DNA from: Actinophytocola gossypii
GTDB taxonomy: Bacteria; Actinomycetota; Actinomycetes; Mycobacteriales; Pseudonocardiaceae
Assembly: GCF_025165815.1 (NCBI RefSeq)
Contig: NZ_JAFFZE010000004.1
Span: 310,001 to 374,000, forward strand
Length of the DNA: 64,000 nt
Direction of reading: 5' to 3'
A program made the translations under genes and the position numbers. Below the pieces are notes generated by a model. That model saw only the letters and a list, made by a program, of their open reading frames with translations, ran no database searches and was not told where the DNA came from. Positions 1 through 64,000 of this stretch are shown here, piece by piece (the stretch's first letter is position 1; each line of letters starts with the position of its first letter).

Positions 1-1029
1 CGGCCCGTAGACCTCGACCATCGGGCTGCCGTCGCCGTGCCGCAGCGCCGTGAGCCGTTCCAGCAGCCAGCCGGTGAGGCACCGCACCCGGGTGCCGACC
101 AGTTCGACGCCGATGCCGTCGAGCCAGTCGATCCCGACGTGCACGTCCGGGATGCACAGGAAGTTCAGCGTGCCGTCCTCGAACGCGGACTCGTCGGCGG
201 TCATGGTGTGCCAGGGCAGGCCGACGCTCACGGCCTGGATCGTGCCGCCGGAGAACCACGGCCTGGCCAGCCTGGCCAGCGCCTCCCGCCGGGCCACCAG
301 GCAACCGACGCCGGTCGGGTAGCCGAAGAGCTTGTACCAGCTGACCAGGACGAAGTCCGGCCGAACGGCCGTCAGGTCGAGCCGGGCGGTCGGCAGGTAG
401 GCGGCGGCGTCGAGCAGCACGTCGTAGCCGAACCCGTGCGCGAGCTCGATCCAGTCGAGCGGATGGCGGACGCCGCTGAAGTTGCTCTGCGCGGGGAAGG
501 CGAACAGCCCGCCGCCGTGCCGGGCCAGTTCGGCGGCCAGCACCTCGGTGTCCACCCGCAGCTCCGGCGGCTCGGTCGGCACGTAGCTGGTGGCCGCGTG
601 GCCGCGGCGGGCGAACTCCCGCAACCCGTTGACCGAGTTGTGGTTGTCGAACGTCAGCACCAGGCGCGTCCGCCGCGAGAACGGGTACGCCTCGCCGACG
701 AGCCGGGCCGCGCCGGTCGCGTTCGCGGTGAACACCGCGGCGTACTCGGCCGGGTCGGCGTTGAGATGGCGCAGCACCCTGGCCCTGGTCCGCTCCACCA
801 GTTCGGTGGCGGCCTCGCTGGTCGGGTTGACCGAGTGCGGGTTGCCGAACAGCGTGCCGCCCAGGCGGTCGGCGTGCGCGCGGAGCTGCGCCCTGGCCGC
901 GAGCCCCGCGCCGGTGTAGTCGAGGTACAGGTGACCCTGCTCGTCCAGGTACCCGTACTCGGTACGGCGCAACTCGTCCAGCCTGCCGGTCCGCCCGTAC
1001 TCGGCCCGGACGTCGACGCCCGCGATCAT
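1..1029 (-). CDS. Class V aminotransferase, molybdenum-cofactor-sulfurase-like (partial)
   Basis: PLP-dependent class V fold, cut by the left window edge so only about 343 residues are visible and the C-terminus is missing. The reading frame from the ATG at 1029 is open to base 1. The presumed PLP lysine lies in SWYKLFGYPTGVGC (bases about 300-340), which resembles the motif of MOCOS-type cofactor sulfurases and related cysteine-desulfurase-like proteins. Other family-like segments are YLDYTGAG near the N-terminus, GNPHSVNPTSE, and FTANATGAARLVGEA. Proteins of this type mobilise sulfur from L-cysteine. Without the C-terminus I cannot tell whether MOSC domains follow, so it could be a stand-alone desulfurase or kynureninase-like enzyme. 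No ORF was pre-called because it leaves the window. Confidence 0.75.
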   Translation of the reverse strand, partial: MIAGVDVRAEYGRTGRLDELRRTEYGYLDEQGHLYLDYTGAGLAARAQLRAHADRLGGTLFGNPHSVNPTSEAATELVERTRARVLRHLNADPAEYAAVFTANATGAARLVGEAYPFSRRTRLVLTFDNHNSVNGLREFARRGHAATSYVPTEPPELRVDTEVLAAELARHGGGLFAFPAQSNFSGVRHPLDWIELAHGFGYDVLLDAAAYLPTARLDLTAVRPDFVLVSWYKLFGYPTGVGCLVARREALARLARPWFSGGTIQAVSVGLPWHTMTADESAFEDGTLNFLCIPDVHVGIDWLDGIGVELVGTRVRCLTGWLLERLTALRHGDGSPMVEVYGP

Positions 1030-1139
1030 CGCGGCGCCCGGTTTCCGTCAGCTGTTCCGAACCCGGCCATACCCGCCTCCCCAGCCGATGCGTCCCGTCC
1101 CGATCCTCCTCCCCGGGGCCGTGGATGCAAAGCCCGTCC

Positions 1140-1319
1140 TCAGCCGGCGCTGTCGGCGTCAGCCGTGCAGACACACCCCCGGCCGAGCTTCCCGACAGTG
1201 GTGGCGGTGCAGAAGCGGGCCGCGATCCGGTCGTGGTCGGGCCAGGGATGAGGGCAGGCGGCGCACGCGGTGGTGTCGGGGGTTTCGGAGCCATTCGGTG
1301 TCACGGCGACTTCCGGCAT
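1140..1319 (-). CDS. Small cysteine-rich RGCVC-type protein (59 aa)
   Basis: A 59-residue acidic-to-neutral protein with four cysteines, in the pattern CAACPHPWPDHD...RFC...RGCVC near its C-terminus. This pattern matches the small RGCVC family of actinomycetes, whose function is unknown. The cysteine and histidine spacing suggests metal binding or redox chemistry, which is inference. The ATG at 1319 sits two bases after the stop of the DUF5994 gene (TAG-AG-ATG), so the two are probably translated together. The longer in-frame extension upstream (to 1706) overlaps the DUF5994 gene and is a shadow. Confidence 0.65.
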   Translation of the reverse strand: MPEVAVTPNGSETPDTTACAACPHPWPDHDRIAARFCTATTVGKLGRGCVCTADADSAG

Positions 1320-1321
1320 CT

Positions 1322-1828
1322 CTACTCGTTTCCCGTCCTCGCGCACGGCACGATCGCTCGGCTCGGTTCGACCGTGACGGTCGAGAGCAGTCGGTCGACC
1401 TCGTCGGTGTTGTCCCGGTCGGCCGCGGCGCGCAGGATCCGGTGCGCGGTCGCCTCGTCGGTTGCCGGTGGCAGGACCAGCAGGGTGAGGCGGGAGCCGT
1501 TCAGCCCGATCACGTCCAGAGTGCTCGGGTGCTGCGCGTGGAATCCGCCGAGGCGGACCCCCTGGCCGTTGACGACCAGCCGACCCGGGGCGAGGTCCCA
1601 GGCGCCGAGGTTGTAGCTCACCCGCTCGACGCGCCCCAGCCGAACCGCCAACGCCGCGAGCAGCGCCGGCAGTTCGGTGGACAGGTCTCGTGACCGCGCC
1701 CACCACGCTCCGTCGACATACCCCGTGGTGAGCGCCTTCGGCTTCAACGTCAACCGTCGTGTCCCCCGGGACGGCTCGGCGACCATGGTGGCCAGGGGGG
1801 TGGAAGTGCGGAGGTGTGGGCCCGACAT
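1322..1828 (-). CDS. DUF5994 family protein
   Basis: 168 residues. The N-terminal half carries LTLKPKALTTGYVDGAWWAR followed by SRDLSTELPALLAALAVRLGRVERV, typical of DUF5994 proteins of Actinobacteria, for which no activity is established. I start it at the ATG at 1828 rather than the longer ORF start at 1909, because a GGGAG Shine-Dalgarno-like stretch lies about 9 bases upstream of 1828 and the family homology begins soon after. No signal peptide or membrane segment is visible. It is followed two bases later by the RGCVC small protein, suggesting a bicistronic unit. Confidence 0.75.
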   Translation of the reverse strand: MSGPHLRTSTPLATMVAEPSRGTRRLTLKPKALTTGYVDGAWWARSRDLSTELPALLAALAVRLGRVERVSYNLGAWDLAPGRLVVNGQGVRLGGFHAQHPSTLDVIGLNGSRLTLLVLPPATDEATAHRILRAAADRDNTDEVDRLLSTVTVEPSRAIVPCARTGNE

Positions 1829-2155
1829 CGTGCCGGTGCTCCCGTCCCCGGCCGCGAACGCGGCCGGCCTGGGTGACGCGTCGGGGACGACGCGGGCTTG
1901 GCCGCCCACGTGCGAAATGTCCTCGACAACCGCACCCTACACCTGTGCGGAAACGATCGGCCGGTTCCGATTCCAGGTCGTGCTAGCCTTCGCCTGGCTG
2001 CACTGTTCACCATCGCGATGGTCGTTGCTTCTCAGCCGACCTCCTGGTTTCGAACGTCCTTCCAAGGACCCCGCCGCCGGCCCGTCGCGGCCCGCGAGTG
2101 GTCCGCTTCTCCGAATCGGGTTTCGAATTCACACGAATTGTGGGGTAACGCTGAG
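1829..2155. other. Intergenic region between the DUF5994 gene and the glycosyltransferase
   Basis: This divergent spacer should hold the promoters of both flanking genes. The glycosyltransferase frame stays open back to 1898, but that part (1898-2155) encodes no recognisable domain and has several TTG/CTG codons unlike the rest of the gene. A TAGCCT hexamer at 1984-1989 could be a -10 element for the rightward gene; I found no convincing -35 element for it. No repeats or RNA genes were seen. Confidence 0.4.
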
Positions 2156-3310
2156 TTGATCTCGTTCATCTGGTCACCTGGGAACGCCCTGCCCGCCGGC
2201 ACCGGTGGGTCCGAGAACTACACCACCGGCCAGGTCCGAGAGCTGAACCGGCGGGGCGTCCCGGCGCAGGTGGTCACCGTCGGCCTGGGCGACGACGACG
2301 GCCGGCACGAGTTCACCGACGTCGCGTTCCGGTCCCTGTCGACGCTGTCCGAGGTCGGCGACCTCGACGGCACCGTCGTGTTCGTCAACGAGCCGCACAC
2401 CGTGGCCACCAGGAACCCGGCCTACCTGATCCTGCACAACCCGCCGCCCATCAGGGCACGGCAGAAGGAGTTCGCCGTGCGCGGGACCATGGACCGCGCC
2501 CTGATCGCCACCAGCCGGTACGCGGCCGCGCTGTGGTCGGAGTACCTCGACGTCGACGTCGCGACGATCAACGTCGTGTACCCCTTCGCGGAGCCGTGCT
2601 TCGCCGCGGTACCCCGGCCGAGCAGGCCGCCGGGGAAGACACGTGTCCTGTTCGCCGGCCGGCTGAGCCCGGAGAAGGGCATCTACACCCTGTTGGAGAC
2701 CCTGCACATCGACATCATCGAGCAGGACGTGGATCTCACGTTCACCGCGACGACCGCGGGCGCGGACAAGCGGCAGGGCAAGATCATCGAGCGGTTGCTC
2801 GGCGAGCATCCCGGCATCTCGGTCGTCCCCACCCGCAGGACACCGGCCGGGATGGCGGCGTTGATGACCGAGCACGACATCGTGGTGATGCCGTCCAACA
2901 GCCAGTACTGGCACGAGACCTTCGGCATCGTGTCGATCGAGGCGCAGCACTCGGGCTGTCGGGTGGTCGCGGCCGACGACGGCGGGCTCCCCGAGACCGA
3001 CTGCGGCGGGGTCGTGTTCGTCGAACCCGACAACGCCGAGGCGCTCGCCTGGGGCATTCGCGCGGCCATCGACAGCGGCTCGTTCGTTCCGGGTGCACGG
3101 CGGCGCGCCGGAACGAGGTTCACCGTCGAGCAGTCCGTGGACGCGCTGCTGACCGTGTTCGCCCAGCCTCGGTCCATCCCGCCCGCGACCATCATCCGAC
3201 AGCTGGAGGAACTCGTGCGGACGCCGTCGGTCCAGGCTCCGCACGACGTCGTGGACGACGGCCCGATCGAGGCGGGTCGCACCCAGCCGGCCATTCCGCG
3301 GCCACGCTGA
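2156..3310 (+). CDS. GT4-type glycosyltransferase
   Basis: A retaining GT-B glycosyltransferase of the GT4 kind, predicted to be cytoplasmic or membrane-associated and to transfer a sugar from a nucleotide donor to an unknown acceptor. The N-terminal domain opens with ISFIWSPGNALPAGTGGSE, the Gly-rich acceptor-side loop. The C-terminal domain has FAGRLSPEKGI and the EX7E motif in HETFGIVSIEA, followed by GLPETDCGG. I place the start at TTG 2156, which has GGGG about 10 bases upstream; an ORF start at 1898 would add about 86 residues without homology. The gene stands alone and ends just before a strong hairpin. Donor and product are not predictable. Confidence 0.75.
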   Translation: MISFIWSPGNALPAGTGGSENYTTGQVRELNRRGVPAQVVTVGLGDDDGRHEFTDVAFRSLSTLSEVGDLDGTVVFVNEPHTVATRNPAYLILHNPPPIRARQKEFAVRGTMDRALIATSRYAAALWSEYLDVDVATINVVYPFAEPCFAAVPRPSRPPGKTRVLFAGRLSPEKGIYTLLETLHIDIIEQDVDLTFTATTAGADKRQGKIIERLLGEHPGISVVPTRRTPAGMAALMTEHDIVVMPSNSQYWHETFGIVSIEAQHSGCRVVAADDGGLPETDCGGVVFVEPDNAEALAWGIRAAIDSGSFVPGARRRAGTRFTVEQSVDALLTVFAQPRSIPPATIIRQLEELVRTPSVQAPHDVVDDGPIEAGRTQPAIPRPR

Positions 3311-3320
3311 CCACACGAAA

Positions 3321-3355
3321 CCGGCAGGCCCTGTCCGTTGGACGGGACCTGCCGG
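3321..3355 (+). terminator. Hairpin terminator after the glycosyltransferase
   Basis: A 16-bp stem: CCGGCAGGCCCTGTCC (3321-3336) pairs with 3340-3355 across a 3-base loop, with one C-A mismatch and one G-U pair. It lies 10 bases past the stop of the glycosyltransferase and before the convergent cold-shock gene. No T-run follows, as is common for actinomycete terminators. Confidence 0.7.
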
Positions 3356-3369
3356 TGACAGGTGTAGCT

Positions 3370-3392
3370 GTTCCCGGGCCGCGCCCGGGAAC
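3370..3392 (-). terminator. Hairpin terminator of the cold-shock gene
   Basis: A perfect 10-bp inverted repeat GTTCCCGGGC (3370-3379) / GCCCGGGAAC (3383-3392) with a CGC loop, starting just downstream of the csp stop codon on the minus strand. Confidence 0.7.
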
Positions 3393-3394
3393 AC

Positions 3395-3598
3395 TCAGAT
3401 GGTGGTGACGCCGGTCGCCTGCGGGCCCTTCTGACCCTGGCCGACATCGAACTGCACGCGCTGGTTCTCCTCGAGCGACTTGAAGCCGCCGCCCTGGATC
3501 TCCGAGTAGTGCACGAACACGTCGGCGGTACCGTCGTCGGGGGCGATGAAGCCGAACCCCTTCTCGGAGTTGAACCACTTCACAACGCCCTGAGCCAT
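3395..3598 (-). CDS. cspA: Cold-shock protein (CspA family)
   Basis: A 67-residue single OB-fold RNA/ssDNA chaperone. RNP1 is visible as KGFGFI and RNP2 as VFVHY, with the usual start [18 protein letters not shown]. Length and composition are typical of actinomycete CspA proteins, which prevent RNA secondary structure and are often highly expressed. A strong GAGGAG ribosome site lies 6 bases upstream of the ATG at 3598. The roughly 200-bp upstream region (3599-3796) holds no gene and probably contains the promoter and 5' UTR. A hairpin follows the stop codon. Confidence 0.95.
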
Positions 3599-3796
3599 GT
3601 TTTCTCCTCAACAGGTGGATACGGACACCGCTGGTGCGGTGAGCCGGGTTATCTGCGACGGGACCCCGTTTGACCAACCTGGAGAAACGCGAACACCCGC
3701 TACAACGTTTCGCGAGCGCGCAGTGACACGAACACAAAACCAATGACCATGTTTCAGCATACACGGCATCGGCGATCGCGCCAGCCGGCCCCGCCT

Positions 3797-4159
3797 TCAG
3801 CGCCGGAGCGGGTGTTCCTCGGCCAGCACCTCGGGGGCGGCCAGCCGCCACGCCTCGTAGAGCAGTTCGGTGAGTTCGTCGGCGTCGATTCCGGCGAGGT
3901 GCACGACGACCCAGCCGAAGCCGCCCGCGGTGAACTGGACCTCGAAGACGTCCGGGCGTTCGAACACCAGCGCGGCCTGCTCGGACAGCGTCTGCTTCAG
4001 GCCGACCGTGCTCGTCCTCGGCCAGTGGTAGCCGAACCGCTTCCCCCGCACGCTGAAGGACGTGTAGTCCCTCGCCTCGGCCCGCTCGACCTCGGCGAGC
4101 CGGTCCACCATCCGCAAGAACTGCCCACTCCGTACGCCCACGCCGGCATTCTCGCGCAT
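3797..4159 (-). CDS. MmcQ/YjbR family protein
   Basis: 120 residues with the CyaY-like MmcQ/YjbR fold. Visible family features are RDYTSFSVRGKRFGYHWP in the first half and GGFGWVVVHLAGIDADELTELLYEAW in the second. The family is sometimes called DNA-binding from structure, but its role is not established. The gene begins 12 bases after the dehydrogenase gene on the same strand and may be the last gene of the tctC-led operon, though a link to that pathway is not implied by sequence. The ATG at 4159 is preceded directly by GGTGGG, so the start is somewhat uncertain. Confidence 0.75.
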   Translation of the reverse strand: MRENAGVGVRSGQFLRMVDRLAEVERAEARDYTSFSVRGKRFGYHWPRTSTVGLKQTLSEQAALVFERPDVFEVQFTAGGFGWVVVHLAGIDADELTELLYEAWRLAAPEVLAEEHPLRR

Positions 4160-4171
4160 CCCACCGACAGT

Positions 4172-5230
4172 TCAGCCGAGCGCACGCACCACCGCGGCGC
4201 CCATCCGCTCGGTGGTGGCGGTGCCGCCGAGGTCGGGGGTGCGCTGGTCCGGGCGGGCGAGCACGCTGTCCACGGCCGCGCCGATCGCGTCGGCCGCCGC
4301 GGTCAGGCGCGGGTCGGCGTGCTGGTTGCCGAGCCACGCCACCAGCATCCGCACGGACATGATCATCGCGTAGGGGTTCGCGCGGCCGGTGCCGGCGATG
4401 TCCGGCGCGGAGCCGTGGGTGGCCTGCGCCATCGCGACCTCGTCGCCCGCGGACAGGCCGGGGGCCATCCCGAGGCCGCCGACCAGGCCGGCGGTCAGGT
4501 CGGACAGGATGTCGCCGAACATGTTCGTGCACAGCACCACGTCGAAGTCCGCCGGGTGGGTCACCAGGTGCAGCGCCGCGGTGTCGACCTGGTGGTCGTC
4601 GAGCCGGACGTCCGGGTAGTCGGCGGCCACCCGCTCCACCTCGCGCATGAACAGGCCGTCGGTGAGCCGGAACACCGTGCGCTTGTGGATCGCGGTGACG
4701 TGCCCGCGCCGCTGGCGGGCCAGCTCGAACCCGGCGCGGGCGATTCGGCCGGACTGCCGGGCGGTGATCACCCGGATGCTGTAGGCGTGGTCCTCGTCGG
4801 GCTGGAACTCCCCCGACCCGGCGAGCATGTTCCGGTCCGGCTGGAAGCCCTCGTTGTTCTCGCGCAGGACCACCAGGTCCACGTCGCGGTGCAGGCTCGG
4901 CAGGTCCGGGTAGGACCGCGCCGGCCGGTGATTGGCGTACAGGTCGAGCGTCCGGCGGATCACCGGGTGCGGGTTCACCGCCCCCGGCGGGTAGGCCGCG
5001 TGTCCGATCGGGCCGAGGATCACGCCGTGCATCGACGCGAGCGCATCACGGGTCCGGTCGGGGAAGGTCGTGCCGTGCTCGCCGAGCGCGGCGGCGCCGA
5101 TCGGCAGCGGGTGCAGTACGACGTCGGTGACGCCGGCGCGGTCGAGCGCGGCGGTGAGCACCTCGACGGCGACCGGCACGATCTCCAGCCCGATGTCGTC
5201 GCCTTCCAGCACGGCGATGTCGTAGCTCAC
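4172..5230 (-). CDS. Isocitrate/isopropylmalate dehydrogenase family protein
   Basis: 352 residues of the metal-dependent decarboxylating dehydrogenase family (isocitrate, 3-isopropylmalate, tartrate/D-malate). Motifs include the N-terminal LEGDDIGLEIVP, the substrate-binding arginine region VIRRTLDLYANHRPARS, LRENNEGF, and the Mg-binding stretch TNMFGDILSDLTAGLVGGLGMAPG, followed by ATHGSAPDIAGTGRANPYA. Members oxidise a 2-hydroxy acid at the expense of NAD(P)+ and usually decarboxylate it. Because it lies 19 bases after an IclR gene in an operon with tricarboxylate uptake genes and an MmgE/PrpD gene, a tricarboxylate-, malate- or tartrate-like substrate is more likely than leucine synthesis; this is inference. 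Confidence 0.85.
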   Translation of the reverse strand: MSYDIAVLEGDDIGLEIVPVAVEVLTAALDRAGVTDVVLHPLPIGAAALGEHGTTFPDRTRDALASMHGVILGPIGHAAYPPGAVNPHPVIRRTLDLYANHRPARSYPDLPSLHRDVDLVVLRENNEGFQPDRNMLAGSGEFQPDEDHAYSIRVITARQSGRIARAGFELARQRRGHVTAIHKRTVFRLTDGLFMREVERVAADYPDVRLDDHQVDTAALHLVTHPADFDVVLCTNMFGDILSDLTAGLVGGLGMAPGLSAGDEVAMAQATHGSAPDIAGTGRANPYAMIMSVRMLVAWLGNQHADPRLTAAADAIGAAVDSVLARPDQRTPDLGGTATTERMGAAVVRALG

Positions 5231-5249
5231 CGGACCACCGCCCCGGTCG

Positions 5250-6035
5250 TCAGGTCCGTCGGTGCCCCAGTTGGAGGGACAGCTCGTCGGCCGCGAGCAT
5301 CGCGCGCGGTGCCAGCGCCTCCAGTTCGGCGACCCCGGCCCGCAGCGCCGGTGCGCTCACGCTCAGCGCGGCCACCACCGCACCCGTGTGGTCGCGCACC
5401 GGGACCGCCAGGCCGACCACGCCCGGGACGCGTTCCTCCAGCGACAGCGCGTGCCCGGACGCCCGGATCGTGGCCAGCTCGTCCCGCAGCTCCGCCGGGT
5501 CGATCCTGGCCAGGGTGATCGCCGAGCGCAGGTCGCCGCGCAGCACCTGTTCCTGCAGTTCCTCGTCGGCGAAGGCCAGCAGCACCTTGCCCGGCGCGCC
5601 CTGGTGCGGCGGCCGGGGCGACCCGATGTCGGTGTAGGTCCGCCGCAGCGCGTGCACGCTCTCCACCTGCGCGATCGTCCGCCGCGCCGGGGTGGCGTCC
5701 AGGATGTGCAGGGCCACCGTCTCGCCGGTGTGGTCGCGCAGCGCGGTCATCGCCGGCCCGGCGAGCAGTTCCAGCGACAGCCGTGCCCGCGCGGTCTCGG
5801 CCAGGCCGAGCAGGCGAGGGCCGAGGCAGTAGTCGGTACTGCGCGGCAGCTGGGTGACCAGCCCGTGGTTGGCCAGGCTCACCAGGATCCGGTGCACGGT
5901 GCTGCGCGACAGCGACGTCTGCTCCGCGATCTCCGACACCCCCGCCACCGGCCGGGCCCGCGAGAACACCGACATGATCGCGACCGCACGGTCGATCGCC
6001 TGCACCGACTGCCGCGCCGGCACGTCCTCCGCCAT
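5250..6035 (-). CDS. IclR family transcriptional regulator
   Basis: 261 residues. The N-terminal winged helix-turn-helix is in SVFSRARPVAGVSEIAEQTSLSRSTVHRILVSL, followed by the effector-binding IclR domain (TGETVALHILDATPARR... HQGAPGKVLLAFADEE... ALSLEERVPGVVGLAVPVRD). IclR proteins bind small carboxylates or aromatic acids and act on neighbouring operons. I start at the ATG at 6035, which has GGAGGGG 6 bases upstream, rather than the ORF start at 6077. It lies 42 bases after the mmgE-type gene and 19 bases before the dehydrogenase gene, inside the operon it probably controls; candidate sites lie in the tctC upstream region at 10520-10582. Confidence 0.9.
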   Translation of the reverse strand: MAEDVPARQSVQAIDRAVAIMSVFSRARPVAGVSEIAEQTSLSRSTVHRILVSLANHGLVTQLPRSTDYCLGPRLLGLAETARARLSLELLAGPAMTALRDHTGETVALHILDATPARRTIAQVESVHALRRTYTDIGSPRPPHQGAPGKVLLAFADEELQEQVLRGDLRSAITLARIDPAELRDELATIRASGHALSLEERVPGVVGLAVPVRDHTGAVVAALSVSAPALRAGVAELEALAPRAMLAADELSLQLGHRRT

Positions 6036-6077
6036 CTGCACCCCTCCGTCCAGGCAGCGACTGTACCGAGTGCTCAC

Positions 6078-7427
6078 TCACAGCAGTTCCCCCAAGGTCC
6101 GGGCGGAGGGCACCTCGGGCAGGCGGGTGACCAGGTCGAGCACCTCGGCCGAGCGGTCGTGGCCGAGTACCGGGACGAGCAGGTCCAGTGACTTGTCCAC
6201 CAGCTCCTGATGGCTCATCGGGTCGGCGACGGTGCCGCGTACGGCGTCGACGTGCCGGCGCAGGGTGGTGCCGTCGGCCATGGTCAGGGTCACCGTCGCG
6301 GTGCGGACGCCGCTGACCTCCTGGTCGGGGACGAGGGTGGTGCGGTCCATCAGGGCGACCACGTCCGGCGCGTGCATCCGGTCGGTGTCGTGGGCCATGG
6401 CGAAGGTGAAGCGGCGGTCCAGCAGCGAGCCGGCCACCAGGTACTGCACGTTGATGTCGGGCATCAGGCGCCGGTCGACGACCTGGGCGAGGTCGCCGGG
6501 GAGCACGATCTCGATCGCGGCGATGTCGGCCGGCGCGGGGTCGTCGGACGCGACGAGGTCGAGCACGGCCTGCACGGCGGCCTGCGCGGGCGAGCCGACG
6601 GCGAACTTCTTGATGTTGGTGTGCTGGACCTCGTAGCGCTCGCCGAGCCCGTCGGCCAACAGCACCGGGTTCGCCAGCGGGGACACCGCGTCGAGGAAGT
6701 TCGGGTGTCCGGTGAACGCGTCGTCCACGCCGTCGCAGCCGGAGGCGACCAGCGCGGCGGCGCGCACGCCGTTGGTGGCCGGCATGCCGCCGAACACGTA
6801 CGCCTTCTCCACGTGGTTGCCGTCCCGCAGCCAGGTGGTGACGCCGCTGGCGCTCTGCGCGGCGTAGGACAGCGCGTGTCTGGCCCCGGTCTCGTCCAGG
6901 CCGTACAGCACCGCCGCGGCGGCGGCCGCGCCGAACTGGGCGGCGTAGGCGTGGGTGGAGTAGCTGCTCCGCTCGGTCAGCACCGGCGGACGGCCGAGGG
7001 CGAGCACCACCCTCGGCCCGACGTCGTAGCCGGCGACCACCGCGCGGACCAGGTCGGCGCCGGTGCTGTCCAGCTCCTCGGCGACCGCGAGCGCGGCGGG
7101 CACGACGCCGCAGCCGGGGTGGGACAGCGACGCCGGGTGCGAGTCGTCGGTCTCGTCGGCGTGCGCGGCCATTCCGTTGGCGAGCGCGGCGTCCACCGCC
7201 CTGGTCCTGGTGCCCGTTCCGACGACGGTGGCCGGGCCGCTGGGGTGCTGGGTGGCGGCGTAGGCGGCGCCGCGCACCCCGGCGGGCAGTCGCGACCCGG
7301 AGACCATGGCGGCGACGGTGTCCAGGATGTGCGCGCACGTCTTGGTCACCACCGCCGCCGGCAGGTCCGCCTTCGGCGCGGCCGCCAGGTACTCGGCGAC
7401 CCGGCGGGTGTGCTCGCTGACCGTCAC
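6078..7427 (-). CDS. MmgE/PrpD family protein (paralog 1)
   Basis: 449 residues of the MmgE/PrpD fold, which includes 2-methylcitrate dehydratase, cis-aconitate decarboxylase and iminodisuccinate epimerase. The family active-site region reads HADETDDSHPASLSHPGCGVVPAAL, and a conserved lysine lies in VEKAYVFGGMPATNG. The later Gly-Ser-His segment seen in paralogs 2 and 3 is replaced by TNIKKFAVGSPAQ, so one ligand-side histidine seems absent. The GTG start at 7427 overlaps the tctA stop as GTGA and has GGGAGGAAA upstream. It is the fourth gene of a tctC-tctB-tctA-led operon, suggesting it acts on the imported acid. Confidence 0.85.
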   Translation of the reverse strand: MTVSEHTRRVAEYLAAAPKADLPAAVVTKTCAHILDTVAAMVSGSRLPAGVRGAAYAATQHPSGPATVVGTGTRTRAVDAALANGMAAHADETDDSHPASLSHPGCGVVPAALAVAEELDSTGADLVRAVVAGYDVGPRVVLALGRPPVLTERSSYSTHAYAAQFGAAAAAAVLYGLDETGARHALSYAAQSASGVTTWLRDGNHVEKAYVFGGMPATNGVRAAALVASGCDGVDDAFTGHPNFLDAVSPLANPVLLADGLGERYEVQHTNIKKFAVGSPAQAAVQAVLDLVASDDPAPADIAAIEIVLPGDLAQVVDRRLMPDINVQYLVAGSLLDRRFTFAMAHDTDRMHAPDVVALMDRTTLVPDQEVSGVRTATVTLTMADGTTLRRHVDAVRGTVADPMSHQELVDKSLDLLVPVLGHDRSAEVLDLVTRLPEVPSARTLGELL

Positions 7428-8977
7428 GCGTTTCCTCCCACGGGCTCGTTCTCCTTGTCCGGTACGGGTTCGGCGGACCGGCGGCGGCGGTACTGCCAGA
7501 ACAGGTAGCCCGCGGCGGCCACCAGCAGCGCCCACAGCACGACCGCGGTGGTGGAGCCGAAGAAGTAGCCGACCGAGTTGTTGCCCAGCTCCAGCGAGCG
7601 CAGCAGGTTCTCCTCGGCGAGCGGGCCGAGCACCAGGCCGAGCACCAGCGGGATGACCGGATAGCCGTTGAGCCGCAGCACCAGGCCGAGCAGGCCGAAC
7701 ATGATCGCCACGCCGACGTCGAACAGCGAATAGCGGACGGCGAACGCGCCGGCGAAGCAGGCCAGCAGGACGATCGGCACCAGGTACTTGGCCGGCACCT
7801 TGGTCACCATCGCGAGCGGGCTGGCGAGCAGCACGCCGAGCGGCATGATCAGGATGCTGGCGACGATCAGCGCGAGGATCGCGGCGTACGCCTCGGCGCC
7901 GTGGCTGATCAGCACCTGCGGGCCGGGCTGGATCCCCTGCAGGTACAGGGAGGCGAGCACCACGGCCATGGTCGCCGAGCCGGGGATGCCCAGCGTCAGC
8001 GTCGGCACCAGGGTCGCCCCGACCGCGCTGGAGTCGCACGCCTCGGCGGCGATCACGCCCTCCGGGGTGCCCTTGCCGAACCGTTCCGGGGTCTTGGACC
8101 GGCGCTTGGCCAGCGAGTAGCTGACGAAGCTCGCGATGGTCGTGCCGATGCCGGGGATCAGCCCCAGCACCACGCCGAGCGCGTTCGACTGGCCGACGAC
8201 CTTCTTGTGCCGCAACGTCTCCCGTGCGCCCCGGATGGCCGAGCGCAGCTCCTTGCCGAGCGACAGCGTCGGCACGTCGAGTTCCGGGCGGCCGTTGCGG
8301 CGGTGCCGGGCGACCAGGATCAGCATCTCGCTGACCGCGAACAGCCCGACCAGCGCGGGGATGAACGAGATGCCCTCGTACAGCTCCAGCACGCCGAAGG
8401 TGAACCGCTCCTGACCGGTGGTCGGTCCGCCGCCCACGGTGGCGAGCAGCAGCCCGAGCAGGCCGACCATGAGTCCTTTTCGGACGCTCTCGCCCATCAG
8501 CGAGGACGCGACCACGAAGCCGAGCAGGATCACCACGAACAGCTCGCGGGCGCCGAAGGTCAGCGCGAACTCGCCGAGCGGTCCGAGCAGCAGCAGCACG
8601 ACCACGCCGCCGACCACCCCGCCGATCGCCGCCGCCATCCGGGCGATGCCGATGGCCAGGGCGGGTTCGCCGCGTTTGGTGAACTGGTAGCCGTCCAGCG
8701 CGGTGACCGCGGCGCCGGCCTCGCCTGGCACGTTCACCAGGATCGCCGGCACCGCGCCGCCGAACTGCGCGCCGGCGTAGATGCTGACGATCAGGATCAG
8801 CGAGGACTCGGTCGGCAGGCCGATGGCGAACGGCAGCAGCAGGGCGGCGGTGTTCGACGTGGACAGTCCGGGTAGGACACCGACGAGGAAGCCGAGACAG
8901 AGCCCGATGACCAGCCACATCAGTGGCATGGGTTGCAGTAACAGGCCGAAGCCGTCGGAGATGGTGTCGAGGTTCAT
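7424..8977 (-). CDS. tctA: Tripartite tricarboxylate transporter large permease TctA
   Basis: 517 residues with about 10-12 hydrophobic segments, the full length for TctA. The family signature is strong: the Gly/Pro-rich GLCLGFLVGVLPGLSTSNTAALLLPF near the N-terminus, repeated in inverted topology as ALGVVLGLIPGIGTTIASFVSY, and SSAVGATLVPTLTLGIPGSATMAVVL. TctA forms the secondary, ion-coupled transport channel with TctB and receives its substrate from TctC. The start at 8977 coincides with the last base of the tctB stop region and the end overlaps the MmgE/PrpD start by 4 bases. Substrates of the family include citrate and other carboxylates. Confidence 0.95.
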   Translation of the reverse strand: MNLDTISDGFGLLLQPMPLMWLVIGLCLGFLVGVLPGLSTSNTAALLLPFAIGLPTESSLILIVSIYAGAQFGGAVPAILVNVPGEAGAAVTALDGYQFTKRGEPALAIGIARMAAAIGGVVGGVVVLLLLGPLGEFALTFGARELFVVILLGFVVASSLMGESVRKGLMVGLLGLLLATVGGGPTTGQERFTFGVLELYEGISFIPALVGLFAVSEMLILVARHRRNGRPELDVPTLSLGKELRSAIRGARETLRHKKVVGQSNALGVVLGLIPGIGTTIASFVSYSLAKRRSKTPERFGKGTPEGVIAAEACDSSAVGATLVPTLTLGIPGSATMAVVLASLYLQGIQPGPQVLISHGAEAYAAILALIVASILIMPLGVLLASPLAMVTKVPAKYLVPIVLLACFAGAFAVRYSLFDVGVAIMFGLLGLVLRLNGYPVIPLVLGLVLGPLAEENLLRSLELGNNSVGYFFGSTTAVVLWALLVAAAGYLFWQYRRRRSAEPVPDKENEPVGGNA

Positions 8978-9480
8978 CAGGTTATCCCCAGGAATCCGGG
9001 TGGGAACGGCACCACGAGCAGGCGCACGAAGACCAGGTAGGCGCAGCCGACGATGAGGGCGGTGGCGGCCGCGATCACCAGCGGCCGGCGCACGCCGAAG
9101 CAGACCAGGCCGCCGACCACCATCACGACCATGGCCGGGAAGAAGCCGGCCGGCTCCAGCAGCACGAGCGCGGCGAACAGCACCACGACGAACGCCAGCA
9201 CCCGCAGCACGGCCGCGCGGGTGAGCGGGCCGTCGGTCTCGTCCGAGGAACGCGCGGTGGTGAGCAGGTCGCGGACCAGGTTGACCGCGCCGACGGCGAG
9301 CACGGCGATCGCGAGCACCACCGGGTAGGTGGCCTCGGGGCCGCTGATCCGGTCGGCGCGCAGCAGGAACACCGCGGCCAGCGCGAACGCGATCAGCGCG
9401 GGAACCGAGGCGAACGTGCGTTCGGCGACACCGGGACGGGTGACGGCGTCAGGGGCTGGTGGTGAAGGCATCGGGGTCAT
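8977..9480 (-). CDS. tctB: Tripartite tricarboxylate transporter small permease TctB
   Basis: 167 residues with four predicted membrane helices, the normal arrangement for TctB: ALIAFALAAVFLL, TYPVVLAIAVLAVGAVNLV, VLRVLAFVVVLFAALVLLEPAGFFPAMVVMVVGGLV, and VIAAATALIVGCAYLVFVRLL. The ATG at 9480 overlaps the end of tctC by 32 bases; an in-frame ATG at 9471 is an alternative. It overlaps the following tctA at one base, so tctC, tctB and tctA are translationally linked. Confidence 0.85.
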   Translation of the reverse strand: MTPMPSPPAPDAVTRPGVAERTFASVPALIAFALAAVFLLRADRISGPEATYPVVLAIAVLAVGAVNLVRDLLTTARSSDETDGPLTRAAVLRVLAFVVVLFAALVLLEPAGFFPAMVVMVVGGLVCFGVRRPLVIAAATALIVGCAYLVFVRLLVVPFPPGFLGIT

Positions 9481-10486
9481 CCTCGAGAATCGAGCGGATC
9501 TCCTCGTCGCTGTCCCGGGCGACCGCGCCGAGCGCGTCCGGGTCCAGGTAGTCGAGTTTGGACTCCTCGCCGAGCTCGGCGAGGTCGGCGGCGAGCCCGG
9601 GGTCGGCCAGGGCCTCGCGCATCGCGCCGACCAGCGCCTCGTACCGCTTGGGGTAGTCGTCGCGGCAGGCGGTCGGCACCCAGGTGCTGTAGCGCGAGGA
9701 GTTCTCCGGCACCGCCTCCCCGTCCGGGCCGGCGAGCACGGGCGCGTCGCCGGTGACATCGCCCCACCGGTTCTCCGGCATCTGCACCCCGAGCACCTTC
9801 GTGGCGTCCTCGAGGCCGAGGCTGTTGAACACCCCGGCGTGGGTCGCGTCGACCTCGCCGGACAGCAGGGCGTTGCGGGACGGGCCGCCGCCGTCGTAGG
9901 CGATGATGTTGAACCGCACGTCGAAGGCGTCCTCGATGGCCCGCATGCCGACGTAGTTGTTGCTGGTGCGCAGGCTGACGCTGACCCGGATCTGGCCGGG
10001 CCGCTTCCGCGCGTCGGCGATCAGGTCCTGGAACGTGTCCCACGGCGCGTCGTCGGCCACCCGCAGCACGCCCGGCTCGATGCTGACGCCGGCGACCGGG
10101 GCGAGGTCCTCGAGCGAGTAGTCGACGTTCTGGGTGAGGTAGGAGAACGTCAGGTGCGGGATGCCGTGGAACAGCATGGTCATGCAGTTCTGCTCGGCGT
10201 TCAGGCCCGCGCTGGTGCCGATGGCGGTGGCCGCGCCGTCCAGGTTCTGCACGGCGATCGTCGCGTCCAGCCGCTCCTCCAGGTAGGGCTGGAGCTGGCG
10301 CAGGGTGGTGTCGAAACCGCCGCCGGCCGCGGTGGGCACGACGAAGCGGATGCGCTGCCCGGCGAAGTCGCCGATCCCGTTGTCCTCGGCGGGTGGGCGA
10401 CCGCCCAGCCCGGAGGTCAGGGCCAGGGTCGTGGCGAGCGCGACCAGGCTCGCCACGCAGACCTTGGTGCCACGAGTGATCGTCAT
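9449..10486 (-). CDS. tctC: Tripartite tricarboxylate transporter substrate-binding protein TctC
   Basis: 345 residues of the Bug/TctC periplasmic-type binding family. An N-terminal hydrophobic segment (VCVASLVALATTLALTSG) serves as signal peptide or anchor; there is no clear lipobox, which is unusual for a Gram-positive host. The ligand-loop segment IRFVVPTAAGGGFDTTLRQL matches the conserved carboxylate-binding P-loop-like region of Bug proteins, and GVSIEPGVLRV and YDGGGPSRNALLSGEVDA follow. I start at the ATG at 10486, which has GAGGAGG upstream, rather than at 10501. It heads the operon tctC-tctB-tctA-mmgE-iclR-dehydrogenase-mmcQ and faces a divergent operon with two further MmgE/PrpD genes. 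Confidence 0.9.
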   Translation of the reverse strand: MTITRGTKVCVASLVALATTLALTSGLGGRPPAEDNGIGDFAGQRIRFVVPTAAGGGFDTTLRQLQPYLEERLDATIAVQNLDGAATAIGTSAGLNAEQNCMTMLFHGIPHLTFSYLTQNVDYSLEDLAPVAGVSIEPGVLRVADDAPWDTFQDLIADARKRPGQIRVSVSLRTSNNYVGMRAIEDAFDVRFNIIAYDGGGPSRNALLSGEVDATHAGVFNSLGLEDATKVLGVQMPENRWGDVTGDAPVLAGPDGEAVPENSSRYSTWVPTACRDDYPKRYEALVGAMREALADPGLAADLAELGEESKLDYLDPDALGAVARDSDEEIRSILEDDPDAFTTSP

Positions 10487-10519
10487 CCGGCCTCCTCGCA
10501 CGGTGACGGCCGGCGAGCT

Positions 10520-10536
10520 ATTCCGAATCGTGGAAT
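10520..10536. promoter_or_regulatory. Inverted repeat ATTCC-N7-GGAAT upstream of tctC
   Basis: A 17-bp inverted repeat (10520-10524 with 10532-10536) lies 34 bases upstream of the tctC start in the divergent spacer. Its size and AT-rich arms fit an operator for a small dimeric regulator. The IclR protein of the same operon is the natural candidate, but binding is inference. Confidence 0.4.
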
Positions 10537-10566
10537 GCTTGCCCGCGTTTGACCGGGCTCACACTA

Positions 10567-10614
10567 GGAAGACCACTCTTCCCTGTCAACAACTCGTCAC
10601 CTAGCCTTGGCTTC
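10567..10614 (+). promoter_or_regulatory. Putative promoter and operator of the second MmgE/PrpD operon
   Basis: A perfect 6-bp inverted repeat GGAAGA-CCAC-TCTTCC (10567-10582) overlaps a weak -35 element TTCCCT (10579-10584). A TAGCCT -10 element (10602-10607) follows with a 17-bp spacer. Transcription would begin at about 10614-10615, at or next to the GTG start, so the mRNA is probably leaderless; no Shine-Dalgarno sequence is visible there. Confidence 0.45.
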
Positions 10615-11958
10615 GTGGTCACCAATCCCGCAATACGGAACATGTCGGGCGAGCTGGCCGCCGCGCTCCTCGCGGCGACCCTGCCGCCGCCCGCCCACGC
10701 CGAGACTCTGCGCACCGTGTTCAACGTGGTGCACACCGCGGTCGGCGCGGCTGGACACCCGATCATCGACGGCGTGGTGCGCACGCACCGGAGCGAGTCC
10801 GGGACCGTGCCCGTGCTCGGCCGCGGCGAACGGCTGGACCAGCACGCGGCCGCGCTGGCCGTCGGCACCGCCGCGCACCTCGACGACTACGACGACACCC
10901 ACCTGGCGACGGTCATCCACCCGGGCGCCGCGTGCCTGGGCGCCGGACTCGCGGTCGGCTGGACCGGGGACGTGACCGGCGCGGACCTGGTGCGCGCGGT
11001 CGGGCTCGGGGTGGAGGCGCAGCTGCGGCTCGGGCTCGCGCTCACCGAGGCGCACTACGACGCGGGCTGGCACATCACCGGCACCTGCGGCGTGGTCGGC
11101 GCCGCGGTCACCGCCGGGCTGCTGGCCGGGCTGGACGAGAGCGGCCTGACCACCGCGATCGGGCTCGCGGTCAGCCAGACCGTCGGGCACCGCGAGGGCT
11201 TCGGCAGCGCGGTCAAGCCGGTCAACGCGGGCAAGGCGGCGGCGAACGGCGTGCTGTCGGTGCTGCTGGCCAGGGCCGGGTTCACCGCGCCGGCCACGAG
11301 CCTGGACGGCCCGCGCGGGTTCTTCGCGGTGCTCACCCCGGCCGCCGCGCCGGAGATCGTACTCGGCGACTTCGGCACCCGCTGGCACCTGCTGGACAAC
11401 ACGTACAAGCCCTATCCGTGCGGGATCGTGAGCCACCCGGCGATCGACGCCGCGGTCGAACTGCACCCCGAGCTGGCCGGCCGGCGGGTGACCGCCGCCG
11501 AGCTGCGCTGTCACCCGCTGGTGCCCGAGCTGACCGGCAACCCGGACCCGGTGAACGGCCTGCAGGCCCGGTTCAGCACCGTGCACGGCGTGGCCACCGG
11601 TCTGCTCGACGGCCAGGTCGGCCTGCCGCAGTACAGCGACGAGCGGGCGACCGCGCCGGAGGTCGCCGCGCTGCGGCACGCGATCACCGTCGTCCCGGAC
11701 GCCGGCTGCCGGCGGGACGAGGCGACGCTGACCGTGACCCTCGACGACGGCAGCACCCACCGCGGCCACGTCGACCACGCCCGGGGCAGCCTCGCCCGGC
11801 CGCTGACCCCCGAGGAGCTGGCCGACAAGGGCCACCGCCTCGCCGAGCCGGTGCTGGGCGACCGCGCCGCCGGCCTGGCCGCCGCCGTGCACGCGTTGCC
11901 GGACGCGCCCACCCTGAAGTCCCTGATCGACGCCGCCACCCCGGAGCCGACCCCGTGA
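10615..11958 (+). CDS. MmgE/PrpD family protein (paralog 2)
   Basis: 447 residues. The family active-site segment is intact: HLDDYDDTHLATVIHPGAACLGAG. A conserved lysine lies in SAVKPVNAGKAAANG, and KPYPCGIVSHPAIDAAVEL supplies a histidine as in cis-aconitate decarboxylase and methylcitrate dehydratase. I start at GTG 10615, which fits a leaderless transcript; an in-frame ATG at 10642 is the alternative. The longer ORF from 10549 has no homology. The stop overlaps the next MmgE/PrpD gene as GTGA, so the two paralogs are coupled and may form a heteromer or act in sequence. Confidence 0.85.
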   Translation: MVTNPAIRNMSGELAAALLAATLPPPAHAETLRTVFNVVHTAVGAAGHPIIDGVVRTHRSESGTVPVLGRGERLDQHAAALAVGTAAHLDDYDDTHLATVIHPGAACLGAGLAVGWTGDVTGADLVRAVGLGVEAQLRLGLALTEAHYDAGWHITGTCGVVGAAVTAGLLAGLDESGLTTAIGLAVSQTVGHREGFGSAVKPVNAGKAAANGVLSVLLARAGFTAPATSLDGPRGFFAVLTPAAAPEIVLGDFGTRWHLLDNTYKPYPCGIVSHPAIDAAVELHPELAGRRVTAAELRCHPLVPELTGNPDPVNGLQARFSTVHGVATGLLDGQVGLPQYSDERATAPEVAALRHAITVVPDAGCRRDEATLTVTLDDGSTHRGHVDHARGSLARPLTPEELADKGHRLAEPVLGDRAAGLAAAVHALPDAPTLKSLIDAATPEPTP

Positions 11959-13274
11959 CCAGCACCCTGAGCACCGACCTCTGCACCTTCGCGCACGACC
12001 TCCGGTTCGCCGACCTGCCGGCGAGCGCCCGCGAGGCCACCGCGACCACCACCGGCAACGCGCTGTGCCTGATGGCCGGCGCCGCCCGGCACCCGGCCGT
12101 CGAGACCGCGGTCACCGCGCTCGGGGCGCTGTCCGGGCCGGACGCCGTGCCGCTGCTCGGCCGGGGCTACCGGCTGGCCGGCACCTGGGCCGCGCTCGCG
12201 CACGGGATCGCCGGCCACGTCGAGGACTTCGACGACACGCACCCGCCGACGATCGTCCACCCGGGAGCGCCGGTGGTCGCCGCCGCACTGTCCTCGGCGG
12301 TGCGGACCGGGGCGTCCGGGGCGGACCTGCTGGCCGCGGTGGCCGCCGGGGTGGAGGTCGCGCTGCGGGTCGGGCTCGCGCTGGTGCCCGACGCGCTGGA
12401 CCGCGGCTGGCACCTGACCGGCATCGCCGCTCCGGTGGGCGCCGCGGTCGCGGCCGGGCGCCTGCTCGGCCTGGATCCGGACCGGCAACGGGCGGCGATC
12501 GGGCTGGCCGCGACGCAGTCCGCGGGGCTGATCGAGGCGCTGGGCACGATGGCCAAGCCGCTGCAGCCCGGGAAGGCCGCGGCCGCCGGGTTCGAGGCGG
12601 CGGTGCTCGCCGAGCACGGGCTGGACGGGCCAGCGGCGCCGGTCGAGGGCCGCCGGGGGCTGCTCGCGCTGCACGCCGGCCGGGTCGACGGCGCCGCGGC
12701 CGCGCTCGACGGCCTCGGCGAGCGCTGGGAGCTGGAGCGCAACGAGATCAAGCCGTACGCGTGCGGGGTGGTCAGCCACGCGCTCATCGACGTCGCCGCC
12801 GAGGCGGGCCGCCGGTTCCCCGAGCCGCCGAGTGCGGTGCGGCTGACGGTCAACCCGTTCGTACTGGTCGCGATGGGGCGCACGGCCCCGGCGAACAGCC
12901 TGGCGGCGAAGTTCAGCGCGACGCACTGCTTCGCGGTCGGCTACCGGTACGGGCACGCCGACCCCGCCCAGTTCGCCGACGACGTGGTGACCGCTCCCGA
13001 GGTGGTGGCCCTGCGCGACCGGTGCGAGCTGGTGGCCGACGAGTCGGTGCCCCGGTACGGGGTGCGCGCGGAGGTCACCGCCGCGGACGGCGAGGTGTGG
13101 CGGGCCGAACGGGACCGCCCGGCCGTGCTGGACGCGGCCGGGGTACGCCGCAAGGCGCTGGCCCTGACCGAGCCGGTGCTGGGTGAGCGGGCCGCGGCCT
13201 TCGTCGACCTGGCGTTCGATCCGGCCGCCGGGTCGGTGGCCGGGCTGCTCGCCGCGGGCGTACCTGGCGCGTGA
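11955..13274 (+). CDS. MmgE/PrpD family protein (paralog 3)
   Basis: 439 residues with the family motifs VEDFDDTHPPTIVHPGAPVVAAAL, a lysine in GTMAKPLQPGKAAAAG, and IKPYACGVVSHALIDVA. It is clearly related to the preceding paralog, indicating an ancient tandem duplication. The GTG start at 11955 overlaps the previous stop by 4 bases and its own stop overlaps the AbrB-type gene by 4 bases. The reaction cannot be chosen between dehydration, decarboxylation and epimerisation from sequence alone. Confidence 0.85.
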   Translation: MTSTLSTDLCTFAHDLRFADLPASAREATATTTGNALCLMAGAARHPAVETAVTALGALSGPDAVPLLGRGYRLAGTWAALAHGIAGHVEDFDDTHPPTIVHPGAPVVAAALSSAVRTGASGADLLAAVAAGVEVALRVGLALVPDALDRGWHLTGIAAPVGAAVAAGRLLGLDPDRQRAAIGLAATQSAGLIEALGTMAKPLQPGKAAAAGFEAAVLAEHGLDGPAAPVEGRRGLLALHAGRVDGAAAALDGLGERWELERNEIKPYACGVVSHALIDVAAEAGRRFPEPPSAVRLTVNPFVLVAMGRTAPANSLAAKFSATHCFAVGYRYGHADPAQFADDVVTAPEVVALRDRCELVADESVPRYGVRAEVTAADGEVWRAERDRPAVLDAAGVRRKALALTEPVLGERAAAFVDLAFDPAAGSVAGLLAAGVPGA

Positions 13275-14374
13275 GCGACGCGGGCACCAGGGCGCGGTGG
13301 CTGCTCCCCGGCGAGCTGGTGGCCGCCGGGGCGGTCGGCGGCGTGCTGTTCGCGCTCACCGGGCAGGCGATCATCTGGGTGCTGGGCGGGGTGCTCGGCG
13401 CGGTGGTCGCCTGCCGGGTCACCCGTGCCGTGGGGGCGTCGGCGGCGCCGAGCGCGCGGATCCGCAAGCTCGGCCAGTTGCTGATCGGGGCCGCGATCGG
13501 GCCGGGGATCGCGGTGCAGGAGCTGTCGGTGTCGCCGGGGCAGCTCGCGCTGCTGGCCGGCGGGGTGCTGGCGATCCTGCTGGCCTCGATCGGGATCGCC
13601 CGGCTCTACGCGGGGCTCGGGCGGGTCGACGGGCTGACCGCTGGGATGGCGACACTGCCGGGTGGGATCGGCATCATGCCCTCGGTGGCGGCCGAGTACG
13701 GCAAGCCGGTCGGGCTGGTCGCCGTCGTGCAGTCGTTCCGGATGACGCTGGTGCTGGTGCTCGCGTTGCTGGTGTTCGCGCTGAGCGGCGAGCGGGCGGG
13801 CGGCGGGCACGCGGAGCCGAACCCGCTGCTGCCCGGCTCGGGGCCGGCATGGCTGTACGTGGCGGCGCTGCTCGGTGGGTCGGTGGTGGCGGCGTGGGCG
13901 GCGGGCAAGGTACGGATTCCGGTGCCGACGCTGCTGGGGCCGCTGCTGTACGGGTGCGTGCTGAGTATCGGCCTGCGTGCGCTCGGGGTGGCGCCGGACC
14001 TGCTGGCGGTGCCGTTCCTGCAGGAGGTCGTCGGGCAGGCGCTGCTCGGGATCACCGTCGGCGAGTACCTGGCGCAGCGCTACCGCGACGGGCTGGCCGC
14101 GCTGGCCGGCGGGCTCGCGGGGGTGGTGGCGACCTGCGGGGTGGCGTCGCTGATCGCGCTCGGGATCACCGCGGTGGGTCCGTGGTCGTTCCTGTCCGCG
14201 TTCCTGATGGTCGCGCCGGGCGGGGCGCCCGAGATGGTGGTGATCGCCTCGGCCACCGGAAGTGACCTGGCGTTCGTGCTGGCCGCGCAGACCGGCCGGC
14301 AGGTGATCGTGAACATCCTGATGCCGGTGTGGATCCGGCTGTTCACCCGGTTCGACCGACCTGGGAGGTCCTGA
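13271..14374 (+). CDS. AbrB family membrane protein
   Basis: 367 residues, almost all hydrophobic, with about ten membrane helices in two related halves. It belongs to the COG3180 AbrB/'ammonia monooxygenase regulator' membrane family; the halves are marked by GRVDGLTAGMATLPGGIGIMPSVAAEYG and VAPGGAPEMVVIASATGSDLAFVLAAQ. Members are not DNA-binding despite the name and are thought to be transporters. Its GTG start overlaps the upstream MmgE/PrpD gene and its stop overlaps the SDR start (TGATG), so it may be a second carboxylate transporter for this pathway; that role is inference. Confidence 0.8.
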   Translation: MSDAGTRARWLLPGELVAAGAVGGVLFALTGQAIIWVLGGVLGAVVACRVTRAVGASAAPSARIRKLGQLLIGAAIGPGIAVQELSVSPGQLALLAGGVLAILLASIGIARLYAGLGRVDGLTAGMATLPGGIGIMPSVAAEYGKPVGLVAVVQSFRMTLVLVLALLVFALSGERAGGGHAEPNPLLPGSGPAWLYVAALLGGSVVAAWAAGKVRIPVPTLLGPLLYGCVLSIGLRALGVAPDLLAVPFLQEVVGQALLGITVGEYLAQRYRDGLAALAGGLAGVVATCGVASLIALGITAVGPWSFLSAFLMVAPGGAPEMVVIASATGSDLAFVLAAQTGRQVIVNILMPVWIRLFTRFDRPGRS

Positions 14375-15099
14375 TGACCCGTCCGACCGCGCTGGTGACC
14401 GGCGCGAGCCGCAACATCGGCCGCGCCACCGCGCTCGCCCTCGCCGGCGCCGGGCACGACCTCGCGCTGCTGGCCAGGACCGACCGCGCCGCCGAGTCGG
14501 TGGCCGCCGAGGTCGAGGCGGCGGGCGCGCGGGCGCACGTGGTGCTCGCCGACGTCCGGGACGGCGACGCCGTGCGGGCGGCCGTGGCCGAGGTGACCGA
14601 GGCGCTCGGTCCGGTGGCGGTGCTGGTGAACAACGCCGCCGTCCGCCGGGAGCAGCCGTTCAGCGACATCACCGACGAGGACTGGCGGGAGATCCTTGGT
14701 GTGGTGCTCGACGGCGCGTTCCACTGCTCGGCGGCGGTGCTGCCCGGGATGGTCGAGCGCGGCGGCGGGCGGATCGTGAACATCGCCGGGGTGACCGGGC
14801 AGACCGGCGCCGCGTCGCGCGCGCACGTCGTGACGGCGAAGGCCGGGATCATCGGTCTGACCAAGGCCCTCGCGGTCGAGTACGCCGCCGAGGGCGTCAC
14901 GGTGAACGCGGTCTCCCCCGGCCTGATCGACACCGTCCGGGACGGCATCCCCCACCACCACAAGGGACGGCCGATTCCGGTCGGCCGGCCGGGCAGCCCG
15001 GACGAGGTGGCGGCGGCGGTCCGCTACCTGGCCTCGCCCGAGGCGGCGTTCGTCACCGGGCAGACCGTCAACGTCAACGGCGGCCTCTACCTGGGGTGA
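14374..15099 (+). CDS. SDR family protein lacking the catalytic Ser and Tyr
   Basis: 241 residues with the Rossmann cofactor motif TGASRNIG (residues about 9-16) and NNAA. The catalytic tetrad is broken: where classical SDRs have NISS...YxxxK, this protein has VNIAGVTG and AHVVTAKAG, so the Ser position (139) is Gly and the Tyr position (152) is Val, while Lys156 is kept. It therefore cannot use the usual SDR proton-transfer chemistry. The C-terminus (FVTGQTVNVNGG) is normal for FabG-like proteins. The ATG at 14374 overlaps the AbrB stop and has GGGAGG upstream. It is the last gene of its operon and overlaps the convergent citE-like gene by 13 bases. Confidence 0.85.
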   Translation: MTRPTALVTGASRNIGRATALALAGAGHDLALLARTDRAAESVAAEVEAAGARAHVVLADVRDGDAVRAAVAEVTEALGPVAVLVNNAAVRREQPFSDITDEDWREILGVVLDGAFHCSAAVLPGMVERGGGRIVNIAGVTGQTGAASRAHVVTAKAGIIGLTKALAVEYAAEGVTVNAVSPGLIDTVRDGIPHHHKGRPIPVGRPGSPDEVAAAVRYLASPEAAFVTGQTVNVNGGLYLG

Positions 15100-15878
15100 G
15101 GTTCACCCGCGCGGCGCAGCAGGCTCCTGGCGCGCAGCAGCACCGGGCGGTCGACCATCCGGCCGTCCACCGCGGCCGCCCCGCCGGCCGACCCGGCGGC
15201 GAGGACGCGGCGTGCCCAGTCCAGTTCCGCGTCGGACGGCCGGAGCGCGGCGTGCACCGGGTCGACCTGTCGAGGGTGGACGCACAGCTTGCCGGTGAAC
15301 CCCAACTCGACCGCGTGCTCGGTGTCCCGGCGCAGGGCGTCCGGATCGTCGAGGGCGGTGGTCACGCCGTCCAGCGGGGGCGCGCAGCCGGCCGCCGCCG
15401 CGGCCAGGACGAGCGCGGACCGGGCGTGCAGCAGCGCGGTGTGCGAGTCCGGGTCGACGCCCAGCTCGACGGCGAGGTCGATGCTGCCGAACGCGGGCCG
15501 CGCGACGCCGGGCACCGAGCACACCTCGCGGGCGGCCGCGACGCCGACGGCGGTCTCCACCAGCGGGATCACCGGGACGTCCAGCCGTTCGACGTCCTCC
15601 GGGCGTTCCGCCTTGGGCAGGACGAACGCGGTGGCGAGCCCGGTGAGGGCGGCGACGTCGGCGGCGTGCCAGGGGGTGTCGGCGGCGTTGACCCGGACCA
15701 GCGCGGTGCCGCCGGCGGCGAGCCAGCGGCGGGCGTGGTCGCGCGCGGTGTCCTTGCCGGCCGGGGCGACCGCGTCCTCCAGGTCGATGATCACCCCGTC
15801 GGCGCCCGACGCGGCGGCCTTGGCGAACCGGTCCGGCCGGTCGCCGGGCACGAACAGCAACGTACGGGCGGGGATCAT
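15087..15878 (-). CDS. HpcH/HpaI (CitE-like) acyl-CoA lyase
   Basis: 263 residues, the length of CitE-like lyases (citramalyl-CoA, malyl-CoA or HMG-type). The N-terminus RTLLFVPGDRPDRFAKAAASGADGVIIDLEDAV is diagnostic. Mg-binding acidic residues are visible in VIPLVETAVGV and FGSIDLAVELG, and the C-terminal GKLCVHPRQV is conserved. The enzyme would cleave a 3-hydroxyacyl-CoA to acetyl-CoA plus a 2-oxo acid. It follows the MaoC gene with an ATGA overlap, so hydration and cleavage are probably consecutive steps, as Ich and Ccl are in itaconate breakdown. The substrate is inferred. Confidence 0.85.
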   Translation of the reverse strand: MIPARTLLFVPGDRPDRFAKAAASGADGVIIDLEDAVAPAGKDTARDHARRWLAAGGTALVRVNAADTPWHAADVAALTGLATAFVLPKAERPEDVERLDVPVIPLVETAVGVAAAREVCSVPGVARPAFGSIDLAVELGVDPDSHTALLHARSALVLAAAAAGCAPPLDGVTTALDDPDALRRDTEHAVELGFTGKLCVHPRQVDPVHAALRPSDAELDWARRVLAAGSAGGAAAVDGRMVDRPVLLRARSLLRRAGEPHPR

Positions 15879-16867
15879 GCCGTCACCACCGTGAACCGCC
15901 AGTCCAGCACCGGTCGGGGGTCGGCGGTGCCGGCGCGGGCCTCGACCGTGGTCCGGAGGTGGAGCAGGCCGCCGGTGGCGAGCGGGTCGCGGGCGGTCAC
16001 CTCGACCGTGCTGGTCAGCGAGTCGCCCTCGTGCACGGGGCCGGTGTGGTCGCAGCCGTCCCAGCTCGTGACGGTGACGATGTTCGGGATCGCGCGGCAC
16101 ACCTGGGCCAGCGCGACGCCGATGGTGTGCCCGCCGTACACCAGCCGGCGGCCGCCCGCGGACACCTCGTCGTGGTGGGCCATCGCGATGTTGGCGGTCA
16201 GCCGGGCCAGCTCCGGGGCGCTGGACACCACGTCCGCGCCGGCCACCCGCCAGGTCCGGCCCACCGGCAGGTCGGCGAAGTGCTCCCCCGGCGCCCGGTC
16301 GCGGAACGCGGCGAGGTCCCAGCCGTCGAGCGGGGGCGCGGGCGGGGTGGTCACGCCGAGGCCGGTGAGGTCGTCGCGGTGGCCGGTCTTCCGGTCCGGG
16401 TCGCGCAGCGGCAGCATCGCGCAGCGCCAGAAGTCCAGCACCGGCCGGTCGTGCTGGTCGACGGTGGTGATGCGCAGCGCGGCCAGACCGGTCGGCGCGC
16501 GGCCCGGCCGCCGGGTGTTCTCCCGCAGCCCGACCACCTCGGTGACCGTGCGCAGGGTGTCGCCGAGCACCGGGAAGCGGCGGAACGCGAGACCCCGGTA
16601 GAACAGGTTGGCCCGCACGTGCTGGGTGACCACTGTGGACTGCCCGATGGCGGTGTCCCAGACCAGTGCGGGATGCGCGAGCGGGCCGGCACCGGTGACC
16701 TCGGCGGCCAGCGCGTGGTCGAGCGGGAGCCGCAGCCGGTCGCCGAGCACCGCCTGGTGCGCGGCGGCGTGCCCGTCGGTGAGCGTCACCCCGGGCGCGC
16801 CGGTGAACCGGTCGCCGACGGACAGCTCGTCGAAGCAGGGGCCTTCTGATTTATCCGGCCATATCAT
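15875..16867 (-). CDS. MaoC-family acyl-CoA hydratase (mesaconyl/itaconyl-CoA hydratase-like)
   Basis: 330 residues forming a double hot-dog, close to the length of mesaconyl-CoA hydratases. The N-terminal half begins FDELSVGDRFTGAPGVTLTDGHAAAHQAVLGD; the C-terminal half contains LTANIAMAHHD and GRRLVYGGHTIGVALAQV, which carries the His of the hydratase site. I start at ATG 16867 because homology begins at once (PCFDELSVGDRF); the open frame to 17227 runs into the divergent gene. It reads out divergently from the fourth MmgE/PrpD gene and overlaps the CitE-like gene by 4 bases. Confidence 0.8.
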   Translation of the reverse strand: MIWPDKSEGPCFDELSVGDRFTGAPGVTLTDGHAAAHQAVLGDRLRLPLDHALAAEVTGAGPLAHPALVWDTAIGQSTVVTQHVRANLFYRGLAFRRFPVLGDTLRTVTEVVGLRENTRRPGRAPTGLAALRITTVDQHDRPVLDFWRCAMLPLRDPDRKTGHRDDLTGLGVTTPPAPPLDGWDLAAFRDRAPGEHFADLPVGRTWRVAGADVVSSAPELARLTANIAMAHHDEVSAGGRRLVYGGHTIGVALAQVCRAIPNIVTVTSWDGCDHTGPVHEGDSLTSTVEVTARDPLATGGLLHLRTTVEARAGTADPRPVLDWRFTVVTA

Positions 16868-16952
16868 GCAGGTCACCTTAGGCCGGGCTTGACAGCTCGG
16901 ACAACGCGACGTGAGATTGGCCGTACATTTACTCGACGGATCCGGAGCGCCG

Positions 16953-18155
16953 ATGACATCCACCGCGACATCCACCGCGGAAAGGCTGGCCGCCTGGGCG
17001 CACGACCTGCGGCCGACCGACGAGGACCGGGCGCTCGCGCGGCGCGCGCTGCTGGACACGGTCGCGGTGACCGCCGCCGCGCGCGGGAGCCGGATGGCGG
17101 CGCTCACCACCGGCCTCTCCCCCTCGGCCCGCTGGGCGGCCGTCGGCCACGTCCTCGACTTCGACGACCTGCACCTCCCGTCGACCGCGCACATCAGCGT
17201 GGTCTGCGTGCCGGCCGCGCTGGCCACCGGCGGCGGCGCGGACGCCTACCTCGCCGGCGCCGGGGTGCTGGCCAGACTCGGCACCGCGCTCGGCTGGTCC
17301 CACTACGCCCGCGGCTGGCACGTCACCTGCACCGCGGGGGCTCCGGCGGCCGCGGTGACCGCCGCGGTGGCGCTCGGGCTGTCGGCCGAGCGGACCGCGC
17401 ACGCGATCGCGCTGGCCGTCCCGCAGGCCGGCGGCGTGCAGGCGGCGTTCGGCTCGGACGGCAAGGCGCTCCAGGTCGGGCTCGCCGCCGAGGCCGGGGT
17501 GCGCGCGGCCCGGCTCGCCGCGGCCGGCGCCACCGCCGACCCGGCCGCGCTCGACCAGTGGCTGGCGCTGGTCGGCGACGCGCCGGAGGTCGACCTGAGC
17601 GGCCCCGCGGTGCCGGGCGGGCTCGCGATCAAGCTGTTCCCCTGCTGCTACGCGCTGCAGCGCCCGATCGCCGCGCTCCGCGAGCAGCTGCCGAAGACCT
17701 CGGCCGAGGAGGTCGGGCGGATCGTCGTGCGCACCACCGCGTCCAGCGTGCAGCCGCTGCACCACCACCGCCCGGACACCGGGCTGCGAGGCAAGTTCAG
17801 CCTGGAGTACGCGCTGGCCGCCGCACTGCTCGACGACCACCCCGGCTTCGCGAGCTTCACCGACGAAGCGGTACGCCGCCCGGCGGCCCGGCGGCTGGTG
17901 GAGCTGGTAGAGGTGGTGCTCGAACCCGGTGGCGAGGGCCTGCTCAACGGCGAGGCCGACATCGAGCTGACCATGGCCGACGGCTCCCGGCCCCGCGCGC
18001 GGCTGGCCCTACCGCCAGGCGCGCCCCAGCGCCCGCCGACCGACACCGAACTCGCCGAGAAGCTCGCCGCCTGCGACGCCGCCGACCTGGTCGGCCTCGA
18101 CTGGTCCGGCGCCGCCGCCTTCCTCGGCGACCTCCTGCCGGGAGAAGCCGCATGA
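16953..18155 (+). CDS. MmgE/PrpD family protein (paralog 4, short and divergent)
   Basis: 400 residues, about 40-50 shorter than the other three. The active-site segment is altered: VLDFDDLHLPSTAHISVVCVPAAL replaces the usual DDTH...HPG, so Thr becomes Leu and HPG becomes HIS, although the Asp pair and the second His are kept. A lysine is present in SDGKALQVGLAAEAG. The deviation suggests a different substrate from paralogs 1-3. I start at ATG 16953 with GGAG upstream, not 16911. It overlaps the first copy of the 74-bp repeat by 4 bases (ATGA). Confidence 0.8.
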   Translation: MTSTATSTAERLAAWAHDLRPTDEDRALARRALLDTVAVTAAARGSRMAALTTGLSPSARWAAVGHVLDFDDLHLPSTAHISVVCVPAALATGGGADAYLAGAGVLARLGTALGWSHYARGWHVTCTAGAPAAAVTAAVALGLSAERTAHAIALAVPQAGGVQAAFGSDGKALQVGLAAEAGVRAARLAAAGATADPAALDQWLALVGDAPEVDLSGPAVPGGLAIKLFPCCYALQRPIAALREQLPKTSAEEVGRIVVRTTASSVQPLHHHRPDTGLRGKFSLEYALAAALLDDHPGFASFTDEAVRRPAARRLVELVEVVLEPGGEGLLNGEADIELTMADGSRPRARLALPPGAPQRPPTDTELAEKLAACDAADLVGLDWSGAAAFLGDLLPGEAA

Positions 18156-18521
18156 GCGAGCTTGCGAGCGAATCAATGTCACAGGGCGACCGCGAGCGGC
18201 AGCACCGAGCCTGCGAGGGGCTGTCATGAGCGAGCTTGCGCGCGAATCAATGTCACAGGGCGACCGCGAGCGGCAGCACCGAGCCTGCGAGGGGCTGTCA
18301 TGAGCGAGCTTGCGCGCGAATCAATGTCACAGGGCGACCGCGAGCGGCAGCACCGAGCCTGCGAGGGGCTGTCATGAGCGAGCTTGCGCGCGAATCAATG
18401 TCACAGGGCGACCGCGAGCGGCAGCACCGAGCCTGCGAGGGGCTGTCATGAGCGAGCTTGCGAGCGAATCAATGTCACAGGGCGACCGCGAGCGGCAGCA
18501 CCGAGCCTGCGAGGGGCTGTC
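18152..18521 (+). repeat. Five tandem 74-bp repeats forming a chain of overlapping 25-codon mini-cistrons
   Basis: Copies begin at 18152, 18226, 18300, 18374 and 18448; the next gene starts at 18522. Each copy opens with ATGAGCGAGCTTGCG, encodes a 25-residue peptide (MSELA...CEGLS), and ends with GAGGGGCTGTC followed by the ATGA that is both its stop and the next start. GAGGGG is spaced 5-6 bases from each following ATG and can serve as ribosome site. Because 74 is not a multiple of three, no long frame runs through the array. Copies 1 and 5 read GCGAGCGAATC where copies 2-4 read GCGCGCGAATC, so the array grew from inside. The last copy delivers its ribosome site to the CoA-transferase gene. 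Confidence 0.9.
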
Positions 18522-19703
18522 ATGAGCGCGCCACTGGACGGCGTCACCGTCGTCAGCCTCGAGCAGGCGGTCGCCGCGCCGTACGCGACCCGGCAGCTCG
18601 CCGACCTCGGCGCCAGGGTGATCAAGGTGGAGCGGCCGGACGGCGGGGACTTCGCCCGCCGCTACGACGAGTCCGCGCTCGGCCAGTCCAGCTACTTCGT
18701 CTGGCTCAACCGGTCCAAGGAGTCGCTCACCCTCGACGTCAAGCACGAGGCGGGCGCGCGGGTACTGCACGAGCTGATCGCCGAGGCCGACGTGTTCGTG
18801 CACAACCTCGGGCCCGGCGCGGCCGAACGGCTCGGGGTGCACGCCGAGCCGCTGCGCGCCAGGAACCCGAGGCTGGTGCACTGCACGATCTCCGGCTACG
18901 GCACCAGCGGCCCGTGGTCCGACCGCAAGGCCTACGACCTCCTGGTGCAGTGCGAGACCGGGTTGGTGTCGCTCACCGGAACCCCAGAGGACACGGCGAA
19001 GGTCGGCATCTCGGTGGCCGACATCGCCGCCGGCATGTACGCCTACTCCGGCGTCCTCACCGGACTGCTGCGCCGGGCCAACACCGGCGAGGGCACCGCC
19101 GTCGAGGTGTCGCTGTTCGAGGCGCTCGCCGAGTGGATGGGCCAGCCCGCCTTCTACACCCGCTACGGCGGCACTCCACCCTCGCGGGTCGGCGCCCAGC
19201 ACGCCACGATCGCGCCGTACGGCCCCTACACCAGCCGCGACGGCGACACCGTGGTGCTGGCCGTGCAGAACGAGCGTGAGTGGGTCGCGCTGTGCCGGAT
19301 CCTGCTCGACGACGCGGGCCTGGCCGACGATCCTCGGTTCGCCACCGGATCGGCCAGGGTCGCCAACCGGGACGCGCTCAACGCGCTGATCGGCGCCCGG
19401 TTCGCCGAGCTGGACACCCCGAGCGCGCTGGCGCTGCTCGACCGGGCCGGAGTGGCGAACGGCCGGGTCAACACGGTGCCGGACTTCCTGGACCACCCGG
19501 TGCTCGCCGAACGCGGCCGGTGGCGCCGGGTCGGCAGCCCGAACGGCGAGCTGACCGCGCTCGCGCCACCGGTCGACCTGACCGGGGTCGAGCCGGTGCT
19601 GAACCCGGTGCCCGCCCTGGGCGAGCACACCGACGCCATCCTGCGCGACCTCGGCCGCACCGACACCGAGATCGCCGACCTCCGCGCCGCCGGCGCCGTC
19701 TGA
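18522..19703 (+). CDS. Family III CoA-transferase (CaiB/BaiF type)
   Basis: 393 residues. The N-terminal Rossmann part (VVSLEQAVAAPYATRQLADLGARVIKVERP) and the conserved RSKESLTLDVKHEAG are diagnostic. The catalytic aspartate is expected in KAYDLLVQCETGL, followed by VGISVADIAAGMYA. Such enzymes move CoA between carboxylates, including succinyl-CoA to itaconate, mesaconate or citramalate. The ATG at 18522 follows the final 74-bp repeat, which provides its ribosome site. With MmgE/PrpD, MaoC and CitE genes close by, activation of an unsaturated C5 dicarboxylate is a reasonable guess, not a demonstrated role. Confidence 0.9.
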   Translation: MSAPLDGVTVVSLEQAVAAPYATRQLADLGARVIKVERPDGGDFARRYDESALGQSSYFVWLNRSKESLTLDVKHEAGARVLHELIAEADVFVHNLGPGAAERLGVHAEPLRARNPRLVHCTISGYGTSGPWSDRKAYDLLVQCETGLVSLTGTPEDTAKVGISVADIAAGMYAYSGVLTGLLRRANTGEGTAVEVSLFEALAEWMGQPAFYTRYGGTPPSRVGAQHATIAPYGPYTSRDGDTVVLAVQNEREWVALCRILLDDAGLADDPRFATGSARVANRDALNALIGARFAELDTPSALALLDRAGVANGRVNTVPDFLDHPVLAERGRWRRVGSPNGELTALAPPVDLTGVEPVLNPVPALGEHTDAILRDLGRTDTEIADLRAAGAV

Positions 19704-19712
19704 GGGGAACCC

Positions 19713-20858
19713 ATGCTCAGCCACGAGGAACAGGCCATCGTCGACACCGTGCGGGACTTCGTCGACCGCGAGGTCCGCCCGGTCGCGCGGGAGCTGGAGC
19801 ACGCCGACACCTACCCGGAGAAGCTGATCGAGCAGATGAAGCGGCTCGGCGTCTTCGGGCTGGCGATCCCCGAGCCCTACGGCGAGGTCGCCGTCTCCAC
19901 CGCCTGCTACGTGGCGGTCACCGAGCAGCTGGCACGGGGCTGGATGAGCCTGGCCGGCGCGATGGGCGGGCACACCGTGGTCGCCAAGCTGATCCACCGG
20001 TTCGGCACCGAGGAGCAGAAGCGGCACTACCTGCCGAGGATGGCCACCGGCGAGGTGCGCGCGACGATGGCGCTGACCGAACCGGGCGGCGGGTCGGACC
20101 TGCAGGCGCTCACCACCACCGCCCGCCGCGACGGCGACGAGTACGTGGTCAACGGCACCAAGACCTGGATCACGAACTCCCGCCGCTCCCAGGTGATCGC
20201 GCTGCTGTGCAAGACCGACCCGGCCGCGACGCCCCGGCACGCCGGCATCAGCATCCTGCTCGTCGAGCACGGCCCCGGCCTGACCGTCTCCCGCGACCTG
20301 CCGAAGCTGGGCTACAAGGGCGTGGAGAGCTGCGAGCTGTCCTTCGCCGACCACCGGGCGCCCGCCACCGCGCTGCTCGGCGAGCAGGAGGGCCGGGGGT
20401 TCGCGCAGATGATGACCGGGTTGGAGACCGGGCGGATCCAGGTGGCATCCCGGGCGCTCGGCGTCGCCCGCGCGGCCCTGGACGACTCGCTGCGCTACGC
20501 CCAGGAGCGGGAGTCGTTCGGCAAGCCGATCTGGCGCCACCAGTCGGTCGGCAACCTGCTGGCCGACATGGCGACCAAGTACACCGCGGCCCGCCAGCTC
20601 GTGCTGCTCGCCGCGGCCAGGCACGACGCGGGCGAGCGTGCCGACCTGGAGGCGGGCATGGCCAAGCTGTTCGCGTCCGAGGCGGCGATGGAGATCGCGC
20701 TGAACGCGGTCCGCGTGCACGGCGGCTACGGGTACTCCACCGAGTTCGACGTGGAGCGCTACTTCCGGGACGCGCCGCTGATGATCGTCGGCGAGGGCAC
20801 CAACGAGATCCAGCGCAACGTGATCGCCTCCCAGCTCGTCGCCCGCGGCCTGCCCTAA
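19713..20858 (+). CDS. Acyl-CoA dehydrogenase (MCAD-type catalytic Glu)
   Basis: 381 residues with the full acyl-CoA dehydrogenase architecture: N-terminal helical domain, the beta-domain signature MALTEPGGGSDLQAL with TWITNS, and the C-terminal helices. The FAD-dependent enzyme introduces a double bond next to a CoA thioester. The catalytic base is placed as in medium-chain enzymes: the Glu of VGEGTNEIQRNVI near the C-terminus. It starts 9 bases after the CoA-transferase stop, so the two proteins probably act on the same acyl-CoA, with electrons passed to ETF. Confidence 0.9.
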   Translation: MLSHEEQAIVDTVRDFVDREVRPVARELEHADTYPEKLIEQMKRLGVFGLAIPEPYGEVAVSTACYVAVTEQLARGWMSLAGAMGGHTVVAKLIHRFGTEEQKRHYLPRMATGEVRATMALTEPGGGSDLQALTTTARRDGDEYVVNGTKTWITNSRRSQVIALLCKTDPAATPRHAGISILLVEHGPGLTVSRDLPKLGYKGVESCELSFADHRAPATALLGEQEGRGFAQMMTGLETGRIQVASRALGVARAALDDSLRYAQERESFGKPIWRHQSVGNLLADMATKYTAARQLVLLAAARHDAGERADLEAGMAKLFASEAAMEIALNAVRVHGGYGYSTEFDVERYFRDAPLMIVGEGTNEIQRNVIASQLVARGLP

Positions 20859-20868
20859 GGTGCGGCCC

Positions 20869-21609
20869 ATGGCGAACCGGCCCGAGGCGGCCTACCAGCG
20901 GCTGGGCCGCACCCTGCGCGACGCGATCCTGCGCGGCGGGTACGCCGGCGGGGTGCGGCTGCCGACCGAGGCGGAGCTGGCCGCCGAACACGGGGTCAGC
21001 CGGCAGACCGTGCGGCGCGCGTTCCACGACCTGGTCGCCGAGGGCCTGGTGCAGCGGGTGCCCGGCCGGGGCACGTTCGCCGCGCCGAGGCACGGCCAGT
21101 ACCTGCGGCAGTTCGGCTCGGTGGAGGACCTGCTGGCGCTGTCCCTGGACACCCAGCTGCGGCTGGTGGACCCGCTGCGCCGGCAGGTCGACGTGGAGGC
21201 GGCCAGCAGGCTGCGGCTGGACGCCGACGCGGTGCACCGGGTGCGGTTCCGGCGCCTGCACCACGACGTTCCGTTCTGCCTGACGACGGTGTACCTGCCG
21301 CCGGACGTCGGCGACCGGCTGGCCGCCCTGCCCCAGCTCACCGAGGCGGGAGCGGTCAGCGACGTCACGGTGATCGGCCTGATCGACGAGCACACCGCGA
21401 AGCCGATCGCCGAGGCCGAGCAGAGCATCACCGCCGTCGCCGCGACCACCGCCGTCGCCGAGCACCTCGGCTGCGCGCCGGGCGACCCGCTGCTGCGGGT
21501 GGACCGCACCTACCTGACCACCGACGGCACCCCGGTCGAGCTGGCGATCAGCCACTTCCTGCCCGAGCACTACTCCTACCGGGTCCGGCTGCGGCGCGGG
21601 CCCCGGTGA
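20869..21609 (+). CDS. GntR family regulator, HutC subfamily (UTRA domain)
   Basis: 246 residues. The N-terminal winged helix (YQRLGRTLRDAILRGGYAGGVRLPTEAELAAEHGVSRQTVRRAFHDL...GRGTF) is a standard GntR DNA-binding domain at residues about 8-70. The rest is a UTRA effector domain ending in a HutC-like VELAISHFLPEHYSY. I use the ATG at 20869 with AAGGTG 6 bases upstream, instead of GTG 20860. It lies 10 bases after the acyl-CoA dehydrogenase and probably controls the MmgE/PrpD-CoA-transferase operon in response to a pathway acid. Confidence 0.9.
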   Translation: MANRPEAAYQRLGRTLRDAILRGGYAGGVRLPTEAELAAEHGVSRQTVRRAFHDLVAEGLVQRVPGRGTFAAPRHGQYLRQFGSVEDLLALSLDTQLRLVDPLRRQVDVEAASRLRLDADAVHRVRFRRLHHDVPFCLTTVYLPPDVGDRLAALPQLTEAGAVSDVTVIGLIDEHTAKPIAEAEQSITAVAATTAVAEHLGCAPGDPLLRVDRTYLTTDGTPVELAISHFLPEHYSYRVRLRRGPR

Positions 21610-21610
21610 C

Positions 21611-22261
21611 TCAGAGCAGCGGCACGTCCAGGCGGGCGCGCAGCTCGGCGAGCGTGGTGCCGAACGTCTCGGTCACCCGCACGCCGTCCCCGGTCAGGTG
21701 GAACACGGCCCGGTCGGTGTAGACCCGGCTCACGCAGCGCAGCCCGGTGACCGGGTACGCGCACTCCGGGACCAGCTTCGGGGTGCCGTTCCTGTCGAAC
21801 AGGGACATCATCACGAACACGTCCTTGGCGCCGACGGCGAGGTCCATGGCGCCGCCGACCGCGGGGATCGCGTCCGGGGCACCGGTGTGCCAGTTGGCCA
21901 GGGTGCCGTCCGCGGCGACCTGGAACGCGCCGAGCACGCACACGTCGAGGTGCCCGCCGCGCATCATCGCGAACGACAGGGCGTGGTCGAAGTAGGCGGC
22001 GCCGGGCAATTCGGTGACCGGGATCTTGCCGGCGTTCACCAGGTCCGGGTCGACGTCGTCGCCGTGCGCCATCGGGCCCATGCCGAGCATGCCGTTCTCG
22101 GTGTGCAGCACGACGTCGGAGTCCGGTCCGAAGTGGTCGGCGACCGCGGTCGGCTGGCCGATCCCGAGGTTCACGAACGACTTCCGCGGGATGTCCCCCG
22201 CTACCAGCCTCGCCAGCTCGTCGCGGTCCAGCGGCCCTCGGTCGGCGTGCTCGACGGTCAT
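21611..22261 (-). CDS. 3-oxoacid/3-oxoadipate CoA-transferase subunit B
   Basis: 216 residues of the class I CoA-transferase beta subunit (PcaJ/ScoB-like). The catalytic glutamate sits in LHTENGMLGMGP (residues about 53-64), which forms the glutamyl-CoA intermediate. VNLGIGQPTAV is the CoA-binding entry loop, and AVGAKDVFVMM is also conserved. The ATG at 22261 overlaps the subunit A stop by 4 bases. It is the last gene of a seven-gene minus-strand operon and ends one base before the convergent GntR gene. With the thiolase beside it, it would activate and then cleave a beta-keto acid such as 3-oxoadipate. Confidence 0.9.
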   Translation of the reverse strand: MTVEHADRGPLDRDELARLVAGDIPRKSFVNLGIGQPTAVADHFGPDSDVVLHTENGMLGMGPMAHGDDVDPDLVNAGKIPVTELPGAAYFDHALSFAMMRGGHLDVCVLGAFQVAADGTLANWHTGAPDAIPAVGGAMDLAVGAKDVFVMMSLFDRNGTPKLVPECAYPVTGLRCVSRVYTDRAVFHLTGDGVRVTETFGTTLAELRARLDVPLL

Positions 22262-22917
22262 GGGGTCACCACCACCCGGTCGACGAAGATGCCCGGGGTG
22301 ACGACGGCCTCCGGGTCGATGCCGCCGACCGGCACGACCCGGGTCACCTCGGCGACGGTCAGCCGCGCGGCGGTCGCCATGATCGGGCCGAAGTTGCGGC
22401 CGGTCTTGCGGTAGACGAGGTTGCCGGCGTGGTCGGCGGTGTGCGCGCGGATCAGCGCGACGTCGGCGTGGATCGGGTACTCCAGTACGTGCTCACGGCC
22501 GCCGATGACGCGGGTCTCCTTGCCCTCGGCGAGCATCGTGCCCGCGCCGGTCGGGGTGTAGAACGCGCCGATACCGGCGCCCGCCGCGCGGATCCGCTCG
22601 GCGAGGTTGCCCTGCGGGGCGACCTCCAGCTCGATCCGGCCCGCCCGGTACAGCTCCTCGAACACGAACGAGTCCACCTGCCGGGGGAACGAGCAGATGA
22701 TCCGGCGGACCCGGCCGGTGGCGAGCAGCGCGGCGAGCCCGGTGGTGCCGTTGCCCGCGTTGTTGTTCACCACCGTCAGGTCGCCCGCCCCGCCACGCCG
22801 CAGGGCGTCGATGAGCGCGTACGGCTGCCCGGCCGCGCCGAACCCGCCGATCAGCACGGTCGAGCCGTCGGCGATCCCGCGGACGGCCGCGTCGGTGTCG
22901 GGTGCGATCTCCACCAT
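22258..22917 (-). CDS. 3-oxoacid/3-oxoadipate CoA-transferase subunit A
   Basis: 219 residues of the alpha subunit (PcaI/ScoA-like). The glycine-rich CoA-binding segment IADGSTVLIGGFGAAGQPYALIDAL is at residues about 15-39, followed by NNNAGNGTTGLAALL and PQGNLAERIRAAGAGIGAFYTPTGAGT, the signature of this subunit. It starts 6 bases after the thiolase stop and overlaps subunit B. The high similarity to 3-oxoadipate CoA-transferases suggests, but does not prove, that the physiological acceptor is a C6 beta-keto diacid. Confidence 0.9.
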   Translation of the reverse strand: MVEIAPDTDAAVRGIADGSTVLIGGFGAAGQPYALIDALRRGGAGDLTVVNNNAGNGTTGLAALLATGRVRRIICSFPRQVDSFVFEELYRAGRIELEVAPQGNLAERIRAAGAGIGAFYTPTGAGTMLAEGKETRVIGGREHVLEYPIHADVALIRAHTADHAGNLVYRKTGRNFGPIMATAARLTVAEVTRVVPVGGIDPEAVVTPGIFVDRVVVTP

Positions 22918-22923
22918 GGCCGC

Positions 22924-24117
22924 TCAGGCCACGTCGACGTTCTCGAGGACGACGGCGAGCCCCTGGCCGACGCCGATGCAGATGGCGGCCACGCCCCAGC
23001 GCTGCCGCCGCTCCCGCAGCACCGCGGCGAGGGTGCCGAGGATCCGGCCGCCGGACGCGCCGAGCGGGTGACCGATCGCGATCGCGCCGCCCCGGGTGTT
23101 GACGATCTCCTGCTCGATCGGCCAGGCGTCCACGCAGGCGATGGACTGCACCGCGAACGCCTCGTTCAGCTCGACGGCGCCGATGTCCGACCAGCCGATC
23201 CCGGCGGCGGCGAGCGCCCGCTCGGCGGCCTGGACCGGCGCGTAGCCGAAGCTCTGCGGCTCGATCCCGGCCACCCCGCGCCCGGCGATCCTGGCGACCG
23301 GGTCCACGCCGATCGCGGTCGCGGCCGACTCGGACCCGATCAGCACGGCCGACGCGCCGTCGGACAGCGGGGAGGCGTTCCCGGCGGTGATCGTGCCGTC
23401 CGTGCGGAACGCCGGCTTCAGCCCGGCGAGCGTCTCGGTCGTGCAGTCCGGCCGGACGCCCTCGTCCCGGTCCAGGTCGGTGCCGGGGACGGCCAGCACC
23501 AGGTCGTCGTAGAAGCCGTCCGCCCAGGCCTTGGCCGCGAGTTGGTGGGAGCGCTCGGCGAACGCGTCCTGCCGCTCACGGCTGACGTCGAACCGGTCGG
23601 CGAGCTGTTCGCAGGCCTCGCCGTTGGACACCGTCCACTCCGGCTTCATCCTCGGGTTCACCAGCCGCCAGCCGAGCGCGGTGGACACCAGGGTGGCGTC
23701 GCCGGCCGGGAACGCCTTCGTCGGCTTGGGCAGCACCCACGGCGACCGGCTCATGCCCTCGACGCCGCCGGCGACGGTGATGTCCGCGTCGCCGGTCTCC
23801 ACCGCGCGGGAGGCGATCATCGCGGCGTCCAGGCTCGACCCGCACAGCCGGTTGACGGTCGTGGCCGGCACCTCGACCGGGAGCCCGGCCAGCAGCACCG
23901 CCATCCGGCCGACGTCGCGGTTGTCCTCGCCGGCGCCGTTGGCGTTGCCGTACACGACGTCGGAGATCCGGGCCGGGTCGAGGTCCGGCGTCCTGGCGAG
24001 GAGTCCGGACAGGACGGTGGCGGCGAGGTCGTCGGTGCGGACCCCGGACAGGGCGCCGCCGTAGCGGCCGAACGGGGTACGCACGGCGGCGTAGACGAAC
24101 GCGGAGGACGGTGACAT
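22924..24117 (-). CDS. Thiolase (beta-ketoadipyl-CoA thiolase-like)
   Basis: 397 residues with all three thiolase active-site elements: nucleophilic Cys92 in VNRLCGSSLDA, the His of GGAIAIGHPLGASGGR, and the second Cys in CIGVGQG. VELNEAFAVQSIAC is the NEAF motif. I start at the ATG at 24117; GAGGGAG lies 3 bases upstream. A second in-frame ATG at 24129 overlaps the preceding stop as TGATG and would add four residues. It cleaves a beta-ketoacyl-CoA with CoA and is directly followed by the two CoA-transferase subunits, the order expected for a beta-ketoadipate-type lower pathway. Confidence 0.9.
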   Translation of the reverse strand: MSPSSAFVYAAVRTPFGRYGGALSGVRTDDLAATVLSGLLARTPDLDPARISDVVYGNANGAGEDNRDVGRMAVLLAGLPVEVPATTVNRLCGSSLDAAMIASRAVETGDADITVAGGVEGMSRSPWVLPKPTKAFPAGDATLVSTALGWRLVNPRMKPEWTVSNGEACEQLADRFDVSRERQDAFAERSHQLAAKAWADGFYDDLVLAVPGTDLDRDEGVRPDCTTETLAGLKPAFRTDGTITAGNASPLSDGASAVLIGSESAATAIGVDPVARIAGRGVAGIEPQSFGYAPVQAAERALAAAGIGWSDIGAVELNEAFAVQSIACVDAWPIEQEIVNTRGGAIAIGHPLGASGGRILGTLAAVLRERRQRWGVAAICIGVGQGLAVVLENVDVA

Positions 24118-24128
24118 GGGCTCCCTCA

Positions 24129-25121
24129 TCAGGTCTGGGTGGACGCGGCCAGTTCGATGCTGCGGCGGGCGACCTCCGGCGGCGTGCCGTACGGCGCGAC
24201 CCGCAGGTTGACCGTGGTGACGCCGAGGTCGGCGTAGCGGCGCAGCGCGTCGCCGACCTCGGCGGGCGTGCCGACCAGGGCGGGCACGGCCGGCTCCTGG
24301 TCGTCCCGGGTGGACTTCCACAGCCCGCGCCCGGTGTAGTAGTCGAGGACGGGCGCGAGGTGCCGCGCGGCGAGGTCGCGGGCGGTGTCGCCGTCCGGGT
24401 GGACCAGGCACAGCCGGTTCACCACGACGTCCCCGGTCGCGCGCTCCCGGTACGCCGCGGCCTGCCGGGCCAGCAGCCGGTCGGTGTAGTTGGTGGCGGC
24501 GTAGTAGCCGTCGGCCAGCTCCACCGCCCGCCGGACCGACGCGGCGGTACCGCCGCCGACCAGGATCCGGGGACCGCCGGAACCGGCCGGACCACCGGAA
24601 CCGGCCGGACCACCGGAACCGGCCGGACCACCGGAACCGGCCGGACCACCGGAACCGGCCGGACCACCGGAACCGGCATGGCCGAACGGGCCGGGGACCA
24701 CGCCGTCCGCCCAGGCGGCGCGCAGCTCGCGCAGGGTGCCGTCGAGGAGTGCGGCGCCCGGTCGGTCGCCGCACCCGAACCGATCGCCCAGTTCGGCGGG
24801 GCCGAGGCCGAGGCCGACGGTCAGCCGGCCCTCGACGAGCTGGTCCACCAGCGCGGTCTCGTAGGCGAGCCGGGCCGGGTCGTAGGCGCGGAGCAGCAGC
24901 ACCCCGGTGCCGAGCCGCAGCGGGGTGAGCGCCGCGAGGTGCGCGAGCACGACCAGCGCGGCCGGCAGGTGGAACGGCTCCGGCCGCCGGTGGTAGCTCT
25001 CCCCCACCCACACGCCGTCCACCCCGGCCTCCGCCGCGGTGCGCAGCAGCGGCAGCGCGGCGGAGACCTGGCCGGCGACCGGAGCCGCCGACCCGAGGTC
25101 GAGTGCCAGACCGAGTCTCAT
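24129..25121 (-). CDS. Luciferase-like flavin-dependent monooxygenase with internal minisatellite
   Basis: 330 residues of the bacterial luciferase-like (F420/FMN) TIM-barrel family: LRTAAEAGVDGVWVGESYHRR, LTPLRLGTGVLLLRAYDPARLAYETA, LVEGRLTVGLGLGPAE, and the late GTPAEVGDALRRYADLGVTTVNLRV. Residues about 148-184 are a low-complexity (GSGGPA)n linker just before the conserved RILVGGG strand; it is encoded by six 18-bp repeats and is not part of the normal fold. The ATG at 25121 overlaps the binding-protein stop (ATGA). It probably oxygenates the compound imported by the neighbouring ABC transporter; cofactor choice is open. Confidence 0.8.
   Translation of the reverse strand: MRLGLALDLGSAAPVAGQVSAALPLLRTAAEAGVDGVWVGESYHRRPEPFHLPAALVVLAHLAALTPLRLGTGVLLLRAYDPARLAYETALVDQLVEGRLTVGLGLGPAELGDRFGCGDRPGAALLDGTLRELRAAWADGVVPGPFGHAGSGGPAGSGGPAGSGGPAGSGGPAGSGGPAGSGGPRILVGGGTAASVRRAVELADGYYAATNYTDRLLARQAAAYRERATGDVVVNRLCLVHPDGDTARDLAARHLAPVLDYYTGRGLWKSTRDDQEPAVPALVGTPAEVGDALRRYADLGVTTVNLRVAPYGTPPEVARRSIELAASTQT
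24571..24678 (-). repeat. Six-copy 18-bp in-frame minisatellite
   Basis: Six head-to-tail copies of an 18-bp unit, GGACCACCGGAACCGGCC on the plus strand, at 24571, 24589, 24607, 24625, 24643 and 24661. The first has one change (GGACCGCC...) and the last ends in A instead of C. The unit is a multiple of three, so copy-number change only lengthens or shortens the Gly-Ser-Gly-Gly-Pro-Ala linker of the monooxygenase. Confidence 0.95.
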
Positions 25122-26200
25122 GTGCCGGCCGTGGCCTGTTCGCGGATGTCGTCCTGGGAGAAGTCGTTGATCTTGTCGAGCAGGCTCGTGTTCACGATGC
25201 TGTCGACCTCCACCGGCTGGTCGATGAGCGCGGCCTCCTCGGCGAACTCGATCGTCCGCTTCACCCGCTCGGGGTCCATCACGCCCCACTGCGTCTGGCC
25301 CTCCTGGACGCCCAGGCCTTCGAGCCGGGTCTCCAGGACCTTGACCTGCTGTGCCAGGGCCTCCTCCTCGGACGTGCCGGCGCCGGGCGCGGTGTCCGGC
25401 TGGGCCTTCCACATGGTCCGGATCGCGGCCTCCGGGTTGGCCTGGGCGTACACGACGCCCTTGGCGATCGCCCGGCCGAACTTGACGAACGCGTCCGGGT
25501 TGGACTCCAGCTCGCTGCCCCTGGCGACGAACCCGCCGCCGAACATGCCGTCGAGCGACCGGGCGGACAGCTCGTTGATCGTGATGCCGGCGTTCCGGAC
25601 GATCTGGTACTGGGTGTCCCACAACGCGAGCGCGTCGACCTGGTTGTCCTTGATGGCGGTGATCTGCTGGGCGCCGACGCCGATCGGCACGAACTCCGCG
25701 TCGTCGGGGTTGAGGCCGGCGAGCTGCATGGCGACCTTCGCGTAGGTGGCGCCGGAGCTGCTCACGTTGGTCACGCCGATCCGCTTGCCGGCGAGGTCGG
25801 CGACGTCGTCGATCGGCGAGCCATCGAGGGTGGCGAGCCCGTAGATCCAGTCGCCGTAGTAGTTGGCGAAGTAGGTGAGATCGGTGCCCTTGGTCGCGCC
25901 GATGACCACGGGTTCCGGGGTCACCAGGGCGATGTCGGCGCCGCCGCCGATCACCTGCTGGGCGGCCTGCGTGCCGGACGGCGGGAGGGTGAACTCGACC
26001 TCGATCCCCTCGTCCTCGAAGTACCCCTCGGCCTGGGAGACCAGCAGGGTGGCGAAGCCGGCGTTCCAGCTGGGGGTGGTGACGGCGACCGAGAGGGTCG
26101 ACGAGTCCCCGCCGTCCGCGCCGCCGCAGGCGGTGAGGCCGGTGACGGCGGCGGTCGCGGCGGCGAGTGCGGTCAGCGCTCGTAACGGGTGCTTGGGCAT
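25118..26200 (-). CDS. NitT/TauT-type ABC transporter substrate-binding lipoprotein
   Basis: 360 residues. The signal sequence MPKHPLRALTALAAATAAVTGLTACGG has a lipobox LTAC, so the mature protein is a membrane-anchored lipoprotein. The fold is SsuA/THI5-like: SQAEGYFEDEGIEVEFTLPPSGTQAAQQVIGGGADIALVTPEPVV and LAGKRIGVTNVSSSGATYAKVAMQLAGLNPDD. The ATG at 26200 has AGGAGG upstream. The matching ATPase and permease are encoded 3-5 kb away in the divergent operon (29042-30708). Ligands of the family include sulfonates, aromatic acids, pyrimidines and nitrate; the beta-ketoadipate-type genes here favour an aromatic or cyclic acid. Confidence 0.9.
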   Translation of the reverse strand: MPKHPLRALTALAAATAAVTGLTACGGADGGDSSTLSVAVTTPSWNAGFATLLVSQAEGYFEDEGIEVEFTLPPSGTQAAQQVIGGGADIALVTPEPVVIGATKGTDLTYFANYYGDWIYGLATLDGSPIDDVADLAGKRIGVTNVSSSGATYAKVAMQLAGLNPDDAEFVPIGVGAQQITAIKDNQVDALALWDTQYQIVRNAGITINELSARSLDGMFGGGFVARGSELESNPDAFVKFGRAIAKGVVYAQANPEAAIRTMWKAQPDTAPGAGTSEEEALAQQVKVLETRLEGLGVQEGQTQWGVMDPERVKRTIEFAEEAALIDQPVEVDSIVNTSLLDKINDFSQDDIREQATAGT

Positions 26201-26226
26201 GCGTTCCTCCTTGAACGCCCGGAGCC

Positions 26227-27141
26227 TCAGGGGGCGGGGTATTCCTCGGCGTTGAGGACCCATCCTGGTTTGGCCGAGAAGTCGGCGCGAGGCGGGCAGA
26301 AGATGTCGATGAGCTGGTTGGTCCCCTGACCGGTTGCCTGTGTCGTGTGGACGGTCGGCGGCGGGATCACCGCGACCGACGGACTGCCACACGCGTGGTG
26401 CACGTCCTCGCGCCAGTCGGCGAGGTCGGTCGTCCACGGCGTGCGGATGTGGTGGACGAACTCGCCGCCCACCGCGAGCGAGCACTGTTCGAAGTCGTCG
26501 TGGTGGTGCGGCGAGAGCTTCGACGGGTCGCGGGGGCCGACCCGCGGGTACAGGAAGTTCACCATGAACGTGCTGCACCGGAAGATCCGTCCGAACCGGC
26601 CCTGCTCCTCCGGGATGTCCGCGACCGGGTACACCCGAAGGTCGAAGCCGGCCGGCGGGTCGGGCCACGCGGCGAACGGCGCCACGTGCGGGTGCGGCTC
26701 GGCGTAGGAGTCGGCGTTGCCGCAGCGGGCGGCGAGGTCCTCGGACCGCGAGGTGAACAGCCGCACCAGGTCGCGGTCGGCGGTGGCGGTGACCGTGCTG
26801 TCGCCCGGTGGCACGACGATCACCGCGCGGCCGGTGACCGTCTCGGTGCGCCCGGCCGCGGTGACCTGGACGGCCGACTCGTCGTGCGGCAGCACCACGA
26901 CGTACTCGTCGGGCTGTCCGGTTCGGACGAACTCCTCGCCCGCCACGGCGCTCGTGTAGGCGAGGACGAAGTTCTGGCCTCGGGTCAGCCAGGTCCGGCT
27001 GCCCGCCGCCGTGGTCTCCTGCGGCTCCTCGCGGTAGAAGTCGGCCAGCTCCGGCGCGGCGACCCGGCCCTTGGGGGCAGGTCCTGGCGCTGGTCCGGAA
27101 GCGGTGGCGAGCGTGGCGCGGGCGTCGGTCTTGTCGTACAT
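26227..27141 (-). CDS. Cupin-like protein of unknown function
   Basis: 304 residues. I do not recognise a named family, but the C-terminal half looks like a cupin: FMVNFLYPRVGPRDPSKLSPHHHDDFEQCSLAVGGEFVHHIRTPW contains an HHHDDFEQ cluster that could hold a metal, and a later PPPTVHTTQATGQGTNQL resembles a second cupin motif. The N-terminal half (EEFVRTGQPDEYVVVLPHDESAVQVTA) looks like a related, metal-free repeat, so a bicupin is possible. The ATG at 27141 has AGGAAGG upstream. Its position between the DUF6282 gene and the ABC binding protein suggests a catabolic isomerase or dioxygenase. Confidence 0.55.
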   Translation of the reverse strand: MYDKTDARATLATASGPAPGPAPKGRVAAPELADFYREEPQETTAAGSRTWLTRGQNFVLAYTSAVAGEEFVRTGQPDEYVVVLPHDESAVQVTAAGRTETVTGRAVIVVPPGDSTVTATADRDLVRLFTSRSEDLAARCGNADSYAEPHPHVAPFAAWPDPPAGFDLRVYPVADIPEEQGRFGRIFRCSTFMVNFLYPRVGPRDPSKLSPHHHDDFEQCSLAVGGEFVHHIRTPWTTDLADWREDVHHACGSPSVAVIPPPTVHTTQATGQGTNQLIDIFCPPRADFSAKPGWVLNAEEYPAP

Positions 27142-27161
27142 CGGCCGCCTTCCTAGTCGTC

Positions 27162-28052
27162 TCAGTCGTCGAGGCCCAGCAGGAACCCGGGGTTGACGCA
27201 GGTCATCCGCCGGAGGTCGGTCTCGGGCAGGCCGAGGTCGAGCAGCGCGGCGGAGACCCGCAGCAGCGCGTCGACCGGGCGCGGCCGGCCGGCCTGGCCG
27301 AGGTCGGAGGAGAGCACGGTGTGCTCGGGGCCGATCTTCTCGATCCAGTCCAGGAGCTTGCGCGGGTCCCACTTGCGGTACCCCTCCGGGTCGTACATGC
27401 CGTACTCGTGCTCGACGTAGGCGCCGAGGCCGACCAGTTCCCGGCACTGCTCGGGGTCCGCGCCGATGACGAAGTCGGGGTGGCTGATGATCATCCGGCG
27501 CACCCCGCGTTCCTTGGCCGCGGTGAAGACCTGGGAGATCAGCGCGGGCTCCAGGTGCCCGCCGCTGAGCAGGGCGTCGGCCTCGCTGACGTAGTCGAGC
27601 ACCTCGTACGCCTCGGGCAGCAGCTCGCCGGTGTCGTCGGTGACGTCGACCCGAGCGGACGGCACCGGCACCGCGGCGGTGGGGAAGCCGTCACCCTCGG
27701 GGTGGCAGGCGATGTGCCGCCCGGAGGAGAACGTCGGGAACCACACCGCGCGGCCACCCATCCGCAGCGCCATCGCGGCCGCGTACGGGTTGATGCCGCC
27801 GACCTGGCTGTTCAGCGCGATGCCGCCGTAGGCCGCGGTCTTGATGTCCGCGAGCCGGTCGCGCATCGCGAGCAGGTCCATGACCGTGCTGTGGTGGTGC
27901 GACTTGACCAGGATCGCCCGCATCTCCACGCGCTGCGCGTCCGCCGCGGCCTCCGCGTGGTCGAGTTCCCGGGGGAACGGGCTCGGGCCGGAGTGGCAGT
28001 GCAGGTCGACGGAACCGCGGAGCACGCGGACCAGTGCGTCGGATGGAGCCAT
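27162..28052 (-). CDS. DUF6282 family amidohydrolase-like protein
   Basis: 296 residues. The N-terminal SVDLHCHSGPSPFPRELDHAEAAADA carries a His-x-His metal-binding motif of the amidohydrolase superfamily; later ILVKSHHHSTV, MIISHPDFVIGADPEQ and LSSDLGQAGRPRPVDAL supply further His and Asp candidates. This matches DUF6282 proteins, whose substrate is unknown. The ATG at 28052 has AAAGGAGGG upstream. It is the first gene of the minus-strand operon, 187 bases from the divergent IclR gene, and a half-site TGTTCGTC lies just 21 bases upstream of its start codon. Confidence 0.75.
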   Translation of the reverse strand: MAPSDALVRVLRGSVDLHCHSGPSPFPRELDHAEAAADAQRVEMRAILVKSHHHSTVMDLLAMRDRLADIKTAAYGGIALNSQVGGINPYAAAMALRMGGRAVWFPTFSSGRHIACHPEGDGFPTAAVPVPSARVDVTDDTGELLPEAYEVLDYVSEADALLSGGHLEPALISQVFTAAKERGVRRMIISHPDFVIGADPEQCRELVGLGAYVEHEYGMYDPEGYRKWDPRKLLDWIEKIGPEHTVLSSDLGQAGRPRPVDALLRVSAALLDLGLPETDLRRMTCVNPGFLLGLDD

Positions 28053-28175
28053 GCGGAAGAACCCTCCTTTGATGTTCGTCATGCACACTCCATGTTCACC
28101 ATGAGGCCTGTCAAGACCGAACTTGCGCCGACTCTTGCCGACATCAGCAGCGATCCTCTACATTCCTGCACACCG

Positions 28176-28192
28176 TGTTCGTCAGACGAACA
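28176..28192. promoter_or_regulatory. 17-bp palindrome, probable IclR operator
   Basis: TGTTCGTC-A-GACGAACA is a perfect palindrome with 8-bp arms (28176-28183 and 28185-28192), 47 bases upstream of the IclR start and within the divergent spacer of the two operons. A separate copy of one arm, TGTTCGTC, is at 28073-28080 near the DUF6282 start. The size fits IclR-family operators; which protein binds is inferred from position. Confidence 0.6.
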
Positions 28193-28239
28193 TTTGAGTA
28201 GGACGTAGAACACACAGAGTGGTGAAGGTGAGGACGACA

Positions 28240-29049
28240 ATGACGTCACGTGCGCCCGAGACGGGTGCCGCGTCCAACGGCGACATCCAGGCCGTCTCCC
28301 GCACCGCGCAGATCCTGACCCTGTTCGGCCCGGAGACCCCCGAGATCACCGTCGCGGAGGCCGCGGAACGGCTCGGCCTCAACCGCACCACCGTGCACCG
28401 CTACTTCAACTCGCTGGAGGCGGCCGGGCTGCTGGAGCGCACCGAGCGCAACTCGGTGTTCACCCCCGGCCGGCTCCTGCTCCAACTCGGCGCGTTCGCG
28501 ATCGGCAGGCGGCGGGTCATCCAGCTGGCCACCCCCTACATGCGCGACCTCTCCCGGGCGACCGGCCTGACGGTGGTGCTGAGCCTCTGGGGCCCGTCCG
28601 GGCCGGTGGTGTCCCATGTGGAGGACGACGAGTCGCACGGCACGATCGTCACCGTCCGGGTCGGCTCGCAGCTGCCGCTGGACACCGCGCAGGCACTGGT
28701 GTTCCTGGCCTTCCTGCCCGACCAGCTCACCGCCGACCGGCTGCTCGGCACACTGCCGGTCGACCAGCGGATGCACGTGCGGGAACGGGTGGCGCGGATC
28801 CGCGAGCAGGGCCTGTGCGATCCGACGGTCAACCCGAGGGGGATCAGCGTGATCGCCGCGCCGGTGTTCGACAAGTCGGCGATCTGCGCGACGCTCGCCT
28901 TCGTCGGCACCTCGCACATGCTCCCGGTCGACGCCGCGTCGCGGGAGAAGGCGCTGCTGCGCGAGGCCGCCGACCGGGTCACCGCGGAGATGGGCGGCGA
29001 GGCGAGGCGATCGACCACCGACGACCCGAGGGAGGCCCGTCATGGGTGA
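28240..29049 (+). CDS. IclR family transcriptional regulator
   Basis: 269 residues. The winged helix is LFGPETPEITVAEAAERLGLNRTTVHRYFNSLEAAGLLER; the effector domain follows with LSRATGLTVVLSLWGPSGPVVSHVEDDES and LVFLAFLPDQLTADRL, ending in VNPRGISVIAAPVFDKSAICATLAFVG. I start at the ATG at 28240, with GAGGA upstream, rather than GTG 28219. The stop overlaps the ATPase start by 8 bases, so regulator and transporter are co-transcribed, probably with autoregulation through the palindrome at 28176-28192. Confidence 0.9.
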   Translation: MTSRAPETGAASNGDIQAVSRTAQILTLFGPETPEITVAEAAERLGLNRTTVHRYFNSLEAAGLLERTERNSVFTPGRLLLQLGAFAIGRRRVIQLATPYMRDLSRATGLTVVLSLWGPSGPVVSHVEDDESHGTIVTVRVGSQLPLDTAQALVFLAFLPDQLTADRLLGTLPVDQRMHVRERVARIREQGLCDPTVNPRGISVIAAPVFDKSAICATLAFVGTSHMLPVDAASREKALLREAADRVTAEMGGEARRSTTDDPREARHG

Positions 29050-29854
29050 CGCGAGCACGACGGTCGCGACCGAGCACGCGGTCGAGCTGCGACACGTCTA
29101 CAAGCGGTACACGACCCGGAAGGCCAGGCGCGGTGCTCCCCGCGTGGTCGACGCGCTGCACGACGTCAGCCTGTCGGTCGCGCAGGGCGAGTTCGTCTCG
29201 ATCGTCGGGCCGAGCGGCTGCGGGAAGAGCACGCTGCTCAAGGTCCTGCTCGGACTCACCAGGCGGACCGCGGGCGAGGTCGCCTTCTCCGGCACGGGCG
29301 ACCACCAGCACCGGCTCGGCATGGTGTTCCAACAGCCGCTGCTGCTGCCCTGGCGGACGGTGACCAGGAACCTGTTGGTGTCCCAGGACATCAACCACCG
29401 GCTGCCGCCGGCCGAGGCCAACGAGCGCGCGGCCGGGATGCTGAAGATGCTGGGCCTGGAGGAGTTCGCCGACCGGTACCCGGCCGAGCTGTCCGGCGGG
29501 ATGCAGCAGCGGGTCGGCATCGGCCGGGCGCTGATGCACGACCCGCAGATCCTGCTGATGGACGAGCCGTTCGGCGCGCTGGACGCGATGACCCGCGACC
29601 AGATGGGCATGGACCTGCTGCGCATCTGGGAACGGGACCGCAAGACCGTCCTGTTCGTCACCCACAGCATTCCCGAGTCGGTGCTGCTGTCCGACCGGGT
29701 CGTCGTGATGACCCCGAGGCCCGGGCGGATCGCCGACGTCATCGACGTCGACCTCCCCCGCCCGCGCGGCCTGGAGAACATCAACACCCCGGAGTTCGGC
29801 GAGATCGTCCGCCGCATCCGGACACTGCTCAACTCCGAGAACAGCGCCCACTAG
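29042..29854 (+). CDS. NitT/TauT-type ABC transporter ATP-binding protein
   Basis: 270 residues with the complete nucleotide-binding domain: Walker A GPSGCGKSTLL, Q-loop FQQPLLLPWR, signature LSGGMQQRVGIGRAL, Walker B ILLMDEPFGALD, and switch His in FVTHSIPES. The C-terminal extension is short, as in SsuB/TauB. It works with the permease directly downstream and, most likely, with the binding lipoprotein encoded at 25118-26200 on the opposite arm of the regulon, because no other binding protein gene is close. Confidence 0.95.
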   Translation: MGDASTTVATEHAVELRHVYKRYTTRKARRGAPRVVDALHDVSLSVAQGEFVSIVGPSGCGKSTLLKVLLGLTRRTAGEVAFSGTGDHQHRLGMVFQQPLLLPWRTVTRNLLVSQDINHRLPPAEANERAAGMLKMLGLEEFADRYPAELSGGMQQRVGIGRALMHDPQILLMDEPFGALDAMTRDQMGMDLLRIWERDRKTVLFVTHSIPESVLLSDRVVVMTPRPGRIADVIDVDLPRPRGLENINTPEFGEIVRRIRTLLNSENSAH

Positions 29855-29865
29855 TGGGAGGCACC

Positions 29866-30708
29866 ATGACAACCGCTGTCGAATCCGAACCCGATCCCGT
29901 GGTCGGTGCGCCGCCGCCCGAGCGTGAGCGCCGCCAGGTGCCGGGGGCGGTGCTCACCGGGATCGTCCTGGTCGTCGTCCTGTCCGTCTGGCAGTTCATC
30001 GTGCGTGCCTTCGACGTTCCGATCGTGCTCGTTCCGGCGCCGACCGACGTGCTGGAGTCCCTTGTGGACGGCCTGACCGACGGCAGCCTGCTGGAGCACG
30101 CCTGGGTGACCCTGCAGGAGATCCTGATCGGTTTCGGCCTCGCCGTCGCCGCGGCCCTGCTGTGCGCGTTCCTCATCACCCAGTCGCACATCATCGACAA
30201 GGCGCTGTTCCCGCTGCTCGTGATGACCCAGACGATCCCCAAGGTCGCGATGGCGCCGCTGCTGATCGTCTGGTTCGGCACCGGCATCACGTCGAAGGTG
30301 CTGACCACGGCGCTGATCGCGTTCTTCCCGCTGCTGATCAACGCGATCCTCGGGTTGCGCTCCGCCGACCCGGACCAGATCGACATGCTGCGCTCGTTCG
30401 GCGCGAGCCGGATGCACGTGCTGCGCTACCTGCAGATCCCGTCCGCGCTGCCGCACATCTTCGCCGGGTTCGACGTGGCCGTCGTGCTGTCGGTCACCGG
30501 CGCGATCGTCGCCGAGTTCGTCGGCGCGACCTCCGGCCTCGGTTACGTCATCCAGGCGACGAACTTCACCCTGGACGTGTCGCGGACCTTCGCCGTCCTG
30601 GTGATCCTGTCCGCCATCGGCCTCGCACTGCACGGGATCGTGGTGCTGTGCAACCGGAAGATCGTGTTCTGGTCCGCGGAACACCGCACCACCACCGAAC
30701 AGGCGTGA
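29866..30708 (+). CDS. NitT/TauT-type ABC transporter permease
   Basis: 280 residues with about six membrane helices and the conserved permease loop in ALIAFFPLLINAILGLRSADPDQIDMLRSFGASRMHVLRYLQIPSALPHIFAG (EAA-like region). The start at ATG 29866 has GGGAGG 5 bases upstream; the ORF start at 29854 is less likely. It is 11 bases after the ATPase gene and 5 bases before the aldolase gene. Confidence 0.95.
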   Translation: MTTAVESEPDPVVGAPPPERERRQVPGAVLTGIVLVVVLSVWQFIVRAFDVPIVLVPAPTDVLESLVDGLTDGSLLEHAWVTLQEILIGFGLAVAAALLCAFLITQSHIIDKALFPLLVMTQTIPKVAMAPLLIVWFGTGITSKVLTTALIAFFPLLINAILGLRSADPDQIDMLRSFGASRMHVLRYLQIPSALPHIFAGFDVAVVLSVTGAIVAEFVGATSGLGYVIQATNFTLDVSRTFAVLVILSAIGLALHGIVVLCNRKIVFWSAEHRTTTEQA

Positions 30709-30713
30709 TCCAC

Positions 30714-31478
30714 ATGGGACTCTTCGATCCGCGCACCGACCACACCGGACTCCCGCCGATCGGCACCTGGCTGAAGATGCCGGCGCCGGAGTCCGCGGAG
30801 ATCGCCGCCTCGGCCGGGTTCGACTTCGTCGTCATCGACCTCGAACACACGATGCTGAGCCTGGAGACGGCGTACACGCTGATCACCGTCGCCTCCGCGC
30901 ACGGCGTGGTGCCGCTGGTACGCGTGCCCGACCACCGGCCGTCCACGATCCAGCGGGTGCTGGACGGCGGCGCGGGCGGCGTGCTCGTGCCGCACGTGGA
31001 CACACCGGAGCAGGCCGAGGCGGTCGCCCGCGCGACCCGGTTCCCGCCGCGCGGCACCCGAGGTTCCGGCGGCACCAGCCGGGCCGGCCGCTGGGGCAGG
31101 CTCCCGCGCGCGGACTACGTCGAGTTCGGCAACACCGAGGCGCTCTGCCTTCCCCAGCTCGAGAGCGCGGCCGCGATGCGGGACGCGGACCGGATCCTCG
31201 ACACCGACGGTGTGGACGGCGTGCTCCTCGGCGCCGCCGACCTCGCCCTGGAGCTGGGCTGCTCCCCCACCGACCCCCGGCTGACCACCATGGTCGACGA
31301 GGCCCTCGCGGCGGCGGACGAGGCCGGCAAGCCGTGCGGGTTCGCGCTCGGCGCCGACGCCGCCCGCGCGCGGGAGCTGGCCGCGCGCGGGTTCGGCTTC
31401 CTCGTCATCGGCAACGACTCCTCGATGCTCGCCGCCGCCGCGTCGGCGGTGGTGGCGAACACCCGGCAGGCGTCCTGA
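30714..31478 (+). CDS. HpcH/HpaI class II aldolase
   Basis: 254 residues. The family signature is clear: LPPIGTWLKMPAPESAEIAASAGFDFVVIDLEHTMLS, VVPLVRVPDHRPSTIQRVLDGGAGGVLVPHVDTPEQAEA, CLPQLESAAAMRDADRIL (acidic Mg ligand), and GVDGVLLGAADLALELG. Enzymes of this type reversibly cleave 4-hydroxy-2-oxo acids to pyruvate and an aldehyde. As last gene of the transporter operon it probably releases pyruvate from a catabolic intermediate. It is distinct from the CitE-like lyase at 15 kb, which acts on CoA thioesters. Confidence 0.85.
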   Translation: MGLFDPRTDHTGLPPIGTWLKMPAPESAEIAASAGFDFVVIDLEHTMLSLETAYTLITVASAHGVVPLVRVPDHRPSTIQRVLDGGAGGVLVPHVDTPEQAEAVARATRFPPRGTRGSGGTSRAGRWGRLPRADYVEFGNTEALCLPQLESAAAMRDADRILDTDGVDGVLLGAADLALELGCSPTDPRLTTMVDEALAAADEAGKPCGFALGADAARARELAARGFGFLVIGNDSSMLAAAASAVVANTRQAS

Positions 31479-31482
31479 CCGG

Positions 31483-32259
31483 TCACCCGGCCGTCGTCGC
31501 GTGCTCGTCGGTGGCGGCCCACTCGGCGAGCCGGGGTTCCAGGGTCCGGTAGAAGTCGGGATGCAGCGCCATCGCGGTGTGGCTGCTGCTGATCTCGACC
31601 CAGTCGGCACCCGGGTCCTGGCACAGCTGCCACGGCGCGATCCGGTCGGACCGGGAGTAGATGGACACCGCGGGCACGTCGGGCGGCAGCGGGTCCGCGA
31701 GCGCGTCGGCGTTGGTGCGGTAGCAGGATCCGCTGAAGCAGTCCGCGTCGAGCAGCCCCGGCACGCCCATGGTGGACATCCGGGTGAGCCACCGGGCCGT
31801 CCGGACCACCTTGGGGTTGGCGCCGAGCGGGTCGAGCACGGGGCTGCCGGCCATCACCAGACCACGGACCAGGTCCGGCCGGCGGGCCGCCGCCAACCGG
31901 CCGAGCCAGCCGCCCCTGCTCTGTCCCACCAGGACGACCCGCCGCCCGGTCGCCTCGGCGTGCTCCTCGAGCCGCCGCACGATGCGGTCCACCAGGGTGG
32001 TGGTGCATCCCAGGTTCAGCCCGAGGCGCGCGCGGGCGGGCCGGTAGTTCCTGGCCCGCAACCAGGTCCGGGTGAGCGTCAGCGTGCGGTCCCCGCAGCC
32101 GAACCCGGGTACCAGCAGGACCCCCAGCCCGCCGCCCCGCCGCGCGCGCACCTCGCGCCACGCGGAGTGGCCGAGCAACCGGGGAACCATGCCGAGCGTC
32201 GCGAGCAGGATCCGCTCCTGCGACTCCATCCACCGTGAGCATCCACTGAGACTCCACAT
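31483..32259 (-). CDS. Alpha/beta hydrolase
   Basis: 258 residues. The nucleophile elbow is VVLVGQSRGGWLGRLAA (GxSxG with Ser), preceded by the oxyanion-loop segment LGVLLVPGFGCGD. The catalytic Asp is probably in SIYSRSDRIAPW and the His in EISSSHTAMALHPDFY, giving a complete triad. GlyGly-type PGFGCGD and the lipase-like layout suggest an esterase or lipase of unknown substrate. The ATG at 32259 has GGAGG 7 bases upstream. No secretion signal is evident. It stands alone, ending four bases from the convergent aldolase gene. Confidence 0.75.
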   Translation of the reverse strand: MWSLSGCSRWMESQERILLATLGMVPRLLGHSAWREVRARRGGGLGVLLVPGFGCGDRTLTLTRTWLRARNYRPARARLGLNLGCTTTLVDRIVRRLEEHAEATGRRVVLVGQSRGGWLGRLAAARRPDLVRGLVMAGSPVLDPLGANPKVVRTARWLTRMSTMGVPGLLDADCFSGSCYRTNADALADPLPPDVPAVSIYSRSDRIAPWQLCQDPGADWVEISSSHTAMALHPDFYRTLEPRLAEWAATDEHATTAG

Positions 32260-32711
32260 CGGCCCGCCTCCGTTCGCGCTCGTTCTCGCGGTGGTACCCG
32301 CCCTGCGGCGTCTGACACCCGAACCCGAGATCGCCGTCGGTCCGTCGCACGCCCGGCCAGGATCACCGTGGCACTCCTACGGAGCGCATCCGGTTGTCCA
32401 CAGTGGCCCTTCCGGGGGAGGTTCCGCGCTCGATGGGGCGCCAATGTTGATCACGTTCGGTTGGCATGCCGTGACGGTTCGTAGCCCGATCGTCGGAATC
32501 CCGGTTCCTGTCGCGTCTCCCGGCCGTGTTCACGCAGCGCTGCCACGCGCTAGGCCGTTAGAGTGATTCCCGCAACCGGCGGTCGGGCGTGCCACAAGCG
32601 CGCCGAGCACGCCGGCCCCACGCCGCCCTACGCCGGGCCTCTCGCGTATTCCGCTCAGCGACGACTTTTCACCCACCGCCGGCTTTCCTCGACGCGTGAC
32701 CAGGAGGCATC
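32260..32711. other. 452-bp intergenic region upstream of the YVTN protein gene
   Basis: No coding region with family support was found; overlapping ORFs here are low-quality extensions of neighbours. The segment near 32550-32570 (TTAGAGT with AT-richer flanks) could hold a -10 element for the rightward secreted protein gene, but no convincing -35 was found. A TTGATCACG...GGCATGCC stretch at about 32440-32470 is the least GC-rich part. No repeat, RNA gene or strong hairpin is apparent. Confidence 0.3.
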
Positions 32712-33728
32712 GTGGCCAGCTCGCTGATCAGGCCCACCACCCACTGCCGGTGGGCCTCCCTGAGATACGGCACCCGACTGGGGGTCCTCACACTGGTCGT
32801 CCTGCTCGCCGTGTCCCTCGCCCCGCAACGGCCGGCGGCGGCGCCGTATCCGCCGATGGTGCAGGTGTTCGTGGCAAACACGGGCTCGGACAGCGTCAGC
32901 GTGTACGACACCCGGCTGTCGGAGGTGATCGCCACGGTCCCGGTCGGCGACTCTCCCGTCGGCGCCGGCGCGGTGCCCGGTGGCGGCGAGGTCTACGTGA
33001 CCAACGAACGCGCCGGCACCGTGTCGGCCATCGACACGCGGACGCACCGGGTCGTCGCCACCGTTCCGGTCGGCGCCAACCCGTTCGGCGTCGACGCCAC
33101 GACCACCCACGCCTACGTCACCAACTTCGGTTCCGACACCGTGACCGTGATCGACGTCGAGCAGCACGAGCCGGTGCGGACGATCCCAGTTGGACGCTTC
33201 CCGCACACCCCGGCGGTCAGCCCGGACGGCTCCCGCGTCTACGTCAGCAACAACGGCTCCGGAACGGTCAGCGTCATCGACACCCGCGCGCAGGAGGTGG
33301 TCGGCACCATCCGCGTCGGTCGCTACCCGGCCGGCCTCGAGGTCGACCCGAGGGGCCGGCGGCTCTACGTGGCCAACACCGGCGCCGACTCGGTCACCGT
33401 CGTCAACCTCACCACCGGCAGGCCGACCGAGACCGTCCCGGTCGGCGAGGCTCCGATGGCCGTGGCGGTCACCGCCGACGCGCAGGTCCACGTGACCAAC
33501 GCGGGCTCCGACACGGTCACGGTGATCGGCGGGACCACCGTGTCCCCGCTGGCCACGATCGCGGTGGGTGCCCAGCCGGAGGGGGTGGCCGTCGCCCCGG
33601 ACGACAGCTTCGTCTACGTCACCAACAGCGCGGCGGACTCGATGTCGGTCGTCGACCCGCGAACCCACCGGACAGTCGCCACGGTCCCGGTCGGCCACCA
33701 GCCGGAAGGCGTCGCCGTGACGCCCTGA
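32712..33728 (+). CDS. Secreted YVTN-family beta-propeller protein
   Basis: 338 residues. An N-terminal signal sequence (residues about 20-44, LGVLTLVVLLAVSLAPQRPAAA) is followed by seven or so repeats of about 42 residues with the pattern YVTN...G(S/A)DTVTVID...VVATVPVG..P.GVA, giving a beta-propeller surface. Repeats are marked by FVANTGSDSVSVYD, YVTNERAGTVSAID, YVTNFGSDTVTVID, YVSNNGSGTVSVID, YVANTGADSVTVVN, HVTNAGSDTVTVIG and YVTNSAADSMSVVD. The GTG start has AGGAGG upstream. Such propellers bind surface ligands or other proteins; no catalytic site is visible. A strong terminator hairpin follows. Confidence 0.85.
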   Translation: MASSLIRPTTHCRWASLRYGTRLGVLTLVVLLAVSLAPQRPAAAPYPPMVQVFVANTGSDSVSVYDTRLSEVIATVPVGDSPVGAGAVPGGGEVYVTNERAGTVSAIDTRTHRVVATVPVGANPFGVDATTTHAYVTNFGSDTVTVIDVEQHEPVRTIPVGRFPHTPAVSPDGSRVYVSNNGSGTVSVIDTRAQEVVGTIRVGRYPAGLEVDPRGRRLYVANTGADSVTVVNLTTGRPTETVPVGEAPMAVAVTADAQVHVTNAGSDTVTVIGGTTVSPLATIAVGAQPEGVAVAPDDSFVYVTNSAADSMSVVDPRTHRTVATVPVGHQPEGVAVTP

Positions 33729-33729
33729 C

Positions 33730-33765
33730 GGGACGCCGCCACCGGGATCCTCCCGGCGGCGTCCC
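33730..33765 (+). terminator. Hairpin terminator after the beta-propeller gene
   Basis: Perfect 11-bp stem GGGACGCCGCC (33730-33740) / GGCGGCGTCCC (33755-33765) with a 14-base loop, starting right after the stop codon and before the convergent lactonase gene, so it may serve both. Confidence 0.75.
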
Positions 33766-33805
33766 TCGGGGTCCGGAGGACACCGCGCGGTGCGCGCACG
33801 TGCGG

Positions 33806-34663
33806 TCAGGCAGCCGGTACCCGCACTGCCGCGGCCTCGACCCGTGCGGTTCCCTCGTAGTCGTTCGACATCCGTTCGAGCGTGGTGTCCGCGGCGATGA
33901 CGTAGAGGGTCCGCCGGTCGGCGCCACCGAGAGCGCAGGCGATGGCCAGCTGCCCGTCGGTGGCCACCCGGACCCGGTCGGTGACCTCGCCGCCGTCGAT
34001 CACCCGGCGCACTTCCCCGAGGAAGGGACACGCGACCCAGACCGCCCCTTCGGCATCGACGCACAGTCCGTCCACGACCTCCTCGGAGCTCTCGAACTGG
34101 GCGAAGACCCGCTGGTTGGACAGTTCGCCCCGCTCGTCCACGTCGAACGCCGTCAGCCGTTGCGCGAAGGACTCGGCCACGACAAGGGTCTTTCCGTCCG
34201 ACGTGAGTTGCACGCCGTTGGGGCACAGCAGGTCCTTGCCCGCGGTCCGGACGGTGCCGTCCGGGTCGACGACGACGAGGTGACTGCCTTTCGCCTCGCC
34301 GCCCCCGAACAGGTCGTAGCCGATCTGTCCGACGTAGGCGCGCCCCTGCGGGTCCACCCACATGTCGTTGGCGGCGAACGCCAGCTCGCTCATGTCCGCC
34401 ACCACCTCCGTGTCACCGGACGGTGTGATCCGCCGCAGGCAGCAGTCATCCTGCGTGACGACGAGGGCAGTGCCGTCCGAAGTGAATCCGAGGCCCGAGG
34501 GGTGCTTGTGCACGGTGGCCGCGACCGCGAGCTCCCCGTCCGTCCCCATGCGGTACACCGTTCCGCGGGGGATGTCGGAGAACCACAGCTCGTCGTCGTG
34601 CCACCGGATTCCCTCGAGGTACTGGAAGCCGTCGCGAACCACCTCGGCAGTGCTGATCGCCAT
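33806..34663 (-). CDS. SMP-30/gluconolactonase family lactonase
   Basis: 285 residues forming the six-bladed SMP-30 propeller. The divalent-metal ligands are visible as the Glu of YLEGIRWH, Asn of LLCPNGVQL and Asp of EEVVDGLCVD. Enzymes of this family hydrolyse sugar or other lactones. I start at ATG 34663, with AAGGG upstream, because homology begins right there (VRDGFQYLEGIRWHDDELWFSDIPRG); the ORF runs open to 34843 without support. It is divergent from the beta-oxidation-like operon and may hydrolyse a lactone intermediate of that pathway, which is inference. Confidence 0.85.
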   Translation of the reverse strand: MAISTAEVVRDGFQYLEGIRWHDDELWFSDIPRGTVYRMGTDGELAVAATVHKHPSGLGFTSDGTALVVTQDDCCLRRITPSGDTEVVADMSELAFAANDMWVDPQGRAYVGQIGYDLFGGGEAKGSHLVVVDPDGTVRTAGKDLLCPNGVQLTSDGKTLVVAESFAQRLTAFDVDERGELSNQRVFAQFESSEEVVDGLCVDAEGAVWVACPFLGEVRRVIDGGEVTDRVRVATDGQLAIACALGGADRRTLYVIAADTTLERMSNDYEGTARVEAAAVRVPAA

Positions 34664-34726
34664 CTCGTACGCCCTTCGCATCGACACCGTCGCTGACCGG
34701 CGGTTCGGTGTGACCGTCGTTACAGC

Positions 34727-34755
34727 TTTACCGATAAGTGAATCATCGATAGGGT
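34727..34755 (+). promoter_or_regulatory. Putative promoter of the thiolase operon
   Basis: TTTACC (34727-34732) and TAGGGT (34750-34755) are separated by 17 bases in the AT-richest part of the divergent spacer, about 54 bases before the GTG at 34809. The spacer contains CGAT...ATCG half-sites that could be read by the TetR-type protein encoded at the operon end. Assignment is by inspection only. Confidence 0.4.
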
Positions 34756-34808
34756 GCATTGGCAAGCGACGATGGTTCGGTGAGGCGTCGGGACAACGGA
34801 GGTTGTTG

Positions 34809-35999
34809 GTGGACGGGCACGCAAGGGTCGCCGGGGTGGGCATGGCCCCCTTCGAAACTCCCAGTAGGAGCGAGAGCTATGACGTACTGGCCGAGCTTGC
34901 GGTGTTGGCAGCACTCTCCGACGCCGGTCTGGACTACTCGGCGATCCAGCAGGTGTACGCCGGCTATGTGTATGGCGATTCGACATCGGGCCAAAAGGTT
35001 GCGTACCGGGTCGGGATGACTGGTGTGCCCGTGGTGAACGTGAACAACAACTGTTCCAGCGGTTCGTCCGCCCTCTGGCTCGCTCGGCAGGCAGTGGAAG
35101 GCGGCGCGGCCCAGTGCGTGCTGGCCGTCGGCTTCGAGCAGATGCGGCGCGGCGCGCTCACCGCGCAGTGGGACGACCGCCCGTCGCCGTTCGACCGGTT
35201 CGACGAGACCGCGCGGGCGGCGCAGGGCGAGGTCGACGCCGCCGTTCCGATGGCCGCCCGGTTCTTCGGCGGCGCCGGTGCGGACTACGCGCGGCGGTAC
35301 GGGACCAAACCGGAGACCTTCGCCGCGATCTCGGTGAAGGCGCGCAAACACGCGGCGAACAACCCCTACGCGGTGTTCCGGGAACAGCTGACGGTCGCCG
35401 AGGTGCTGGACTCGCCGTCGATCTTCGGCCCGCTAACCCGGCTGCAGTGCTGCCCGCCGACGTGTGGTGCCGCCGCCGCGATCCTCTGCACGCCGGAGTT
35501 CGCCAGGAAGCACGGTCTCTCCGGCGGGGTGGAGATCGCGGCACAGGCGATGACCACCGACCGGCCCGGCACCTTCGACAGCGACGACCTGACCAAGCTG
35601 GTGGGGTACGACCTGACGGTGGACGCCGCCACGCAGGTGTACGAGGCCGCGGGGATCGGCCCGGAGGACGTTCCGGTGGTCGAGTTGCACGACTGCTTCA
35701 CCACCAACGAGTTGCTCACCTACGAGGCGCTGGGGCTGACCCCGGAGGGCACGGGCGAGAAGTTCGTGCTCGACGGCGACAACACCTACGGCGGAACGGT
35801 GGTGACGAACCCGTCCGGGGGGCTGCTCTCCAAGGGGCATCCACTGGGAGCGACCGGGCTCGCGCAGTGCGCCGAGCTGGTGTGGCAGTTGCGCGGCCGG
35901 GCCGGGGCACGCCAGGTCGAGGGCGCCGAGATCGCGCTGCAGCACAACCTCGGCCTCGGTGGCGCCTGCGTGGTGTCGCTGTACCGGAAGGTGCGTTGA
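34809..35999 (+). CDS. Thiolase-like protein, SCPx/lipid-transfer type
   Basis: 396 residues of the SCP-2 thiolase branch. The catalytic Cys is in VNNNCSSGSSALWLARQ, the His in GGLLSKGHPLGATG and the last Cys in LGLGGACVVSLY; the conserved ELHDCFTTNELLTYEALGL replaces the NEAF motif, as is normal in this branch. I start at GTG 34809 with GGAGG 6 bases upstream, rather than 34362. Such enzymes cleave bulky or branched 3-ketoacyl-CoAs, for example sterol side-chain intermediates. It heads a six-gene set of beta-oxidation-like functions. Confidence 0.9.
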   Translation: MDGHARVAGVGMAPFETPSRSESYDVLAELAVLAALSDAGLDYSAIQQVYAGYVYGDSTSGQKVAYRVGMTGVPVVNVNNNCSSGSSALWLARQAVEGGAAQCVLAVGFEQMRRGALTAQWDDRPSPFDRFDETARAAQGEVDAAVPMAARFFGGAGADYARRYGTKPETFAAISVKARKHAANNPYAVFREQLTVAEVLDSPSIFGPLTRLQCCPPTCGAAAAILCTPEFARKHGLSGGVEIAAQAMTTDRPGTFDSDDLTKLVGYDLTVDAATQVYEAAGIGPEDVPVVELHDCFTTNELLTYEALGLTPEGTGEKFVLDGDNTYGGTVVTNPSGGLLSKGHPLGATGLAQCAELVWQLRGRAGARQVEGAEIALQHNLGLGGACVVSLYRKVR

Positions 36000-36000
36000 C

Positions 36001-36459
36001 ATGGCGATCGACACCGCGGCGATCGGACGGCGGCTGCCGGAGGTGACCGTCGACATCGAGCGCGGCAGGCTCCGGTTGTTCGCGAAGGCGATCGGCGAGA
36101 CCGACCCGGTGTATGTGGACCTCGACGCCGCCCGGGCCGCCGGTCACCCGGACCTCCCGGTGCCGCCGACGTTCTTCTGCGCCCTGGGGCACGAGCAGCC
36201 CGATCCGTTCGGCTGGCTGGACGAACTCGGGGTGGACCTGCGTCAGGTGCTGCACGGGGAGCAGTCGTTCACCTATCACCTGGTGGCGTACGCCGGCGAC
36301 CGGCTGACCGCGCGACCGAGGATCACCGACATCTACGCGAGGAAGGGCGGCGCCCTCGAGTTCGTCGTGCGCGAGACCGCGGTGACCCGCGCGGGCGGAG
36401 AACCCGTCGCCGAGCTCACCGACGTCGTCGTGGTACGCAACCGGGAGGTGACCGCGTGA
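36001..36459 (+). CDS. MaoC-like N-terminal hot-dog dehydratase subunit
   Basis: 152 residues with the FAS1-type dehydratase N-terminal hot-dog fold: RLRLFAKAIGETDPVYVDLDAARAAGHPDLPVPPTFFCALGHEQPDPFGWLDELG and LHGEQSFTYHLVAYAGDRL. It starts one base after the thiolase stop and overlaps the next hot-dog gene as GTGA. Pairs like this form heterodimeric enoyl-CoA hydratases, with the second subunit carrying the catalytic residues. Confidence 0.85.
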   Translation: MAIDTAAIGRRLPEVTVDIERGRLRLFAKAIGETDPVYVDLDAARAAGHPDLPVPPTFFCALGHEQPDPFGWLDELGVDLRQVLHGEQSFTYHLVAYAGDRLTARPRITDIYARKGGALEFVVRETAVTRAGGEPVAELTDVVVVRNREVTA

Positions 36460-36884
36460 CCGCCCCGCGGCACGTCGAGGTGGGCGACGACCTGCCGCCG
36501 CTGCGGCTCCCGCCGATCTCGCGGACCACGCTCGCCCTGTTCGCCGGCGGGTCCGGCGACCACAACCCCATCCACATCGACCTCGATGTCGCCCGCTCGG
36601 CGGGAATGGACGACGTGTTCGCCCAGGGCATGCTCTCGATGGCCTACCTGGGCAGGCTGCTGACCGGTTGGGTCCCGCAGGAACGGATCAGGTCGGTCCA
36701 GGTCCGCTTCCGCGCGATCACCCCCGTGCACGGCCAACCGACCTGCACCGGACGAGTGACCGCGATCGAGCACACGGACCTCCCCGGCGGGCGGGTCGAG
36801 CGCAGAGCCCGGCTCGACCTCGCCGTCACGCTCGCCGACGGCACCACGACCCTGCAGGGCGACGCGGTCGTCGCCCTGCCCTGA
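36456..36884 (+). CDS. MaoC-like hot-dog dehydratase, catalytic subunit
   Basis: 142 residues. The (R)-specific enoyl-CoA hydratase motif is LFAGGSGDHNPIHIDLDVARSAGMDDVFAQGML, with the Asp and His of GDHNPIH as catalytic dyad. RSVQVRFRAITPVHGQPTCTG follows. The GTG at 36456 overlaps the partner gene by 4 bases. It probably hydrates the double bond made by the acyl-CoA dehydrogenase of this operon. Confidence 0.9.
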   Translation: MTAPRHVEVGDDLPPLRLPPISRTTLALFAGGSGDHNPIHIDLDVARSAGMDDVFAQGMLSMAYLGRLLTGWVPQERIRSVQVRFRAITPVHGQPTCTGRVTAIEHTDLPGGRVERRARLDLAVTLADGTTTLQGDAVVALP

Positions 36885-36908
36885 ACCCGCTGGTGAAAGG
36901 AACTCTCC

Positions 36909-37739
36909 GTGGGAAAACTCGACTCGTCCGTCGCCCTCGTCTCCGGGTCCGGCCGCGGTATCGGCAAGGAGATCGCCCGCAAGCTGGCCGCCGAAGGCGC
37001 CCGCGTCGTCGTCAACGATCTCGACCCGGAACCCGCCGGGGAAACCGTGGCGGCCATCGAGGCCGCGGGTGGAACGGCCGTGGCGTGCGTGGGCAGCGTC
37101 ACCGAGGACGGCTTCGGGGAACGGTTCGTGGCCACCGCCGTGGACAACTTCGGCGGTGTCGACATCATCGTCAACAACGCCGGGTACACCTGGGACAACG
37201 TCGTGCAGAAGATGACCGACGAGCAGTGGGACGCCATCCTCGACGTGCACCTCAAGGCGCCGTTCCGGATTCTGCGCGCGGCCCAGCCGGTGATCTCGGC
37301 CGCGGTCAAGGCCGAGCGGGCCGCCGGGAAACCGGTACCGTGCCGCAAGGTGGTCAACATCTCCTCCATAGCGGGGCTGGGCGGTAACGCCGGGCAGGCG
37401 AACTACGCGGCGGCCAAGGCCGGGGTCACCGGGCTCACCAAGACCCTGGCGAAGGAGTGGGGACGGTACAACGTCACCGTCAACACGGTCGCTTTCGGAC
37501 TGATCCACACCAGGCTGACCGACACTCCGGCCGGCGGTGACGGAAAGATCGACATTCAGGGCAGGCAGATCAGTGTCGGGGTGAATCCGGACCTGCTCGG
37601 CCAGATGGAGCGGATGATCCCGCTGGGGCGGGGCGGTACACCGGAAGAGGCCGCCGGTGCGGTCTACCTGCTGTGCACGCCGGAGTCCGACTACGTCAGC
37701 GCGCAGACACTGGTGTGCGGCGGCGGGTTCATGGTCTAG
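36909..37739 (+). CDS. SDR family 3-hydroxyacyl-CoA dehydrogenase-like protein
   Basis: 276 residues with an intact classical SDR site: GSGRGIGKE cofactor loop, NNAG, NISSIAG (catalytic Ser) and NYAAAKAG (Tyr-x3-Lys). An insertion with VISAAVKAERAAGKPVPCRK precedes the active site, as in 3-hydroxyacyl-CoA dehydrogenases of steroid and multifunctional type. The GTG start follows a GAAAGGA ribosome site. In the operon it would oxidise the 3-hydroxyacyl-CoA made by the hot-dog pair, feeding the SCPx-type thiolase. Confidence 0.9.
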   Translation: MGKLDSSVALVSGSGRGIGKEIARKLAAEGARVVVNDLDPEPAGETVAAIEAAGGTAVACVGSVTEDGFGERFVATAVDNFGGVDIIVNNAGYTWDNVVQKMTDEQWDAILDVHLKAPFRILRAAQPVISAAVKAERAAGKPVPCRKVVNISSIAGLGGNAGQANYAAAKAGVTGLTKTLAKEWGRYNVTVNTVAFGLIHTRLTDTPAGGDGKIDIQGRQISVGVNPDLLGQMERMIPLGRGGTPEEAAGAVYLLCTPESDYVSAQTLVCGGGFMV

Positions 37740-37764
37740 CTGCGACTGTTGGAGAGGAGGCAGC

Positions 37765-38928
37765 GTGGACTCGGACATCAGGCGATCCCGTCGGGCCGAC
37801 TGGCTGACCGACGACCTCGTGCCGGTGCGGGAGCTGGCCCGAACCTTCTGCGAGAAGGAGCTCGCGCCGAACCTCGACCGGTGGCGGCAGCAGCACCACG
37901 TCGACCGCGAGCTGTGGACCAAGGCCGGTGAGGTGGGGCTGCTCTGCCTGTCGATCCCGGAGGAGTACGGCGGCGGTGGCGGGAGCTACGCCCACGACGT
38001 CGTACTGCTGGAGGAGCAGACGCGGGTGGGCGACAACGCGGGAAACATCGCCGTGCACAACGTGGTGGCCGCCCACTACCTGCTGGCCCACGGCACGCAG
38101 GAGCAGAAGACGGCCTGGCTGCCGCGGATGGCGTCGGGCGAGGTGGTCGCGGCGATCGCCATGACAGAACCCGGTACCGGCTCCGATCTGCGGGCCGTGC
38201 GCACCCGGGCGGTCCGGGACGGTGACGAGTACGTGATCAACGGCGCGAAGACGTTCATCTCCAACGGGGCGTTGGCCGATCTGGTGATCGTCGTCGCGAG
38301 AACCGGCGCCGGCACGGGAGGGTCGGAGAACATCTCGCTGGTCCTGGTGGAGGCCGAGCGGGCGGGCTTCCGCCGAGGGCGCGTTCTGGACAAGATCGGG
38401 CAGAACGCCCAGGACACCTCGGAGCTGGCGTTCGAGGACGTGCGCGTGCCGGTGACCAACCTGCTGGGCACGACCGAAGGCCAGGGCTTCCAGCAGCTCA
38501 TGCGCCAACTGCCGCGGGAGCGGCTGACCATCGCGGTGACCGCGGCGGTGGCGATCGAGACCGCGCTGGAGCACACCGTGCGGTACACCAGGAGCCGCAG
38601 CGCGTTCGGCCGGCCCGTGTTCGACTTCCAGAACACCAGGTTCCGCCTGGCCGAGGTGGCGACGGTGGCCCGGGTGGTGCGCACCTTCGTGGACGACTGC
38701 GTGGATCGTCACCTGCGCGGCGAGCTGGACGCGCCGACCGCGGCGATGGCGAAGTGGTGGACCACCGACCGCGCGATGGACGCGATCGACGAGTGCCTGC
38801 AACTGCACGGCGGCTACGGCTACATGACCGAGTACCCGATCGCGCGGCTGTGGGCCGACCAGCGCGTGCAGAAGATCTACGGCGGTACCAACGAAATCAT
38901 GAAGGAAGTCATCTCCCGGGTTCTTTGA
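37765..38928 (+). CDS. Acyl-CoA dehydrogenase (LCAD/IVD-type catalytic Glu)
   Basis: 387 residues. The beta-domain signature is IAMTEPGTGSDLRAV and TFISNG. The C-terminal motif reads IYGGTNEIMKEVI, so the medium-chain Glu position is Gly; the base is instead expected at the Glu of LPRERLTIA, as in long-chain and isovaleryl-CoA dehydrogenases. This differs from the acyl-CoA dehydrogenase at 19.7 kb and points to long or branched substrates. GTG 37765 has GAGGAGG upstream. It starts 25 bases after the SDR gene. Confidence 0.9.
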   Translation: MDSDIRRSRRADWLTDDLVPVRELARTFCEKELAPNLDRWRQQHHVDRELWTKAGEVGLLCLSIPEEYGGGGGSYAHDVVLLEEQTRVGDNAGNIAVHNVVAAHYLLAHGTQEQKTAWLPRMASGEVVAAIAMTEPGTGSDLRAVRTRAVRDGDEYVINGAKTFISNGALADLVIVVARTGAGTGGSENISLVLVEAERAGFRRGRVLDKIGQNAQDTSELAFEDVRVPVTNLLGTTEGQGFQQLMRQLPRERLTIAVTAAVAIETALEHTVRYTRSRSAFGRPVFDFQNTRFRLAEVATVARVVRTFVDDCVDRHLRGELDAPTAAMAKWWTTDRAMDAIDECLQLHGGYGYMTEYPIARLWADQRVQKIYGGTNEIMKEVISRVL

Positions 38929-38946
38929 GGAGCAGAGGAGCTACTC

Positions 38947-40494
38947 ATGTACCTCACCCAGACCCTGCACCGCGCGTTGCAACAGGATCCCCGGCGTGAA
39001 CTGACCGTCACCGGCGACCGGGTCCGGACGGTCGCCGAGTCGATCGATCGCGTCTCCCGGCTGGCCGGCGGCCTGCGTGAGCTCGGGGTCGGCCGGGGCG
39101 ACCGGGTCGGCATGCTCAGCCTGAACTCGGATCGCTACCACGAATACCTGCTCGCGGTCCCGTGGGCGGATGCCGTGGTGCATCCGGTGAACACCCGGTG
39201 GAGTGCGGCCGAAGCCGCCTACGCGCTCGACGAGTCCGGTACCGAGATCCTGCTCGTCGACGACACGTTCGCCCCCCTCGCGGGCGACATCCGCGGGAGA
39301 TGCCCGGGACTTCGCACCCTGGTGTTCTGCGGGGACGGGCCGTGCCCGGACGGCGCGGTCGGCTACGAGGAACTCATCGCCGGGAGCGACCCGATCCCGG
39401 ATGCGCGGCGCGGCGGTGACGAGATGTTCGGGCTGTTCTACACCGGTGGTACGACCGGCACTCCCCGCGGGGTGATGCTCAGCCACGACAGCCTGATGCT
39501 GTCGGCTCTCGGCTGCCAGGCCAGTGGGGCCTTCATCAGCCGGGACGGCCGGCTGCTGCACGTCGCGCCGATGTTCCACCTCGCGGACATCGCGATCTGG
39601 ACCTGCGGCTTGCTGGCGGGCAGTGCACACGTCACGCTGTCCGGGTTCACCCCGGAGGGCACGCTCGACGAGATCGTCGCGCGTGGTGTGACCGACGTGC
39701 TGCTGGTCCCGACGATGATCCAGTTGATGGTGGACCACCCGAACGCGGCCAGCGCCGACCTCAGCGGCGTCCGCCGGGTGCTCTACGGCACGTCACCGAT
39801 CTCCGAGTCACTGCTGGCGCGCGCGGTGGAGCGCTTCTCCGGGGCCGGCTTCACCCAGGCCTACGGCATGACCGAGCTCGCGCCGGTGGCGACCATCCTC
39901 GAACCCGCCGACCACGAGGTTCCGGCACTGCGCAGGTCGGCGGGCCGCGCGGCGCCCCATGCCGAGGTACGCGTCGTCGGTCCCGACGACGTGGAGCTGC
40001 CGCGCGGCACGGTCGGCGAGATCGTGGTGCGCGGCGACAACGTGATGCTCGGCTACTGGCAGCGCGAGCAGGAGACCGAGACCGCGCTGCGCGGCGGATG
40101 GATGCACACCGGCGACGGCGGGTACATGGACGAGAACGGCTACGTGTTCGTCGTGGACCGGATGAAGGACATGATCATCAGCGGGGGTGAGAACGTCTAC
40201 TCGGTCGAGGTGGAGAACGTGGTCGCGCGGCATCCCGCTGTCGCCGGGTGCGCGGTGATCGGCGTTCCCGACCAGCGGTGGGGCGAGCGGGTGCACGCCG
40301 TGGTGGTCCTGTTGCCCGGCCACGAGCTGACCGAGGCCGAGCTGCGGGACTTCTGCAGGGAGGACATCGCGGGCTACAAGTGTCCGCGCAGTGTGGAGTT
40401 CGTCGACCAGCTCCCGCTGTCCGGCACCGGCAAGATCCTCAAAAGGGAGCTCCGTAGGCGGTACTGGCCGGACGGTGAGCGCCAGGTACGGTGA
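38947..40494 (+). CDS. AMP-dependent acyl-CoA synthetase
   Basis: 515 residues of the ANL superfamily. The phosphate loop is FYTGGTTGTPRGVML, the A5 motif is QAYGMTELAP, A7/A8 are GGWMHTGDGGYMDENGYVFVVDRMKDMIISGGENVYSVEVE, and the A10 lysine is in LPLSGTGKILKREL. It adenylates a carboxylic acid and forms its CoA thioester. It is probably the activating step of the operon. Length and motifs match medium/long-chain or aromatic acid CoA ligases; the acid is not predictable. Confidence 0.95.
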   Translation: MYLTQTLHRALQQDPRRELTVTGDRVRTVAESIDRVSRLAGGLRELGVGRGDRVGMLSLNSDRYHEYLLAVPWADAVVHPVNTRWSAAEAAYALDESGTEILLVDDTFAPLAGDIRGRCPGLRTLVFCGDGPCPDGAVGYEELIAGSDPIPDARRGGDEMFGLFYTGGTTGTPRGVMLSHDSLMLSALGCQASGAFISRDGRLLHVAPMFHLADIAIWTCGLLAGSAHVTLSGFTPEGTLDEIVARGVTDVLLVPTMIQLMVDHPNAASADLSGVRRVLYGTSPISESLLARAVERFSGAGFTQAYGMTELAPVATILEPADHEVPALRRSAGRAAPHAEVRVVGPDDVELPRGTVGEIVVRGDNVMLGYWQREQETETALRGGWMHTGDGGYMDENGYVFVVDRMKDMIISGGENVYSVEVENVVARHPAVAGCAVIGVPDQRWGERVHAVVVLLPGHELTEAELRDFCREDIAGYKCPRSVEFVDQLPLSGTGKILKRELRRRYWPDGERQVR

Positions 40495-40519
40495 CTCGGT
40501 CGGGTTGCGGGAGGTGCCG

Positions 40520-41743
40520 ATGGCGACGGGGACGGTGGGGGATGTCGTCCCACCCCGAGGTACCCGGCCGCGCAACCGGCGAGCCCTGATCATCGCCGCC
40601 GCGACGGATCTGTTCCACCAGAACGGCTACGAACAGGTCTCGATGAGCGACGTGGCCGACGCGGTGAACGTACGCCCCTCCGCCCTGTACCGGCATTTCG
40701 CCGGCAAACCGCAGCTGCTCGTCGCGACGATCGTCGAGGAGATGCGGCCGTTCCGCGAGGTTTTCACCGACCCGACGGTCGACGGCATCGACGACGTCCC
40801 CGAGCGGCTCGCGACCGCTGCCCTGGACCGGCGGCTGCTGGGCGAACTGTGGCAGCGCGAGGCGCGGAGCCTGCCGGACGACGAGTACGCGGTGCTGCGC
40901 GCCGAGGTCACCACGACGATCGGGATGCTCGCCGAAGTGGTGCGACGGAGCAGGCCGGAACTGCCGCCCGTCGTCGCGGACCTGCTCGCCCAGTGCGCGT
41001 GTTCGGTGCTTTCCGCCGTGTCGCAACGGAACGCCGCGCTGCCGAAGATGGTGCACGGCTCCGTGCTGCGAGCACTGCTGCACCAGGTCCTGCACGCCCC
41101 GCAGGCCACGGCGGCCGACCACGAACCCGGCCCGGGCCGGTTCGCTCCGGTCGCGCGCCGCGAGAGGGTGCTCGCTGCGGCGATCAGCCTGTTCGCCGCA
41201 CGCGGCTTCGTGTCCGTGAGCATGGACGACATCGGAGCGCGAGCAGGCATCGCGGGCCCGAGTGTGTACCACCACTTCGAGTCGAAGCAGAGTCTGCTCG
41301 AAGCCGCGTTCACCAGAGGTAACGAATGGCTGCGGCACGACCTGCACCGCGCGCTCGCCAAGGCCGTGGACACCCGGGACGCGCTGCGCCGACTGCTGTC
41401 CTCCTACGTCGACTTCACGATGGAGAACAGCGAGCAGGTGGACCTGCTCGTCACCGAACAGCGCCACCTCGCCGCCGACGTGCGCGACCGGATCCGGCAG
41501 GCACAACGCGAGTACATCGGCGAGTGGTTGCACCTGCTGGGCGAGTGCTCCAGCGGGATGAGCGCCGAGGAAGCCAAGATTCGCGTGCACGCGGTGACCA
41601 CGATGGTGAACGACGTCGCCCGCACGCGGCACCTGCGCGATCACCCGGCCACGGTGGAGACGGTGCGGCGTCTCGGCCGCACGATGCTGCTGTCGCCCGG
41701 CGAGCACGGTGCTCAGGTGGCCGGAAGCACCGCGACCGGGTGA
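40520..41743 (+). CDS. Tandem TetR-family regulator with two DNA-binding domains
   Basis: 407 residues, twice the usual length. A first TetR helix-turn-helix (residues about 17-66, IIAAATDLFHQNGYEQVSMSDVADAVNVRPSALYRHFAGKPQLL) and ligand domain are followed by a second complete TetR domain (residues about 212-262, VLAAAISLFAARGFVSVSMDDIGARAGIAGPSVYHHFESKQSLL) with its own C-terminal core. No frame break or internal stop separates them. ATG 40520 has GGGAGG upstream. It lies 25 bases after the acyl-CoA ligase and probably represses the operon in response to an acyl-CoA. Confidence 0.9.
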   Translation: MATGTVGDVVPPRGTRPRNRRALIIAAATDLFHQNGYEQVSMSDVADAVNVRPSALYRHFAGKPQLLVATIVEEMRPFREVFTDPTVDGIDDVPERLATAALDRRLLGELWQREARSLPDDEYAVLRAEVTTTIGMLAEVVRRSRPELPPVVADLLAQCACSVLSAVSQRNAALPKMVHGSVLRALLHQVLHAPQATAADHEPGPGRFAPVARRERVLAAAISLFAARGFVSVSMDDIGARAGIAGPSVYHHFESKQSLLEAAFTRGNEWLRHDLHRALAKAVDTRDALRRLLSSYVDFTMENSEQVDLLVTEQRHLAADVRDRIRQAQREYIGEWLHLLGECSSGMSAEEAKIRVHAVTTMVNDVARTRHLRDHPATVETVRRLGRTMLLSPGEHGAQVAGSTATG

Positions 41744-41798
41744 CTGGACACGCTCGGCTCCGGCAGGCGTTGGCGTCGAGACGCGAACACCGACCCAG

Positions 41799-41845
41799 GA
41801 ACGGCCGGAGGGTGCGGGCAGCGGCCCAGCACTCTCCGGCCGTTC
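41799..41845. terminator. Bidirectional hairpin between the TetR and EamA genes
   Basis: A 15-bp stem (41799-41813, GAACGGCCGGAGGGT, with 41831-41845, ACTCTCCGGCCGTTC; one G-T pair) and 17-base loop, 55 bases after the tandem TetR stop and before the convergent EamA stop. The rest of the 254-bp spacer shows nothing else. Confidence 0.65.
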
Positions 41846-41997
41846 ACGTGGCGGCCGCCGCGACGACGGCGTCGAGGGTGCGCATCCGGGCGGCGGCACC
41901 GGGGCGAGCCGCTGGCCGAGCGGCGACCCCGACCTACCTGCCGTGCGTCAGGATTCGAGCTCGACGACGTCGTTGCCCAGGCGACCGGCGGGCCGGC

Positions 41998-42918
41998 TCA
42001 GGTGCCGAGGTCGCCGGTTCGTGCCGTTCTGCTCGCGCCGGCCGACGCGGCGACCACGAGCAGCACCGCCAGCCACTGGACGGTGCCGAGGATCTCGTCG
42101 AGCACGACGAGGCCGACGAGTGCGGCCACCGCCGGTTCCAGGCTCATCAGCACGCCGAACACCTTCGGCGGGATCCGGCGGAGGGCCTCCAGCTCCAGCG
42201 AGTACGGGATCACCGAGGACAGCAGCGCCACGCCGAGCCCGACGAGCAGCACCCACGGCTCCAGCAGCGCGGTGCCGCTGTCCGCGATCCCGATCGGCGC
42301 GACCACGACCGTCGCCAGGGTCATGCCGATCGCGAGGCCGCCGCCGTCGGCGGTGTGCCGGCCCAGCGCCGCCCCGAGCAGGATGTAGGAGCCCCAGCAC
42401 ACGCCCGCGGCGAGTGCGAACAACAGACCGGCGAGGTGTATCTCGCCACGACCCTCGGCCAGCAGCACCACCCCACCGGCGGCGAGCAACGCCCACAGGC
42501 CGTCCAGCCAGCGTCGTGAGCCCGCGATGGCCACCGCGAGCGGGCCGAGGAACTCGATGGTCACCACGATGCCGAGCGGAACCGTCGCGAGCGCGAGGTA
42601 GAAGAACAGGTTCATCGCACCCAGGACCACGCCGTACCCGCAGACGACCAGCCACGCGCGCCGGCTCATCCGCGGCGAGGGCCGCCACACCAGCAGCAGC
42701 ACGGCCGCGGCGAAGAACAACCGCAGCGCGACGGTCCCGGCACTGCCGACCGTGCCGAACAGCTGCTTGGCCAGCGCCGCTCCCACCTGGACACTGATGA
42801 TCCCGGTCAGCACCTGCGCCGGCGGCGGCACCGCGCCGATCGTCCGTCCGGCCAGGGCGATCAGCCCGGCCCTCGGCAGTGGACCCGGCTGCGCCCGGTC
42901 GACGTACATGGTTGCCAT
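41998..42918 (-). CDS. EamA/RhtA-type drug/metabolite exporter
   Basis: 306 residues with about ten membrane helices in two EamA repeats. Conserved elements are VQVGAALAKQLFGTVGSAGTVALRL at the first helices, YLALATVPLGIVVTIEFLGPLAVAI and SSVIPYSLELEALRRIPPKVFGVLMSLEPAVAALVGLVVLDE, close to the RhtA threonine/homoserine exporter pattern. The start is uncertain: ATGs at 42927, 42918 and 42909 are possible and none has a strong ribosome site. It is monocistronic. Substrates may be amino acids or other metabolites. Confidence 0.85.
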   Translation of the reverse strand: MATMYVDRAQPGPLPRAGLIALAGRTIGAVPPPAQVLTGIISVQVGAALAKQLFGTVGSAGTVALRLFFAAAVLLLVWRPSPRMSRRAWLVVCGYGVVLGAMNLFFYLALATVPLGIVVTIEFLGPLAVAIAGSRRWLDGLWALLAAGGVVLLAEGRGEIHLAGLLFALAAGVCWGSYILLGAALGRHTADGGGLAIGMTLATVVVAPIGIADSGTALLEPWVLLVGLGVALLSSVIPYSLELEALRRIPPKVFGVLMSLEPAVAALVGLVVLDEILGTVQWLAVLLVVAASAGASRTARTGDLGT

Positions 42919-42940
42919 GTCCCGCATTCTGCGACACGGT

Positions 42941-44164
42941 TCAACAGGGTTTCCGCAGCACCGCCCCCGAGGTACCCGGCAGGGACACCGACGTGACGGT
43001 CCGCGAGTCCTGGTCGACGTACTCGGCACCGAGGTCGACGGCCACCGGACCGGTGTCGGTCGGGTTCGCGTTCACCACCGCCGCGCCGCAGGCGAAGTCA
43101 CGGCGGAAGACGTTCGTGCCAACCGAGCGGTACGGACCCGTGGGGGCGCCGAGGTCCCAGTCGTACTCGGGGTGCCACGGCGTCGGGTCGCCGTAGCCGT
43201 CGGTGCGGCCGATCTCGGCGAACGCGGCCAGGTCGCCGGCCGCCATCAGGTAGCTCGCGAGGGCGTAGCGGAACGGCTGTTCGGCGCCCTCGGTGAAGTG
43301 CGGCTGCACCCAGGTGATCTTGCCCCGGGCCTCGTTCGACGCGATCTGGGCGACCTGCCGGCTCCACCCCTCGCCGTACTCGGGGAGCATGTCGTCGTCG
43401 GCGAAGGTCAGCCACCACTCGTCGAAGGCGCCGTCCAGGTGCTCGGTGTAGGCGTCCCAGACGCCCTCGTGCAGCCGCGCGTTCGACAGGTTGGCGACGG
43501 TCTTCAGCCCGGCGGCGGTGAACTCGTCGCGGGTGCCGGCCAGCATGGAGACGTACGCCTCCCGCATCGCCTCGTCGGTCGGGTACTCCTCCGGGCAGAC
43601 GCCCTCGTGGTAGGCGTCGCACGTCATCAGGGTGTTGTCCATGAACACGCCGTCGAAGCCGGCCTCGGTGCTGGCGGCGATCACGTTGTCCGCCCAGGCC
43701 TGCTGGTACGCGGGGTCGCCGACGTCCATCTGCCAGTGGCCCTCGTAGCCGCTGTACTCGAACCGCTGCCCGTCCGGGCCGCGCAGGAACCACTCGGGGT
43801 GGTGCTCGTCGGCGGCGCAGTAGCCGACGCCGGTGGGCAGGTGGGTGTCATCGACGCCGTCGCGGCAGGCGTAGCTGCGGGTGGAGGTCAGGTCCTTGTA
43901 GACGAACACCTGGACGTCCGGGTTCGCCGCCTTGAGCTCGCGGGCCAGGTCGCCCTCCCAGGCGTTCAGCACGACGTAGCCGCGCCGTTCGGCCTCGGTC
44001 TCCAGCATGTCGCCCGTGGTCGGGGTGCTGTTCATGTGCAGCCAGAACGATGACACCGTGCGCCCGGATCCGGCGGCGTCGGCACCGGTGGCGGGCAGCA
44101 GGACGGTCGTGGCCGCGAGTGCGGCGACGGCGGAAGCGAACAAGCGGATGGGGAACCGAGGCAT
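42941..44164 (-). CDS. Secreted putative glycoside hydrolase (GHL15-like)
   Basis: 407 residues with an N-terminal signal peptide (RLFASAVAALAATTVLLPATGADA). The mature part looks like a TIM barrel of the putative glycosyl hydrolase group 15: SSFWLHMNSTPTTGDMLE at the start, DVQVFVYKDLTSTRSYACRDG, GFDGVFMDNTLMTCDAYHEG (Asp candidate) and DGAFDEWWLTFAD. Cysteines in YACRDG..GYCAAD and CDAYHEGVC could form disulfides outside the cell. The activity of the group is not well established; polysaccharide cleavage is inferred. The gene is monocistronic. Confidence 0.7.
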   Translation of the reverse strand: MPRFPIRLFASAVAALAATTVLLPATGADAAGSGRTVSSFWLHMNSTPTTGDMLETEAERRGYVVLNAWEGDLARELKAANPDVQVFVYKDLTSTRSYACRDGVDDTHLPTGVGYCAADEHHPEWFLRGPDGQRFEYSGYEGHWQMDVGDPAYQQAWADNVIAASTEAGFDGVFMDNTLMTCDAYHEGVCPEEYPTDEAMREAYVSMLAGTRDEFTAAGLKTVANLSNARLHEGVWDAYTEHLDGAFDEWWLTFADDDMLPEYGEGWSRQVAQIASNEARGKITWVQPHFTEGAEQPFRYALASYLMAAGDLAAFAEIGRTDGYGDPTPWHPEYDWDLGAPTGPYRSVGTNVFRRDFACGAAVVNANPTDTGPVAVDLGAEYVDQDSRTVTSVSLPGTSGAVLRKPC

Positions 44165-44332
44165 GACGAACTCCCTCGTGCGACCGGGGGAAGTTTTCCT
44201 CGTGCCCGATGCACGGTTGGTGATTCACTTGGGGATGTGGCGAACGGCCAGGTTGTCGCGGCAGTAAAACCGCTGGTCAGCGCCCAAGTCAAGTAACGCA
44301 CGTCACAAATGGACAGAAGGATTGGTGGGCCG

Positions 44333-45451
44333 ATGTCCTCGAACCTGACCCGACGCGCGCTGCTCGCCGGCGCCTCCGCCGCCGGCCTGGCGCTCGCCCT
44401 GCCCGGCACCGCCACCGCCCAACGGCTCGGTTACGCGGCCTTCCGCGTCGTGCGCGTGCGCCCGGGCGAGCCTGCGCGGCCGGAGATCACGCTGCCCGAC
44501 GGCTACGAGATCGTGCCCGGCGAGCGGTACTCCGTCGCCAGCCGCGCCGAGTTCTACACGTTCGTCCGCGGCCCGGTGACCGACGGCATCGACGTGCGCG
44601 TCTCGTGGCCGAGGGTGCCGGTCCGCGCGGTGGTGCACCAGGAGACCCGCCTCGGGCTGCGCCGCCACCGGGACGGTGTCGCGTTCACGCTGCCGATCAC
44701 CGAGCCGTCGGCCGACGCGAACCAGCCGACGCTCCAGGTGTGGAGCCACCCGGACATCTCGCCCGGCGTGCACTTCCGCATCGAGCACAACGACCCGGAC
44801 CGGGTTGCCGGCCCGTGGACGACGGTGGAGTGGCCGGCGGGCCAGGTGCGGTCGGTCGTGCACCAGCTGATCGCGGCCCACGTGATCTGCCGCGACTCCG
44901 GCCTGGCCGCCGTCGCCGCGGCGAAGGGACACCGGTTCGTGCTGATGGGGTTCGAGACCAACAACACCCTGCACGCGGACAACCCGCCGCACTGGCACAT
45001 CTCGTACAACTCGGGCCCCGACTTCGGCGCGAAGACGCACAACCCGCACTTCTGGCTGGACGAGCAGGGCCGCACGTTCTACAACGGCATGGACGTCACC
45101 GGCCACGGCAGGTCCAAGCACTACGTCGGCGACCCGGCACCCGTCCACGACTTCGTCGGCGACGCCAACGGCGGGCGCGGCGACCTCGTCGTCACCTTCA
45201 CCATCCGCGAGGACGGCGGCCTGACCATCGCCCCCGCGACCGGCCCGGCGTACGCGATCGCGGCCGGCCGCGACGGAACCCTGCTCGACGAGGTGACCGT
45301 ACTGCGCGCGAACCGGCCCTGGCTGCGGATCACCACCCGGGACCTGGTGAAGCCGGGCCTGCTCCTGGTCAGGATCGACGGCCTCGAGAACCGGCACGAG
45401 TCCCGCCGGGAGGTGCTCCGCTACGACCCGCTGACCGGCGTGCTCCAGTGA
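44333..45451 (+). CDS. Tat-type secreted protein of unknown function
   Basis: 372 residues. A twin-arginine signal (NLTRRALLAGASAAGLALALPGTATA) suggests export in folded form. I do not recognise the family. The mature protein is rich in beta-type sequence and aromatic/His residues: VHQETRLGLRRHRDGVAF, MGFETNNTLHADNPPHWHISYNSGPDFG and KTHNPHFWLDEQGRTFYNG, where a His cluster (HADNPPHWH, THNPHFW) may hold a metal. The C-terminus (WLRITTRDLVKPGLLLVRIDGLENR) has no match I know. I start at ATG 44333, with AAGGA and GGTGGG upstream, rather than 44309. Confidence 0.6.
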   Translation: MSSNLTRRALLAGASAAGLALALPGTATAQRLGYAAFRVVRVRPGEPARPEITLPDGYEIVPGERYSVASRAEFYTFVRGPVTDGIDVRVSWPRVPVRAVVHQETRLGLRRHRDGVAFTLPITEPSADANQPTLQVWSHPDISPGVHFRIEHNDPDRVAGPWTTVEWPAGQVRSVVHQLIAAHVICRDSGLAAVAAAKGHRFVLMGFETNNTLHADNPPHWHISYNSGPDFGAKTHNPHFWLDEQGRTFYNGMDVTGHGRSKHYVGDPAPVHDFVGDANGGRGDLVVTFTIREDGGLTIAPATGPAYAIAAGRDGTLLDEVTVLRANRPWLRITTRDLVKPGLLLVRIDGLENRHESRREVLRYDPLTGVLQ

Positions 45452-45469
45452 CCGCCCGGCGGAACCGGC

Positions 45470-46450
45470 TCAGCGCGGCAGCTCGCGGAGGTAGTCGGCG
45501 AAGCCCTCCAGGCCGTCGACGTTGCGGGGGCCGCTGATGCCCTCGTTGTAGTCGAGGATGTGGAAGCGGTCGTTCACCACGGCGGGCAGGGTCGCGGTCG
45601 TGGGCGAGGTCTTCAGGAAGTCGATCTTCTCCTGGGCGGGCTGGTCGCCGTAGTCGAGGATGATGATCACCTCGGGCTGGGCCCGGACGACCGACTCCCA
45701 GCCGACCTGGGTCCAGCGCTCGTCGAGGTCGGCGAAGATGTTGCGGCCGCCGGCGAAGGAGATGATCTCGTTGGGCGGCACCTGGTTGCCGGCGGTGAAC
45801 GGCTGGTCGGTGCCCGAGTCGTACAGGAACACGGGCACCGGATCCCCTTGCGGCACCTGGGACTTCACCTTCTCGACCCGGTCCTTCAGGTCCGCGACCA
45901 CCTGCCGCGCGCGGTCCTCGACGCCGAAGATCCGGCCCAGCCGCTCCAGGTCCGTGAAGAGGGCCTCGAACGGGGTGACCCGCTCGGGGTGGTTCGGGTA
46001 GTTGTAGCAGGACTCGGTGTGCATGAAGCTCTGGATGCCCAGCCCGTCCAGGATCTCCGGGGTGATGCCGCGCTCGTCGGAGAAGCCGGACCGCCAGCCG
46101 GCCACCACCAGGTCGGCGTTCGCCTCGACGACCACCTCCTTGTTGAGCAGGTCGTCGCCGAGGAACTCGACCTTCGCGTACTCCGCCGCCCACGGCGACT
46201 CCTCGACCGGCGGGTTCGCCGGCGGCATCACGTAGCCGTGCACGTGCTCGGTCAGCCCGAGCGCGAACAGCTTGTCCGCGCTGCCGCCCTCGTACGCCAC
46301 CGCCCGCTCGGGCGTGGTGTACTCGACGTCCTCGCCGCAGCGGGGCACCGTGACGGTGGCCGCCTCCGGTTCCTCGGCGACCCGCGCCCCGCACGCCGCG
46401 AGCGGGATCATCGCGACGAGGAGCGCGGCGCGCCTACGCACGTTGACCAT
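45470..46450 (-). CDS. FecB-type metal/siderophore substrate-binding lipoprotein
   Basis: 326 residues. Signal sequence with lipobox LAAC (RAALLVAMIPLAACGARV). The TroA/FepB-like fold is seen in PERAVAYEGGSADKLFALGLTEHVHGYVM, VEANADLVVAGWRSGF and GRNIFADLDERWTQVGWESVVRAQPEVIIIL. It delivers iron-siderophore, cobalamin or a related metal complex. The gene follows its ATPase with a 17-base overlap and is last in the operon, which is unusual but functional. Confidence 0.85.
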   Translation of the reverse strand: MVNVRRRAALLVAMIPLAACGARVAEEPEAATVTVPRCGEDVEYTTPERAVAYEGGSADKLFALGLTEHVHGYVMPPANPPVEESPWAAEYAKVEFLGDDLLNKEVVVEANADLVVAGWRSGFSDERGITPEILDGLGIQSFMHTESCYNYPNHPERVTPFEALFTDLERLGRIFGVEDRARQVVADLKDRVEKVKSQVPQGDPVPVFLYDSGTDQPFTAGNQVPPNEIISFAGGRNIFADLDERWTQVGWESVVRAQPEVIIILDYGDQPAQEKIDFLKTSPTTATLPAVVNDRFHILDYNEGISGPRNVDGLEGFADYLRELPR

Positions 46451-47234
46451 CGGGATCTACCTCCAATGTGGACAGTGAGTGGAGCAGTTGCGGCGCACCG
46501 TTCTCCGGGTGCCGGACGACGACCACGTCGACGCCGAACACCTCGCGCACGAGCTCCGGGGTGAGCACGTCCGCCGGTGTCCCGGACGCGACCAGCACGC
46601 CGCCGGCGAGCACCCCGATCCGGTCGCAGGCGACGGCGGCGAGGTTGAGGTCGTGCACCACGACGAGGACGGTGCGCCCCGAGTTCCGCAGCAGGGTGAG
46701 CAGTTCGACCTGGTGCCGGAGGTCGAGGTGGTTCGTCGGCTCGTCGAGCACCAGTACCTCGGGCTCCTGTGCGAGCGCGCGGGCGATCAGCACCCGCTGT
46801 CGCTCGCCGCCGGACAGCGACAGCACGCTCCGCTCCGCCAGGCGCAGCACGTCGAGCCGGGCCATCGCGTCCCGGCACACGTCGCGGTCGCGTGCGGACA
46901 ACGACCGGTTGCCCGGCAGGTGCGGGGTACGCCCGAACGCGACGACCTCCGCCACGGTGAAGTCGAGGTCGACGCTGTTCTCCTGGGTGAGCGCGGCGAT
47001 CCGCTTCGCGCTCTCCCGAGGGGTCAGCGTGGCCAGGTCGGTGGTGTCGAGGCGGACCGCTCCCCCGCTGGGCGCCATCGCCCGGTACACGCAGCGCAGC
47101 ACGGTGGACTTCCCGGAACCGTTGGGGCCCACCAGACCGACGACCTCACCGGCCGGCACGTCCAGCCGCAGCTCGCGGACGATCGGGTGCTGGTCGACGG
47201 TCACCGACAGCTCGTCGAAGGTCAGCTCCGCCAC
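46434..47234 (-). CDS. FecE-type ABC transporter ATP-binding protein
   Basis: 266 residues. Walker A is GPNGSGKSTVLRC, signature LSGGERQRVLIARALAQ, Walker B VLVLDEPTNHLD and switch His LVVVHDLNLAA, all typical for siderophore/B12 importers (FepC/BtuD type). The ATG at 47234 is separated by one base from the permease stop. It powers import by the FecCD-like permease with the lipoprotein encoded next. Confidence 0.95.
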   Translation of the reverse strand: MAELTFDELSVTVDQHPIVRELRLDVPAGEVVGLVGPNGSGKSTVLRCVYRAMAPSGGAVRLDTTDLATLTPRESAKRIAALTQENSVDLDFTVAEVVAFGRTPHLPGNRSLSARDRDVCRDAMARLDVLRLAERSVLSLSGGERQRVLIARALAQEPEVLVLDEPTNHLDLRHQVELLTLLRNSGRTVLVVVHDLNLAAVACDRIGVLAGGVLVASGTPADVLTPELVREVFGVDVVVVRHPENGAPQLLHSLSTLEVDPDGQRA

Positions 47235-47235
47235 G

Positions 47236-48297
47236 TCATCGTCCCCCGAACAGGTAGCCCCGGCGCCGCATCAGCACCACGAACACCGGCACGCCGACGA
47301 GCGCGGTGATCGCGCCCAACGGCAGCTCGCGCGGCGCGACGACGGTCCGCGACACCAGGTCGACCCACACCATCAGCACGGCCCCCACCAGCGGCGCGAC
47401 GACCAGCACCCGCGCGTGCGCGGCACCGACCAGGATCCGCACCACGTGCGGCACCACCAGCCCGACGAACCCGATGGCGCCGCTCACCGCCACCATCGCG
47501 CCGGTGGCCACCGCGGCAAGTACGAACAGTCCTCTTCGGACCGAGGACGCGTCGACCCCGAGGCTCCCGGCCGTCTCGTCGCCGAGCGACAGCACGTCCA
47601 GCGCCCGGCCGTACCGGCGCAGCACCACGAGCACGGCCAGCACGACCACCGCCACCACCGGCAGCGAACCCCACGTCGCCGCGCCGAACCCGCCCATCGT
47701 CCAGAACAGCACCGCGCTCGTCGCCTCGCTGTCCGGGGCGAAGTAGATGATCACGCTGAGCACGGCCTGGAACCCGAACGCCATCGCGACGCCGGTCAGC
47801 ACCAGCCGCAACGGCATGATCCCGGCGGCCGAGCGGGCCGCGAGGTAGACGAGCAGGGACGCGCCGAGCGCACCGAGGAACGCGCCGGCCGACACCGCGT
47901 AGATGCCGAGCCCGGCGAGTCCGCCGGACACGCTCACCCCGACCGCGCCCACCGAGGCGCCCGAGGAAACGCCGAGGATGAACGGGTCCGCCAACGCGTT
48001 GCGCACCAACGCCTGCACCACGACCCCGACCGCCGCGAGCCCGGCTCCGACGATCGCCGCCAGCAGCACCCGGGGCGTCCGGATCTGCCAGACGATCTGG
48101 TAGGTGGTCACCTCGTCCGAGCCGATCTCCCCACCCGTCAGCGCCGCCCACAGGTACCGCACGGTCTCCCCCGGCGCGATCACGGCCGGTCCCAGCCCGG
48201 CCGCCACCAGCACCGAGCCGACCAGGACGACGGACAGGGCGACCGCGAATCCGAGCACGGACCCGTCCACCCGTCGCCAACCTGTAGTGATTGTCAT
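47236..48297 (-). CDS. FecCD-type metal/siderophore ABC transporter permease
   Basis: 353 residues with about ten membrane helices. The FecCD signature is IRTPRVLLAAIVGAGLAAVGVVVQALVRNALADPFILGVSSGASVGAV and the C-terminal FVGLVVPHVVRILVGAAHARVLVVAPLVGAVLMVWVDLVSRTVVAPRELPLGAITALVGVPVFVVLM. I start at ATG 48297, where homology begins; the ORF to 48537 is unsupported. A direct repeat TGACAA-TGACAA overlaps the start codon. First gene of the permease-ATPase-lipoprotein operon. Confidence 0.9.
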   Translation of the reverse strand: MTITTGWRRVDGSVLGFAVALSVVLVGSVLVAAGLGPAVIAPGETVRYLWAALTGGEIGSDEVTTYQIVWQIRTPRVLLAAIVGAGLAAVGVVVQALVRNALADPFILGVSSGASVGAVGVSVSGGLAGLGIYAVSAGAFLGALGASLLVYLAARSAAGIMPLRLVLTGVAMAFGFQAVLSVIIYFAPDSEATSAVLFWTMGGFGAATWGSLPVVAVVVLAVLVVLRRYGRALDVLSLGDETAGSLGVDASSVRRGLFVLAAVATGAMVAVSGAIGFVGLVVPHVVRILVGAAHARVLVVAPLVGAVLMVWVDLVSRTVVAPRELPLGAITALVGVPVFVVLMRRRGYLFGGR

Positions 48298-48303
48298 TGT
48301 CAA
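48286..48303. promoter_or_regulatory. Possible metal-regulator half-sites at the FecCD start
   Basis: On the minus strand TTGACAATGACAATCA overlaps the permease start codon; on the plus strand this reads TGATTGTCATTGTCA. The ends (TGA...TCA, ATT-x-TCA) resemble half of the actinomycete Zur consensus, but the inner bases do not match both arms. It is not an IdeR/DmdR-type TTAGGTTAGGC site. Weak evidence only. Confidence 0.2.
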
Positions 48304-48457
48304 GAACTCTACCCCGGCGCGTTCGGGTGATCGACACCCGGCCACGCTGTGACCGGACGCTTCCGAACGAACACGATCGGGTGAGGTACCCGCGTGCTCA
48401 GGCCGCGCGGAAACGCGTGAGCGGATAGGAAGAGGCGAGTCGGGGAAGGGAGTCGCG

Positions 48458-49555
48458 GTGGAGTCCAGGGTGCTGCCGGCGGTGATCGCGGTGATCGGTG
48501 GCGTGCTGCTCGCCGTGCTGCTGCTGGTTCCGTTCATCTACCGCAGCTACCGGCGGCGCGGCGAGCTGGGCCTCGGCGGCGCGGTGGTCGCGTTCGCGTT
48601 CCTGGTCTACGCGATCGCGTTGATCGCCTACACGCTGCTGCCGCTGCCCTCGATCGACGAGTCCTGGTGCGCCGAGCACAGCCGGTTCGGCACCCCGCAG
48701 CTGGATCCGCTGCGGATCGTCGCCGACATCCGTGAGCACGCCGGGGTGCTCGGCAACGCGGCCGTGCAGCAGGGCATGTTCAACATCGCGCTGTTCGTCC
48801 CGCTTGGCGCGTTCCTGCGGGCGCACCTGCGGCGCCGGGGCGTGCCGACCGTCGTCCTCGCCGGGCTCGGGGTCTCGCTGCTGATCGAGTTCACCCAGCT
48901 CACCGGCAACTGGTTCCTGTTCCCCTGCCCGTACCGGCTGTTCGACGTGGACGACCTGATCGCGAACACGCTCGGCACCGCCATCGGCGTCCTCGCCGCG
49001 CCGATGATCCGGCGGCTGCAGGGCGACCCGCGGCTGCCAGCCGGCGCGCCGCGCCCGGTCACCACCGGCAGGCGGCTGCTCGGCATGCTCGTCGACCTGG
49101 TGTCGGTGTTCCTGCTCGGCGCGCTGATGAGCGTCGCGGCGAACCTCCTCACCTGGTACACCACCGGCGGCTACCTCAACGACAACCGGGTCGCCGGCAC
49201 CGTGCTCACCACCTGGCTGCCCGCGGTGCTGCTGCTCGTGCTGCCGTCACTTGCCCCGGCCGGGGCCACCTTCGGCCAGCGCGCGGTACGCCTGCACCGG
49301 ACCGGCCCGGACGGCGGACGGGCCGGCGTCCGGGTGCTCCCGGCCCTGCTGACCGGCACCTTCGGCTACTACGTCCTCGCCGGCCTCGACGGTTGGGTCC
49401 CCGCCGCCGGCACGCTGTCGCTCGTGCTGCTCGTGGCCGGCGGCGTGCTGGCCTGGCGGCCGCGCTCGCACCCCGGCCTGTCCGGCGTCGTGTCCGGGCT
49501 GCGGGTGGTCGACGCGCGCGCCGCGGACAGCCGGGAGCCGGTCAGGAGCGCCTGA
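48458..49555 (+). CDS. VanZ-like and RDD-domain membrane protein
   Basis: 365 residues with about eight or nine membrane helices. Residues about 40-185 form a VanZ-like domain: AIALIAYTLLPLPSID, FNIALFVPLGAFLRAHLRRRG, LIEFTQLTGNW and FDVDDLIANTLGTAIG. The C-terminal part is RDD-like (GRRLLGMLVDLVSVFLLGALMS, SLAPAGATFGQRAVRLH). VanZ proteins are linked to glycopeptide (teicoplanin) resistance and cell-envelope traits, but many are uncharacterised. The GTG start has GGGAAGGGAG upstream. The gene overlaps the convergent methyltransferase gene by 14 bases. Confidence 0.8.
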   Translation: MESRVLPAVIAVIGGVLLAVLLLVPFIYRSYRRRGELGLGGAVVAFAFLVYAIALIAYTLLPLPSIDESWCAEHSRFGTPQLDPLRIVADIREHAGVLGNAAVQQGMFNIALFVPLGAFLRAHLRRRGVPTVVLAGLGVSLLIEFTQLTGNWFLFPCPYRLFDVDDLIANTLGTAIGVLAAPMIRRLQGDPRLPAGAPRPVTTGRRLLGMLVDLVSVFLLGALMSVAANLLTWYTTGGYLNDNRVAGTVLTTWLPAVLLLVLPSLAPAGATFGQRAVRLHRTGPDGGRAGVRVLPALLTGTFGYYVLAGLDGWVPAAGTLSLVLLVAGGVLAWRPRSHPGLSGVVSGLRVVDARAADSREPVRSA

Positions 49556-50561
49556 GCACCACCAACTCCCCCGCGCTGCGGATCAGCGGCTCGCCGTAGC
49601 GCCCGCACACGGTGTAGCCGCGCCTGCCGAACTGCTCGACGATCAGGTCGGAGGTCACCGGGTCGACCACGCCGCCCTCGCCGCCGTCGGTGGCCCGCGG
49701 CTTGCCGTGCCGGGTGTTCAGCGACACCACGTACGTCACCCCGATGTCGGCCACCATCCCGACGTAGTGGTCGACCACGTGCGGCTCCATCTCCTGGAAC
49801 GAGAAGGAGTTGACGAACACGTCGAACGGGCCGGACACGTTCGGCAGCCGCCAGTTCGGCAGGCAGGCGGAGGCCGGCAGCGAGAGCGGGCCCGGCTCGG
49901 CCGCGTCCGGGGTCAGCACCCGGTCGCCGAACAGCGTGGACAGGTAGTACGAGGCGACGGTCACCAGCGGCGGGATGTCCAGGTTCACGTAGCGCGCCCG
50001 CTGGTTCCGCTGCATGACGATCTCGCCGAGCACGCCGAAGCCCCCGCCGATCTCCAGGAAGCTCGACGGCGGCTCGTCGACGTGCCGGGACAGCGCGGCG
50101 AGGCACAGCAGGTAGTTCAGGTACGGCTTGCCCCACCGGACCTCGCGGTCGGTCAGCGCGTAGTGGTGCACCGGCCGGCCGACCGCGCTCTCACCGAAGC
50201 CCTCCAGGTCGAACGGCCAGCGGGACTGGTCCCAGGCGAACCGCGCCAGGTCGAAGTCCCGGATCGCCTCGCGGAAGCCGTTCAGCGACCGCAGCCACCA
50301 GCGCCTCGGCAGGCCGGGGTTGGCCTTGAGCGCCGGCTTGAAGGTCTTGGCCACGGTGTCCGGGGCCAACGGCCAGCCGTAGTTCGGGTAGAACCAGTAG
50401 CCGGCCGTCGGCCAGGACTTGAACGTCTCCACCCCGCGGGTCTCGAGGTCGGCGAGGATCTCCCGGAGCCCGGGTGTCCAGAAGTTCGTCGGACGGTAGA
50501 TCGGTTCGCAGCCGTCGACGTCCGCGAGGAGCTGCTTGGTCATCCGGGTCCAGTCGGTCAC
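49542..50561 (-). CDS. Putative sugar O-methyltransferase
   Basis: 339 residues matching the putative sugar O-methyltransferase family. The SAM-binding motif I is FLEIGGGFGVLGEIVMQ, and YVNLDIPPLVTVASYYLSTLFG and VFVNSFSFQEMEPHVVDHYV follow. The N-terminal region FKSWPTAGYWFYPNYGW is also family-like. It is on the same strand as, and 22 bases after, the secreted beta-helix gene, but a role in the glycan locus is not certain; it could methylate a cell-surface or antibiotic sugar. Confidence 0.75.
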   Translation of the reverse strand: MTDWTRMTKQLLADVDGCEPIYRPTNFWTPGLREILADLETRGVETFKSWPTAGYWFYPNYGWPLAPDTVAKTFKPALKANPGLPRRWWLRSLNGFREAIRDFDLARFAWDQSRWPFDLEGFGESAVGRPVHHYALTDREVRWGKPYLNYLLCLAALSRHVDEPPSSFLEIGGGFGVLGEIVMQRNQRARYVNLDIPPLVTVASYYLSTLFGDRVLTPDAAEPGPLSLPASACLPNWRLPNVSGPFDVFVNSFSFQEMEPHVVDHYVGMVADIGVTYVVSLNTRHGKPRATDGGEGGVVDPVTSDLIVEQFGRRGYTVCGRYGEPLIRSAGELVVLRRS

Positions 50562-50583
50562 GCCGACGACCCTACTGCCAGCG

Positions 50584-52869
50584 TCAGCCGGTCTGGTACA
50601 CGGCGATGGTCGTCATGGTCGGGGTGTAGACCTCCGTCGGGAGTTGTTCGGTGAGGGCCACGCGGAGCCTCGTGGTCGTGACCGCGCCGAAGCCGGTCAC
50701 CGTGAGGTCGTGGCCGATGCCGGTGTCGCGGGTCGCGAACGTGACCCACTGGCCGGTTCCCTCGTCCCAGCGCTGGAGCGCGAACGAGCGCACCCTCGGG
50801 TTGGTGCCCGAGTCGGTGTACTCGTCCAGGTAGACCTCGTCGAACGTGGTGTTCCGGCCGAAGTCGACGTCGAGCGTGATCGGGTAGGTCGCGTCGTCGG
50901 CGGCGGCCCAGCGGGTCGACAGGTCGCCGTCGGTCAGCTTGTCCGCGCCGAGGGTGCCGCCCGCGCCGGGGTGCGTGGAGCTCGCGGTGACCGGCTTGTC
51001 CAGTGCCAGGTCGACCCGGCTGTTCGGGTCCTCCTCGACCGGGTCGTCGTCCACCGGGTGCGGGACCTTCGGCCCGATCCGCCGCTCGGCCATGCCGATG
51101 TCCGGGGCGTCGCCGTAGTAGATGTGCGTGCCGAGGAAGTCCTCGGTGCCCAGGCTCGGGTTGTACCGGCCCGCGTCGATCAGCGGGGAGTCCTCGCGCA
51201 GGGCGAAGTGCGCTGCGGCGCGCCGGACGTCGTGCACGCCGATGCCGGTGACGTAGTCCGCCGGGTCGCCGACGAAGCGCGGGTCGGTGCGCAGGCCGCG
51301 CGGGTCGTCCGGTTCCTGGTCGGAGTGGACGCCGCCCGCCTCGTAGTAGGCGTTGTTCGAGAACACCGCGTTGCGCAGAGCGCCGTCCCGGCGGTACCAG
51401 GTCGTCGGGGTGTCCGAGGTGTTGTAGAAGACGTTGTTCAGGAAGTAGACCTTGCTCAGGAACGTCTCGTCGTGGAAGTAGTCGAGGTCGGCGCCGTCGT
51501 AGACGAAGGTGTTGTTCACGAAGTACGTCGGCGAGTAGTTGGACGACAGCATGTTCTTCACGAGCACGCCGTTGTCGTTGACGCTCAGGTTGTAGCGGGC
51601 GATCGAGTTGGAGCTGTTGCCCATGTAGGACATCCAGCCCGCGGCGTTGTCGTGCGAGTAGTTGAACTGGTAGGTGACGTTGAAGTTCGTGTACTCCAGG
51701 TCCCACGGCGTGCCGTCGAACTCGTTGTCCGGGCCGCCGTAGACCTCGTTGAACTGCATCACCGAGTCCGCGCCCGCCCACAGGTAGAGGGCCACCGACA
51801 CCTGCGAGTAGCGCTCAAGGAACCCGTTCACCTCGTTGAACTCGACCAACATGTTCTTGGTGTTGGCGAGCTGGATCGCGCCCTGGCCGATGTTCTCCGC
51901 GTAGTTGTGCGCGATGTAGACGTCCCGGCTGTACAGGTCACGGGTGCGGACCCACAGCTGTTCCCAGCCCTCGTGGAACTTGCCGTTCTCGTCGTACTGG
52001 CCGGACTCGACACCCTCGGCGCCGAACCAGTTGAACGCGAACTGGATGGCGTGCAGCTCGACGTTCTCGAACGTGTTGTCGACGATCTCGACGTCCTTGA
52101 AGTAGTAGCCGCCGGTGCCGTACTCCTTGTAGTTGCGGCTGCCGAAGACCTGGAAGTTCACGCCGCCGTAGTGGATCCGCTGCCAGTGGCTCGGGCCGTC
52201 CAGGTGGTGGACGTACACGTTCGAGATCCGGAAGTGGTCCATGATGTTGTCCGCGCCCTCGGGCAGCAGGTCGGCGTTGATCGACACCGCGATGCCGTCC
52301 CGGACGTGGGACCCGGTGGTGATGTCGGTGGCGAAGTCGTCGTCGTTGGACAGCGCGACGTTGTCGATCTCCCAGTACTGCTGGTTGCGCAGCACGATCG
52401 CGCCGGTCAGCCCGACGGTGTCCGGGTTCTTCGAGCCGTCCTCGGCGAACGGGCTCGGCACGTTGCCGTTGGTCGCGATGTACGGGCGGTCGGCTCTCGG
52501 GTCGCCGTAGGCCGAGATGGTGATCGGCCGGCGTGCCTTGCCGGAGCCCTTCGGCCACAGCTGCTCGTCGTGCCACTCCTCGCCCGCCTTGAGCAGGATG
52601 CGGTCGCCCGGCCGGAACGTCGTCTCGCTGACCTTGCCCAGGCTGCGCCACGCCTTCGACGGCGCGGTCCCGGACGCCCGGTCACTGCCGTGGGTGGCGT
52701 CGACGTAGTAGTCGGTGCCGCCCTTCCGGTTGGGTAAGTTCCCCGGCCACCAGGTCCGGCCGCTGGTGTCCGCCCTGTCCGGCTCGGCGGCCGACGACAC
52801 GGCGGGGAGCAGCGCCAACACGAGCAGCGCCGCGAGTACGGCGGTGAGTCCCGCCCGGACAGTTTTCAT
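50584..52869 (-). CDS. Secreted right-handed beta-helix protein with F5/8-type C-terminal domain
   Basis: 761 residues with a signal peptide (LTAVLAALLVLALLPAVSSA). DYYVDATHGSDRASGTAPSKAWRSL marks the start of a parallel beta-helix, with coils seen as NQQYWEIDNVALSNDD, VEIVDNTFENVELHAIQFA, VYIAHNYAENIGQGAIQLA, LVEFNEVNGF, IARYNLSVNDNGVLVKNM and YFLNNVFYNTSDTPTTW. A Pro-Asp-rich linker (VDDDPVEEDPN) leads to a C-terminal discoidin-like carbohydrate-binding domain (LDKPVTASSTHPG...DVDFGRNTTFDEVYLDEY). Likely a polysaccharide lyase or hydrolase acting outside the cell. Last gene of the glycan operon, ATGA overlap with the previous gene. Confidence 0.8.
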   Translation of the reverse strand: MKTVRAGLTAVLAALLVLALLPAVSSAAEPDRADTSGRTWWPGNLPNRKGGTDYYVDATHGSDRASGTAPSKAWRSLGKVSETTFRPGDRILLKAGEEWHDEQLWPKGSGKARRPITISAYGDPRADRPYIATNGNVPSPFAEDGSKNPDTVGLTGAIVLRNQQYWEIDNVALSNDDDFATDITTGSHVRDGIAVSINADLLPEGADNIMDHFRISNVYVHHLDGPSHWQRIHYGGVNFQVFGSRNYKEYGTGGYYFKDVEIVDNTFENVELHAIQFAFNWFGAEGVESGQYDENGKFHEGWEQLWVRTRDLYSRDVYIAHNYAENIGQGAIQLANTKNMLVEFNEVNGFLERYSQVSVALYLWAGADSVMQFNEVYGGPDNEFDGTPWDLEYTNFNVTYQFNYSHDNAAGWMSYMGNSSNSIARYNLSVNDNGVLVKNMLSSNYSPTYFVNNTFVYDGADLDYFHDETFLSKVYFLNNVFYNTSDTPTTWYRRDGALRNAVFSNNAYYEAGGVHSDQEPDDPRGLRTDPRFVGDPADYVTGIGVHDVRRAAAHFALREDSPLIDAGRYNPSLGTEDFLGTHIYYGDAPDIGMAERRIGPKVPHPVDDDPVEEDPNSRVDLALDKPVTASSTHPGAGGTLGADKLTDGDLSTRWAAADDATYPITLDVDFGRNTTFDEVYLDEYTDSGTNPRVRSFALQRWDEGTGQWVTFATRDTGIGHDLTVTGFGAVTTTRLRVALTEQLPTEVYTPTMTTIAVYQTG

Positions 52870-53888
52870 AGCCGCACATCCTCTTCGTCGATGGCGTCCA
52901 GCGCCGCGGTGTCGACCTCGAACTCGCCGTCGTCGACCCGACGCTGGAGCAACTGGGAGAACTTCTCGTCGACGAGGGAGATCCGGATCCGCTTGGCGTA
53001 GCCGGCGAACGCCGCGTCCTCGTCGACGGTCTTGCCGTCGAGCTGGTAGTAGGTGATGTGGTCCGCGCCGGCGACCGGGTCGGAGACCTCACCGGGGGCG
53101 AGGTTCCCGAGCACGGCCGTGAGCTGCTGGTCGTGGGCGTTGCGGCCGGTGGAGCCGCTGCCGCCGTAGGTGCCCGATGTGATCCGCGCGCCGGGCTCCC
53201 CCGGCGCCACGTCGGCCAGCCGGTCCGCCGCGGCCACCCGGCGTCGCAACGCGCTCGCGTAGTCGGGGGACGCGCCCTCGGGCACCGGGACGACGAGCGT
53301 GGAGTAGGTGTACGTGGTCGCGTTCGCGCTCCAGTCGGCCCGGTTGGTGTCGAACTCGTGCCGGACCTCGGCGTCGGTGACGTGCAGCGGATCGCCGGGG
53401 TTCGCGCTGAGCCGGTCCTTCAGGCTCGTGGCCAGCTCGGCGAGCCGTTTGGTGTAGAACTCCTCCGGCGAGAACTCGGTGACGCCGTAGACGGTCTTCC
53501 CGGCGGCCACGGCCTCGGCGCGGGCGTCGTTCTCGTCCGCCAGCTCGTCGAGGAAGGCCGTGTGGTCGACGGAGTCCACGAGCCCCTGGTCCCGCGCGAG
53601 CACGAGCAGGGTCTTGTCCCGCCGGATCTCCTCCAGCGCGCGGTCCGCGAGCACGCGCAGCGCGGTCGTGTCGCCGGCCCGCTGGTTCCAGTCGAACGTG
53701 TCACCGGCGTCCCGCAGCTCGTTCCGGACGGTCGGCGCGAGCCGTTCCATGTGGAAGAGCAGCTCGTCGCGGGTCACCGCGTGCCCGTCGACGGTGGCGA
53801 TGTCGCCGGAGGGCTGGACGAGCACGACGCCGGTGACGACCAGCGCGGCGACGGCGGCCAGTACGCCGGCCAGCAACCCCCGCCTCAC
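52866..53888 (-). CDS. SurA/PpiC-like membrane-anchored peptidyl-prolyl isomerase
   Basis: 340 residues. An N-terminal membrane anchor (GLLAGVLAAVAALVVTGVVLV) without a lipobox is followed by a SurA-type N-domain (IATVDGHAVTRDELLFHMERLAPTVRNELRD) and a helix-rich, charged middle. A parvulin-like segment is suggested by TDAEVRHEFDTNRADWSANATTYTYSTLVVPV and LGNLAPGEVSDPVAGADHITYYQLDG, though the isomerase core is not complete to my eye. The GTG at 53888 overlaps the fucosidase stop and its stop overlaps the beta-helix start, so it may fold that secreted protein. Confidence 0.65.
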   Translation of the reverse strand: MRRGLLAGVLAAVAALVVTGVVLVQPSGDIATVDGHAVTRDELLFHMERLAPTVRNELRDAGDTFDWNQRAGDTTALRVLADRALEEIRRDKTLLVLARDQGLVDSVDHTAFLDELADENDARAEAVAAGKTVYGVTEFSPEEFYTKRLAELATSLKDRLSANPGDPLHVTDAEVRHEFDTNRADWSANATTYTYSTLVVPVPEGASPDYASALRRRVAAADRLADVAPGEPGARITSGTYGGSGSTGRNAHDQQLTAVLGNLAPGEVSDPVAGADHITYYQLDGKTVDEDAAFAGYAKRIRISLVDEKFSQLLQRRVDDGEFEVDTAALDAIDEEDVRL

Positions 53889-55222
53889 GGTGCCGCCTCG
53901 ATCGCCGCGACCTGGGCGACGACCGGGGTGTCCCGGGTCTGCCGCACCTCCACCACGATGGCGTCGACCTCGACCGGCGGGAACGTCAGGACGCGCCGGT
54001 AGCCCACCGCGTTCGCCTCGGCGAGCGGCGTCAGCCGCCCGTCGACCCTGCCGCTGACGACGACGTGCTCGATGCGTTGACCCTGGGTGATGTCCTCGCC
54101 GACGACGACGGCTTCCACCCGCGCGGTCCGACCGAAGTCGAGGGTCAACCGGGGTTCGTGCGAGACCGTGGCCTCGAGCCGCCTGGCCCAGAAGTCCTCG
54201 ATCCGCTGCCCGAGCCGGGTCAGCACGGTGACGTCGGCGTCGCGCACCAGGCCGTCCGCGGCGGGCGGGACGTTGAGCAGCAAGCAGGAGTTGCCGCCGA
54301 CGGAGCGCAGGTAGATGGTGAACAGCTCGTCGACCGAGCGGACCTGCGTGTCCTCGGCGTCGTGGTGGAACCAACCGGGGCGGATCGAGGTGTTCACCTC
54401 GGCCGGGTACCAGACCAGGTCGTCCTCGTGCCCGGCGAGCGCGGCCCGGCTGCCAAGGTCGAGGTCGTCGCTGCGCACCAGCCGCGCGAACGTCCCGTCG
54501 TCCACCTGCTGCGACCGGTCCGCGATCCGCTCGGCGTCGCGCAGACCGGCGGGCACGACGCTCCACTCGTCGGGGCGGGTGTGGCCGGCCTCGTTCCCGC
54601 ACCAGCGGACATCCGGCCCGCACACGCTGAGCACCGCGTCCGGCTGGAGTTCCCGGACCACCGCGTAGTACCGGTCCCAGTCGTAGACCTGGCGCTTGCC
54701 GTTCGGGCCCTCACCGTTCGCGCCGTCCATCCACACGGAGAACACCGGGCCGTACCGGGTGAGCAGTTCGGTGAGCTGGGCGACGTAGAAGTCGTCGTAG
54801 GCGGTGCCGGAGCCGTAGGACGCCTCGGCGCGGTCCCATGGCGACAGGTAGACGCCGAACCGCAGGCCGTGCCGGCGGGCCGCGTCGGCGACCTCGGCGA
54901 CCACGTCGCCCTTCCCGTCCCGCCACGGTGACGCCGCGACGGTGTAGTCGGTGACGTCACTCGGCCACAGGCAGAACCCGTCGTGGTGCTTGCAGGTGAG
55001 GATCACGCCGGTCATCCCGGCGCTCTTGAGCGCGGCGACCCACTGGTCGGCGTCAAGTCCGGCCGGGTCGAAGAGGGCGGGGTCGTCGGTTCCCTCGCCC
55101 CACTCCCGACCGGTCATCGTGTTCATTCCGAAGTGGACGAACCCGTAGAACTCCAGCTCCTGCCAGGCGACCTGCCGGGCGCTCGGGCGGACCGCGGCCA
55201 GCGCGGGTGCCGGCGCGGTCAC
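53885..55222 (-). CDS. GH29 alpha-L-fucosidase
   Basis: 445 residues of GH29. ELEFYGFVHFGMNTMTGREWG opens the catalytic barrel; LTCKHHDGFCLWPS and YLSPWDRAEASYGSGTAYDDFYVAQLTELLTRYGPVFSVWMDGANGEG follow, where the Asp of WMDG is the expected nucleophile. The C-terminal part (LDFGRTARVEAVVVGEDITQGQRIEHVVVSGRVDG) is a beta-sandwich. No signal peptide is seen, so oligosaccharides are probably cleaved after uptake. The GTG at 55222 overlaps the small membrane protein stop by 4 bases. Confidence 0.9.
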   Translation of the reverse strand: MTAPAPALAAVRPSARQVAWQELEFYGFVHFGMNTMTGREWGEGTDDPALFDPAGLDADQWVAALKSAGMTGVILTCKHHDGFCLWPSDVTDYTVAASPWRDGKGDVVAEVADAARRHGLRFGVYLSPWDRAEASYGSGTAYDDFYVAQLTELLTRYGPVFSVWMDGANGEGPNGKRQVYDWDRYYAVVRELQPDAVLSVCGPDVRWCGNEAGHTRPDEWSVVPAGLRDAERIADRSQQVDDGTFARLVRSDDLDLGSRAALAGHEDDLVWYPAEVNTSIRPGWFHHDAEDTQVRSVDELFTIYLRSVGGNSCLLLNVPPAADGLVRDADVTVLTRLGQRIEDFWARRLEATVSHEPRLTLDFGRTARVEAVVVGEDITQGQRIEHVVVSGRVDGRLTPLAEANAVGYRRVLTFPPVEVDAIVVEVRQTRDTPVVAQVAAIEAAP

Positions 55223-55398
55223 TGGAACCGCCGGTTGTACGTGGCGAGCAGGATCAGCAGGCCGCCGAGCGCGGCGAGCATGACCAGGAGGTTGCCCCAG
55301 CCGACCGTCGCGCGGGCGACGACGACCACCACCACGCACGCCACCGCGGCGACCGCTCTCGCGGTGACGAGCAGCGCCGTGCGCGTCGATTCCTTCAT
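55219..55398 (-). CDS. Small two-helix membrane protein (59 aa) in the sugar operon
   Basis: 59 residues: MKESTRTALL, then two hydrophobic helices (VAAVACVVVVVVA and NLLVMLAALGGLLILLA) split by RATVGWG, ending in NRRFQ. It has GGAAGGAG 5 bases upstream of the ATG at 55398, and its TGA overlaps the fucosidase GTG. It sits between the permease MalG-like gene and the fucosidase gene on the same strand. I know no named family; it could be an accessory of the sugar transporter. Confidence 0.75.
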   Translation of the reverse strand: MKESTRTALLVTARAVAAVACVVVVVVARATVGWGNLLVMLAALGGLLILLATYNRRFQ

Positions 55399-55413
55399 GC
55401 CGGCTCCTTCCGG

Positions 55414-56292
55414 TCAGCCCTTCACGCCACCGGCCGCCATGCCCTCGATGAGGCGGCGCTGGATGAACGCGTAGACGAGCAGGACGGGGACGATGACGAT
55501 GACCATGCCCGCGTAGAGCCGCCCGTAGTCGGCGGCGGCCTTCTGCGCGGTGAACAGGTTGAGCAGGCCGACCTGGAGTGTCTTGCCGTCCCCCGGCATC
55601 AGGGTGAGCGAGATGATGAAGTCGTTCCAGTAGGCCAGGAAGTTGAACAGGATCACCACGGTGACCGCGGGCCGGGCCATCGGCAGCATGACCCTGGTCA
55701 TGGTGGTGAGGCGGGACGCGCCGTCCAGGGCTGCGGCCTCCTCGTAGTCGCTCGGGATCGACCGGAAGTACGCGGTCAGCAGGTACACGGTGAACGGGAT
55801 CGACGTCGCGGCGTAGACCAGCGACAGGACCACCGGGTTGTCGATGAAGAACCCCGACGGCATCAGCTCGCGGAGCGCGCGGTCCCAGCCGACCAGCATC
55901 AGGAAGATCGGCACCACGATGTAGTTGACGTTGACGAACAGTCCGGCGAGCAGCGCGGTCTCCACGATCCGCTTGCCTCGGAAGTCGAACCTGGCGATGA
56001 CGTAGGCCGCCGGCACCGAGACCGCGAGCACGAACACCAGCGCGAGCGCGGTGACGAACACCGAGGTGAGGAAGTACGCGCCCATGTGCGCGTGCACGAA
56101 CGCGTCGACGAAGTTCTGCAGGTGCAGGCCGTCCGGCAGCGTCCACGGGCTGCCGTAGAACTCGCTCTTGTCCTTGACCGAGGCCAGCAGCACCCACGCG
56201 ACCGGCACCGCGATGGCGAGCGCGATCGCCACCACCAGGGCGTGGCTCGCCAACCGGCCGGCGCGCACGCGGGTTGAGCTGTGAACGGTCAT
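55414..56292 (-). CDS. Carbohydrate ABC transporter permease (MalG type)
   Basis: 292 residues with six membrane helices and the EAA loop in YEEAAALDGASRLTTMTRVMLPMARPA. PVAWVLLASVKDKSEFYGSPWTLPDG near the N-terminus is typical of MalG-like permeases. The ATG at 56292 has GAGGA upstream; it starts 10 bases after the partner permease. No ATPase gene is in the operon, so a shared MsiK-type ATPase encoded elsewhere probably powers it, as is usual in actinomycetes. Confidence 0.95.
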   Translation of the reverse strand: MTVHSSTRVRAGRLASHALVVAIALAIAVPVAWVLLASVKDKSEFYGSPWTLPDGLHLQNFVDAFVHAHMGAYFLTSVFVTALALVFVLAVSVPAAYVIARFDFRGKRIVETALLAGLFVNVNYIVVPIFLMLVGWDRALRELMPSGFFIDNPVVLSLVYAATSIPFTVYLLTAYFRSIPSDYEEAAALDGASRLTTMTRVMLPMARPAVTVVILFNFLAYWNDFIISLTLMPGDGKTLQVGLLNLFTAQKAAADYGRLYAGMVIVIVPVLLVYAFIQRRLIEGMAAGGVKG

Positions 56293-56302
56293 CGTGGGGT
56301 CC

Positions 56303-57265
56303 TCAGAACTGGAGTGGTTCGCGCCGGGTCGTCCTGCTCACCAGGAGCGACACGAGGAACGAGAACACGAAGATCACGACGCCGATGGCCATGCCGTAGC
56401 CGTAGGTCGAGTTCGTGTACGCCTGCTTGTACATGTAGCTCAGCAGCACCTCGGACGAGCCGTCCGGCCCGCCGCCGGTCAGCGCGACCACCAGGACGAA
56501 GCTGAGGTTGACCGCGCTCATGATGAAGAACGTCAGCGTGGTGCGGAGGTTCTGCCAGATGAGCGGCAGCGTGATGGTGAAGAACTGGGTGACCGAGGAC
56601 GCCCCGTCGAGCGCGGCGGCCTCGTACAGCTCCTCCGGCACGACCGACATGCTCGACATGTAGAGGACCATGTAGTAGCCGATCGACTGCCACACCATGG
56701 CGAAGGCCACCGAGTAGAGCACGATCTGCTGGTCGCCCAGCCAGACCTGCTCCAGGTTCTCCAGCGACAGCGCCTGGAGCGTGCCGTTGATCAGGCCGTT
56801 CTCCTGGTCGTAGACGGCGGAGAAGATCGCCGCGATCACCACGACGGACAGCACGCTCGGCACGTACAGGACGAACCGGTAGAAGGTCCGGCCCCGCATC
56901 CGCTGCCTGGTCATCACCGCGGCGAGGAACAGCGCGACGCCCATGGTCACGACGGTGACGACGACCAGGAGCGCGACGGTGTTCTGGAACGCGCGGATGA
57001 ACTGCTGGTCGTCGAGGAGCCGGGCGAAGTTCTCGAACCCCACGAACCTCGGGTCCGGGGAGAACCCGCTCCACGCGTAGAGCGAGGTGCGGAACACGTT
57101 CACCGTCGGCACGATCATGAACACGACGAACAGCACCAGCGCGGGCAGCAGGCACAGGAACACGAAGCGCCCGCTGCCCCGTCCTCGGGTGCCGCCCGGC
57201 CGGGGGCGACGGGGCGCGGGCACCGGGGTGCCGACGTCCGTCGGTGGCGCGGAGATGGTCGTCAC
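56303..57265 (-). CDS. Carbohydrate ABC transporter permease (MalF type)
   Basis: 320 residues with six to seven membrane helices. The EAA loop is ELYEAAALDGASSVTQFFTITLPLIWQNLRTTL. The GTG start at 57265 lies immediately next to the binding-protein stop codon (no gap), so translation is coupled. It pairs with the MalG-type permease 10 bases downstream. Confidence 0.95.
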   Translation of the reverse strand: MTTISAPPTDVGTPVPAPRRPRPGGTRGRGSGRFVFLCLLPALVLFVVFMIVPTVNVFRTSLYAWSGFSPDPRFVGFENFARLLDDQQFIRAFQNTVALLVVVTVVTMGVALFLAAVMTRQRMRGRTFYRFVLYVPSVLSVVVIAAIFSAVYDQENGLINGTLQALSLENLEQVWLGDQQIVLYSVAFAMVWQSIGYYMVLYMSSMSVVPEELYEAAALDGASSVTQFFTITLPLIWQNLRTTLTFFIMSAVNLSFVLVVALTGGGPDGSSEVLLSYMYKQAYTNSTYGYGMAIGVVIFVFSFLVSLLVSRTTRREPLQF

Positions 57266-58585
57266 CTACGCGCCCGCCTGCCGCAGCTGCTCGCTGGCGT
57301 CGTGCAGTGCGGACTGCCACTGCGCCTTGGTCTTGTCGCCGCTGATGATGCTGTTCGCGGTGTCGAAGAGGGTGGCCTTGATGTCGACGCCGGGGACCGG
57401 CGCGGTGCTGGCGAACCCGCCGACGAGCGGCGAGACGGCCGGGTCCTCGTACACCTGGTAGAACTCGGCGTTCTCGCCGGACAGGGTGTCCGCGATGCCC
57501 TTGATCGGCTGGATCGCGTTGGCCTCGGCGAAGATCGCGGCCGCCTCGTCGGAGTAGAGGAAGGCGAGGAACTCCTTGGCGGTGTCCTTGTTCTCGGCGC
57601 CGCTGGGGATCCAGGCGGACTCGACGGAGGTGGTGATGTAGCGGTCGCCGCCCTCGCTGACCGCGGGCAGCGGGGTGAGGCCCCACTGGAAACCGTCGGC
57701 GCGCGGGGCGTCGGCCATCTCGCCGACGATCCAGGTGCCGTTCGGCATGAACAGCGCCTTGTTGTCGAGGATCAGCTGCTGGTTCTTGGTGAAGTCCTGC
57801 TCGTTGGCGTAGCCGACCGTGGCGGGTGCGGCGTAGTCGAGCAGGCGGGTGGTGATGTCGAGGACCTGCTGGGCCTCGTCGGTCTGCCAGACGCCTTCCT
57901 GGTAGGTCATCACGTCGTTGTAGAAGTCCTCGCCGCCGACGTCGGCCAGCAGGGAGAAGAAGAAGGAGTCGAGGTACCCGGCGGTCGGGTAGGTGAACAG
58001 GGCGATCCCCCGCGCCTTGGCCGTGTCGCCGAGCGCGAACATCTCGTCCCAGGTGGCCGGGACCTCCCACCCCTGCTGCGCGAACAGGCCCTTGTTGTAG
58101 AACAGGCCGGTCGGCGCGTAGTACATCGGCATCAGGTACGTCTGGTCCGTGCCGTAGGGGTTGGTGTTGAGGTTGCCGACGATCCCGTCGATGAGCTTGT
58201 CCCCCACGGTGGTGTCCTCGCCGGGGATCGTCGTGTCGAGCACGGGGGTGAGGTCCTCGAGGGCCTTGTCCTTGACCAGGGTCTCGGTGAGGGCGGCCTT
58301 GCGGCCCTGACCGAGCACCACGACGTCCGGAAACCGGCCGGCCTTCATGTTCGGGCTGATCTCGTCCTCGATGCTCTTCGAGATCCGCAGCTCGACGTCG
58401 ACGTCCGGGTGCGCGGCCTCGAACGCCTCGATCACCTTGGTGTACATGTCCCTGCCGTAGCCGCCTTCGAGCGCGGCGACGCCGAGGGTCCCGCCGGAGC
58501 CGGAGTCACCACCGGTCGAGCAGCCGGCGACCAGCCCGAGTGCGGCGACGGCGGCGCTCGCCAGAACGAGTGTTCTCTTCATCAT
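57266..58585 (-). CDS. Carbohydrate ABC transporter substrate-binding lipoprotein
   Basis: 439 residues of the extracellular solute-binding family 1 type. The lipobox is VAGC in LVLASAAVAALGLVAGCSTGG. Fold markers are VIEAFEAAHPDVDVELRIS, FPDVVVLGQG and NGTWIVGEMADAPRADGFQWGLTPLP. The ATG at 58585 has GGAAGGAA upstream. It is the first gene of a separate transcription unit whose promoter lies in the 65-bp spacer behind lacI, with an operator core at 58621-58632. With GH29 and GH35 enzymes nearby, fucosylated or galactosylated oligosaccharides are likely ligands. Confidence 0.95.
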   Translation of the reverse strand: MMKRTLVLASAAVAALGLVAGCSTGGDSGSGGTLGVAALEGGYGRDMYTKVIEAFEAAHPDVDVELRISKSIEDEISPNMKAGRFPDVVVLGQGRKAALTETLVKDKALEDLTPVLDTTIPGEDTTVGDKLIDGIVGNLNTNPYGTDQTYLMPMYYAPTGLFYNKGLFAQQGWEVPATWDEMFALGDTAKARGIALFTYPTAGYLDSFFFSLLADVGGEDFYNDVMTYQEGVWQTDEAQQVLDITTRLLDYAAPATVGYANEQDFTKNQQLILDNKALFMPNGTWIVGEMADAPRADGFQWGLTPLPAVSEGGDRYITTSVESAWIPSGAENKDTAKEFLAFLYSDEAAAIFAEANAIQPIKGIADTLSGENAEFYQVYEDPAVSPLVGGFASTAPVPGVDIKATLFDTANSIISGDKTKAQWQSALHDASEQLRQAGA

Positions 58586-58612
58586 TTATGTTCCTTCCGT
58601 TCCAGCGAGGCT

Positions 58613-58642
58613 TACTTTGGCATCGATAACATGGATTCGCAA
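58613..58642 (-). promoter_or_regulatory. Second LacI-type operator and possible promoter of the sugar operon
   Basis: CATCGATAACAT (58621-58632) is identical to the centre-right half of the palindrome at 59667-59690. On the minus strand TTGCGA (-35 candidate, 58642-58637) is followed by 17 bases that include the operator core and then CAAAGT. The operator would therefore cover the promoter spacer. The left arm is poorly conserved. Confidence 0.55.
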
Positions 58643-58650
58643 GACAGGTT

Positions 58651-59643
58651 TCAGTGACCGCGCGGTGGCGCCGTGGAGTCACGGACCGACAGGCTCGCCG
58701 GGACGAGCGAGTCGGCCGCACCCGCTCCCTCGAGCAGCAGCCCGACGGCCGCCGCGCCGAAGCGGTAGAAGTCCTGCCGGACGGTGGTCAGTGGCGGCGA
58801 GCAGTACGCGGCGAGGGCGATGTCGTCTACGCCCACGATGGACACGTCGTCCGGCACCGCCCGGCCCCGCTCCCGGAGCGCACGGACGACCCCGAATGCC
58901 ATCTCGTCGCTGGCCGCGAAGATCGCGGTGACGTCCGGGATCATGGCCACGATCTGTCCCTGCCGGTAGCCGGACTCGGGTGACCAGTCGCCCTCCAGCG
59001 GCGGTGGCGGCTCGATCCCCGCGGCGGTGAGGCAGTCCTGCCAGCCCTGCCGCCGCTGGCGCGCCTCGATCCACTCGTCCGGTCCCGACACGTGCCAGAC
59101 CTGCCGATGTCCCAGGTCGAGCAGGTGCTGGGTGGCGACCCGGCCGGCCTCCCGCTGGTCGATCCCGAGCACGCTGGCGCCCGCGGTGCGCGAGCCGTCG
59201 AGAGTGACGGTCGGGATGTCCCGGGTGATGTCCTCCATCCTCGGCGTGGCGAAGATGAGCGGCACGGCGATGACGATGCCCTCGACGCCCTGGTCGGCGA
59301 GCTTGGACAGGGACCGTTCCATCAGCCCGGTGTCGAGCGCCGCGATGGTCGCGATGCTGACCGCGTACCCGGCCTCACCGGCGGCCGCCTCGACACCCGC
59401 GGTGACCGCCGAACGTGAGTAGTACCCGCCGGACTGCAGCAGCACGAGCCCGATGGTGCGACTGCGCCCGGAGGAGAGCGTGCGGGCGGCGTTGTTGAAG
59501 CGGTAGCCGAGCTCGTCGACGGCCGCGAGCACCCGCCGCCGGGTGTCCGGGCTGACGTTCGGCGACTCGCGGAACACGCGGGAGACGGTCTGCGCAGACA
59601 CGCCCGCGGCCCGCGCCACGTCCGCCATGCTCGGGTTACCCAT
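58651..59643 (-). CDS. LacI family transcriptional regulator
   Basis: 330 residues. The helix-turn-helix MADVARAAGVSAQTVSRVFRESPNVSPDTRRRVLAAVDELGYRFN is typical of LacI, including the hinge helix region NNAARTLSSGRSRTIG. The effector core has LDLGHRQVWHVSGPDEWIEARQRRQGW and VTAIFAASDEMAFGVVRALRERG, as in sugar-responsive members. It is divergent from the GH35 gene and upstream of the ABC operon; both promoters carry sites with the same 12-bp core, so it probably represses both until an oligosaccharide binds. Confidence 0.95.
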   Translation of the reverse strand: MGNPSMADVARAAGVSAQTVSRVFRESPNVSPDTRRRVLAAVDELGYRFNNAARTLSSGRSRTIGLVLLQSGGYYSRSAVTAGVEAAAGEAGYAVSIATIAALDTGLMERSLSKLADQGVEGIVIAVPLIFATPRMEDITRDIPTVTLDGSRTAGASVLGIDQREAGRVATQHLLDLGHRQVWHVSGPDEWIEARQRRQGWQDCLTAAGIEPPPPLEGDWSPESGYRQGQIVAMIPDVTAIFAASDEMAFGVVRALRERGRAVPDDVSIVGVDDIALAAYCSPPLTTVRQDFYRFGAAAVGLLLEGAGAADSLVPASLSVRDSTAPPRGH

Positions 59644-59666
59644 GGCGGAATACTACCGCTCAAGTT

Positions 59667-59690
59667 ATAGATGTCATCGATAACATCTAT
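59667..59690. promoter_or_regulatory. LacI-type operator upstream of the GH35 gene
   Basis: ATAGATGT (59667-59674) and ACATCTAT (59683-59690) flank CATCGATA, giving a 24-bp palindrome with 11 of 12 pairs matching and a central ATCGAT. It is typical of LacI operators. It abuts TATGCT (59688-59693), a likely -10 element whose start point would be near 59700, so the GH35 mRNA may be leaderless and the operator would block the promoter. Confidence 0.8.
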
Positions 59691-59693
59691 GCT

Positions 59694-61508
59694 GTGTTCG
59701 TGCACGAACTGCCCGATCCGGGGATCGTCCCGGCCACCAGCACGCTCACCTGGCAGAACCGCCGCCTTCATCGGAACGGCGTCCCGCACCGGATCCTGTC
59801 CGGCGCGCTGCACTACTTCCGCGTCCACCCCGGCCTGTGGCGGGACCGGATCCGGCGGCTGGCCGACCTCGGGCTGAACACGGTCGACACCTACGTTCCC
59901 TGGAACTTCCACCAGCCCCGCGAGTCCGAGGCCCCCCGCTTCGACGGCTGGCACGACGTGGAGCGGTTCATCCGCCTGGTCGGCGAGGAGGGCCTCGACG
60001 TCGTGGTGCGCCCTGGCCCGTACATCTGCGCGGAGTGGTCGAACGGCGGCCTGCCGAGCTGGCTCACCGCCCGGAACGTGGCCGTCCGCAGCTCCGACCC
60101 GGTGTTCACGGACGCCGTCGCGCGCTGGTTCGACCAGCTCGTCCCCCGCATCGCCGCCCTGCAGTCCGTCGTCGGCGGCCCCGTGGTCGCGGTCCAGGTG
60201 GAGAACGAGTTCGGCAGCTTCGGCGACGACCGGGAGTACCTGCGCTGGCTCCGCGACACCCTCACCGCGCGCGGGGTCCACGAGCTGCTGTTCACCGCCG
60301 ACGGCCCCACGGATTTGATGCTCGACGCCGGCACCCTGCCCGACACGCTGACGGCGGTCACCCTTGGCTCGAAACCGGACGCCGCCCGCCGCCTCCTGGC
60401 CGAGCGTCGCCCGGACGAACCGTTCGTCGTGGCGGAGTTCTGGAACGGCTGGTTCGACCACTGGGGCGAGCACCACCACGTCCGCGGCGTCGAGAGTGCC
60501 GTCCGTACGCTGCGCGGCATAGTCGCCGACGGTGGCAGCGTGAGCATCTACATGGCCCACGGCGGCACCAACTTCGGCCTGTGGGCGGGCGCGAACGAAC
60601 AGGACGGCCGGCTGCACCCGACGGTGACCAGCTACGACTCCGACGCCCCGGTGGCCGAGGACGGTTCGCTCACCGACAAGTTCTTCGCCATGCGCGAGGC
60701 GCTCGGCGCGCGTGGCCCCGTGCGCTCCCCCACCCGGCTGCCGGTACTCCCGCCGGCTCGCGTTCCGCTGGTCCCCCGCGCCGGCCTGATCCCCGGCCTG
60801 CGGGCGGTCCCCGCCCCGACGTCGCGCGCCCCGCGCCCCGCCACGTTCGAGCAACTCGGCCTGGACGCCGGCATGGTCCTGCACACCGCGCACCCCCGCG
60901 TCCCGGCAGGCGAACACCGTCTCGTGTTCACCGACGTCCGCGACCAAGCCGTGGTCCTGGTCGACGGCGCGGTGATCGGCACCGTCACCCCGCAGGCCCC
61001 GTCGCTGCCGGTGTCCGGAACCGGCGAGGTCGTCCGCCTGGACGTCCTGGTCGAGAACCTCGGCCGGGTGAACTACGGGCCCGGGTTGGGCGGCCACAAG
61101 GGCCTGCTCGGCCCGGTCCTGGTGGACCGCCGCATCGTGCACGGCTGGGACAGCGTGCCGATTGCCGTCCAGGAGTGGACCTCCACAGACCTGGCCGAAG
61201 CCGTCGCCGCGGGCGACCCGACCGTCCAAACAGGATTCGCCGAGGCGACCGTGTCGGTGGAGCAACCGGCGGACACGTTCCTGGCCCTACCCGGTTCGGG
61301 CCGAGGCCTGCTGTGGGTGAACGGTTTCCTGCTCGGCCGCTACTGGGAGATCGGCCCCCAGGTCACCCTGTACTGCCCGGCCCCGCTGCTCCGCGCCGGC
61401 ACGAACACGGTCACCGTCCTGGAACTGGACCACCTCGGCGACGCCCTGGAACTCCGCGACCGCCCCGAGCTGGGTCCGCCCGAGGAGTACGTCGAGGAGT
61501 TCACGTGA
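59694..61508 (+). CDS. GH35 beta-galactosidase
   Basis: 604 residues of GH35. HRILSGALHYFRVHPGLWRDRIRRLADLGLNTVDTYVPWN opens the barrel; the acid/base Glu is in AVQVENEFGSFG and the nucleophile Glu in FVVAEFWNGWFDHWGE. MAHGGTNFGLWAG is the conserved substrate loop. The C-terminal part (EVVRLDVLVENLGRVNYGPGLGGHKGLLGPV, WVNGFLLGRYWEIGPQ) is the usual jelly-roll pair. No signal peptide, so it acts in the cytoplasm. GTG 59694 and GTG 59700 are both possible; the latter fits a leaderless start. It overlaps the convergent ABC gene by 8 bases. Confidence 0.95.
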   Translation: MFVHELPDPGIVPATSTLTWQNRRLHRNGVPHRILSGALHYFRVHPGLWRDRIRRLADLGLNTVDTYVPWNFHQPRESEAPRFDGWHDVERFIRLVGEEGLDVVVRPGPYICAEWSNGGLPSWLTARNVAVRSSDPVFTDAVARWFDQLVPRIAALQSVVGGPVVAVQVENEFGSFGDDREYLRWLRDTLTARGVHELLFTADGPTDLMLDAGTLPDTLTAVTLGSKPDAARRLLAERRPDEPFVVAEFWNGWFDHWGEHHHVRGVESAVRTLRGIVADGGSVSIYMAHGGTNFGLWAGANEQDGRLHPTVTSYDSDAPVAEDGSLTDKFFAMREALGARGPVRSPTRLPVLPPARVPLVPRAGLIPGLRAVPAPTSRAPRPATFEQLGLDAGMVLHTAHPRVPAGEHRLVFTDVRDQAVVLVDGAVIGTVTPQAPSLPVSGTGEVVRLDVLVENLGRVNYGPGLGGHKGLLGPVLVDRRIVHGWDSVPIAVQEWTSTDLAEAVAAGDPTVQTGFAEATVSVEQPADTFLALPGSGRGLLWVNGFLLGRYWEIGPQVTLYCPAPLLRAGTNTVTVLELDHLGDALELRDRPELGPPEEYVEEFT

Positions 61509-62157
61509 CGACGGGCACCGTCTCCTGGATCGTGCCGGTCACATCGGCGATGTCGACGACCCGGTCGGCGACCGCGGCCAGTAGGGGGCGGTCGTGGGAG
61601 ATGGCGAGGACGCCGATGCCGTGGGTCCGTACGGCGGTCAGCAGGAGTCGCCAGACCGCGGCTTGGCTGATGGGGTCCAGGCTCGCGCTGATCTCGTCGG
61701 CGACGAGGTAGCGCGGGGCGGTCAGCAGGGCTCGGGCCAGGTTGACCCGCTGGGCCTCACCGCCGCTGATCTCGTGGGGGAAGCGGTCCAGGAGGTTCGG
61801 GGGGACCAGGGACGGGTCGACCTCGGCGGGTGCCGAGCCCGGGGCGGCTTCGGCGAGGATGGTGGTGATCTTCCACAGGGGGTCCATGGCCAGGTGGGCG
61901 TGCTGGTGCACGACCTGGACCGGGTTGGGGCGGCCGGTCCGGCGGTCCGGGTTCGGCGGGGTGCCGTCGGCCGACGTGCTTCCGCGCTGGGGGGTGAGCA
62001 GGCCGGCGAGGAGCTTGCCGAGGGTGCTCTTGCCGACACCGCTGGGGCCGTGCAGACCGACCACCTCACCGGGTTCGACGGCGAGTGACGCGCCGGACAC
62101 CACCCACGGGTGGCGCCTGCCGTAGCGGAACCAGACGTTCTCGGCGACCAGGCTCAC
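61501..62157 (-). CDS. Dipeptide/nickel-type ABC transporter ATP-binding protein (second)
   Basis: 218 residues, shorter than typical DppF (about 300) because the C-terminal oligopeptide domain is absent. Walker A is GPSGVGKSTLGKLLAG, signature ISGGEAQRVNLARALL, Walker B YLVADEISASLD and switch His AISHDRPLL. GTG 62157 overlaps the previous ATPase stop as GTGA. The missing C-terminal domain resembles NikE-like or opine/metallophore importers. Confidence 0.85.
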   Translation of the reverse strand: MSLVAENVWFRYGRRHPWVVSGASLAVEPGEVVGLHGPSGVGKSTLGKLLAGLLTPQRGSTSADGTPPNPDRRTGRPNPVQVVHQHAHLAMDPLWKITTILAEAAPGSAPAEVDPSLVPPNLLDRFPHEISGGEAQRVNLARALLTAPRYLVADEISASLDPISQAAVWRLLLTAVRTHGIGVLAISHDRPLLAAVADRVVDIADVTGTIQETVPVVT

Positions 62158-62954
62158 GAGTCCTCCGGCAGGTGGAAGCCGTTGGCGGGCAGGGCCAGCC
62201 ACAGCGCGCGGGTGTACGGGTGCGACAACGCCTCGCCGTTGCCGGTGAAGTCCGCGGGGCGGACCTCGTCGATCGTGCGGCCGTCGTGGCAGATCACCAC
62301 GCGGTCGGCGACCTCCAGGGCGGCGGGCAGGTCGTGTGTGATCAGGACGACCGCGCGGCCGTCGTCGGCGATCCGGCGGAGGTCGTGGAGGACGGCTCGG
62401 ACGGCCTCGGCGGGGAGGCCGGGGGTCGGCTCGTCGGCGAGGACCAGGTCGGGGCTGCCCATCATGGCCATGGCGGTCAGCACCCGGCGCACCATGCCGC
62501 CGGACAGTTCGTGGGGGTAGCGGCCGGCGACTTCGGGACTCAGGCCGCGGTCGGTGAGGGCGGTGGCGGCGGCCGCTCGGGGGTCGGGGCGGCCGGCCAG
62601 GGCCGCCGAGCGGCGGAGTTGGCGGCCGACCGGTGTCACGGGGTCCAGGAACGTCACCGACTGGGGCAGCAGGGCGATGCCTCGACCGGCCCGAGCCCGG
62701 CGGGCAGGCGGGTCCAGCGGTTCGCCGTCGACGCGGATGTCGCCGGACTCCTCGGCGTTGGGTGGGAGCATGCCCAGGACGGCGTGCGCCAACAGGGTCT
62801 TGCCGGCGCCGCTCGCGCCGACCAGGGCCACCAGTTCGCCCCGGTCGGCGGTGAGGTCCATGGCGGACAGTGGCACCACCGTCCTGCGCCGCAGGCCGCG
62901 TTCGTACTGGTGGAACGACACGGCCAGGGACGACACCGCCAACAGGGCACTCAC
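62154..62954 (-). CDS. Dipeptide/nickel-type ABC transporter ATP-binding protein (first)
   Basis: 266 residues. Walker A GASGAGKTLLAHAVLG, signature LSGGMVRRVLTAMAMM, Walker B LVLADEPTPGLP and switch His LITHDLPAAL. The signature and helical segments (PNAEESGDIRVDGEPL, SVTFLDPVTPVGRQLRRS) match DppD/NikD. GTG 62954 overlaps the permease stop as GTGA. Also shorter than classical DppD, so both ATPases lack the C-terminal extension. Confidence 0.9.
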   Translation of the reverse strand: MSALLAVSSLAVSFHQYERGLRRRTVVPLSAMDLTADRGELVALVGASGAGKTLLAHAVLGMLPPNAEESGDIRVDGEPLDPPARRARAGRGIALLPQSVTFLDPVTPVGRQLRRSAALAGRPDPRAAAATALTDRGLSPEVAGRYPHELSGGMVRRVLTAMAMMGSPDLVLADEPTPGLPAEAVRAVLHDLRRIADDGRAVVLITHDLPAALEVADRVVICHDGRTIDEVRPADFTGNGEALSHPYTRALWLALPANGFHLPEDS

Positions 62955-63787
62955 AGGTGGTGGCTCCTCGGGTTCAGCAGGGCTCGCAGGTTCTCCCCGA
63001 TGCCGTCGACCGCCTTGACCACGACCAGCAGGCAGAGGCCGGGCAGCACCGCGAGCCACCAGGCGCCGGCGGACAGGTAGCGCATCGACTCGGCCAGGAG
63101 GACGCCGATGGACGGTTCCGCCGGGTCGACGCCGAGGCCGAGGAACGACAGCGCCGCCTCGTGCAGGATCGCGTGCGGGAACAGGAGCACCAGGCCGACC
63201 AGGAACTGCCCGGCCAGGTGACCGGTGACGTGCCGGCGCGCGATCCACCAGCGACCTCGGCCGAGGTGCGCGGACACGGACACGAAGTCCGCGGCGACCA
63301 CCTCCTTGGCCCGGCCGCGTAGCACCCTGGTGAGCGTCGGCCAGTGGGTGACCGCGACGGCGACGATCACCGCCTCGGTGCCGCCGCCGAGGGCGAAGGC
63401 CAGCAGGATCAGGAGCACCAGGTGCGGCAGCGCCAGGAACAGGTCGACCAGCCAGCCGACGACGGCGTCGACGCGAGGGCCGCCGACGGTGGCCGCACTG
63501 GCGAGCACCAGCGCGATGAGTGCCGACAGCACCGCCGCCGACGTGCCGACCACCAGGCTCAGCCGGAGGCCGGCCAGTACCCGCGCCAGCACGTCGCGGC
63601 CGAGCCAGTCGGTGCCGAACCAGTGCCCGAGCGTCGGCGCCTCGTTGCGCGACGCCAGGCCGGTGGTCTGCGCCGCGTCAACGGCCAGGGTTCCGGCGAC
63701 CAGGACCACCAGTACGACCAGCACCGACGCCGCCAACTGCGCCAGCGTGCGGCGGCGGCGGTCGGTCCCGCGCTCGACGGTCGTCAC
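62951..63787 (-). CDS. Dipeptide/nickel-type ABC transporter permease (DppC/NikC type)
   Basis: 278 residues with six membrane helices. The N-terminal LGHWFGTDWLGRDVLARVLAGLRLSLVVG is the DppC/NikC hallmark, and the EAA loop is VSVSAHLGRGRWWIARRHVTGHLAGQFLV. The GTG start at 63787 overlaps the preceding permease stop by 4 bases. It pairs with the partial permease that leaves the window. Confidence 0.95.
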   Translation of the reverse strand: MTTVERGTDRRRRTLAQLAASVLVVLVVLVAGTLAVDAAQTTGLASRNEAPTLGHWFGTDWLGRDVLARVLAGLRLSLVVGTSAAVLSALIALVLASAATVGGPRVDAVVGWLVDLFLALPHLVLLILLAFALGGGTEAVIVAVAVTHWPTLTRVLRGRAKEVVAADFVSVSAHLGRGRWWIARRHVTGHLAGQFLVGLVLLFPHAILHEAALSFLGLGVDPAEPSIGVLLAESMRYLSAGAWWLAVLPGLCLLVVVKAVDGIGENLRALLNPRSHHL

Positions 63788-64000
63788 CGGCTCCTCCTGG
63801 CGTCGGCGAGTGCGGCTCTCGGGTCGACGCCCGCGTGCACCCGGTCGCCGATCGCGTTGCCGGTGAACACGAGCACCGTGGTGAACAGGGCGATGCCCAA
63901 CAACAGCGGCACGTCCTGGTTGAGCGCGGCGGTCGTGGTGGCCGCGCCGAGACCCGGGTAGGAGAACACCTGCTCGGCCAGCACCGAGCCGCCGAACAGC
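63784..64000 (-). CDS. Dipeptide/nickel-type ABC transporter permease (DppB/NikB type, partial)
   Basis: Only the C-terminal 71 residues are in the window; the N-terminus lies beyond base 64000. The visible part, LFGGSVLAEQVFSYPGLGAATTTAA followed by DVPLLLGIALFTTVLVFTGNAIGDRVHAGVDPR, is the conserved end of DppB/NikB permeases. The stop overlaps the DppC-type start as GTGA. The binding protein gene should lie further right, outside the window. Confidence 0.9.
   Translation of the reverse strand, partial: LFGGSVLAEQVFSYPGLGAATTTAALNQDVPLLLGIALFTTVLVFTGNAIGDRVHAGVDPRAALADARRSR

Follow-up and report, generated by a model that had tools for sequence, protein, structure and literature searches.

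A tandem array of a dispersed, MIRU-like repeat between two operon genes of Actinophytocola gossypii

The array and its neighbourhood

The window, i.e. the whole stretch of 64,000 nucleotides analysed here (G000:C16:310001-374000), belongs to the 7.38-Mb, 53-contig genome assembly of A. gossypii (G000). Five 74-bp units lie head-to-tail on its forward strand at 18152-18521, between the stop codon of an MmgE/PrpD-family gene and the start codon of a CoA-transferase gene (Table 1). A single array is reported by TRF at this place (18151-18528, period 74, 5.1 copies, 99% matches), and its score of 742 is the highest among the 14 TRF rows of the window. ATGA opens every unit, and each 25-codon open reading frame (ORF) closes on the TGA of the following ATGA, giving a 25-25-25-25-25 codon chain that runs up to the CoA-transferase start at 18522. 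The ORF of 75 bases exceeds the unit by one base, which brings its TGA onto the ATGA that follows and restores the phase at each copy. The initial annotation had described five 74-bp, 25-codon units chained stop-to-start by ATGA, a description borne out by TRF, the sequence and the ORF chain. It had also placed the expansion inside the array, in agreement with the base common to copies 2-4, which by sequence reading carry GCGCGCG where copies 1 and 5 carry GCGAGCG. The copy number of five is that of one draft assembly. A profile made partly from the five array units themselves detects these units at E-values of 8e-25 to 6e-24, with no other match in the window below E 3.8. Finally, Rfam gave 0 matches at the gathering score in the window, and a known RNA family was rejected on this basis.

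Table 1. Features of the array and of the two genes that flank it (positions within the window)
Feature	Position	Strand	Remarks
MmgE/PrpD-family ORF, 414 aa as listed	16911..18155	+	stop TGA inside the array's first ATGA; Pfam PF03972/PF19305
Unit 1, 74 bp, GCGAGCG variant	18152..18225	+	mini-ORF 18152-18229, MSELASESMSQGDRERQHRACEGLS
Unit 2, GCGCGCG variant	18226..18299	+	mini-ORF 18226-18303
Unit 3, GCGCGCG variant	18300..18373	+	mini-ORF 18300-18377
Unit 4, GCGCGCG variant	18374..18447	+	mini-ORF 18374-18451
Unit 5, GCGAGCG variant	18448..18521	+	mini-ORF 18448-18525, closes on the ATGA of the CoA-transferase start
5' hairpin (unit 5 shown; units 2-4 differ by one base)	18448..18469	+	covariation
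3' hairpin (unit 5 shown)	18494..18521 (arms 18494-18502 and 18513-18521)	+	covariation and fold
GAGGGG, Shine-Dalgarno-like	18511..18516	+	5 nt before the CoA-transferase ATG; putative role
CoA-transferase family III gene, 393 aa	18522..19703	+	start = ATG at the array's right end; Pfam PF02515

The genes at 15087-22917 resemble a catabolic cluster (CitE-like lyase, MaoC-type protein, MmgE/PrpD, CoA-transferases, acyl-CoA dehydrogenase and GntR regulator), perhaps for itaconate or a similar acid, as read from the ORFs with Pfam on two genes only. Another tandem repeat of the window, of 18 bp (24571-24677, 5.9 copies, 98% matches), lies inside a long minus-strand ORF; its length being divisible by 3, each copy means six residues more.

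A dispersed family inserted at RTGA

The 74-bp unit is a dispersed repeat of the genus Actinophytocola (Pseudonocardiaceae), and more divergent relatives of it occur in other families of the order. In A. gossypii itself, 46 places match the unit at E<=1, many of them short, and an nhmmer profile together with the flanks defines 10 full sites (the window array, L006, L007, L008 with two units, L010, L011, L012, whose right end is unclear, L013, L014 and L017) and 2 partial ones (L015 and L016). With at most 40 candidates scored per genome, five of the six genus genomes had matches at E<=1e-5, namely G005 (66), G003 (34), G000 (16), G002 (11) and G001 (4), with 0 in G004. Matches at E<=0.01 are present in 38 of 60 genomes, A. 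gossypii included, many of these being stretches of 20-40 bases. The 5' 24-mer with at most 2 mismatches occurs in 19 of 150 genomes sampled from the order, as against one match in one genome for the reversed control; with one position freed and at most one mismatch, it occurs in 2 of 198 genomes sampled from the phylum, G000 being one of them. In total, 129 arrays were collected in 139 loci, 11 loci being without a match, and 110 of the arrays are full. Besides the window array, multi-copy arrays include L008, L050 and L137, and other assemblies hold arrays of 2-3 units. The search of related genomes proposed in the initial annotation thus found the unit dispersed, in arrays of differing copy number at gene junctions, and a plain tandem duplication was rejected on the ground of this dispersal.

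Further away, 20 regions of other genera or families (L236-L255, some from the same family) are alike at the 5' end and differ in their middles, the right-hand RTGA being often present; some of them are tandem, with a spacing of 63, 65, 75 or 95 bases. One of these regions (L245, in G065) has three 95-bp units ahead of a gene that itself starts with ATGAGCGAGCTCGCGAGC, the element's own 5' end, which is either a fused element or a hint of the origin of the 5' hairpin. The 23-base 5' pattern had no exact match in viral contigs and plasmids gave no blastn match at E 1e-3, by which phage or plasmid carriage was ruled out. No account of the unit sequence was found in the open-access papers searched, four unit stretches and the peptide being in none of them.

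Outside A. gossypii, a protein search of 41 genomes found four close MmgE/PrpD orthologues and three more matches at 41-42% identity. In G005 and G010, nothing but an ATGA overlap leading to the CoA-transferase start lies at the window junction, and the array is thus an insertion between two operon genes, as the initial annotation had it. By reading, the G010 gene seems internally deleted further on, and the orthologue of G023 has a different downstream context. At the same junction in G003 (L160), the CoA-transferase has a new N-terminus, through in-frame fusion with what seems to be the first part of an element.

Filled and empty sites are also found at the starts of other genes, whose names, here and at similar sites, come from reading and not from a family search. 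The hemA start is filled in G000, in G002 and, with an element of a different class, in G005, and empty in G001, G003 and G004; the ybeY start carries an element in G000 and G002 but none in G001, G003, G004 and G005. Further junctions were sought with joined queries for 10 sites of G003/G002 and 7 of G024, which gave no usable counterpart for L067, L080, L087, L090, L095 and L098; L097 has A on both sides and is hence uninformative on the left or right R. At the 11 informative sites, where the left R differs from the right R, the empty relative is matched by the left R in 7 cases and by the right R in 2, the other 2 being mixed. More precisely, the nearest empty relative agrees with the left R at hemA, L088, L152, L078, L070, L071 and L079 (the relatives are not unanimous at L152 and L071), and with the right R at L058 and L076. 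The mixed cases are L073 and the L089 site, where the left R is the A of the empty site in four congeners of G024 and the G024 copy has G on the left and A on the right. In G024, all 12 single units have A as the right R, and the left R is A in 6 and G in 6. These observations lean towards a scheme in which the target RTGA stays on the left and the element supplies the right one, on a small count and in a context where A/G changes are easy. Among the single units, the left and right R (R5/R3) are G/G in 35, A/A in 22, G/A in 16, A/G in 10 and others in 3, an agreement above chance (p 0.0014); as R5 and R3 differ in many units, the TGA at most is duplicated, and a simple 4-bp target duplication was rejected. 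At L276, in G001, a 14-bp stretch (2 mod 3) runs from a left ATGA to a right GTGA where G003 holds a 77-bp element, and looks like a deletion remnant.

Reading frame, peptide and hairpins

An unbroken chain of -4 overlaps runs through 96 of the 110 full arrays, among them rearranged arrays whose ORFs are fused to 35-75 codons, so that the stop-to-start chaining claimed in the initial annotation holds at differing copy numbers; the strict chain is broken in 14, two of these misses (L029 and L111) being one array counted twice. The 86 single units with both ends found measure 77 bp (46), 74 bp (32), 62 bp (2), 76 bp (2), 59, 75, 80 and 88 bp, i.e. 2 mod 3 in 82 of the 86. According to GC3, the frame of the downstream start is coding in 82 of 86 single units, which thus lie in the sense of the downstream gene. 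The frame of the upstream TGA is coding in 62 of 85 and not coding in 23, ybeY being an example of a plain start codon with a non-coding upstream frame, where the mini-ORF becomes a leader. Within arrays, the spacing at the 44 unit-to-unit junctions is 2 mod 3 with NTGA in 27, 0 in 14, where read-through is possible, and 1 in 3. At six sites compared between species, all 17 elements (14, 59, 65, 74 or 77 bp) have a length of 2 mod 3 and close on a -4 overlap, these sites having been picked as occupied in at least two genomes and some elements being perhaps separate insertions. For the arrays with enough flank, translation simulated from the first RTG onwards enters the coding frame downstream in 115 of 124 and misses it in 9, a result for which the control, counting any NTGA as a restart, was uninformative, shifted starts succeeding in 208 of 248 cases. 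In L051, L054 and L143, a 30-bp piece of the unit is itself repeated within the array; corresponding to 10 codons, it keeps the frame.

The encoded peptide shows no sign of constraint. The 65 distinct 74-bp units have 64 amino-acid changes, 24 silent changes and 1 stop, the expected numbers being 64.0, 22.1 and 2.9, and the 32 distinct 77-bp units have 62, 22 and 2, as against 60.3, 23.1 and 2.6; besides, third codon positions are not the most variable. In the 77-bp class, single-base insertions rewrite the first half of the peptide and the total length stays 2 mod 3, the consensus peptide starting with VSGACGANH in this class and with MSELASEPM in the 74-bp class. Pfam gave no match for the 25-amino-acid peptide. 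The frame is intact in all five units of the window and comprises 25 or 26 codons in most copies, as would be expected of a functional product; such a product, which the initial annotation had envisaged as made and active, is nevertheless highly improbable given changes that hit amino acids as often as chance, with neither a codon-position signal nor a silent excess in either length class, and given the frameshift that swaps half of the sequence. The conserved peptide of a leader-peptide regulator is likewise not seen, and the best reading of the peptide is that of a passenger.

Covariation places a hairpin near each end of the element, and does not by itself tell DNA from RNA. The 5' hairpin, RTGAGCGAGC-TT-GCGAGCGAAY, includes the start codon or RTGA and pairs R1 with Y22, standard pairs alternating with tandem G.A; in RNA, its turn GCTTGC would correspond to a CUUG tetraloop with a closing G-C pair. 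The 3' hairpin joins unit positions 47-55 with 66-74, its last base adjoins the next start codon, and four of the six bases of GAGGGG lie in its 3' arm. When the window unit is folded, the outer six pairs of this hairpin have a probability of 0.97-1.00 and two inner ones of ~0.7. In terms of corrected mutual information, 50-71 and 51-70 are the top two pairs of the 74-bp class and 1-22 is the seventh, and in the 77-bp class the matching pairs rank first to third and fifth. In the 74-bp class (A1), 86.4% of the cells are paired and 80 are changed on both sides, compared to 30.1 in shuffles (0/500 as high), the corresponding values for the 77-bp class (A2) being 88.3%, 59 and 19.2 (0/500); as the copies are related by descent, these shuffle counts cannot be read as probabilities. 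With the partner slid by 1-3 columns, the covariation score falls by a factor of three or more, and re-dealing the hairpin arms among copies weakens the folding, with 0 of 200 re-dealings reaching the native value in either class. The count of further pair types is not above shuffles in the two classes (51/500 and 493/500 at least as high). Weak pairs of the 74-bp class are 52-69, unpaired in 30 of 65 sequences, and 53-68, unpaired in 61 of 65. RNAalifold alone favoured another pairing in both genus classes and picked the covarying 3' stem in the G024 class; despite this choice, the 3' stem is retained because of covariation and the single-sequence fold.

Concerning the R1-Y22 pair, the first units of 126 arrays have A-T in 47, G-C in 58, G-T in 7, A-C in 8, C-C in 3, and A-A, T-A and C-G in 1 each, with an association chi-square of 52.9 when stratified by genome. 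In the more distant regions L236-L255, this pair is G-C or A-T in 25 of 27 places. According to a review on coupled genes, structure right after the stop codon correlates with weaker coupling (PMC12548453), which argues against the 5' hairpin helping.

Known systems and the origin of the array

Several known systems share features with the Actinophytocola repeat. MIRU, the mycobacterial interspersed repetitive units, were reportedly described by Supply et al. in 1997. The review on coupled genes presents them as short, dispersed repeats that enter at start codons, with an inner ORF coupled at -4 (PMC12548453), and the nearest analogy named in the initial annotation is thereby borne out in behaviour. 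The copies in senX3-regX3 reportedly measure 77 and 53 bp, both 2 mod 3. To the extent of these descriptions, the Actinophytocola repeat is like MIRU in its many short copies dispersed in one genome (10 full sites in A. gossypii), in its insertion at start codons with an inner ORF coupled at -4, as seen from the full arrays and the empty sites, in its orientation with the downstream gene and in a length that would preserve coupling. It differs in its range, which covers Pseudonocardiaceae and certain further families of the same order, in its 74- and 77-bp classes and in its two covarying hairpins, which the MIRU descriptions consulted do not mention and which are not known to have been described for MIRU. 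The likeness thus holds in behaviour, the level at which the two families were compared. IS200/IS605 and REP/RAYT elements have end hairpins, which the Actinophytocola element shares with them, and insert beside a fixed tetranucleotide, as it may also do; for an entry just 3' of a target tetranucleotide without target duplication, its 11 informative sites are divided (left R in 7, right R in 2, mixed in 2). Unlike these elements, it maintains a reading frame throughout, and no Y1 transposase was found in the A. gossypii genome (0 matches of PF01797 in G000, 5 of 14 control genomes being positive), so that a Y1-transposase passenger was rejected. The enterobacterial RU-type small mobile sequences are similar in being non-autonomous dispersed repeats, of 103, 127 and 168 bp, with ORFs; their description names intergenic and intragenic sites but no RTGA insertion with a coupled frame (PMC2759123). 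Finally, translationally coupled gene pairs are described as combining the -4 overlap with structure near the downstream start (PMC12548453), as found here; in contrast to such pairs, the coupling cassette of Actinophytocola is an insertion present at many places and able to repeat in tandem.

Taken together, these data suggest, with a probability that we put at roughly three in four, that the array is a tandemly amplified, non-autonomous, MIRU-like insertion element that carries a translation relay and enters beside a start-codon RTGA. The element would enter beside this RTGA, often a stop/start overlap, in the orientation of the downstream gene. The relay would consist of a frame, in most cases 25 or 26 codons long, from the left RTGA as start to the right RTGA as end, with the Shine-Dalgarno-like stretch just ahead of the right start. 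A ribosome finishing the upstream gene could then re-start on the mini-ORF, stop at the next ATGA and go on to the downstream enzyme; being handed on unit by unit, it would leave the operon readable with one or many copies. On this reading, ribosomes would pass through the whole array. The 3' hairpin may hide the ribosome site, shutting the next start to free ribosomes until a ribosome that is already translating opens it, and the five copies probably arose by slippage or unequal crossing-over. One may speculate further, on a reading that we consider rather unlikely, that GAAY in the 5' hairpin is an internal guide pairing with the target RTGA (R-Y and T-A as standard pairs, tandem G.A between), T22 copies going to ATGA and C22 copies to GTGA. 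The element would then be guide-read and aimed at start codons, with a hairpin-gated ribosome relay and a fresh right RTGA, and moved by a non-Y1 enzyme.

A real, though minority, possibility is that the covarying hairpins serve mobility, as signals in single-stranded DNA, and not as RNA gates, the relay frame being a survivor of selection against polar insertions. The association of R1 with the internal Y22, with C-G and T-A seen once each, fits such signals, as does the left R, which equals the empty relative in 7 of 11 cases as if the target RTGA had stayed on the left, and the anatomy of end hairpins beside a tetranucleotide recalls IS200/IS605 and REP. However, no Y1_Tnp was found in the A. 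gossypii genome, and an RNA role is natural for a 3' hairpin that contains the Shine-Dalgarno-like stretch and whose end adjoins the start codon. At the ybeY site, moreover, pairs 48-73 and 50-71 are changed on both sides and still pair in the G002 copy, but 51-70 is lost, and 52-69 and 53-68 pair in neither copy. It is unlikely that the array is a selected regulatory tuner, in which copy number or hairpin strength would set the ratio of CoA-transferase to MmgE/PrpD protein. Five copies here and the other multi-copy arrays (L008, L050, L137 and others) speak for it, and the MIRU between senX3 and regX3 is reported to drive senX3-independent regX3 expression (PMC4213456). In the same line, identity within the element is higher than at third codon positions at the g20 site, and also at hemA between G000 and G002 (69/74 versus 0.68). 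On the other hand, it is close to third-codon-position identity at ybeY (53/74, near 0.74) and at paaC between G002 and G003 (58/74, near 0.77), and G005 and G010 manage with a plain ATGA overlap at the window junction. Since elements occur at many unrelated genes, tuning of the downstream enzyme, the other option of the initial annotation, is more plausibly a by-product of their presence than its cause.

A promoter for the downstream genes within the array is very doubtful. One is reported for the MIRU-bearing senX3-regX3 region of mycobacteria (PMC4213456), whereas no sigma-70-type site was predicted in 17900-18800, and neither a sigma-70 promoter nor a terminator in the array; as actinobacterial promoters can differ, this negative result is weak evidence. 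An assembly artefact or a simple local duplication is hardly credible as the source of the tandem copies. Three G005 arrays (L050, L141 and L157) do run to contig ends, an indication that array size is hard to assemble and that short-read assemblies may undercount. Nevertheless, the junction is empty in two relatives, single copies recur elsewhere in A. gossypii and arrays of 2-3 units are found in other assemblies, which settles the initial annotation's concern that the repeat might occur only here as an artefact.

The insertion element with a translation relay that we favour thus belongs to a large MIRU-like family with two covarying hairpins, not found in the open-access papers searched and behaving in a known way. 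MIRU are a staple of tuberculosis strain typing, and, to our knowledge, how such repeats live in operons has been the subject of little comparative testing. The 129 arrays of the Actinophytocola family amount to more than 100 natural insertions, with copy numbers from one to several; together with the covarying stems and the sites that are empty in sister species, they make the coupling mechanism, i.e. hairpin opening versus re-initiation, and the choice of start codons directly testable in soil bacteria.
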